Part shown: positions 1 to 27,727 of the stretch, piece by piece
How the letters are laid out: every line of letters starts with the position of its first letter
Numbering within the stretch: the first letter of the stretch is position 1
IMG/VR virus record: IMGVR_UViG_3300035216_000254
Coordinates: 1-27,727 of that record
Direction: 5' to 3' (one strand)
Length of the DNA stretch: 27,727 bases
DNA from: a virus
The notes under the pieces: model-generated
The model's database searches: none
What the model was told of the DNA's origin: nothing
The model's input: the letters and a program-made list of their open reading frames with translations, nothing else
Made by a program: the position numbers and the translations under genes

Positions 1-125
1 AGACTAGAGAGTATGCTGAGAAGGAATTAGAAATGCTTTCTGATAGATTTCTTGCTAATAAAGTTATGGAAGACTGGGATTATGAACTGACTGAGATAGA
101 AAGTTTCCCTCCAGGTATTGCATAA
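1..125 (+). CDS. 3' end of an unidentified gene (partial)
   Basis: An open frame enters from the left edge, with its first full codon at base 3, and ends at TAA 123-125. The visible 40 residues are acidic and helical-looking (TREYAEKELEMLSDRF...) and end in FPPGIA. The stop overlaps the next ATG by one base (TAATG), so the two genes are translationally coupled. In T4-like phages the clamp-loader genes 45 and 44 normally lie just upstream of gene 62, but this tail does not let me call it gp44. It may be a small conserved hypothetical. Confidence 0.6.
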   Translation, partial: TREYAEKELEMLSDRFLANKVMEDWDYELTEIESFPPGIA

Positions 126-331
126 TGTCACATGAATTCGACCCATGCGAAGCACCTGTAGATGGAAAAGTTGACAAGTGGGGGTTTACAATTAAACCTA
201 CTATATGCGATAATGAAGTTATCACTATATGTCTTAAGAATACCCCTTGTGGTATTGATAAAAAACAAGTAGAACGTATTATTAAGGAGATTGAAAATGA
301 ATGTGAAATTGCTTCGGATTATCACTGGTGA
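125..331 (+). CDS. Hypothetical protein, 68 aa
   Basis: A short, unrecognised protein beginning MSHEFDPCEAP. It has an acidic N terminus, three scattered cysteines that form no clear zinc knuckle, and a charged helix near residues 45-60 (KKQVERIIKEIENE). The start overlaps the previous stop (TAATG). The 3' end overlaps the next gene, whose Shine-Dalgarno and start lie inside this frame. The packing supports a real operon gene, but I cannot assign a function. Confidence 0.55.
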   Translation: MSHEFDPCEAPVDGKVDKWGFTIKPTICDNEVITICLKNTPCGIDKKQVERIIKEIENECEIASDYHW

Positions 332-581
332 AGAAGTCATTGCTGAACTTGTCACCGAAGAAGAAACTTCTATTACTGTGAAGAATGGTCTAGTTGTTAT
401 GCCTAATGCTAATGGCGTAGGGTTTGCTCCTTGGGCATCAGTCATTAGCAAACATAAACCTGAAATTGTTATTGATCGTAAATTTATTGTGTATATGGTA
501 GAATGTGAGGATGGTGTAGTTGAGAAGTATGAAAGTATTTTCTCACCAATTGAAACCCCCAGCAAGAAACTGATTCTTTGA
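297..581 (+). CDS. Sm-like (LSm-fold) small protein, copy A
   Basis: A 94-residue protein, probably RNA-binding or oligomer-forming. The first strand (NVKLLRIITGEEVIAELVTEE) and a later P-N-A...FAPW element (about residues 35-46) match two other proteins in this window (7026-7376 and 7321-7578). They share the order K-L/V-L...GE-x-I-A/S-x-(V/I), then a PW motif, then a hydrophobic strand ending in a Pro-rich tail. From memory, an Sm-like protein of putative cyanophage origin has been crystallised, and this pattern resembles it; I infer the fold and have not computed it. ATG 297 is preferred over the in-frame TTG at 291 because AAGGAG at 284-289 lies 7 bases before it. RNA-binding activity is conjecture. 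Confidence 0.6.
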   Translation: MNVKLLRIITGEEVIAELVTEEETSITVKNGLVVMPNANGVGFAPWASVISKHKPEIVIDRKFIVYMVECEDGVVEKYESIFSPIETPSKKLIL

Positions 582-583
582 AT

Positions 584-757
584 ATGACTAAGAAAATGAA
601 AAAGCATCAAATCAAAACTCATTGGTATTATTGGTTCTGGGGTGTGGCAACTATTGCTGTAGTTTCTGGACAATTGTTTATTGGTTCTGGGTATTATAAT
701 ATGTCTAAGAGTCTTGATAGACTTACTGGTGTATTTTATACTGTTATTGAACGATGA
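584..757 (+). CDS. Small membrane protein, 57 aa
   Basis: This short frame begins MTKKMKKHQIKTHWYYWFWG. A strongly basic N terminus is followed by one hydrophobic segment (about residues 14-36: HWYYWFWGVATIAVVSGQLFIG) and a polar C-terminal tail of about 20 residues. This is the layout of a single-pass inner-membrane protein with a cytoplasmic N terminus. The stop overlaps the start of the downstream methyltransferase as ATGA (754-757), which supports it being translated. No family is recognised. Similar tiny one-helix proteins are common in T4-like cyanophages. Confidence 0.6.
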   Translation: MTKKMKKHQIKTHWYYWFWGVATIAVVSGQLFIGSGYYNMSKSLDRLTGVFYTVIER

Positions 758-1629
758 AATCTCATAAGACTCCTCTTCGATACCCTGGCGGTAAAAGTCG
801 CGCATATATTAAGATGGATCCTTATATCCCTGATTTGTGTGTCTATAATGAATATCGTGAACCATTTCTTGGTGGTGGTAGTGTAGCAATTCATATTACA
901 AAAAAATATCCACATCTCAAAGTATGGGTAAATGATCTATATGAACCTTTATATAATTTTTGGAGGGTTCTTCAAAATGATGGCAATGCTCTTTATGAAA
1001 CACTATGTGATTTAAAATCTAGACATCCAGATCCAGTTTATGGTCCACAAAAAAGTGGTTTTGAGTATCCTGCAAAAGAACTATTCTTAAAATCAAAGGA
1101 GTATTTAAATGACGAATCCAATAATGATTCTTTACAGCGTGCTGTCAGTTTTTATATTATCAATAAGTGTTCTTTTTCTGGTCTCACCGAATCCTCATCC
1201 TTCAGCAAACAAGCAAGTAAATCCAACTTCTCATTGCGAGGAATCCAAAAACTCCCTGGATACACAAAGATAATTGAGAACTGGAAGATTACTAATGTGT
1301 CCTATGAGAATTTGATGGACAATGAGGGTGATACCTTTGTTTATCTTGACCCTCCATATGATATTAAGGATAATCTTTATGGTAAGAAAGGTTCAATGCA
1401 TAAAGGATTTAATCATGATAGGTTCGCCAAGGATTGTGATGAATGTTTCATGCCTCAGTTGATTAGTTACAACTCTGATCAACTGGTGAAGGATAGATTC
1501 AAGAAATGGAGAGCAGAAGAGTTTGATTTAACTTACACCATGCGCTCAGTTGGTGAGTATATGAGAGAACAAAAAGCAAGAAAAGAACTATTACTTTTTA
1601 ATTATGAAATGTCAAGTCAAACTGTATAA
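754..1629 (+). CDS. dam: DNA adenine N6-methyltransferase, D12 class (Dam-like)
   Basis: A SAM-dependent enzyme expected to methylate adenine N6 in a short DNA site. The N terminus PLRYPGGKSR and EPFLGGGSVAIH (about residues 7-48) form the SAM-binding FxGxG motif. A target-recognition region follows, then the catalytic DPPYD motif near residues 197-201. This is the alpha-group order of the D12/Dam family. The length of 291 residues is usual. The start is coupled to the preceding membrane protein (ATGA), and the 3' end overlaps the next small ORF by 26 bases. Phage Dam enzymes usually protect against host restriction or mark replicated DNA. The target sequence cannot be read from the gene. Confidence 0.92.
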   Translation: MKSHKTPLRYPGGKSRAYIKMDPYIPDLCVYNEYREPFLGGGSVAIHITKKYPHLKVWVNDLYEPLYNFWRVLQNDGNALYETLCDLKSRHPDPVYGPQKSGFEYPAKELFLKSKEYLNDESNNDSLQRAVSFYIINKCSFSGLTESSSFSKQASKSNFSLRGIQKLPGYTKIIENWKITNVSYENLMDNEGDTFVYLDPPYDIKDNLYGKKGSMHKGFNHDRFAKDCDECFMPQLISYNSDQLVKDRFKKWRAEEFDLTYTMRSVGEYMREQKARKELLLFNYEMSSQTV

Positions 1630-1744
1630 GGCAGGAACTACTTTTACTGAAGAGGTAGTTGCTACTGATTATCAAGATGCACGTAAGGTTGCCCTTCATC
1701 GCAATCCTGGTGCTAAAATTGTGAGTGTTACTGCAGTATTTTAA
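1604..1744 (+). CDS. Conserved cyanophage microprotein, 46 aa
   Basis: The protein begins MKCQVKLYKAGTTFTEEVVA and ends in IVSVTAVF. The pattern is beta strand, helix (TDYQDARKVALHRNP), beta strand: a small alpha/beta unit. I recall very similar short proteins in many T4-like cyanophages, always uncharacterised. It overlaps the end of the methyltransferase gene and stops 3 bases before the gp62 start, so it belongs to the same operon. Function is unknown. Confidence 0.65.
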   Translation: MKCQVKLYKAGTTFTEEVVATDYQDARKVALHRNPGAKIVSVTAVF

Positions 1745-1747
1745 ATA

Positions 1748-2116
1748 ATGGAATTGAAAGATTGGTTGAACTCAATTAACTTCACCAAGGAGGATTTGTC
1801 TGAAGATATCAAGTCATATCCTCCGTATATTATTAATCGTTGTTTGTCTGGTCATCTTGATTGCGTTCTGTTCGCTAATGAGATGAACAAGTATGCCAAC
1901 TTAGATAAAGATATGCAATATTCTTTCTATCTAAATACTTTGAGGAAAAAGAAGAGATTTTCTCCCTGGCTCCGTAAGGATAAAGTCACGGATTTAGAAT
2001 GTGTAAAACAATACTATGGTTATAGTAATGAAAAGGCATCACAAGCTCTGAAGATCCTGACTAAAGACCAGATTAACTTTATTAAACAACGACTTGATAT
2101 TGGAGGAACAAAATGA
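1748..2116 (+). CDS. 62: Clamp loader small subunit gp62
   Basis: This is the small subunit of the T4-type sliding-clamp loader. With gp44 ATPase it loads the gp45 ring onto primed DNA for gp43. The 122-residue protein (MELKDWLNSINFTKEDL...) resembles cyanophage gp62, including the N-terminal LKDWLNSIN segment, the central YPPYIINRCLSGHLDCV segment and the C-terminal basic helix. It is shorter than T4 gp62 (about 187), as is usual in cyanophages. Position directly before regA reproduces the T4 order 62-regA. It overlaps regA as ATGA (2113-2116). No ATPase motif is present, as expected for this subunit. Confidence 0.85.
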   Translation: MELKDWLNSINFTKEDLSEDIKSYPPYIINRCLSGHLDCVLFANEMNKYANLDKDMQYSFYLNTLRKKKRFSPWLRKDKVTDLECVKQYYGYSNEKASQALKILTKDQINFIKQRLDIGGTK

Positions 2117-2553
2117 CTACTACGGTAGAACCTACAGTGAATTGGTCTCAGGACCAAATGGTAGAAGTCTTTTTAAATGAACCAGATGATTTTCTCAAAG
2201 TTCGTGAGACACTAACTCGTATTGGTGTTGCATCACGTAAGGAGAAAAAATTATATCAATCTTGCCACATTTTACATAAACAGGGTAAGTATTATATTGT
2301 TCATTTTAAAGAACTCTTTGCCCTTGATGGCAAAAGAGCAAACCTTACTGTAAATGATGTACAGCGTCGGAATCGTATTGTTAGATTGCTTTGTGACTGG
2401 GGACTTGTAACTGTTTTTGATGAAGAAAGAGTAAGTGATATTGCTCCATTAAATCAAATCAAAGTCCTGGCATATAAGGACAAAGGCGAATGGATTCTTG
2501 AGCAGAAGTATAATATTGGTAAAAAGATTAAACCACAAGAGACGCCAGAATAA
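2113..2553 (+). CDS. regA: Translational repressor RegA
   Basis: An RNA-binding protein that in T4 occludes ribosome sites of early mRNAs, including its own and those of clamp and clamp-loader genes. The sequence closely follows T4 RegA: DDFLKVRETLTRIG, then LYQSCHILHKQGKYYIVHFKELF, then RRNRIVRLLCDWGLV. A 15-residue N-terminal extension and a short polar C-terminal tail (about 146 residues against 122 in T4) are present. A strong GGAGG (2101-2105) lies 7 bases before the ATG, and the start is coupled to gp62 (ATGA). A strong terminator follows, so regA ends this operon. Confidence 0.95.
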   Translation: MTTTVEPTVNWSQDQMVEVFLNEPDDFLKVRETLTRIGVASRKEKKLYQSCHILHKQGKYYIVHFKELFALDGKRANLTVNDVQRRNRIVRLLCDWGLVTVFDEERVSDIAPLNQIKVLAYKDKGEWILEQKYNIGKKIKPQETPE

Positions 2554-2601
2554 ATAATTGTGTGTCTTTCGTGCGGCACACTCTACAATCGGAAACCCGC
2601 A

Positions 2602-2630
2602 GACCTCCCTTGACAGGGGGGTCTTTTTTT
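2602..2630 (+). terminator. Rho-independent terminator after regA
   Basis: The stem GACCTCCC/GGGGGGTC (one G-U pair) has the loop TTGACA and is followed by seven T. The loop hexamer is also the -35 box of the promoter at 2610-2638, so terminator and promoter share DNA. Confidence 0.9.
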
Positions 2631-2638
2631 GTTATGAT
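2610..2638 (+). promoter_or_regulatory. Sigma70-type promoter fused to the regA terminator
   Basis: TTGACA (2610-2615), a 17-base spacer and TATGAT (2633-2638) are near consensus for the vegetative sigma factor. The -35 box is the loop of the preceding terminator hairpin and the spacer is its 3' arm plus the T tract. It should drive the isolated gene at 2699. Confidence 0.85.
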
Positions 2639-2698
2639 GTATACATAATAAAACATTGATCGTTGTTTTTACAGGGATCGTATTTAATTAATTTAAAA

Positions 2699-3847
2699 AT
2701 GACAAGGAAAGTAAGGTTTGAAAACCTAACGGTAGAGGATGTCAAGTCAAAATTAGATAAGTTGGATGATCCACTTATTGATTTCCCACTACTAAAATTC
2801 GTAAGATTTTCAATAGAATACCTCAAACATCTAATATCTACAGACAACGGATGTAGAGGAGTAAAACAAGAAAAAGGAAATGTTCATGCTCTTAATGCTT
2901 CCTTTAATGCGGGAGGATGGGATTTATTAAAATGGCCATTCCCATTTGTTGTTATAGACACGTTAAAAAAATTAATTGATCGTAGACATTCTCACGCTGC
3001 TGCTAACCAATTAGCAATTTCAAAAGTACCTGGTGTTGAGTATGTTGAAGTGGACGATCATAAGTATAGTTTTTTAAAACCAGAATCAAAATTAACTTTA
3101 GCAGGTGTTTATATAAATGCCACTGATGGCACAACAAACGCTGTTCAAGATCATTTTATTTTTGCTTGTGTTAGAGTATGTCAGGAGAATAAACTTGATC
3201 ACACTAACATCAAAATAGTAAGAGAGATTCTTGATTTGATGGGAATCAAAAAAAGGTACAATTATATTGGTGCTATTTCTGCGGTAGAAAATTCTATCGT
3301 CAAATGGGGTGAAGAACCCACAAGAATGACAGAAAACTCCACGGAAGAAGAAGTTAGAGATTATGTAAAAAATGAAGATAATCAATTTGGTGACAATAAA
3401 ACCGATAAAAATGGTACAAAACTATTCACTATGGTTGCGGACACAAACTTTAATAAAAGGTACGCTTGGGATTTACTTCGTCATCTTTGGGAAGCAGAGA
3501 GAGATGGATATCAAGTTAAAATACTCATTCAATCTAGGAAAGGAAATGCTCTGGGTGTAAAAACTGATAGAGATGATCTATTTTTTAAAATGGTTGAATA
3601 TTGTGATTTAGCATATAACAGTTATAAATCTCATGCTGAAGATATTATTAATACTAAATTTAGAAATGTTTTTCCTGATTGGACAGTTGATTTTCCATTA
3701 AAAGGACCACATAGTTTAGGTGGTGAAGTTTATATTCTTCATCAACTTGAAGGTGAAACTGAACCAACTCAAGTAGATTTTGTTGACTATATGGAAAATG
3801 ATAATGATAATGCTAATTTATCTTCTTTTTTCGGAATAACCGAATAA
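2699..3847 (+). CDS. Uncharacterised 382-aa protein with a possible ParB/sulfiredoxin-like domain
   Basis: I do not recognise this gene. It stands alone between its own promoter and its own terminator, as a moron would. Residues about 60-125 follow the general order of ParB-like domains: a helix LNASFNAGG, a hydrophobic strand PFPFVVID, the segment LIDRRHSHAAANQL (compare LIDGHHRxxAA of ParB-like nucleases), then VPGVEYVEV. The C-terminal half is highly charged, with an acidic Asn/Asp-rich end (MENDNDNANLSSF). ATG 2699 is chosen because the protein starts cleanly there; neither it nor the in-frame TTG at 2663 has a good Shine-Dalgarno. The fold assignment is an inference from one motif, and DNA binding or nuclease activity is unproven. 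Confidence 0.6.
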   Translation: MTRKVRFENLTVEDVKSKLDKLDDPLIDFPLLKFVRFSIEYLKHLISTDNGCRGVKQEKGNVHALNASFNAGGWDLLKWPFPFVVIDTLKKLIDRRHSHAAANQLAISKVPGVEYVEVDDHKYSFLKPESKLTLAGVYINATDGTTNAVQDHFIFACVRVCQENKLDHTNIKIVREILDLMGIKKRYNYIGAISAVENSIVKWGEEPTRMTENSTEEEVRDYVKNEDNQFGDNKTDKNGTKLFTMVADTNFNKRYAWDLLRHLWEAERDGYQVKILIQSRKGNALGVKTDRDDLFFKMVEYCDLAYNSYKSHAEDIINTKFRNVFPDWTVDFPLKGPHSLGGEVYILHQLEGETEPTQVDFVDYMENDNDNANLSSFFGITE

Positions 3848-3853
3848 AATACT

Positions 3854-3878
3854 ACGGGGTTCACCACCCCGTTTTTTT
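3854..3878 (+). terminator. Rho-independent terminator
   Basis: The stem ACGGGGT/ACCCCGT has a TCACC loop and is followed by a run of T (3872-3878). It closes the one-gene unit at 2699-3847. Confidence 0.9.
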
Positions 3879-3887
3879 ATGCTTTGT

Positions 3888-3895
3888 TATAAATA
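3888..3895 (+). promoter_or_regulatory. T4-type late promoter (TATAAATA)
   Basis: An exact TATAAATA octamer lies directly after a terminator and 57 bases upstream of the chosen hsp20 start. T4 and cyanophage late promoters carry this motif, read by gp55 (late sigma). Expected initiation is near 3907, which favours hsp20 ATG 3953 over the in-frame ATG at 3902. Confidence 0.75.
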
Positions 3896-3952
3896 TATCG
3901 GATGCCTTCGGGGTCCACAAAACACAAACTCGCTTTTAAAGGAGCTACAATA

Positions 3953-4387
3953 ATGGGAAACCTTGCACGGTACACTGCTGCGGACCTGCCTGCACTGATG
4001 GAACGCATAAATAGGAATAGTATTGGAATGGATGAATATTTCGATAGGTTGTTTGCCCTTCACGAAACAACAAAGAATTATCCACCATTTAATCTAGTCA
4101 CGGTCAGCAACGTAGAATCGAGACTAGAACTAGCACTAGCAGGATTTAAAAAGAAAGAAGTAAATGTCTACACACAGGACGGAAAACTTTTTGTCGAAGG
4201 ACAAAAAGAGGATACCGAAACAGAAACCACTTATGTCCACAGAGGAATGGCTCAACGATCTTTCACCAGATCTTGGACACTGGCAGAGGATACGGAAGTT
4301 AGATCAGTTGAATTTGAGGATGGGTTATTAAGTATTGTTATGGGTAGAATTGTTCCTGAACATCATCAAAGAAAAATTTGGTTCTAA
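3953..4387 (+). CDS. hsp20: Small heat shock protein Hsp20
   Basis: An ATP-independent chaperone of the alpha-crystallin family. Hsp20 is a signature gene of T4-like cyanophages and is thought to hold unfolding proteins during infection. The alpha-crystallin domain covers about residues 48-140: PPFNLVTVSNVESRLELALAGF, KKEVNVYTQDGKLFVEGQ, RSFTRSWTLAEDTEV, SVEFEDGLLSI. ATG 3953 is selected because AAAGGAG (3938-3944) sits 8 bases before it, giving 144 residues; the 51-base in-frame extension to 3902 has no ribosome site. The late promoter at 3888 suggests mid to late expression. The protein ends in KIWF and has no clear C-terminal IxI motif. Confidence 0.93.
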   Translation: MGNLARYTAADLPALMERINRNSIGMDEYFDRLFALHETTKNYPPFNLVTVSNVESRLELALAGFKKKEVNVYTQDGKLFVEGQKEDTETETTYVHRGMAQRSFTRSWTLAEDTEVRSVEFEDGLLSIVMGRIVPEHHQRKIWF

Positions 4388-4406
4388 TTGACATCTGTGC
4401 TACAAT
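4378..4406 (+). promoter_or_regulatory. Possible extended -10 promoter for purC
   Basis: TACAAT (4401-4406) is preceded by TG and one base (extended -10). A weak TTGGTT (4378-4383) lies 17 bases upstream. Initiation near 4413 would fall inside the terminator stem, so the new transcript would lack the 5' arm and escape termination. The nearby TTGACA at 4388 is only 7 bases from the -10 and cannot pair with it. Confidence 0.45.
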
Positions 4407-4434
4407 AGAGGGTGATAAAGCACCCTCTTTTTTT
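4407..4434 (+). terminator. Rho-independent terminator after hsp20, ending at the purC start
   Basis: The stem AGAGGGTG/CACCCTCT has the loop ATAAAG and is followed by seven T (4428-4434). The next base begins the purC ATG. The hairpin therefore both ends the hsp20 transcript and occupies the position of the purC ribosome site. Confidence 0.85.
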
Positions 4435-5133
4435 ATGGAAGTAATTATTGAAGGCAAAGTTAAAACTGTTTATCAGGGAGATGATGCACAGCAAGTCATC
4501 ATTGAGTACCACGATAAAGTGACTGCCGGTAACGGTGAGATGGTTGACCATCCACTAGGCAAAGGATCTCTCTGCTGTAGTATCTCATCTATCATCTTTG
4601 AGAAACTTGCCAAAGAAAATATCCCAACTCATTATATTAATATGGTTGGTGCCAACAAGATGGTATGTAAGAAAGTAGGTATCGTTCCATTAGAAGTCAT
4701 CTGTCGCAATCGTGCTGCTGGATCTATTGTTCGTGAGACAACTCTGGTAGAAGGTGCTCCACTACCTCAACCGATTGTTGAGTTCTTTCTGAAGGATGAT
4801 AGCAAGCACGATCCTCTTCTAACACCAGACCGTGTGCGTTTGATGGGATATGATCCTGAACCTTTTATTGAGATGACACTACGGATTAATGATTATCTCC
4901 GTCAGATGTTCTACATCTTGGGTATTGACCTTGTAGATTTTAAAGTTGAATATGGTTATGATGCTCATGGTGATTTGTATCTTGCCGATGAGATTAGTCC
5001 TGATAGTATGAGACTATGGAAGATTGGTAGTGACGAAAGATTTGATAAGGATCTATTCAGAAAGGACGAAGGAGATATCGTTCCTGCCTATCGTGAGATT
5101 CTTGACCGACTACAACCACTTGCTATTCAATGA
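4435..5133 (+). CDS. purC: Phosphoribosylaminoimidazole-succinocarboxamide synthase PurC
   Basis: SAICAR synthetase joins CAIR and aspartate using ATP in de novo purine synthesis. The sequence shows the N-terminal EGKVKTVYQGDD, then VPLEVICRNRAAGSIVRE (about residues 83-101), then YLADEISPDSMRLW near 182-195. These are the family's ATP and substrate motifs. The length of 232 is close to bacterial enzymes (about 237). The start is set by homology at ATG 4435, which lies immediately after a terminator T tract and has no Shine-Dalgarno. The stop overlaps the next gene (ATGA at 5130). purC, purM and purF in one window point to phage reinforcement of host purine supply. Confidence 0.95.
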   Translation: MEVIIEGKVKTVYQGDDAQQVIIEYHDKVTAGNGEMVDHPLGKGSLCCSISSIIFEKLAKENIPTHYINMVGANKMVCKKVGIVPLEVICRNRAAGSIVRETTLVEGAPLPQPIVEFFLKDDSKHDPLLTPDRVRLMGYDPEPFIEMTLRINDYLRQMFYILGIDLVDFKVEYGYDAHGDLYLADEISPDSMRLWKIGSDERFDKDLFRKDEGDIVPAYREILDRLQPLAIQ

Positions 5134-5585
5134 TAAACGATAAAAAAATTGAAGAGTTGTATGCAAAAAAATATAATACAACTACAACTACAAGAAAGGA
5201 TATCGGGGACATTTATGTTGAAGAAATCCCATGGAATATAAAGTCAAATAATCTTGACAAAGTAAACTATTCTCCAAATTTGATTAGTGCCGATAAACTT
5301 TTTGACCACCTAAATTCTGGTAAAATGTTGAAATTTTTATTTGTTGATTACAGAGGAGATAGTATTATTACAGAAACTCTTGTTGATGCGATACATATTT
5401 CTTGGGATTGTTTGACAATACAATGTCAAGGTAAGGGTGTCATTCAAGTTAGTTCCGATTTGAAAGTTGATGAATCTCAAACCAAAGAAGATTTCTTGAA
5501 AGGATTTACTCCTGCTTACAGAACGTATTTCAAAAAAGAGAGAAGTAAAATTGATAAATTAGAATTGAAGTATTGTGGAGTGTGA
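5130..5585 (+). CDS. Hypothetical protein, 151 aa
   Basis: Not recognised. The N-terminal 30 residues are polar with a Thr-rich run. A more ordered region (about residues 60-110: MLKFLFVDYRGDSIITETLVDAIHISWD) looks alpha/beta. The C-terminal portion is Lys-rich (YRTYFKKERSKIDKLELKY). It is coupled to purC (ATGA) but lacks a ribosome site of its own. It lies between purC and purM, so it is co-transcribed with purine genes, though nothing in the sequence links it to that pathway. Confidence 0.6.
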   Translation: MINDKKIEELYAKKYNTTTTTRKDIGDIYVEEIPWNIKSNNLDKVNYSPNLISADKLFDHLNSGKMLKFLFVDYRGDSIITETLVDAIHISWDCLTIQCQGKGVIQVSSDLKVDESQTKEDFLKGFTPAYRTYFKKERSKIDKLELKYCGV

Positions 5586-5591
5586 ATTCAA

Positions 5592-5861
5592 ATGAAACAT
5601 CACATCCCTGATGAGATTAGAAAGAACTGCTTTGATTGCTTCAAAAGTTTGAATGCTGCCGAGAGAGTAGTTGTTATGTATGGTGATGATGCATATCGTG
5701 AATCACTAGACCTTGACAATGATGATGCTCCCTGTTGGAAGATACCCAGTGGAGAGTCAACAACCTTTGTTGGTTGGAATCCTATGTGTATCCCAACAAT
5801 GGATTACATAGTATGGAAATTAAAACGTCGTGAACAAATTGCGAAAGGAGAAATTCACTAA
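5592..5861 (+). CDS. Hypothetical protein, 89 aa
   Basis: Not recognised. The protein contains cysteines at residues 13, 16, 48 and 66 (CFDC near the N terminus), which might bind metal but do not form a standard zinc ribbon. Its centre is acidic (YGDDAYRESLDLDNDDAP) and its C terminus is a basic helix (WKLKRREQIAKGE). The last codons contain the AAGGAG ribosome site for purM, and the stop overlaps the purM start (TAATG). Confidence 0.6.
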   Translation: MKHHIPDEIRKNCFDCFKSLNAAERVVVMYGDDAYRESLDLDNDDAPCWKIPSGESTTFVGWNPMCIPTMDYIVWKLKRREQIAKGEIH

Positions 5862-6781
5862 TGGACTACAAAACTGCAGGCGTTGATATTGAAAAGGGTA
5901 GAGCATTTGTAGAACATCTGAAAATTATGGCACCTAACATTGGTGGGTTTAATGGAAAGATAGAAATTCCATATGGATATGAGCAACCTGTTTTAGTATC
6001 TGGTGCTGATGGTGTCGGAACCAAAATTAATATTGCAAGAGTTGCTTGGGACTATTCTACTATTGGAATTGACCTGGTTGCAATGTGCGTCAATGACGTT
6101 ATATGTTCTGGTGCTAAACCATTATATTTCCTTGATTATATTTCCACTAAAACTATAGATTCCGATGTTAGTGACATTGTGCATGGAATTGTTAGGGGGT
6201 GTGATATTGCTGGAATGGAACTCCTAGGTGGAGAAACTGCAGAGCATTACAGAGCAACTGACTATGACCTTGCTGGGTTTTGTACTGGTATTGTAGAGAA
6301 GAATGAGATCGTTGATGGCAGTAACATCAGACCTGGTGATGTAGTCATTGGTATTGAGAGTAGTGGACTTCATAGTAATGGATACACTCTTGTTAATGAT
6401 ATGATATGGAGACATAAGATTTTCTATAAAGATATGCCTGAGTTGCTGACACCAACTACCATCTACGCTCCTCTAATCCAGCAGCTGCTAGATGAAGTTC
6501 CTATCCTTGGTATGGCGCACATTACGGGAGGAGGACTGCCTGAGAACCTCCCACGATGCCTTCCAGCAGGTCTTACAGTTGACGTTGATTACTCTGCTTG
6601 GGAACGACCAGAACTCTTTAATACGATTCAGAAAGCAGGGGACATTGCTGAAGAAGAGATGAGAAACGTATTTAATCTTGGCATTGGATTTTGTTTAGTT
6701 GTACCACCCGAAGTAGTAGCAGAAACTCAGTCTCTTATCAACATGAAGTCTTGGGTCCTTGGGATGATACGCACTAAATAA
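5861..6781 (+). CDS. purM: Phosphoribosylformylglycinamidine cyclo-ligase PurM
   Basis: AIR synthetase converts FGAM to AIR with ATP, the fifth step of purine synthesis. Motifs match bacterial PurM: SGADGVGTK (about residues 47-55), GIDLVAMCVNDVICSGAKPLYFLDY, GGETAE, DYDLAGFCTGIVEK and GLHSNGYTLV. ITGGGLPENLPRCLP and FNLGIGF occur near the C terminus. The length of 306 is shorter than E. coli PurM (345) through trimmed N and C ends, not internal loss. AAGGAG lies before the ATG. In the canonical loop GGETAEMPGMY the phage has AEHYRATDY. A terminator follows after about 25 bases, so purM ends the purC operon. Confidence 0.95.
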   Translation: MDYKTAGVDIEKGRAFVEHLKIMAPNIGGFNGKIEIPYGYEQPVLVSGADGVGTKINIARVAWDYSTIGIDLVAMCVNDVICSGAKPLYFLDYISTKTIDSDVSDIVHGIVRGCDIAGMELLGGETAEHYRATDYDLAGFCTGIVEKNEIVDGSNIRPGDVVIGIESSGLHSNGYTLVNDMIWRHKIFYKDMPELLTPTTIYAPLIQQLLDEVPILGMAHITGGGLPENLPRCLPAGLTVDVDYSAWERPELFNTIQKAGDIAEEEMRNVFNLGIGFCLVVPPEVVAETQSLINMKSWVLGMIRTK

Positions 6782-6804
6782 AAATGAATATCGTCGTCGC
6801 AGAC

Positions 6805-6846
6805 AGAAGGGTAACTGGCAAAATCCAGTTGACACCCTTCTTTTTT
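6805..6846 (+). terminator. Rho-independent terminator after purM
   Basis: A long hairpin has an outer stem AGAAGGGT/ACCCTTCT, an inner stem AACTGG/CCAGTT with loop CAAAAT and a 3-base bulge (GAC). A T run follows at 6841-6846. Its 3' arm contains the TTGACA of the next promoter. Confidence 0.9.
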
Positions 6847-6857
6847 ATTGCTATAAT
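6829..6857 (+). promoter_or_regulatory. Perfect sigma70 promoter embedded in the purM terminator
   Basis: TTGACA (6829-6834), 17 bases and TATAAT (6852-6857) match the consensus fully. The -35 box lies in the 3' arm of the terminator and the T tract forms much of the spacer. It should drive the 6877-10073 operon that includes gp43. Confidence 0.92.
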
Positions 6858-6876
6858 TAACCTAACGGAGAACTGC

Positions 6877-7029
6877 ATGTCCAAGAAATTCAAAAAAACT
6901 GACAGCAAAGGTCGTGAAGAACTTTGGGAGTGGGAAGAAACTCCTGAGGTAACTAAAGCAGTTGCCCGTCTTCATGAAACTATTCGCAAACTTGAAGAAG
7001 AACAATCAGACTATGGAGTGGGAAAATGA
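6877..7029 (+). CDS. Hypothetical protein, 50 aa
   Basis: A short charged protein, MSKKFKKTDSKGREELWEWEE..., with a predicted C-terminal helix (EVTKAVARLHETIRKLEEEQ). It is the first gene after the consensus promoter at 6829-6857. ACGGAG (6865-6870) lies 6 bases before the ATG. A longer in-frame reading from 6784 would cross the terminator and promoter and is rejected. The stop overlaps the next start as ATGA. Function is unknown. Confidence 0.65.
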   Translation: MSKKFKKTDSKGREELWEWEETPEVTKAVARLHETIRKLEEEQSDYGVGK

Positions 7030-7376
7030 GTATTAAACTTTTAATGCTAAAATCTGGAGAAGATATTATCGCAGATGTGGATGAAATGTCTGTCGGTGAA
7101 GGTGATGAAAAAAGAATCATCGGTTACTATCTTAATAAAGCATGTGTAGTTAAACTGAGAAATCCTAATGCAATAGAAAATAAAAAAGCATATGAGGTAT
7201 CTCTGTTTCCTTGGATTCCCTTGTCTGCAGAGGATACCGTTCCTATTGTTGCCGATTGGGTAATAACTATCGTGGAACCAGTAGAAAAATTAATTCAAAT
7301 GTACGTAGAGGATGTTATCAATGGATCAAGTAATCAAAGTAGTTCTACTGACGAACAACGAGAAACTGATCAGTGA
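7026..7376 (+). CDS. Sm-like (LSm-fold) small protein, copy B
   Basis: This 116-residue protein starts MSIKLLMLKSGEDIIADVDE, closely matching the first strand of copy A (297-581). It then has CVVKLRNPNA, a FPWIPLS segment aligning with the PW motif, and WVITIVEPVEKLIQMYVEDV at the end. The C-terminal 18 residues are Ser/Asp/Gln-rich and probably disordered. It overlaps copy C by 56 bases. The ATGA overlap with the preceding gene indicates coupling. RNA binding, as for other Sm-like proteins, is an inference. Confidence 0.65.
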   Translation: MSIKLLMLKSGEDIIADVDEMSVGEGDEKRIIGYYLNKACVVKLRNPNAIENKKAYEVSLFPWIPLSAEDTVPIVADWVITIVEPVEKLIQMYVEDVINGSSNQSSSTDEQRETDQ

Positions 7377-7578
7377 AATTGAAGAGGTTGGTGCCGATAT
7401 CGGTCAACCTGATTGTAAACTAATCAATCCAATGGAAGTATGTGAAGGCAATATGCTTGCTCCCTGGATGATGGATCATACAAAACAGGATAATTTTATG
7501 ATTAATTCGGATAAGATTATTACTCTTGCTGATCCTATGCCTACCCTACTTGAAAAATACATCGACCTTACTAAGTAA
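7321..7578 (+). CDS. Sm-like (LSm-fold) small protein, copy C
   Basis: An 85-residue protein beginning MDQVIKVVLLTNNEKLISEIEEVG. It continues with LINPMEV, NMLAPWMM (PW motif) and IITLADPMPTLLEKYIDL, the same order as copies A and B. ATG 7321 is chosen because AGAGGA (7307-7312) lies 8 bases before it; the in-frame ATG at 7312 overlaps that site. The stop overlaps the gp43 start (TAATG), so translation of the polymerase is probably coupled to this gene. Confidence 0.65.
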   Translation: MDQVIKVVLLTNNEKLISEIEEVGADIGQPDCKLINPMEVCEGNMLAPWMMDHTKQDNFMINSDKIITLADPMPTLLEKYIDLTK

Positions 7579-10073
7579 TGCGTTTCTACACTAATGTTCA
7601 AATGATTGGAAATCAATTCCTCATAAGAGGAGTTGAGAATGGAAAAAGATATGAGCATCGGGATGAATTTTTTCCATCTGTATTTGTTAAGACGAAGAAA
7701 GATTCCAAGTATAGAACATTAAACGGCAAAGCAGTAGAAGAGGTAAGACCTGGAACAGTGCGTGACTGTAGGGATTTTTATAAAAGGTATACTGATGTTG
7801 ATGGATTTGAGATTTATGGAAATGACCGATATATCTATCAATACATTTCTGAAAAGTATCCAGAGGATGAGATTAAGTTTGACATTAGTCAAATTAAACT
7901 GGTGACTCTTGACATTGAGACTACAGCAGAGCACGGATTTCCTGACATTGAATCTGCTATAGAAGAAATTCTTGCAATTACAATTCAGGATTACACTACC
8001 AAAAAGATTACTACTTGGGGAGTGAAACCTTTTGCTAATAAGCAAGATAATGTAACTTATTATCATTGTCATAGTGAACAAGAACTTCTTGGGCACTTTA
8101 TTAACTATTGGATGGTTGATGTTCCTGATGTGATTACTGGATGGAACATTCAACTGTTTGATATTCCATACATCTGCAAACGACTTAATCGTGTGTTTGG
8201 GGAGAAGGTAATGAAGCGACTCTCTAACTGGGGTCTTGTAACAGAAGGAAAGATTTTTATTCAAGGTCGCGAGCACGTCACTTATGATATTGGTGGATTG
8301 ACTCAACTTGATTACCTTGATTTGTATAAGAAGTTTACTTATAAGGCACAGGAATCATATCGCCTAGATTATATTGCTGAGGTTGAACTTGGTCAGAAGA
8401 AACTTGACCACTCTGAGTTTGATACGTTCAAAGATTTCTATACTAAAGGATGGCAGAAGTTTATTGAATATAATATTGTTGACGTAGAATTGGTTGACCG
8501 TCTTGAGAGTAAGATGAAACTGATTGAACTTGCATTGACTATGGCATATGAAGCCAAAGTTAATTATGCTGATGTGTTCTATCAGGTTCGTATGTGGGAT
8601 AATATTATCTACAACTACCTGAAGAAGAGGGATATTGTAGTTCCTCCTCGTAAGAAAGAAACTAAAAATGAGAAGTATGCTGGTGCATATGTAAAAGAAC
8701 CAATTCCCGGTAAGTATGATTGGGTTGTGAGTTTTGACTTGAATAGTCTGTATCCTCACCTGATTATGCAATATAATATCTCACCAGAAACTTTGCTGGA
8801 AGAAAGGCATCCAACAGCATCAGTAGATAAAATCCTTAATGAAGAAATCAACTTTGAGTTGTATAAGGATAATGCAGTCTGTGCAAATGGTGCTATGTTC
8901 CGTAAGGATGTGCGTGGGTTCTTGCCAGAACTGATGGAGAAGATGTACGGCGATAGGGTTATCTTTAAAAAGAAAATGCTTAAGGCAAAGCAAGATTATG
9001 AAAAGACCCCAACAAAAGCACTTGAGAAGGAAATCTCTAGGTGTAATAATATTCAGATGGCTAAGAAGATTTCGCTCAACTCTGCTTATGGTGCCATCGG
9101 TAATCAGTATTTTAGGTACTACCAACTGGCCAATGCGGAGGCGATTACGCTTTCTGGTCAAGTTTCTATCCGTTGGATTGAGAATAAGATGAACATATAT
9201 CTAAATAATCTTTTGCAAACGACGGATACCGATTATGTTATCGCATCAGACACTGATTCGATCTATCTTAATATGGGACCTATTGTTGATAAATTTTTTG
9301 CTAATAAGTCTAGCGACAAAGCAAAGATTGTGGAGTTACTTGATATGGTCTGCGGTGAAAAACTGGAACCTTATATTGAGAAGTGTTACCAGGAACTGGC
9401 GGATTATGTCTCGGCATATGACCAAAAAATGAGTATGAAGCGGGAGAATATTGCTGACCGTGGTATTTGGACTGCAAAGAAACGTTATATTCTAAACGTA
9501 TGGAACAGTGAAGGTGTTGCTTATGCAGAACCTAAACTCAAGATGATGGGTATTGAGGCAGTAAAATCATCTACTCCGGCACCTTGTCGTAAGATGATTA
9601 AAGATGCACTACAGTTGATGATGAGTGGAACAGAAGACGAAGTAATTGATTTCATTGACAAGAGTCGTAGTAAGTTTAAATCTCTACCTCCAGAACAAAT
9701 CTCTTTCCCTCGTTCAGTTTCTGATGTTGTAAAATATAAATCCTCATCAAACATTTATTCAAAAGGAACTCCTATTCATGCCAGAGGAGCACTTCTCTTT
9801 AATCATTACATCAAAGAGAATAAATTGGACAACAAGTATTCTTTAATTAAGAATGGAGAGAAGATTAAGTTCTGCTATCTGAAGAAACCAAACATCATCC
9901 ACGAAAATGTCATTTCCTTTATTCAAGAGTTTCCTAAGGAACTTAATTTAAATCAATACATTGATTATGACCTTCAGTTTGAGAAGGCATTCTTGGATCC
10001 ATTAAAAACAATCTTGGATGCTATTGGTTGGAAGGTTGAAAAGACTAATACCTTAGAGTCATTCTTCTCTTAA
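7578..10073 (+). CDS. 43: DNA polymerase gp43, family B
   Basis: The replicative polymerase with 3'-5' proofreading. Exo I is at D112/E114 (LDIETT), Exo II near GWNIQLFD (188-195) and Exo III at YNIVD (298-302). Polymerase motif A is DLNSLYP (387-393), motif B is KISLNSAYG (497-505) and motif C is SDTDS with D558/D560. All catalytic residues are intact. The C terminus LESFFS resembles a clamp-binding tail. The 831 residues compare with about 898 in T4 and are typical for cyanophages. No intein or intron interrupts the motifs. The start overlaps copy C (TAATG) and lacks a good ribosome site of its own. Confidence 0.98.
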   Translation: MRFYTNVQMIGNQFLIRGVENGKRYEHRDEFFPSVFVKTKKDSKYRTLNGKAVEEVRPGTVRDCRDFYKRYTDVDGFEIYGNDRYIYQYISEKYPEDEIKFDISQIKLVTLDIETTAEHGFPDIESAIEEILAITIQDYTTKKITTWGVKPFANKQDNVTYYHCHSEQELLGHFINYWMVDVPDVITGWNIQLFDIPYICKRLNRVFGEKVMKRLSNWGLVTEGKIFIQGREHVTYDIGGLTQLDYLDLYKKFTYKAQESYRLDYIAEVELGQKKLDHSEFDTFKDFYTKGWQKFIEYNIVDVELVDRLESKMKLIELALTMAYEAKVNYADVFYQVRMWDNIIYNYLKKRDIVVPPRKKETKNEKYAGAYVKEPIPGKYDWVVSFDLNSLYPHLIMQYNISPETLLEERHPTASVDKILNEEINFELYKDNAVCANGAMFRKDVRGFLPELMEKMYGDRVIFKKKMLKAKQDYEKTPTKALEKEISRCNNIQMAKKISLNSAYGAIGNQYFRYYQLANAEAITLSGQVSIRWIENKMNIYLNNLLQTTDTDYVIASDTDSIYLNMGPIVDKFFANKSSDKAKIVELLDMVCGEKLEPYIEKCYQELADYVSAYDQKMSMKRENIADRGIWTAKKRYILNVWNSEGVAYAEPKLKMMGIEAVKSSTPAPCRKMIKDALQLMMSGTEDEVIDFIDKSRSKFKSLPPEQISFPRSVSDVVKYKSSSNIYSKGTPIHARGALLFNHYIKENKLDNKYSLIKNGEKIKFCYLKKPNIIHENVISFIQEFPKELNLNQYIDYDLQFEKAFLDPLKTILDAIGWKVEKTNTLESFFS

Positions 10074-10141
10074 GTGTCATGTCTAGAGCATTGACTTTCT
10101 AACCTAACTATACTAGACTTTGAACCAGTGTAATTTACCTT
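10074..10141 (+). promoter_or_regulatory. Short gap before uvsX with possible promoter-like elements
   Basis: The 68-base gap contains TTGACT (10091-10096) and TATACT (10109-10114), but the spacing is only 12 bases. An inverted repeat GTCTAG (10081-10086)/CTAGAC (10113-10118) brackets both. A modified early or middle promoter is possible. There is no terminator after gp43, so readthrough into uvsX is likely. Confidence 0.3.
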
Positions 10142-11149
10142 ATGGACTTCCTGAAAGAAATTGTAAAAGAAATTGGAGATGAATTCACACAACTTGCAGC
10201 AGATATTGATGAAACCGAAAGATATGTTGATACGGGTTCGTACATCTTTAACGGACTTTGTTCAGGTAGCATATTTGGTGGTGTATCTGGGAATAAGATT
10301 ACTGCCATTGCTGGGGAGTCTAGCACTGGAAAAACTTTCTTTAGCTTGGCAGTCGTCAAAAATTTCCTTGATTCTAATCCTGATGGGTATTGCTTATATT
10401 TTGACACTGAGGCCGCTGTTAATAAGTCTCTACTCGCAGGTCGTGGGGTAAACCTTGACCGCACAGTAGTCGTCAATGTGGTCACTGTTGAGGAGTTCAG
10501 AAGCAAGGCACTCAAGGCAGTGGATATGTATCTCAAAACCTCTGAGGAGGATCGCAAACCTTGTATATTTGTGCTAGACTCTTTAGGTATGCTCTCGACT
10601 GAGAAAGAGATTAGAGATGCCCTTGACGAAAAACAGGTCAGGGATATGACAAAATCTCAACTCATCAAGGGTGCTTTCCGTATGCTGACTCTGAAACTGG
10701 GTCAAGCAAACATTCCTATGATTGTCACTAATCATACTTATGATGTCATTGGTTCCTATGTCCCTATGAAAGAAATGGGTGGAGGTTCTGGTCTCAAGTA
10801 TGCTGCTTCTACAATCATCTATCTCAGCAAAAAGAAAGAGAAGGATGGAACAGAGGTCATTGGAAATCTTATCAAGGCAAAGACTCATAAGTCGCGTTTG
10901 AGTAAGGAGAATAAGGATGTTACAGTGCGTCTTTATTATGATAAGCGTGGTCTTGATCGTTATTATGGTCTTCTTGAATTGGGTGAGATTGGAGGACTTT
11001 GGAAGAACGTTGCTGGTCGATATGAAATGAATGGTAAGAAAGTATATGCGAAGGCAATACTTAAGGAACCAGAAGTATACTTCACTGAAGAAGTGATGGA
11101 ACAGTTAGACCAAATCGCACAGAAGGAGTTTAGTTATGGAGAAAGTTGA
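10142..11149 (+). CDS. uvsX: UvsX recombinase (RecA-like)
   Basis: The strand-exchange protein of T4-type recombination-dependent replication. Walker A is GESSTGKT (residues 58-65). YCLYFDTEAAVNK follows, then a Walker B-like strand CIFVLDSLGML, and the loop region IPMIVTNHTYDV...GGGSGLKYAAS. The 335 residues are somewhat shorter than T4 UvsX (about 390), as usual in cyanophages. It lies between gp43 and gp41 and overlaps gp41 by 14 bases. The gp41 ribosome site GGAG is inside its last codons, so recombinase and helicase are co-expressed. Confidence 0.97.
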   Translation: MDFLKEIVKEIGDEFTQLAADIDETERYVDTGSYIFNGLCSGSIFGGVSGNKITAIAGESSTGKTFFSLAVVKNFLDSNPDGYCLYFDTEAAVNKSLLAGRGVNLDRTVVVNVVTVEEFRSKALKAVDMYLKTSEEDRKPCIFVLDSLGMLSTEKEIRDALDEKQVRDMTKSQLIKGAFRMLTLKLGQANIPMIVTNHTYDVIGSYVPMKEMGGGSGLKYAASTIIYLSKKKEKDGTEVIGNLIKAKTHKSRLSKENKDVTVRLYYDKRGLDRYYGLLELGEIGGLWKNVAGRYEMNGKKVYAKAILKEPEVYFTEEVMEQLDQIAQKEFSYGES

Positions 11150-12515
11150 GTTTCTAATCCTTAGAAACCTTCTACACAATGAAAAATATCTCCGAAAAGT
11201 ACTACCATTTATTAAATCAGAATACTTTGAGGATAACCACCAAAAGATTGTCTTTGAGGAGATTCAAAACTTTGTTGAAAAGTATAATAAAGTCTCAACC
11301 AAAGAGATTCTCTGTATCGAAGTAGAGAATCGTAGTGACATTAATGACTCCTCTTTCAAAGAAGTAGTTGGTTTGATTACTTCTCTTGAAGAAGAGATTT
11401 CTGAGTTTGAATGGTTGGTTGATACTACAGAGAAGTGGTGCAGAGATCGTGCTATATACTTGGCGCTAATGGAATCAATTGCATTAGCAGATGGCAATAG
11501 TGATGAGAAGAAAGGTAGAGATGCTATTCCTGCCATCTTATCCGATGCTTTAGCAGTGAGTTTTGATACTCATATTGGTCATGATTATCTTGGAGACTAT
11601 GAACAACGTTATGAAACCTATCACAGAAAGGAGGACAGAGTTGAATTCGATCTCGAATACCTCAACAAAATTACAAAAGGCGGTTTACCTAACAAGACTC
11701 TTAACATCGCGCTTGCTGGTACAGGTGTCGGGAAATCTTTATTCATGTGCCATGTTGCTAGCTCCGTGTTGCTCCAAGGGAGGAACGTTCTCTATATTAC
11801 AATGGAGATGGCAGAAGAAAAAATTGCAGAGCGAATTGATGCCAACCTCCTCAATGTCCCGATTCAAGAAATTGGTGACCTTCCAAAAGTAATGTTTGAG
11901 GATAAGGTGACAAAACTTGCACAAAAAACGCAAGGCACTCTTATAATCAAAGAATATCCTACAGCATCAGCACACAGTGGACACTTTAAATCACTTCTTA
12001 ACGAACTTGCACTTAAGAAGTCATTTAGACCTGATATTATTTTTATTGATTACCTTAATATATGTGCTTCCTCTAGGTATCGCGGAAACAGCACTGTCAA
12101 TTCATATTCTTATATTAAAGCAATTGCAGAAGAGTTGCGAGGGTTGGCTGTTGAAGCAAACGTCCCTATCGTTTCTGCCACGCAGACCACTCGTTCTGGT
12201 TTTGGTAGCTCTGACGTTGAGCTTACTGACACTTCTGAGTCCTTTGGTCTCCCTGCTACTGCTGATCTTATGTTTGCCCTTATTTCTACAGATGACCTCG
12301 AAGGGCTTGGACAAATTATGGTGAAGCAATTAAAGAACCGATACAATGACATTAACGTTTTTAAACGTTTTGTGGTTGGTATTGATCGCGCAAAGATGCG
12401 TCTTTATGATTGCGAACAGACAGCACAGGACGACATTCTTGACAGTGGTCGGGAAGCAGAGTATAATAATGAAGAAAACAAACCTAAAAAATCATTTGAG
12501 GGATTTAAGTTTTGA
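11136..12515 (+). CDS. 41: Replicative DNA helicase gp41 (DnaB-like)
   Basis: A hexameric 5'-3' helicase that unwinds the fork and works with primase gp61. An N-terminal helical domain (about residues 1-150) precedes the RecA-like motor. Walker A is AGTGVGKS (194-201). Walker B is IIFIDYLN, followed by SATQTTRSGFGSSDVELTDTSES, the DnaB-type sensor and DNA-loop region. The 459 residues are near T4 gp41 (475). The C-terminal tail is polar and ends SFEGFKF. A consensus promoter lies within its last 75 bases (12439-12467), so downstream genes can be expressed independently. Confidence 0.96.
   Translation: MEKVEFLILRNLLHNEKYLRKVLPFIKSEYFEDNHQKIVFEEIQNFVEKYNKVSTKEILCIEVENRSDINDSSFKEVVGLITSLEEEISEFEWLVDTTEKWCRDRAIYLALMESIALADGNSDEKKGRDAIPAILSDALAVSFDTHIGHDYLGDYEQRYETYHRKEDRVEFDLEYLNKITKGGLPNKTLNIALAGTGVGKSLFMCHVASSVLLQGRNVLYITMEMAEEKIAERIDANLLNVPIQEIGDLPKVMFEDKVTKLAQKTQGTLIIKEYPTASAHSGHFKSLLNELALKKSFRPDIIFIDYLNICASSRYRGNSTVNSYSYIKAIAEELRGLAVEANVPIVSATQTTRSGFGSSDVELTDTSESFGLPATADLMFALISTDDLEGLGQIMVKQLKNRYNDINVFKRFVVGIDRAKMRLYDCEQTAQDDILDSGREAEYNNEENKPKKSFEGFKF
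12439..12467 (+). promoter_or_regulatory. Perfect sigma70 promoter inside the gp41 coding end
   Basis: TTGACA (12439-12444), 17 bases and TATAAT (12462-12467) occur within codons for the acidic C-terminal tail of gp41. Initiation near 12474 gives a leader of about 38 bases before the TTG start at 12512. It probably drives the mazG operon. Confidence 0.8.
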
Positions 12516-12805
12516 ACGGTTACTATTCTGTATTTAATCCCAGAGGTCAAAAGATTGCCGACTGTGGTTCTGAAAAAGATGCAGTCATTCTTCTCGGTAT
12601 GAGAAACTGTAGATGGGAAGGACACTACTATTCGTTCATTCCATTACCAGGTAATGTTATTGACATTTCATCTGGCAGACAACTTCCAACCAAAGACATC
12701 GTTGTGAATATGGATGGCGGTGTTGGTGGTAGTTGGCACGAAGTAGTAATTAAAGAATTCCCTCAAAATTGTCAAGAACCATTTATCCCCGATTTTCATG
12801 ACTAA
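12512..12805 (+). CDS. Hypothetical protein, 97 aa
   Basis: The start is TTG 12512, fused to the gp41 stop (TTGA). It is supported by GAGGGA (12498-12503) 8 bases upstream. The protein begins MNGYYSVFNPRGQKIADCGS and is predicted to be mainly beta, with aromatic-rich strands (EGHYYSFIPL), a Gly-rich turn and an acidic C terminus. No family is recognised. It overlaps the mazG start by 8 bases and contributes the first cistron of that operon. Confidence 0.6.
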   Translation: MNGYYSVFNPRGQKIADCGSEKDAVILLGMRNCRWEGHYYSFIPLPGNVIDISSGRQLPTKDIVVNMDGGVGGSWHEVVIKEFPQNCQEPFIPDFHD

Positions 12806-13205
12806 AGTTGATACTGAAAAATACCTTGATTTTGTACATGGGGTAACCAGTCCTCCTAGCCTTGACTATCCTATTCTTGCAGCACGTCTGACTGAACTAG
12901 AAGTTAATGGAACTAATGTAACTCAACTTCTAACTGCTGCTCTCGGACTATCTGCAGAAGCAGGTGAGTTTACTGAGGTTGTAAAGAAGATTGTCTTTCA
13001 AGGCAAACCTTATAATGAGGAAAATGTCTTTCATATGAAACGTGAACTGGGTGATATCTGTTGGTATCTGGCACAGGCATGTATGGCACTTGATACTACT
13101 TTTGATGAAGTGATTGAGATGAACGTTGAGAAACTCAAGGCACGTTATCCTGGCGGTGAGTTTGATGTTCACAAGTCTGAAAACCGTGTGGAGGGAGACC
13201 TGTGA
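12798..13205 (+). CDS. mazG: MazG-like nucleoside triphosphate pyrophosphohydrolase
   Basis: An all-alpha NTP pyrophosphatase that hydrolyses (d)NTPs to monophosphates. Metal-binding residues are visible in LSAEAGEFTEVVKK (E54, E57, E60) and ELGDICWYL (E83, D86), the MazG signature. The 135 residues equal a single MazG domain. It is a common auxiliary metabolic gene of cyanophages. An early proposal linked it to ppGpp; later biochemistry on a cyanophage homologue favoured dGTP and dCTP as substrates, which suits recycling of GC-rich host DNA. It ends in GTGA shared with the next gene. Confidence 0.92.
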   Translation: MTKVDTEKYLDFVHGVTSPPSLDYPILAARLTELEVNGTNVTQLLTAALGLSAEAGEFTEVVKKIVFQGKPYNEENVFHMKRELGDICWYLAQACMALDTTFDEVIEMNVEKLKARYPGGEFDVHKSENRVEGDL

Positions 13206-13423
13206 TTAGTTTTGACGACATGGAGCTAATGCAACTTGCTTTTTGTATGGACCAAACTAAAAATCAAATGTCTATGGGTGGAGAGATTCGTCGCCACGCT
13301 TCTATTATTGAAAAGGTAAAAGCAGAAATGGATCGTAGAAAAGAACGAACTGGAGCATATACTCCTGAGGGTGTGACTCTTCAACTAGAAAAAGAACTTA
13401 GAGACTTGAGAGGTGAGTTGTGA
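13202..13423 (+). CDS. Hypothetical protein, 73 aa
   Basis: The start is GTG 13202, fused to the mazG stop (GTGA), with GAGGGAG close upstream. The protein is almost entirely helical and highly charged (SIIEKVKAEMDRRKERTG...LQLEKELRDLRGEL), suggesting a coiled coil. Met is frequent near the N terminus (FCMDQTKNQMSMGGEI). No function is recognised. It is part of the coupled mazG operon. Confidence 0.6.
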   Translation: MISFDDMELMQLAFCMDQTKNQMSMGGEIRRHASIIEKVKAEMDRRKERTGAYTPEGVTLQLEKELRDLRGEL

Positions 13424-13605
13424 TTAAACTTGAACTTGAAGTGAAGAACGCTGCTGCAATTCGTCACGTATTATACAAAGAGCAAGAGCGTTATACTTAT
13501 GATCCTGCCTGTGTTCCAGAAAGGATTACTAATATTCGTGAAACTATTCAAACATTAGATAACCAAATTGAGGAGGAACTAAAGAATGAAACTACTAACA
13601 CTTGA
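13420..13605 (+). CDS. Hypothetical protein, 61 aa
   Basis: The start is GTG 13420, again fused to the previous stop (GTGA). MIKLELEVKNAAAIRHVLYKEQERY is followed by a helix NIRETIQTLDNQIEEELKNE, so the protein is probably a short helical hairpin. It overlaps the next gene by 20 bases, and its last codons carry the GGAGG ribosome site of that gene. No family is recognised. Confidence 0.55.
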   Translation: MIKLELEVKNAAAIRHVLYKEQERYTYDPACVPERITNIRETIQTLDNQIEEELKNETTNT

Positions 13606-13825
13606 TGATTATCAAAGAGCAGGCGAAACATTTTGGCCTAAGTATTGGTATATCTCAAAAGAACTTGGTGAAAGTGCTAAGACAGAAGATGTTCTTAAAT
13701 GTATGGAAGCAATCGGCGGTGTTGCATTAAAGTTAGCACTAGAAGAAAAGGGAGCAGGTCCATTCGGATTTAACGACAAAGATAAAGATAAAGAAACCCC
13801 TATTGCCGAAAACGAGGAGAGTTAA
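13586..13825 (+). CDS. Hypothetical protein, 79 aa
   Basis: MKLLTLDDYQRAGETFWPKYWYISKELG begins a small helical protein. A compact core runs to about residue 60, followed by a disordered acidic/Lys tail (NDKDKDKETPIAENEES). A good AGGAGG lies upstream. The stop overlaps the next ATG (TAATG). I recall similar short proteins near mazG in cyanophages but know no function. Confidence 0.6.
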   Translation: MKLLTLDDYQRAGETFWPKYWYISKELGESAKTEDVLKCMEAIGGVALKLALEEKGAGPFGFNDKDKDKETPIAENEES

Positions 13826-14082
13826 TGAGCGATCAAAATAGTTGCAGACCAAATCTTGAAACCGATAATATAGAATGGATTGATGATGCATTCTGTGTTT
13901 ACAAAACAAGATTCGGTTTGTATACAAGTATCCGAAAAGATACTAAAGAAAACTTCTTAACTGGAGAAACTTATGATGGCGTGTTTGAGATGTCTCGTTG
14001 GCATCTTATGTGCGAACAAGATGGAACACTTGAGCAATATACTAGAGTTGTGAATAGTGGTGTTGTTAGTGGCAAACTTTGA
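13825..14082 (+). CDS. Hypothetical protein, 85 aa
   Basis: The protein contains a beta-rich centre (IEWIDDAFCVYKTRFGLYTSIRKDTKENFLTGETYDG) and ends in QYTRVVNSGVVSGKL. A ribosome site GAGGAGAG precedes the ATG. It overlaps the previous stop (TAATG) and shares TTGA with the next start. No family is recognised. Its place in an unbroken run of coupled genes supports translation. Confidence 0.6.
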   Translation: MSDQNSCRPNLETDNIEWIDDAFCVYKTRFGLYTSIRKDTKENFLTGETYDGVFEMSRWHLMCEQDGTLEQYTRVVNSGVVSGKL

Positions 14083-14246
14083 AACCTGTTGATCTTCTAT
14101 TATTAATTGGAGAACTAGAAGGTAGTTCGGCACATTGTAGAAAGTTAAACTTTTTAGAAGATGCTGCTGCACTTGATGAGATGAAACGGAAATACTATAA
14201 AATGTATTTCCGTCTTTCTAAAGAAGAAAGAAACAAGGGGAATTAG
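14079..14246 (+). CDS. Hypothetical protein, 55 aa, running into tRNA-Ala
   Basis: This short frame starts at TTG 14079, fused to the previous stop (TTGA). The peptide MKPVDLLLLIGELEGSSAHC is followed by a helix (LEDAAALDEMKRKYYKMYFRL) and a basic tail. Its TAG (14244-14246) lies inside the first arm of tRNA-Ala, so the gene and the tRNA share ten bases. Translation rests on coupling alone because no clear Shine-Dalgarno is present. It is the last cistron of the mazG operon. Confidence 0.45.
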   Translation: MKPVDLLLLIGELEGSSAHCRKLNFLEDAAALDEMKRKYYKMYFRLSKEERNKGN

Positions 14247-14309
14247 CTCAGTTGGTAGAGCACCTGCTTTGCAAGCAGGCTGTCAGCGGTTCGAGTCCGC
14301 TATTCTCCA
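14237..14309 (+). tRNA. tRNA-Ala (UGC)
   Basis: The cloverleaf is complete: acceptor GGGGAAT/ATTCTCC, D arm GCTC...GAGC, anticodon stem CCTGC/GCAGG with loop TTTGCAA (anticodon TGC) and T arm with GGTTCGAGTCC. CCA is not fully encoded. The 3' end overlaps a late-promoter motif. Confidence 0.95.
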
Positions 14310-14315
14310 TAAATA
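14308..14315 (+). promoter_or_regulatory. T4-type late promoter (CATAAATA) at the tRNA-Ala 3' end
   Basis: NATAAATA overlaps the last base pair and discriminator base of tRNA-Ala and lies 29 bases before ATG 14344, the right distance for late initiation of that gene. Confidence 0.6.
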
Positions 14316-14343
14316 AAAATAAACGTCGGTGGAGCGTATTCCT

Positions 14344-15741
14344 ATGGCAATCACTATTCCTGCATCTGCATCAAAAACTTTTGAGAAGGTTATGGGTGCA
14401 TTGGGAGGAGAAGATTATTCTTACTATCTTTTTGATGTTAAGAATGTTAATGAAAATCCCAAAGCAAAAAAAGTAATTGAAATGGTGGTCTATGTGCCAC
14501 AATCAAAAAGAGTAACGGCAACTGCTAATATTCAAGCATCTCTTGATGGTGATGGAGTTATTGCTAAAATACTAGAAAAAGAAACTGAGTTAGATGTATA
14601 TCTAATAGATGATGTAAAAAAATATATTAGAATTCTTGTAAAACCAAATGGTTCAAAAGGGTCTGGTGGTGGCGCAGCAGCAACAGTAATACAAGAATCT
14701 GCACAGTGTGTGTATGCTGCTATGAGATATTATTGCGGTCAGAAAGAAATATATACCGAAGAAGATCTTAAGTGCGGTCTAGACCACGTTGATATTGGTG
14801 GCACAAAACTAGAAGAAATTATGGGTCTTCCAAAGGAATGGAAAGAGGGATCTGTAAAAGGAGCAAATGAAATATTTAAAGAAGTTGGTGGAACTGGGTG
14901 GAAGTTTGTAAGAGGAGATAGTATTATTGATGATGGAGCAATTAAAAAAGCATTTGGTAGAGTAAAGAAACAAACTAATCTTTCTTCAGAAGATAAGTGG
15001 AATCCTGCTGACATCTGGATGGTAAAGGAATCTGAAATTAATGCAATTAAAAAGCATTTGGATAGAGAGAATACTATTGATTGTTTAAACAATGCACTTC
15101 TTCAAAGGTTTAATGATAGTTCTTTAATTGGTATTTCTCTCAAAAAAATTGAGAGTGAGCCAAAGATGGATATTAAAAATAATCAGACTGCTACTGTCAG
15201 AAAAGCAAATGAAAAAGCAAGGTTTGCAAAATATGATCTCACTTTTACATCTTCTATGGATGTCTATCTTTATTATGGACAAGGAACTTTTGAAAAATTT
15301 CAAGCAAGAAATTTTGGTGGATCTTCAAAGGGAGATTGGAAGTTAGAATTGAAAGGAAAGTCTGCTGCTCAAGGAAAAATTCAGGGAGCAGTTGTTATTG
15401 AACTTTTAAAAAATGCTGGATTTGGTAATATATCTCAGTTTAATATTCCAACTTGGGCAGAGTGTGCTCCAGGAACAAGTCCAGCACAGAAAAAAATAAC
15501 AACAGAAATTTATAATTTATTGAACGATTATAATGCTAAAGGTATGACTGGCACGGAAACGAAAGATAAAGCAGAAATTGCCACCCAAGATAAATCTTGG
15601 AGGTATAGTAAACTTGCTGGACTGAGGTTTTTAGATTGGTTGCAGAACACTTGCAAAGATAAAAATATGGCAATGAAGGAAATCTATCTCTATGCTTCTT
15701 CCCAGTCAGACAAATCCTCTGTATATTATAAATTACAATAA
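14344..15741 (+). CDS. Late protein, 465 aa, with a possible PD-(D/E)XK nuclease-like core
   Basis: I do not recognise a named family. N-terminal residues (about 1-95) are beta-rich, followed by a Gly/Ala linker. A central region has KWNPADIWMV (about 218-227) and, some 35 residues later, SLIGISLKK (about 260-268). A Pro-x-Asp turn followed by a strand ending in Lys is the arrangement of the PD-(D/E)XK nuclease fold, here with Ser in place of the usual acidic residue. A second Gly-rich region RNFGGSSKGDWKLELKGKSAAQG follows. ATG 14344 is chosen over GTG 14329 because GGAG (14331-14334) sits 9 bases before it. The late promoter suggests a virion or assembly protein. The nuclease idea is tentative. 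Confidence 0.7.
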   Translation: MAITIPASASKTFEKVMGALGGEDYSYYLFDVKNVNENPKAKKVIEMVVYVPQSKRVTATANIQASLDGDGVIAKILEKETELDVYLIDDVKKYIRILVKPNGSKGSGGGAAATVIQESAQCVYAAMRYYCGQKEIYTEEDLKCGLDHVDIGGTKLEEIMGLPKEWKEGSVKGANEIFKEVGGTGWKFVRGDSIIDDGAIKKAFGRVKKQTNLSSEDKWNPADIWMVKESEINAIKKHLDRENTIDCLNNALLQRFNDSSLIGISLKKIESEPKMDIKNNQTATVRKANEKARFAKYDLTFTSSMDVYLYYGQGTFEKFQARNFGGSSKGDWKLELKGKSAAQGKIQGAVVIELLKNAGFGNISQFNIPTWAECAPGTSPAQKKITTEIYNLLNDYNAKGMTGTETKDKAEIATQDKSWRYSKLAGLRFLDWLQNTCKDKNMAMKEIYLYASSQSDKSSVYYKLQ

Positions 15742-15774
15742 CCACTAAATATAGTATAAGAACTAACAATATAA

Positions 15775-17001
15775 ATGAAAAGTTTCTTTCAATTTTTAGG
15801 TGAGGCAAAATCAGAAGCATCACTTAAAGCACAGAAGTTAAACCTAAAGAGTGATGGACACGGTGGTTGGTTAGACTCCCGTGGTAAGTTTGTAGCAACT
15901 ACCGAAGACGGTAAGTTAAAATTTGTTGATAAGAAGGAAGCAAAGGATAAAGAAGAAGGTGGAGAAAAGAAATCAGCAGCACAGCAACCTGCTACTGCCA
16001 AACCTGCTACTAAACCAGAAGAGCAACCTAAAGCAAAGGCAAAGACTGGTGAACCTGAAGATGGAGATACTGAAGGATCCTCTAGTACTCTAACTGTTGT
16101 ATTTGGTAGATTTAATCCTCCTACTGTTGGCCACGAAAAACTTTTAAAGTCTGCTGATCGTATGGCAGAAGGTGATGACTTTAAAGTATATCCTTCTAGG
16201 ACACAGGATCCAAAGAAGAATCCACTTGATGCTGATATGAAAGTATCTTATATGAAGAAGATGTTCTCTGATTATGAAGAGAATATTATTAATGATCCTA
16301 ATATGAGATCTATTTTTGATGTATTGGTTGCAGCAAATGAAGATGGATATGATAACATTAATATTGTTGTAGGTGCTGACCGTCAGGCAGAATTTGAGAA
16401 TCTGGCACAGAAATATAATGGTGAGTTGTATGAGTTTAATCAAATACGTGTGATTTCTGCTGGTGCTAGAGATAGTGAGGCAGAGGGTGTTGAGGGAATG
16501 TCTGCATCCAAGATGAGAAAGGCAGTAGTAGAAGATGACTTTGCTTCATTCCGTAGAGGCACACCTAAGACATTAGACGATGGTGATACACAAGCACTAT
16601 TTAATGCCGTCCGTTCTGGGATGAAGATTAAGAAGAAAAAAGATGTTGCAGAGATGTGGCAGATTGCTCCAAAGTTTGACCACAAAGGTTTACGTGAGCA
16701 GTATGTTAACGATAAAATTTACCGAATTGGTGATATTGTAGAGAACCTGAATACCGGTTTGATTGGTAGAATCATTCGTAGAGGAACTAATCATTTAATC
16801 TGTCTGACCAAAGAAGAGTATATGTTTAAGTCCTGGATTAGAGATGTGATGGAAGCAGTTGTAAACTACTCAGGACCATCAGGTGTTCCTTCTGATCAGA
16901 GACTTGTAGGCACAGATTCTCATAGAGAATATGCTCAGAGAATGACAGGGACAACTGCTATACGAAATTTCATAAATAAGTATAAGAAAAAGAAGTCGTA
17001 G
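15775..17001 (+). CDS. Nucleotidyltransferase-like protein with a capsid-targeting N terminus
   Basis: A 408-residue protein in three parts. Residues 1-15 (MKSFFQFLGEAKSEA) resemble the T4 capsid-targeting sequence of internal proteins (MKTYQEFIAEA), with LGE|A fitting prohead protease gp21 sites. Residues about 50-103 are a low-complexity Lys/Ala/Pro/Glu linker. The catalytic domain starts at VVFGRFNPPTVGHEKLL (G111-H120), the (H/T)xGH phosphate-binding motif of adenylyl/cytidylyltransferases. INIVVGADR follows, and then GMSASKMRKA (241-250), equivalent to the ISSTxxR motif. The C-terminal part (about 300-408) is basic. It could make NAD-type or CDP-type products; the substrate is unknown. 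Its location in a late block suggests packaging. Confidence 0.8.
   Translation: MKSFFQFLGEAKSEASLKAQKLNLKSDGHGGWLDSRGKFVATTEDGKLKFVDKKEAKDKEEGGEKKSAAQQPATAKPATKPEEQPKAKAKTGEPEDGDTEGSSSTLTVVFGRFNPPTVGHEKLLKSADRMAEGDDFKVYPSRTQDPKKNPLDADMKVSYMKKMFSDYEENIINDPNMRSIFDVLVAANEDGYDNINIVVGADRQAEFENLAQKYNGELYEFNQIRVISAGARDSEAEGVEGMSASKMRKAVVEDDFASFRRGTPKTLDDGDTQALFNAVRSGMKIKKKKDVAEMWQIAPKFDHKGLREQYVNDKIYRIGDIVENLNTGLIGRIIRRGTNHLICLTKEEYMFKSWIRDVMEAVVNYSGPSGVPSDQRLVGTDSHREYAQRMTGTTAIRNFINKYKKKKS
16971..16978 (+). promoter_or_regulatory. Possible late promoter (CATAAATA) within the nucleotidyltransferase end
   Basis: The octamer lies inside the last codons of the upstream gene, 31 bases before ATG 17009. 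Distance and motif fit a late promoter, but coding constraint (His-Lys-type codons in an AT-rich tail) could produce it by chance. Confidence 0.4.
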
Positions 17002-17008
17002 TATCCCA

Positions 17009-18517
17009 ATGTCTGAAATTCATTTGAGTGATCTCTCGAAAATTTATAACAAACAGATTGCAGAGAAAAAAGACGATACGTATCTTGAACCTGACATGAA
17101 TAAACGTCAGAAAAATAATGAGAAGGCACGTAAAGAACTTGCCAAGGGACCTCAAATGAAAAACCCCCATTTTGAAGCACTTGATCCTAAGGGTGCTGCA
17201 CGTATGGATGCTGCTAAGGGTAAGAAGAAAGAGACCCAAGACGAAATTGATAAGCGTCTTATGCTAGGTAAGTATGCTCCTGGTGCTAAGACTCAAAAAG
17301 AAGCACTTGACCCTGTAGGTCAGGAAGATGCTGATGTAGATAACGACGGTGATGTTGATAAGTCTGACAAGTATCTTGGTAAGCGTCGTAAGGCAATTGC
17401 CAAAGCGATGAAGAAGAAGATGTCAGAAGACTATAAAGTGCTTCCTAAAGAGAAGATGGCACGTCAGTCTAATAAAGCATATGATAAAGAGCAGAGTGCA
17501 GTCTCTGCTGGTGATGAAAAAGAAACTAATAAGCAGATGCAGCGCAGAATTGCAATGCAGAATCCTGCTGGTCGCAAGGCACAACTTGCAAAAGTTAAGA
17601 CTGAGTCTTTCTCTAACTGGAGAACTGACCTGATTGAAGTTGCTCCTACTGGGGATGACGAAGAAACAAAAATTAAAGAAAAGAAGGTCAATAATAAAAT
17701 AACACTCAACCCCAAACTTGGTGAAGAAGTTGTATCTGAACTAGGTGGAACTATGATTGAGATGGTTGAGTATGATGAGTTTGATGGAATGGTTGAAGGT
17801 GTATATTTTGAACTTCACGAAGAAGGTTATGCTGAAGATGCTATTGAGGAAGCACTTGAGTGGGTATTGACTGAGGCAAAAGTTACCTATGGTTCGGATA
17901 CTGAGTCTCCAAAACAGCAGATGATGAAGAAGGCAAAGGGTCGCCTTAAGTTCCTTGGCAGAAAAGTTGGTGAAAAGATGACATCTGCAAAGAAGAAAGT
18001 AGGAATGGCAGTTGCTCAAGGACGAGTTGATGCCTACAATAAAAAGAGAGAAGTAAAACAATCTGCTTCTGATATTGCTAATAAAGTCAAAAAGTCTGCT
18101 ATTGATACTTCTAAGAATGCAAAGAAGGGTTTAAAGAGTAAGATTAAGAGTGCTGCAGAAAAAATTGCTGATCGTATGAGTGAGGAAATTGAATCTGACC
18201 CAAAAGAAAAGCAAATGCTTTCTAAGAAGAGGCAGATGATGATGAAGCAACAAATGCTTGATAAGCAAAGATTACAAGCACAACAACAGGGTAAGTTGCC
18301 TTCTGGTCATAGAACTGAGCAGAAAGAAGAAATGACTGCCTTTGAGAAAGTAAAAGCAGACATTATCAAAAAACACGGAAAGAATGCTATTGTAGGTGCT
18401 CCTAAAAATAAGGTGGATCATGCTAAAATCAATGCGGCTAAAGCAAGTGCCCGTAAACCGAATAAGCGTGAGCAAGAGTCCAGTGGTCGTTACACTGGAG
18501 GATACGCAGGAGATTAA
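17009..18517 (+). CDS. Lys-rich putative virion protein with an EF-hand/dockerin-like loop
   Basis: The 502 residues are about one-third Lys/Glu/Asp and mostly helical or disordered. A calcium-type loop DVDNDGDVDKSD (residues 109-120) has acidic residues at positions 1, 3, 5 and 12 of the EF-hand pattern. The segment ESFSNWRTDLIEVA (about residues 200-213) recurs, as I recall, in other cyanophage structural proteins and contains a prohead-protease-like LIE|V. Further helices follow (VYFELHEEGYAEDAIEEALEWVLTEA, then KSAIDTSKNAKKGLKSKIKS). The C terminus ends in GRYTGGYAGD. The composition is reminiscent of T4 internal or prohead-core proteins. No ribosome site is evident at ATG 17009. Function is inferred only from composition and late context. 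Confidence 0.65.
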   Translation: MSEIHLSDLSKIYNKQIAEKKDDTYLEPDMNKRQKNNEKARKELAKGPQMKNPHFEALDPKGAARMDAAKGKKKETQDEIDKRLMLGKYAPGAKTQKEALDPVGQEDADVDNDGDVDKSDKYLGKRRKAIAKAMKKKMSEDYKVLPKEKMARQSNKAYDKEQSAVSAGDEKETNKQMQRRIAMQNPAGRKAQLAKVKTESFSNWRTDLIEVAPTGDDEETKIKEKKVNNKITLNPKLGEEVVSELGGTMIEMVEYDEFDGMVEGVYFELHEEGYAEDAIEEALEWVLTEAKVTYGSDTESPKQQMMKKAKGRLKFLGRKVGEKMTSAKKKVGMAVAQGRVDAYNKKREVKQSASDIANKVKKSAIDTSKNAKKGLKSKIKSAAEKIADRMSEEIESDPKEKQMLSKKRQMMMKQQMLDKQRLQAQQQGKLPSGHRTEQKEEMTAFEKVKADIIKKHGKNAIVGAPKNKVDHAKINAAKASARKPNKREQESSGRYTGGYAGD

Positions 18518-18520
18518 ATA

Positions 18521-18910
18521 ATGTCAGCAATCTCCAAAGCACAAAAGAGTTGTAAAGCAGGATACTATTATTGCTACACTCATAAAAAGTGTAGAAAACT
18601 TCCTATGGGATATTATATTGGTCGTGGTGGTTATCTTTCTAAAGATGACGACTCAAGTGAAGAAACCAAAAATAAAAATGGAGGTGGAAATGGAAATGGT
18701 AATGGTTCTAACGGTAATGGTGGTAGTAATGGTAACGGCAACGGTGGTGCTGGTGGTGTGAGTGAAGAAAAAACTTTTGTTCAAAGAGATAAAATTATGA
18801 AGAAAGCAAAATCACTTCATAAGCATCTATATAAAAATCTTCACAAAAAAGATACATCTGGTGATGTTAATGAAGGAAAAACATTTAAGCAGTTTATAAG
18901 TGATATATAG
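18521..18910 (+). CDS. Small Gly/Asn-rich protein with Cys N terminus and CTS-like C terminus
   Basis: The N-terminal 45 residues (KSCKAGYYYCYTHKKCRKLPMGYYIGRGGYL) carry three Cys (11, 18, 24) and many Tyr. The middle (about residues 54-80) is a Gly/Asn/Ser repeat such as GNGNGGSNGNGNGG, a flexible linker that may vary in length by slippage. The C-terminal end is a basic helix ending EGKTFKQFISDI. That end resembles the T4-type capsid-targeting peptide (M)KT(F/Y)xxFIxEA. It starts 4 bases after the preceding stop. It is probably a virion component, but I know no function. Confidence 0.6.
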   Translation: MSAISKAQKSCKAGYYYCYTHKKCRKLPMGYYIGRGGYLSKDDDSSEETKNKNGGGNGNGNGSNGNGGSNGNGNGGAGGVSEEKTFVQRDKIMKKAKSLHKHLYKNLHKKDTSGDVNEGKTFKQFISDI

Positions 18911-18932
18911 AATATAATCTATTTGAATTATC

Positions 18933-19148
18933 ATGCTTGCATTTTTACTTCCCCTTGCATCCAAAATTATTTCTGATGCTGTCAATAAAATTCCCGAGAA
19001 TGAAGAACTTGGTGAGAAGATGGTTGAGATTTGTCTTGTTATTCTTGCTAAAGCAGTTAAGTTAACCAAGACTGATATGGACGATCAACTTCTAGAAGTT
19101 GTACAAAAAGCAATTCTTGCAAAAGAAGAAGTATCTGTTGCCGAATAA
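18933..19148 (+). CDS. Hypothetical amphipathic protein, 71 aa
   Basis: MLAFLLPLASKIISDAVNKIPE starts with a hydrophobic stretch too short for a clear transmembrane helix. A second hydrophobic helix follows (KMVEICLVILAKAVKL, about residues 29-44). The C terminus is acidic/Lys helical (DDQLLEVVQKAILAKEEV). Similar short proteins are conserved in T4-like cyanophages without known function. A membrane-active or holin-like role is conceivable but not supported by topology. No clear Shine-Dalgarno is visible. Confidence 0.55.
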   Translation: MLAFLLPLASKIISDAVNKIPENEELGEKMVEICLVILAKAVKLTKTDMDDQLLEVVQKAILAKEEVSVAE

Positions 19149-19156
19149 ATTCTAGT

Positions 19157-19164
19157 TATAAATA
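19157..19164 (+). promoter_or_regulatory. T4-type late promoter (TATAAATA)
   Basis: An exact octamer lies in the short gap between the 71-aa gene and the structural gene at 19201, 37 bases before its ATG. Confidence 0.75.
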
Positions 19165-19200
19165 TCTAATATCAAAGTAAATTTTATTGGAAGAAAGGAC

Positions 19201-19797
19201 ATGGCACTCTGGGGTATTACTGATGCTGACGAAGCAAAACCAAAGTGGTTGACCACTGAAGAAAAAAAGCAGATCTTCGCAAACGCAAGTGGGTGGGTTG
19301 TTGAAGGTGGTTCTATTATGACTGGTAGCGACAATACTGCCGCTCAACCAGAAGTTTTATGCTGCGTTAAAAGTCTCTCTACTGGTATTGGCGCTGCTGA
19401 TATTACCGAAGTTGAGATGGTTACCACAACCGCTGACAAGTCTGAAGGATTCACAATCTCTGTCAGAGTCAGATATAACGAACCTGTTAATGTTGTCACA
19501 TCAGGTGGCACACCAACACTCGCAGTTACAAATAGTAACGCTGGATCTGGATCTGGAAGAGGACCACATTCACTATCATACGCATCAGGAACTGGAACTA
19601 ATGAGTTAATCTTCTCCTTGGCAATTGCAGCTGCTAATGCTGCTACTAACGCTAATGACGTTCTTTCTGTCGCAGCTCAGAATATTGCATTAAATAGTGG
19701 AACTATTAAGGATGCTACTGGAACTGCCTCTGATGTTGCTGTTGCAATTTCAGGTGCTCAAGGAACTGCCGCTGGCACTGTAACAGTAACTGCATAA
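19201..19797 (+). CDS. Putative virion structural protein with Ig-like beta domain
   Basis: The N-terminal 50 residues (MALWGITDADEAKPKWLTTEEKKQ) are followed by a beta-sandwich-type repeat. VRYNEPVNVVTSGGTPTLAVTN, SGRGPHSLSYASGTGTNELIFSLA, DVLSVAAQNIALNSGTIKDATG and GTAAGTVTVTA match the Ala/Gly/Thr-rich Ig-like repeats of cyanophage structural and adhesion proteins. The exact late promoter upstream supports virion expression. GGAAG (19189-19193) lies 7 bases before ATG. It is probably a capsid decoration or tail-associated protein; which one cannot be told. Confidence 0.75.
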   Translation: MALWGITDADEAKPKWLTTEEKKQIFANASGWVVEGGSIMTGSDNTAAQPEVLCCVKSLSTGIGAADITEVEMVTTTADKSEGFTISVRVRYNEPVNVVTSGGTPTLAVTNSNAGSGSGRGPHSLSYASGTGTNELIFSLAIAAANAATNANDVLSVAAQNIALNSGTIKDATGTASDVAVAISGAQGTAAGTVTVTA

Positions 19798-19805
19798 TAT
19801 AGGAT

Positions 19806-20210
19806 ATGCATTTTACTGAACTGAATGAGGATAATTTCCTCCTCTTTGCTATTAAACATTATGAAAATCCTCAAGCAGTCACTAGAGAAGACTTTGAAAA
19901 AGACTTAAATCATTTTAGGTATATAAAAAGACTTCTCAAAAAATACAAAAACACTGGACAGTTAAAAGTTCATCTTATACTGAATCATTTTATTATTCTG
20001 TATAATGTATTTGGTGAGGCCACAACTCCAATGCTCTTCCATAAAATTGAAATGGATTTGTGGCCTGTTATGAAGAGTTTCGTTATCTTTCTTGGCAAAT
20101 TGCCCGAATATCCAAAGTGTTATATTCACGATGTGAAGGTTGATATTAATTGTTTATCCCAACTCTATCAAATCTATAATGGACACGAAGAAACTGCAGA
20201 AAATAATTAA
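19806..20210 (+). CDS. Conserved cyanophage protein of unknown function, 134 aa
   Basis: MHFTELNEDNFLLFAIKHYENPQAVTREDFEKDLNHFRYIKRLLKKY starts a compact helical protein rich in Phe, Tyr, His and Leu. It includes HLILNHFIILYNVFG near the middle and DVKVDINCLSQLYQIY near the end. I recall close homologues in nearly all T4-like cyanophages at this position, upstream of primase, annotated only as a domain of unknown function. A weak GGAT precedes the ATG. The 3' end overlaps the next small gene. Confidence 0.75.
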   Translation: MHFTELNEDNFLLFAIKHYENPQAVTREDFEKDLNHFRYIKRLLKKYKNTGQLKVHLILNHFIILYNVFGEATTPMLFHKIEMDLWPVMKSFVIFLGKLPEYPKCYIHDVKVDINCLSQLYQIYNGHEETAENN

Positions 20211-20358
20211 TATTATTAGAGAGGATATGGCACTGCACACTGGGCAGATTGCCGGAACTGCTGAGGCAGGTGACGATCCTCCTGTACGCCAAAGAAAGAA
20301 AAGGAAATATATTTACATTAAGGGTGTAAGGAAAATCTGGAAACCCAATAATGGCTGA
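20179..20358 (+). CDS. Small conserved protein, 59 aa
   Basis: MDTKKLQKIINIIREDMALHTGQIAG starts with an amphipathic helix, has a Gly/Asp/Pro linker (GTAEAGDDPP) and ends in a strongly basic tail (RQRKKRKYIYIKGVRKIWKP). The basic tail could bind nucleic acid. ATG 20179 is preferred to ATG 20227 because the MDTKKL.. helix resembles the conserved N terminus of short phage proteins, but neither start has a well-spaced ribosome site. It overlaps genes on both sides. Confidence 0.5.
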   Translation: MDTKKLQKIINIIREDMALHTGQIAGTAEAGDDPPVRQRKKRKYIYIKGVRKIWKPNNG

Positions 20359-20752
20359 GCAAATTAGGGTCGCAGTTCTAGAAGAAAGATTGCAAAACTT
20401 TGAAGCAATTGTTTCTAAGTTGGATGCTGCTATAGAAAAATTAGCAGAGGTAAACAATAATGTGTCAAGAATGCTTGCTGTTCATGAGGAAAGAATAGGT
20501 AAACAGGAAAAAATTGATATGGTATTATTTGATAAAATTGACAAACTTCGCGATAAAATGGATAGTGACCACGACATCGTTACTAAACGACTATCGTTAT
20601 TGGAAAAAAAACTTTGGATTGGTATGGGGGCACTGGGAGCAATATTAATTATCACCAATCCACAATCAATAAAGACCCTCAAACCCTTGCTAGGAAACGT
20701 CAATAGTGCTATAGTAGCACCAGTGGCAACCTTAGTGAATGGATCATATTGA
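20351..20752 (+). CDS. Coiled-coil protein with C-terminal membrane segment (XhlA-like layout)
   Basis: The 133 residues begin with a heptad-patterned coiled coil (about residues 5-88: VAVLEERLQNFEAIVSKLDAAIEKL..., HEERIGKQEKIDMVLFDKID...). A hydrophobic segment follows (about residues 91-105: IGMGALGAILIITNP) and then a weakly hydrophobic tail. The layout resembles haemolysin XhlA/YoeA-type membrane-anchored phage proteins, which in some phages take part in lysis. That role is only a suggestion here. It overlaps the primase gene by 14 bases. Confidence 0.6.
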   Translation: MAEQIRVAVLEERLQNFEAIVSKLDAAIEKLAEVNNNVSRMLAVHEERIGKQEKIDMVLFDKIDKLRDKMDSDHDIVTKRLSLLEKKLWIGMGALGAILIITNPQSIKTLKPLLGNVNSAIVAPVATLVNGSY

Positions 20753-21716
20753 TTCAAAGTTTATTGGAATTATATCGTCGCGACTTGCAAAATTCAAAAG
20801 AGTAAAGTCTGACCTATACACTTTTCGTTGCCCTATCTGTGGAGACTCTAAGAAAAGTAGGAATAAGACAAGAGGTTATCTTTATTCTGTAAAGGCAAAT
20901 ATTAACTTTAAGTGTCATAACTGTGGTGCTTCTTTGTCTTTTAATAACTTCTTGAAGCAAATGGATACTGTTGTCCATAAGCAATATACTATGGAGAAGT
21001 TTAAGCAGGGACATACTGGTAGGAATTTTGTTGTAGAAGAACCGAAGTTTACTTTTGAGGCACCCAAGTTTACTAAAAAAGTAAATCTTCCTAAAGCGTC
21101 TAATGACCCTAGACCCGAAGGATACCTGGTTGCAAGAAAACTTGATCCTACTAAATTTTACTTTGCAGAGCATTTTAAGAAGTGGGTGAACTCAAACAAA
21201 CCCACTTTTAGCGATACAAAATATGATGAGTCTAGAATTATTATCCCTTTATTCTATAAACAGAATTTAGTTGGAGTTCAGGGAAGAACTTTAGATTTTG
21301 TCAATCCTAAAGTTGTTAAATATATCACTGTGATGTTTGATGATGCTGCACCCAAAATCTATGGTCTCGATGAAATACAAAAAGAACGAACTGTCTACAT
21401 CACCGAAGGTCCTTTCGATAGCACCTTCATTCGCAACGCGATTGCTATGTGCGGAGCTGATGCTGATGTCAGCTGTTGGGGGGTTAGTGATCCTGTCTGG
21501 GTTTATGATAACGAACCCCGTAATAGAGAGATTATCAACAGAATCTCAAAGTGTATTTCTAAAGGAGATAAGGTAGTCATCTGGCCTTCGGATATAGATG
21601 AAAAAGATATTAATGAGATGGTTTTATCTGGACTTGACGTTCAGTCTGTGGTAGAATCAAATACATACTCTGGTTTAGAAGCAACCCTTAAATTTACTAC
21701 TTGGAAAAAAATATGA
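20739..21716 (+). CDS. 61: DNA primase gp61
   Basis: DnaG-type primase that makes RNA primers for lagging-strand synthesis together with gp41. The zinc-binding site is CPIC (C31, C34) plus CHNC (C59, C62). The TOPRIM core includes TVYITEGPFDSTFIRNA (about residues 212-230) with the catalytic Glu, followed by the Asp-rich DIDEKDINEM near 287-296. The 325 residues are near T4 gp61 (342). The stop overlaps nrdA as ATGA (21713-21716). In T4 gene 61 follows 41 closely; here about 8 kb of other genes separates them. Confidence 0.95.
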   Translation: MDHIDSKFIGIISSRLAKFKRVKSDLYTFRCPICGDSKKSRNKTRGYLYSVKANINFKCHNCGASLSFNNFLKQMDTVVHKQYTMEKFKQGHTGRNFVVEEPKFTFEAPKFTKKVNLPKASNDPRPEGYLVARKLDPTKFYFAEHFKKWVNSNKPTFSDTKYDESRIIIPLFYKQNLVGVQGRTLDFVNPKVVKYITVMFDDAAPKIYGLDEIQKERTVYITEGPFDSTFIRNAIAMCGADADVSCWGVSDPVWVYDNEPRNREIINRISKCISKGDKVVIWPSDIDEKDINEMVLSGLDVQSVVESNTYSGLEATLKFTTWKKI

Positions 21717-24010
21717 CCAACGGCACCAAAGTACAAAAAAGAGATGGAAGAATTGAGTCTCTTGATTTAGATAAGATGCATCTTATGGTTGAAGAAGCAT
21801 GTGATGGACTTGCTGGTGTATCTGCAAGTCAAGTTGAAATGAAGTCTGGCATTCAATTCTATGATGGAATTACGACTGTAGAAATTCAAGAAATTCTTAT
21901 TCGTTCTGCTTCTGACCTTATTGATTTGGACCATCCAAATTATCAGTTCGTTGCTGCAAGACTTCTGCTCTTTTCATTGAGAAAAAATCTTTATGGAAAG
22001 ATGGGAGAACTTCCTAATTTAGAAACTCATATTATGAGTTGTACAAATATTGACGTATATGATAAGGAAGTTTTTAATAAGTATTCTAAAGAAGAGATTG
22101 AAAAGGTAAATAGTTATATCGATCATAGTAGAGATTTTCTGTTTACATATGCTGGAATTCGCCAGGTAGTAGATAAGTATCTGGTTCAGGATCGTAGTAC
22201 TGGTGGAGTTTATGAGACGCCACAATTCATGTATATTATGATTGCATTGACCATATTCCAGGAATACCCTAAGGAGACAAGACTGTCTTATGTCCGACGA
22301 TACTACGACGCAATCTCCAAACACAAAATCAACATCCCAACCCCCATCATGGCAGGAGTGCGAACACCACTTCGACAATTTGCTAGTTGTGTTCTTGTTG
22401 ATGTTGATGACACCCTCGATAGCATCTTTAGTTCTGATATGGCTATCGGCAGATATGTTGCACAGAGGGCGGGTATCGGTATCAACGCGGGTCGCATCCG
22501 TGGAATCAACGCTAAGATCCGAGGCGGAGAAGTACAGCACACGGGTGTTGTTCCTTTCCTTAAAAAATTTGAATCAACTGTACGATGTTGCACGCAAAAT
22601 GGGATTCGTGGAGGATCAGCAACAGTCCACTTCCCAATCTGGCACCAAGAAATAGAAGATATTATTGTTCTTAAGAACAACAAAGGCACAGAAGACAATC
22701 GGGTACGTAAACTTGACTACTCAATCCAAATTTCAAAACTTTTCTACGAACGTTTCATTCAGAATGGAGAGATTAGCCTCTTCTCACCGCATGACGTACC
22801 AGGTCTCTATGATGCTTTTGGTACTGATACATTTGACGATCTCTATGTACGTTATGAATCAGATGAGTTTACTCCAAAGAAAACTATCGGAGCACAAGAA
22901 CTAATCCTTAATATCTTAAAGGAGAGAGCAGAGACCGGTCGATTGTATCTAATGAACATCGATCACTGCAATAGTCATTCTTCCTTTAAGGATAAGATTG
23001 AGATGAGTAATCTATGCCAAGAAATCACTCTTCCCACATATCCTATCAATCACATTGATGATACTAGCGGTGAGATTGCTTTATGTATTCTCTCTGCTAT
23101 TAATGTTGGCAAGGTAAAGACTGATGATGAACTTGAGAATCTTTGTGATCTTTCTGTCCGTGGATTGGAAGAGTTGATTGACTATCAGAAGTATCCTGTA
23201 GCGGCAGCAGAAGCGGCGACAAAGGCACGTAGGTCGCTTGGTATAGGTTTCATCGGGTTAGCACATTACTTTGCTAAATTGGGGTATAACTATGCCGACC
23301 AGGGTGCATGGGATGCTATCCATAGTCTTTCTGAATCGTTCCAATATTTCCTTCTGAAATCTTCAAATGAGATTGCTAAAGAGAAAGGTCATTGTGAAAA
23401 CTTTGGTCGCACTAAGTATGCTGATGGCATTCTTCCAATTGATACATATAAAAAGGATGTAGACGAAATTTGTAACCAGGAGTATCAGCATGATTGGGAA
23501 GGTCTTAGGGCATCTATCAATGAGTTCGGGTTACGGCACTCAACACTGTCCGCACAAATGCCTTCAGAGAGCAGTTCCGTTGTGTCAAATGCGACCAATG
23601 GAATCGAACCACCTAGAGGATACTTGTCCATTAAAAAATCAAAGAAAGGACCCCTTAAGCAGATTGTTCCTCAGTATGCCACGCTGAAGAATAATTATAC
23701 GCTTCTTTGGGATATGCCTGATAACACTGGATATATCAATACAGTGGCAGTGATGCAGAAATTCTTTGACCAAGCAATCTCCGGTAACTGGTCTTATAAT
23801 CCAGAAAACTATCCGGATAATGAAGTTCCGGTTTCGGTTATGGCAAATGATTTTCTAACTACATATAAGTACGGATGGAAAACTTCTTACTACCAAAATA
23901 CTTACGATAGTAAGAATGATGAGGTTGAAGAAGATAAACCAAATTTAGATAGTTTATTATCAGATCTAGAACACGCCGAGGAGGGAGAGTGTGAATCCTG
24001 TGCAGTTTAA
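21713..24010 (+). CDS. nrdA: Ribonucleotide reductase large subunit NrdA (class Ia)
   Basis: It reduces ribonucleoside diphosphates to deoxy forms. An N-terminal ATP-cone-like region (KVQKRDGRIESLDLDKMH...QFYDGITTVEI) is followed by the catalytic barrel. FASCVLVD carries the first redox Cys (about 226), SNLCQE holds the catalytic Asn/Cys/Glu (433, 435, 437) and GEIALCILSA the second Cys (about 458). KTSYYQNT carries the paired Tyr of the radical path. The C-terminal CESCAV has a thioredoxin-reactive CxxC. The 765 residues are full length, without intron or intein. ATG 21713 (ATGA with gp61) is chosen over TTG 21701. Confidence 0.97.
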   Translation: MTNGTKVQKRDGRIESLDLDKMHLMVEEACDGLAGVSASQVEMKSGIQFYDGITTVEIQEILIRSASDLIDLDHPNYQFVAARLLLFSLRKNLYGKMGELPNLETHIMSCTNIDVYDKEVFNKYSKEEIEKVNSYIDHSRDFLFTYAGIRQVVDKYLVQDRSTGGVYETPQFMYIMIALTIFQEYPKETRLSYVRRYYDAISKHKINIPTPIMAGVRTPLRQFASCVLVDVDDTLDSIFSSDMAIGRYVAQRAGIGINAGRIRGINAKIRGGEVQHTGVVPFLKKFESTVRCCTQNGIRGGSATVHFPIWHQEIEDIIVLKNNKGTEDNRVRKLDYSIQISKLFYERFIQNGEISLFSPHDVPGLYDAFGTDTFDDLYVRYESDEFTPKKTIGAQELILNILKERAETGRLYLMNIDHCNSHSSFKDKIEMSNLCQEITLPTYPINHIDDTSGEIALCILSAINVGKVKTDDELENLCDLSVRGLEELIDYQKYPVAAAEAATKARRSLGIGFIGLAHYFAKLGYNYADQGAWDAIHSLSESFQYFLLKSSNEIAKEKGHCENFGRTKYADGILPIDTYKKDVDEICNQEYQHDWEGLRASINEFGLRHSTLSAQMPSESSSVVSNATNGIEPPRGYLSIKKSKKGPLKQIVPQYATLKNNYTLLWDMPDNTGYINTVAVMQKFFDQAISGNWSYNPENYPDNEVPVSVMANDFLTTYKYGWKTSYYQNTYDSKNDEVEEDKPNLDSLLSDLEHAEEGECESCAV

Positions 24011-25181
24011 AGTATCGTCAGTGGAAAACGTGAAAGCGGGTATTAAAGGCATGACTGTCTTTAATACAGAACAAGTTGATACCAAAAAGCAACCAATGTT
24101 TTTTGGCAAACCTCTTGGGGTTCAAAGATATGACTCTTATAAGTATCCTATCTTTGATAAACTAACAACTCAGCAACTTGGTTATTTTTGGAGACCAGAA
24201 GAGGTCTCATTGCAAAAAGATCGTGGAGACTATCAGACTCTTCGTCCAGAGCAAAAGCACATCTATACTTCTAATCTAAAGTATCAGATTATGCTTGACT
24301 CTATTCAGGGTCGTGGTCCAGGTATGGCATTCATTCCATATTGTTCTCTACCTGAATTAGAAGCATGTATGGAAGTGTGGGGATTTATGGAAATGATCCA
24401 TAGTCGCTCTTACACGTATATCATCAAGAACATCTATTCAGACCCTTCAGAGGTGTTTGATAAGATCGTAACTGATAAGCGTATTCTAGAACGTGCTAGC
24501 AGCGTTACAGGAGCATATGATGACTTCATCAATAGTGCTCAGACCTGGGGCACCGGAAATATGTGGCGTGAAGACTTTAGAGGTTCACCTACATCCGAAT
24601 GGGAAATCAAAGACGTTAAAAGAAAACTTTATAGAGCAGTTGCCAACGTCAATATTCTTGAGGGTATTAGGTTCTATGTCTCATTTGCTTGTAGTTTTGC
24701 CTTTGGTGAGCTCAAACTTATGGAAGGTTCTGCAAAAATCATCTCACTAATTGCTAGAGATGAGAACCAGCATCTTGCTATCACTCAAAACATCCTGAAC
24801 AAGTGGAAGAAGGGTGATGACCCTGATATGAAACAGATTATGAAAGAAGAGGAAGAGTGGACGTATAAGATGTTCGACAATGCTGTAAATGAAGAAAAGC
24901 GTTGGGCAGACTATCTGTTCCAAGATGGTAGTATGATTGGTCTTAACGATAAACTTCTTCAGCAGTATGTTGAATGGATTGCGAATCGTCGTTTGAAAGG
25001 CATTGGTCTAAGACCTGTCTATGACATTGCAGCAAATGCTAATCCTCTTCCCTGGACACAGCATTGGATTTCCTCTAAGGGTCTTCAGGTGGCACCACAG
25101 GAGACAGAGGTTGAGTCTTATGTTGTTGGTGGCATTAAGCAAGATGTCAGCAAAGACACATTTAGTGGTTTCAAACTCTAA
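23991..25181 (+). CDS. nrdB: Ribonucleotide reductase small subunit NrdB (class Ia)
   Basis: The diiron-tyrosyl radical subunit. Iron ligands are visible in QIMLDSIQG (D103), MEMIHSRSY (E134, H137) and IARDENQHL (Glu and His), and the radical Tyr is Y141 in HSRSYTYI. LEGIRFYVSFACSFAFGE is typical. The C terminus DTFSGFKL is the tail that docks on NrdA. The chosen start is GTG 23991 with a strong GGAGGGAG just upstream, giving 396 residues. A start at ATG 24051 (376 residues, matching the E. coli length) is also possible. It overlaps nrdA by 20 bases. Confidence 0.96.
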   Translation: MNPVQFKVSSVENVKAGIKGMTVFNTEQVDTKKQPMFFGKPLGVQRYDSYKYPIFDKLTTQQLGYFWRPEEVSLQKDRGDYQTLRPEQKHIYTSNLKYQIMLDSIQGRGPGMAFIPYCSLPELEACMEVWGFMEMIHSRSYTYIIKNIYSDPSEVFDKIVTDKRILERASSVTGAYDDFINSAQTWGTGNMWREDFRGSPTSEWEIKDVKRKLYRAVANVNILEGIRFYVSFACSFAFGELKLMEGSAKIISLIARDENQHLAITQNILNKWKKGDDPDMKQIMKEEEEWTYKMFDNAVNEEKRWADYLFQDGSMIGLNDKLLQQYVEWIANRRLKGIGLRPVYDIAANANPLPWTQHWISSKGLQVAPQETEVESYVVGGIKQDVSKDTFSGFKL

Positions 25182-25192
25182 AAACTGTGCTT

Positions 25193-25221
25193 AAATAGGA
25201 GGAGAGATCCTCCTATTTTTT
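25193..25221 (+). terminator. Terminator-like hairpin after nrdB, ending at the next start codon
   Basis: An 11-bp perfect stem AAATAGGAGGA/TCCTCCTATTT has a GAGA loop and a T run to 25221. The ATG of the next gene is at 25222. The only GGAGG near that ATG is inside the stem, so folding would also hide any ribosome site. Confidence 0.85.
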
Positions 25222-25383
25222 ATGCCTAAAAATCAAATTAAAAAAGATGAATTGAAAAATCGTGTACTCAGATTAAAAAATGATGTATACGAAGAACCTA
25301 AGACAGTGTGGCAAGGGGATCGCGATATGGCACATAAATATCTTGACAAGGTATTAAACATCATTGAAGAATATAGATACTGA
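25222..25383 (+). CDS. Hypothetical protein, 53 aa
   Basis: MPKNQIKKDELKNRVLRLKNDVYEEPKTVW... is a highly charged helical microprotein ending in KVLNIIEEYRY. I recall similar MPKNQIKKDEL... proteins downstream of nrdB in other cyanophages. The ATG follows the T tract of the preceding hairpin with no usual ribosome site. The gene overlaps the GIY-YIG gene by 20 bases. Function is unknown. Confidence 0.65.
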   Translation: MPKNQIKKDELKNRVLRLKNDVYEEPKTVWQGDRDMAHKYLDKVLNIIEEYRY

Positions 25384-25810
25384 TTATGAAAACCCATGGG
25401 TCTATTTGGGTACTCCCTTTGATGGTAGCCTTATTCGGGACAACTACGGTTTTGTTTATAACATTACCAATCTCACAGACCAACGACAATACATTGGGCG
25501 AAAGTATTTTTGGCAGCATAGAACGCCTAAAGGAAAGAAACGAAAAGTAAAATCTGAATCTGATTGGAGAAAGTATTATGGGTCTTGTCCAGAACTTAAA
25601 GCGGACATTGACAAATTGGGCAGACAAAATTTTAGTAGAACTATCCTGTCTTTACATAAAACAGGTGGCAAAACAAACTTTGAAGAAACAAGACAACTCT
25701 TTGTATACGGAGTCCTTACCGAATCACTTGACACAGGAGGACCTGCCTACTACAATAGTAACATCCTCAGCAGATACTTCCGAAAAGATTATTATGGAAA
25801 AGACGACTGA
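25364..25810 (+). CDS. GIY-YIG-type endonuclease-like protein
   Basis: The 148 residues contain NYGFVYNITNLTDQRQYIGRKYFW (about residues 27-50), a clear GIY-YIG core (GFVY...QYIGRK) with the conserved Arg. A later Glu (TNFEETRQLFVYG) is in the position of the metal-binding residue. C-terminal YYNSNILSRYFRKDYYG is conserved in cyanophage homologues as I recall them. The start is taken as TTG 25364 because the frame opens there and no in-frame ATG precedes the core; its ribosome site is poor, so the true start is uncertain. It is not inside an intron, so it may be a free-standing homing-type nuclease or a domesticated phage enzyme. Confidence 0.75.
   Translation: MKNIDTDYENPWVYLGTPFDGSLIRDNYGFVYNITNLTDQRQYIGRKYFWQHRTPKGKKRKVKSESDWRKYYGSCPELKADIDKLGRQNFSRTILSLHKTGGKTNFEETRQLFVYGVLTESLDTGGPAYYNSNILSRYFRKDYYGKDD
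25728..25756 (+). promoter_or_regulatory. Sigma70-type promoter inside the GIY-YIG gene
   Basis: TTGACA (25728-25733), 17 bases and TACAAT (25751-25756). Initiation near 25763 gives a leader of about 31 bases before ATG 25794. The motif lies in coding sequence, so chance is possible. Confidence 0.6.
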
Positions 25811-26000
25811 AACTCTTGTGGGTGAAATTACAGAGTGGGCAATGGATCGCTTTGATATTGAAAAGATGCCTCTTGGGGATTGCAGAGCACTTTATGAAGA
25901 GTATGCAGAGTGGTTTGAACCCCAAGGACAAGATCTTGAAGTGTTGTCACTGGATGAAATTACCCCAGAAGAGTTTGTAAGATACCAAGAACGCACTTGA
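25794..26000 (+). CDS. Hypothetical acidic protein, 68 aa
   Basis: MEKTTETLVGEITEWAMDRFDIEKMPLGDCRALYEEYAEWFEPQG is a strongly acidic protein of two or three short helices, ending in LDEITPEEFVRYQERT. It could be a nucleic-acid mimic or a protein-binding factor, but nothing specific supports this. The ATG overlaps the GIY-YIG gene end. A longer reading from 25578 is out of keeping with the composition and is rejected. A consensus promoter for the tRNA array begins 4 bases before its stop. Confidence 0.6.
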   Translation: MEKTTETLVGEITEWAMDRFDIEKMPLGDCRALYEEYAEWFEPQGQDLEVLSLDEITPEEFVRYQERT

Positions 26001-26025
26001 CAGACCTTACCCTCCGGTCTATAAT
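25997..26025 (+). promoter_or_regulatory. Perfect sigma70 promoter for the tRNA array
   Basis: TTGACA (25997-26002), 17 bases and TATAAT (26020-26025). The spacer holds an inverted repeat AGACC (26002-26006)/GGTCT (26016-26020) that touches both boxes, a possible operator or weak hairpin. It is the only promoter in front of the six tRNAs. Confidence 0.92.
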
Positions 26026-26030
26026 TTGAG

Positions 26031-26098
26031 GGTTGAGAAATCAACTGCGGTGACCTCCTTGGTAGTTCAGGGTTAGCGGCGATAGGAACTACCATTAA
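26031..26098 (+). ncRNA. Structured leader RNA ahead of the tRNA array
   Basis: The predicted transcript starts near 26032 and begins with a GTTGA-GAAA-TCAAC tetraloop hairpin (26032-26045). A second stem follows, GGTAGTTC (26061-26068)/GAACTACC (26086-26093), with a 17-base loop. tRNA-Arg begins 6 bases later. No open frame is evident. It may be a processing signal, a 5' stabiliser or a degenerate RNA gene like the small stable RNAs of the T4 tRNA region. This is an inference from dyads only. Confidence 0.45.
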
Positions 26099-26171
26099 GG
26101 GTCAGTAGCTCAGCGGATAGAGCATCGCACTTCTAATGCGTTGGTCGCAGGTTCGATTCCTGCCTGACCCG
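26099..26171 (+). tRNA. tRNA-Arg (UCU)
   Basis: Acceptor GGGTCAG/CTGACCC, anticodon loop CTTCTAA (anticodon TCT), T arm GCAGGTTCGATTCCTGC. The outer pair of the anticodon stem is a T-T mismatch. It reads AGA, a codon favoured in AT-rich phages and rarer in GC-rich hosts. Confidence 0.93.
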
Positions 26172-26174
26172 TAT

Positions 26175-26246
26175 GCCTCCGTAGCTCAGTGGTAGAGCAG
26201 GGCTTTTGTAAAGCTCAGGTCGCAAGTTCAAATCTTGTCAGAGGCT
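26175..26246 (+). tRNA. tRNA-Thr (UGU)
   Basis: Acceptor GCCTCCG/CAGAGGC with one C-A mismatch, anticodon stem GGGCT/AGCTC with loop TTTGTAA (anticodon TGT), T loop TTCAAAT. It reads ACA. The spacer from tRNA-Arg is 3 bases. Confidence 0.92.
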
Positions 26247-26250
26247 CCTT

Positions 26251-26324
26251 GCGGAATTAGTTTAGAGGCAAAACTAAAGGTTTCCAACCTTTCGTCGCCG
26301 GTTCGATTCCGGCATTCCGCTCCA
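26251..26324 (+). tRNA. tRNA-Gly (UCC) with encoded CCA
   Basis: Acceptor GCGGAAT/ATTCCGC, anticodon loop TTTCCAA (anticodon TCC), T arm CCGGTTCGATTCCGG. The discriminator T is followed by CCA in the DNA, unlike most tRNAs of the cluster. It reads GGA. Confidence 0.93.
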
Positions 26325-26325
26325 A

Positions 26326-26398
26326 TCCTCTATAGCTCAGTTGGTAGAGCGCGGAACTGTTAATTCTGTTGTCCCTGGTTCGAGTCCAGGTGGAGGAG
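26326..26398 (+). tRNA. tRNA-Asn (GUU)
   Basis: Acceptor TCCTCTA/TGGAGGA (one T-G pair), D arm GCTC/GAGC, anticodon loop CTGTTAA (anticodon GTT), T arm CCTGGTTCGAGTCCAGG. It reads AAC and AAT. Confidence 0.93.
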
Positions 26399-26400
26399 TC

Positions 26401-26482
26401 GGGTAGGTGTCCGAGTGGTTAATGGAGGTGGACTGTAAATCCACTGGCTCTGCCTACGTTGGTTCAAATCCAACCCTGCCCA
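26401..26482 (+). tRNA. tRNA-Tyr (GUA), class II
   Basis: Acceptor GGGTAGG/CCTGCCC (one T-G pair), anticodon stem GTGGA/TCCAC with loop CTGTAAA (anticodon GTA), a long variable arm (TGGCTCTGCCTAC) and T arm GTTGGTTCAAATCCAAC. The long variable arm is normal for bacterial tRNA-Tyr. Confidence 0.93.
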
Positions 26483-26485
26483 TAC

Positions 26486-26557
26486 GCTCGAATAACTCAG
26501 CGGTAGAGTGCCTCCTTTACACGGAGATTGTCGGGGGTTCGATCCCCTCTTCGAGCA
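26486..26557 (+). tRNA. tRNA-Val (UAC)
   Basis: Acceptor GCTCGAA/TTCGAGC, anticodon loop TTTACAC (anticodon TAC), outermost anticodon pair C-A, T arm GGGGGTTCGATCCCCTC. It reads GTA. It is the last tRNA of the array and abuts a late promoter. Confidence 0.92.
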
Positions 26558-26565
26558 TATAAATA
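26558..26565 (+). promoter_or_regulatory. T4-type late promoter (TATAAATA) directly after tRNA-Val
   Basis: The exact octamer begins at the base after the tRNA-Val discriminator and lies 26 bases before ATG 26592. The arrangement mirrors tRNA-Ala at 14309. Confidence 0.7.
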
Positions 26566-26591
26566 ATTCAAATTGATTTGACCATAGGAAA

Positions 26592-26840
26592 ATGATTACT
26601 GTACGATGCAAAGAATGTAAAACAGAATTGACTAGTAGCAGTAAGTTGCAGTTCTGTGGTTGCCCAAATCAGATGAGTTTGTTGGAAAATAAAGTAGGCG
26701 CTAAGGATCTTGAGAAAGTTGTTATGGTTGCTAATGATGTAGAAATAGGAATTGATAGTCATTTTTCTAGAGAAGAACTCTTATATCAAGAAGAAAGGCG
26801 TAGACGTAAGGTTCGTAGATTAGACTTTGAAGTTCGGTAA
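26592..26840 (+). CDS. Zinc-ribbon-like small protein, 82 aa
   Basis: MITVRCKECKTELTSSSKLQFCGCPNQM has Cys at residues 6, 9, 22 and 24 (CxxC...CxC), consistent with a small zinc ribbon. The rest is helical and ends in a strongly basic segment (EERRRRKVRRLDFEVR) that could bind nucleic acid. TAGGAAA lies just before the ATG. I recall conserved homologues in cyanophages after the tRNA cluster. Transcription factor or RNA-binding roles are guesses. Confidence 0.7.
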   Translation: MITVRCKECKTELTSSSKLQFCGCPNQMSLLENKVGAKDLEKVVMVANDVEIGIDSHFSREELLYQEERRRRKVRRLDFEVR

Positions 26841-26884
26841 TTGGGAGTATCATATCTTCTATATAAGATTATATGGAGACTTAT

Positions 26885-27106
26885 ATGACTCTTTTTTATC
26901 TTCTAATGCTAACAACTGTTGCATTGGTTATATACTCGGGTTATGATGAGACTTTAGATCTTATCAAATACTTGGACTTGCAATTCAAGTATACTATTTT
27001 GAAAGTCAGAATGAAATTTATGGAACGAACTTTAAGAAAAAAACTTCTTATAGATCGTGCTAAATTCAAAGAATCCTTTCAGGAGTACATTAAGAATGCA
27101 GACTAA
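26885..27106 (+). CDS. Small membrane protein, 73 aa
   Basis: An N-terminal hydrophobic helix (MTLFYLLMLTTVALVIYSGY) is followed by a cytoplasmic-type helical region (DETLDLIKYLDLQFKYTILKVRMKFMERTLRKK). ATG 26885 is chosen because GGAG (26875-26878) lies 6 bases before it; the in-frame ATG at 26873 would add METY and overlap that site. The YSGYDETLDLI.YLDL segment is, as I recall, conserved in cyanophages. It overlaps the next gene by 11 bases. Function is unknown. Confidence 0.65.
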   Translation: MTLFYLLMLTTVALVIYSGYDETLDLIKYLDLQFKYTILKVRMKFMERTLRKKLLIDRAKFKESFQEYIKNAD

Positions 27107-27329
27107 GGAATGTCCTAAGTGCGGTGCCACTTGGATTGACGGGAAACATTACTGGGGTGGCACAGGCAAAAAAGGTAATGAACTTGATCTAGCAGGGTTA
27201 GTCTGCAACAAATTTGGTGATGAAACCTGTATAAACCCTTGCCTAGGTATGGAAGGTGGTGTAACATGGGTAGACCGGTTGACAACCATGGACAAAGAAG
27301 ACGAATACCCATTAAATGGCACAGCATAA
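27096..27329 (+). CDS. Cys-rich small protein with zinc-ribbon N terminus, 77 aa
   Basis: MQTKECPKCGATWIDGKHYWGGTGKKGNE... has a CPKC knuckle (residues 6, 9) and three later Cys, one in LAGLVC and two in TCINPC, so a metal site is likely. AGGAG (27081-27085) precedes ATG 27096 by 10 bases. The C terminus is acidic (MDKEDEYPLNGTA). I recall similar proteins in many T4-like cyanophages. The role is unknown. Confidence 0.7.
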   Translation: MQTKECPKCGATWIDGKHYWGGTGKKGNELDLAGLVCNKFGDETCINPCLGMEGGVTWVDRLTTMDKEDEYPLNGTA

Positions 27330-27510
27330 GTTCACAACAGAAGATCAAGTGCAGGAGATGATTGATGATGCAATACGAAAGCATAATCGTAATGCTGGAA
27401 TTATCTCTATGTGTGTTGGTTGGGTTGTTCTCGCACTTTTTGCTGAAGGTCTTCTTCGACTTATTGGAGTAATTCCACCTATTTTTCCTTGGTTGTCTAT
27501 TCAACTATGA
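27316..27510 (+). CDS. Small membrane protein, 64 aa
   Basis: A polar helix (MAQHKFTTEDQVQEMIDDAIRKHNRN) leads to a hydrophobic segment (about residues 28-51: GIISMCVGWVVLALFAEGLLRLIG) and a Pro-rich end. It is a single-pass membrane protein. The 5' end overlaps the preceding gene by 14 bases, and the stop shares ATGA with purF (27507-27510). G+C is about 39% by hand count, in contrast to purF immediately after it. Confidence 0.65.
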   Translation: MAQHKFTTEDQVQEMIDDAIRKHNRNAGIISMCVGWVVLALFAEGLLRLIGVIPPIFPWLSIQL

Positions 27511-27727
27511 AACCACATGTCATGCCCGAGCGTCCTGATCGGATGGAAGAAGCTTGTGGGGTGTTTGCTGTTTTGGCGCATGAGCAACCGGTCGCCAACT
27601 TGGCGTATTTCGGTCTTTATGCCCTGCAGCATCGCGGACAGGAATCAGCTGGTATCGCTGTGTTCAACCAGGACAAGGTGCTCCTACACAAAGATATGGG
27701 ACTGGTGAGTCAGGTGTTCGATCAGGA
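27507..27727 (+). CDS. purF: Amidophosphoribosyltransferase PurF, 5' portion
   Basis: The first committed enzyme of purine synthesis, making phosphoribosylamine from PRPP and glutamine. The 73 visible residues include a propeptide MKPHVMPERPDRMEEA, then the catalytic N-terminal Cys after processing (CGVFAVLAHE, C17). ANLAYFGLYALQHRGQESAGIA, the class II glutamine amidotransferase signature, follows, then KDMGLVSQVFDQ. The sequence resembles marine cyanobacterial PurF strongly. No Shine-Dalgarno is evident, and the start is coupled to the membrane protein (ATGA). G+C of this segment is about 53% by hand count against about 39% just upstream. The rest of the gene lies beyond the window. Confidence 0.95.
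   Translation, partial: MKPHVMPERPDRMEEACGVFAVLAHEQPVANLAYFGLYALQHRGQESAGIAVFNQDKVLLHKDMGLVSQVFDQ

Follow-up and report, generated by a model that had tools for sequence, protein, structure and literature searches.

A predicted nucleotidyltransferase of T4-like cyanophages begins with a T4-type capsid-targeting sequence and is likely head cargo

Is a nucleotidyltransferase of a T4-like cyanophage addressed to the phage head by the same kind of N-terminal peptide that marks the internal proteins of T4? The window analysed here is a 27.7-kb IMG/VR fragment (27,727 nt, IMGVR_UViG_3300035216_000254) whose gene content is that of a T4-like cyanophage. The ORF at 15775-17001 on the + strand encodes a protein of 408 aa, and 556 phage records, chiefly T4-like cyanophages, hold a relative of it. 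An earlier note, made from the sequence alone, had described a T4-like targeting peptide with a gp21-type cleavage site, a low-complexity linker and a (H/T)xGH nucleotidyltransferase domain. By analogy with T4 Alt, it had suggested that the enzyme is packaged in the head and injected to act on host NAD or nucleotide metabolism. Three outcomes were set beforehand as refuting: absence from virions, homologues without the N-terminal peptide, and no HxGH-family similarity. The ORF, N terminus, linker and motifs were verified at their positions (Table 1).

Table 1. Features of the nucleotidyltransferase gene and its surroundings, in window positions.
Feature	Position	Strand	Evidence or remark
Upstream neighbour (phrog_1462)	14344..15741	+	Homologue SSCSM1_90, annotated virion protein, 32% identity; ATAAATA at 14309-14315
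Late-promoter-like CTAAATA	15745..15751	+	30 nt upstream of the start codon; one mismatch to NATAAATA
Capsid-targeting-sequence-like peptide MKSFFQFLGEA, residues 1-11	15775..15807	+	T4 IPII/IPIII layout and conservation; gp21-type cut after E10 (LGE/A) predicted
Small conserved module behind the tag, residues 14-59, containing SDGHGGWLDSRGKFVATTEDGKL	15814..15951	+	pLDDT about 74-84; profile matches elsewhere
E/K/A/P-rich disordered linker, residues 60-103	15952..16083	+	pLDDT <50 for 60-101; composition
HxGH-superfamily nucleotidyltransferase domain, residues 105-285	16087..16629	+	Pfam, PHROGs, predicted structure, Foldseek
(T/H)xGH active-site motif GRFNPPTVGH, residues 111-120	16105..16134	+	Alignment: N114, P115, P116, H120 invariant; G119 >=90%
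SASKMR motif, residues 243-248, equivalent of the ISxTxxR-type ATP-binding motif	16501..16518	+	S243, R248 invariant
C-terminal all-beta, SH3-like module, about residues 303-362	16681..16860	+	Predicted structure, phrog_4808
Downstream neighbour	17009..18517	+	Homologue SSCSM1_92, annotated virion protein, 39% identity; ATAAATA at 16972-16978
Downstream small protein ending EGKTFKQFISDI, possible C-terminal tag version (weak)	18521..18910	+

The N terminus of the window protein, MKSFFQFLGEA, matches that of T4 IPII and IPIII. Read directly from the T4 record, both begin MKTYQEFIAEA, and IPI begins MKTFKEF. As a control, the same regular expression was applied to a 50-kb T4 stretch and matched IPII and IPIII only. 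Mutational mapping of T4 IPIII assigned targeting mainly to residues 4 and 7 and processing to residues 8 and 10, and the gp21 protease cuts after L/I-x-E (PMC9026906). Two properties define a T4-type capsid-targeting sequence (CTS): aromatic residues at positions 4 and 7 of the very N terminus, and L or I at position 8 with E10 and then a small residue. The window protein has both, and its LGE/A satisfies the gp21 rule. The earlier claims about the peptide and the site therefore held, the second as a sequence match; cleavage itself is inferred.

The N-terminal alignment proposed as a check was carried out on orthologues gathered from IMG/VR with seeds elsewhere in the protein, that is, without reference to the tag. 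All 35 orthologues with an intact start carry it. Across 33 distinct N-termini, counting that of the window protein, F7, E10 and A11 never vary (entropy 0 at 7, 10 and 11), K2 and F4 reach 97% (entropy 0.2 at position 4), and position 8 is L or I only. Positions 9 and 12 are free and of high entropy. The conserved positions coincide with the functional positions mapped in IPIII. Moreover, the codons for F4, F7, E10 and A11 differ synonymously across this set, and therefore selection acts on the protein. The tag is retained where the module behind it has been lost (S-SZBM1_140, MRFRQFIIEA; S-CREM2 gp154, MKNFSSFLTEA), and one distant homologue keeps the variant MISSFSQYLVEE. A chance origin is excluded: the window holds a single copy of the strict start motif, and across 38 related IMG/VR loci that motif matches only the nucleotidyltransferase gene.

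The tag is not found in the related nucleotidyltransferases of P-HM2, S-RSM4, S-PM2 and jumbo phages, so the refuting outcome of untagged homologues occurred in part. Packaging of the enzyme is not universal, since the P-HM2, S-RSM4 and jumbo-phage enzymes lack the tag. The check was extended to S-CBWM1, a phage outside the T4-like group: the NMNAT of its virion is untagged, and the strict motif is missing from 50-kb stretches of both S-CBWM1 and S-TIM5.

The claim of a low-complexity linker held in part: residues 14-59 form a conserved module, and only residues ~60-101 are disordered. The profile of the small module also matches the kinase and Cas9 of S-CREM2, g128 of S-CRM01 and proteins of S-N03 and S-B68, and the module is missing from some tagged nucleotidyltransferases. 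The C-terminal all-beta module (about residues 303-360) was not mentioned by the earlier note and is a separate gene in S-RSM4 and S-PM2.

Residues 105-285 can be assigned with confidence to an adenylyltransferase-type domain of the HxGH superfamily, defined by (T/H)xGH and SxSxxR motifs on a Rossmann-like fold. Here the earlier reading held, and the outcome of no HxGH-family similarity did not occur. PHROGs gave phrog_395 cytidyltransferase (E 1e-104), and Pfam CTP_transf_like matched at E 2e-4, just above its cut-off. The domain was modelled with pLDDT mostly >90, and both GRFNPPTVGH and SASKMR are nearly invariant among relatives. A family-profile sequence search of solved structures found no relative. 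The proposed structure comparison gave mixed fold matches: the top 50 Foldseek matches in the PDB are all adenylyltransferases (PPAT, NadD or NMNAT), PPAT is the best, and PPAT and NadD are interleaved. Because all 50 are adenylyltransferases, adenylyl transfer is favoured over the database name cytidyltransferase. The fold does not choose the acceptor; it does not separate NMN, NaMN and phosphopantetheine, and PPAT fits equally well. GRFxPPxxGH resembles NadM-type motifs. A weak match to phrog_3462 (NMNAT, E 3e-4) was also obtained, and phages use NadM/NadR/NadV NAD salvage (PMC9503650). The motif type, NadR-like fusions among tagged proteins (below) and known phage NAD salvage make NMN/NaMN the most plausible acceptor, an inferred best guess that has as good a chance of being wrong as right.

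Late expression is a requirement for a head protein. The cyanophage late promoter consensus is NATAAATA (PMC2984593), and a late-promoter-like element precedes the window gene (Table 1). ATAAATA stands upstream of the nucleotidyltransferase gene, mostly by 26-32 nt, in 21/35 related loci, and [AC]TAAATA lies <=60 nt upstream of all 30 tagged genes of related loci vs 27% of other ORFs. Within the window, ATAAATA at 14309-14315, 16972-16978 and 19158-19164 precedes the gene starts 14344, 17009 and 19201, respectively, by 35-43 nt. Over the whole window the element is not enriched (8 seen vs 8.9 expected; all 8 on the + strand), and it is informative only by its position relative to genes. Genes of nucleotide metabolism flank the enzyme gene, with mazG upstream and nrdA and nrdB downstream.

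Presence in mature virions is established through literature on orthologues, not for the window phage itself. Mass spectrometry found S-SCSM1 ORF91, ~72% identical to the window protein (PMC9602691), S-SM1 T4-GC190 (PMC3037559), S-SZBM1_140 (PMC9146016) and S-CREM2 gp154 (PMC10665884) in virions. All four are tagged, with MKKFSAFLNEA as the N terminus of S-SM1 T4-GC190. Head packaging, as suggested earlier, is therefore supported by tagged orthologues in four cyanophage virions, and the refuting outcome of absence did not occur; injection and action on NAD remain inference. The authors of two proteomes (one PMC9602691) themselves leave room for the enzyme being an abundant contaminant or carry-over of CsCl-banded particles. 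The S-PM2 enzyme, an untagged fusion, was undetected in the S-PM2 virion; that proteome had little depth, and known structural proteins were missed as well. At S-PM2 p141-p142 (L289 5025-6804), T4-GC71 seems broken, with its C-terminal part fused to the nucleotidyltransferase, unlike its relatives.

Only four S-CREM2 genes carry the strict motif, namely those for SAM hydrolase (gp6), APH-like kinase (gp14), cytidylyltransferase (gp154) and gp13. Each of the four products is among the 52 proteins, out of 219, that were detected in virions (hypergeometric p = 0.003), though this value is optimistic because the motif was partly shaped by viewing some of those N termini. The annotated structural proteins of the S-CREM2 virion all lack the tag. 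The virion-detected Cas9 (gp12) has a variant, RFASFMAEA, at residues 18-26 and, behind it, the small module known from the window enzyme, and its positional homologues in S-CRM01, S-N03 and S-B68 have the same N-terminal layout. The arrangement suggests that Cas9 may be packaged and may share a cargo cassette with the kinase. The S-CRM01 kinase, reported in virions, begins MISFDQFLSEK. The second tagged gene of S-SCSM1, gp30, is not flagged as a virion protein. Proteins annotated as gp21-type protease/core scaffold were virion-detected in S-SCSM1 (gp40, gp41) and S-CREM2 (gp143, gp144); the window itself is only a fragment.

Two observations on Cas9 are recorded separately. The S-CREM2 (L002) Cas9 at 7704-10313 and the positional homologues in L277, L278 and L279 begin M..SRW..W, then a tag-like F.SF[ILM].EA and the window-type small module. 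A hidden Cas9 start just before RFASFMAEA was considered and rejected: the codon is CTG, and the S-CRM01, S-N03 and S-B68 homologues keep the longer N terminus, and the annotated start therefore stands.

The breadth of cargo was surveyed by scanning IMG/VR with a DNA pattern for M-K-x-F-x-x-F-[FLIMV]-x-E-A. All totals are lower bounds. Of at least 79 decidable distinct matches, 78 are gene starts. Position 8 is I or L in 66 of these 78, though five residues were allowed (p = 9e-8 vs codon expectation). A first shifted-register control was contaminated by MKxFFxF sequences and was split before use: 98 of its 110 matches were the true tag again, and among the remaining 12 only 6 resemble gene starts, 2 of them true variants. 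Because the census proteins, including the fusions in L059, L076 and L083, were selected by the tag, they were excluded from the conservation evidence. The nucleotidyltransferase motif is present in 26 census proteins, 3 of which are fused to a P-loop kinase as in NadR. Other tagged cargo includes two double-psi-barrel lytic transglycosylases, a glucosaminidase, a GNAT, a deoxyribonucleotidase-like protein, DUF5661, DUF6267 and many unknowns. The N-terminal peptide is thus conserved at the positions important in T4 and common to unrelated proteins. The tag may also exist in a C-terminal version, KTFKxF near the stop; its enrichment is weak (10 matches, 1.6-fold per residue).

Several loci deserve mention in their own right. 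The L059, L076 and L083 proteins, a tagged nucleotidyltransferase with a C-terminal P-loop kinase, have a NadR-like architecture. L113 1384-2679 (-) encodes a homologue that has the tag while its active-site motif has changed to LAKFNPPSKEH; it may be catalytically inactive yet head-addressed. L110 1211-1858 (-) and L074 3736-4149 (+) encode small tagged proteins starting AHYTSASNKENILKTGF and YYHGTPESSADKIKKSGF, respectively, which by eye are ADP-ribosyltransferase-fold-like and possible Alt analogues. KTFKxF[IML]xDI or similar stands just before the stop in unrelated proteins: the window protein at 18521-18910, L018, L127, S-SCSM1 gp93 and S-CREM2 gp12.

Taken together, the enzyme is likely a late-expressed head cargo protein with a T4-type tag, a gp21-type cut, ejection and an NMN/NaMN-type activity. 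Support from the analysis or the literature exists for the tag, selection on it, its occurrence on unrelated proteins, the catalytic motifs and fold, the late-type promoter element and the presence of orthologues in virions. Docking, cleavage, ejection, substrate and purpose are inferred, and there is no experimental evidence for cleavage, a mature N terminus at A11 or ejection. In the proposed sequence of events, the enzyme would be expressed late as head cargo, and its first ten to eleven residues would dock it on the prohead core. Cleavage behind E10, probably by a gp21-type prohead protease, would then free the remainder (small module, linker and nucleotidyltransferase) inside the head, and ejection would carry it out together with the DNA. 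From the earliest minutes of infection, the enzyme may use ATP to adenylylate a small molecule in the host, with NMN/NaMN as the likeliest acceptor. The purpose may be to top up NAD during or against host defence.

The rival that survives best accepts packaging and questions the substrate, which could be that of a PPAT or a cytidylyltransferase, a defence signal or a macromolecule. In its favour are the top Foldseek match to PPAT, the interleaving of PPAT and NadD, and the database name cytidyltransferase. Against it stand the NadM-type motif resemblance, the weak NMNAT phrog match, the NadR-like kinase fusions in L059, L076 and L083, and the known phage NAD salvage. It trails the NMN/NaMN reading by a small margin.

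In a second rival, docking on the prohead core through the tag serves head assembly or DNA condensation, and the protein stays in the particle without injection. In S-SCSM1, the counterparts of the surrounding gene block are virion proteins, and the degraded active site of tagged L113 suggests that enzyme activity can be dispensable. However, the catalytic motifs are invariant in nearly all members, the cargo behind the tag is highly diverse and includes several enzyme families, and injection is known for the T4 internal proteins that bear this tag (PMC12373910). We consider this rival unlikely. An ordinary auxiliary metabolic enzyme made in infection, with virion detection as carry-over and a peptide of other role, would suit the carry-over raised for two proteomes and the position between mazG and nrdA and nrdB, but is very unlikely given detection in four independent proteomes, the 4/4 coincidence of strict tag and virion presence in S-CREM2, and a peptide that corresponds to the T4 packaging signal and is conserved at its functional positions.

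Under the preferred reading of head cargo, the tag is probably the mark of a group of proteins that enter the host together with the DNA, injection being argued by analogy with T4. A bolder reading, towards which the balance tips slightly, is that a single portable N-terminal address, MK[S/T/N]FxxF[L/I]xEA, lets marine T4-like phages fill the head with host-directed proteins, a large set whose members can be exchanged, for delivery at the start of infection. Such cargo would comprise nucleotidyltransferases, NadR-like fusions, APH-like kinases, SAM hydrolase, possibly Cas9, GNATs, wall-degrading enzymes and many unknowns. If this is true, the injected arsenal could be read directly from genome sequence. 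Cyanophage virion proteomics has repeatedly yielded puzzling enzymes (NMNAT, kinases, SAM hydrolase, Cas9) with an unexplained entry route and a persistent worry of contamination. An address signal would account for them and would allow sequence-based cargo prediction for uncultured marine phages. It would also make many hypothetical proteins candidate injected effectors; the injected effectors of T4 are anti-restriction factors. Moreover, the tag is a possible laboratory means of loading proteins into cyanophage heads.

The virion enzyme itself was already known, and the address code and cargo range appear new. The S-SCSM1, S-SM1, S-SZBM1 and S-CREM2 virion NMNAT-like/cytidylyltransferase proteins are orthologues, ~37-72% identical where compared and all beginning with the tag; the papers report virion presence and propose no targeting signal in the sections bearing on it. 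No link of the T4 CTS to cyanophages was found in the open-licence literature searched, and earlier mention elsewhere is possible. NadM, NadR, NadD and CoaD (PPAT) share the HxGH fold and motifs with the window enzyme, whose substrate is not established. T4 Alt, a packaged ADP-ribosyltransferase, is alike as an NAD-related enzyme carried in the head, but the window protein has no ADP-ribosyltransferase domain (Pfam, PHROGs and Foldseek gave nucleotidyltransferase only) and does not qualify as Alt-type; the Alt propeptide was outside the comparison. The better parallel is T4 IPII/IPIII (CTS; Mullaney and Black 1996). The window cargo differs in being a 400-residue enzyme with an accessory module whose cleavage and injection are not shown, and it is alike in N-terminal layout, key positions, the L/I-x-E motif and swappable unrelated cargo.
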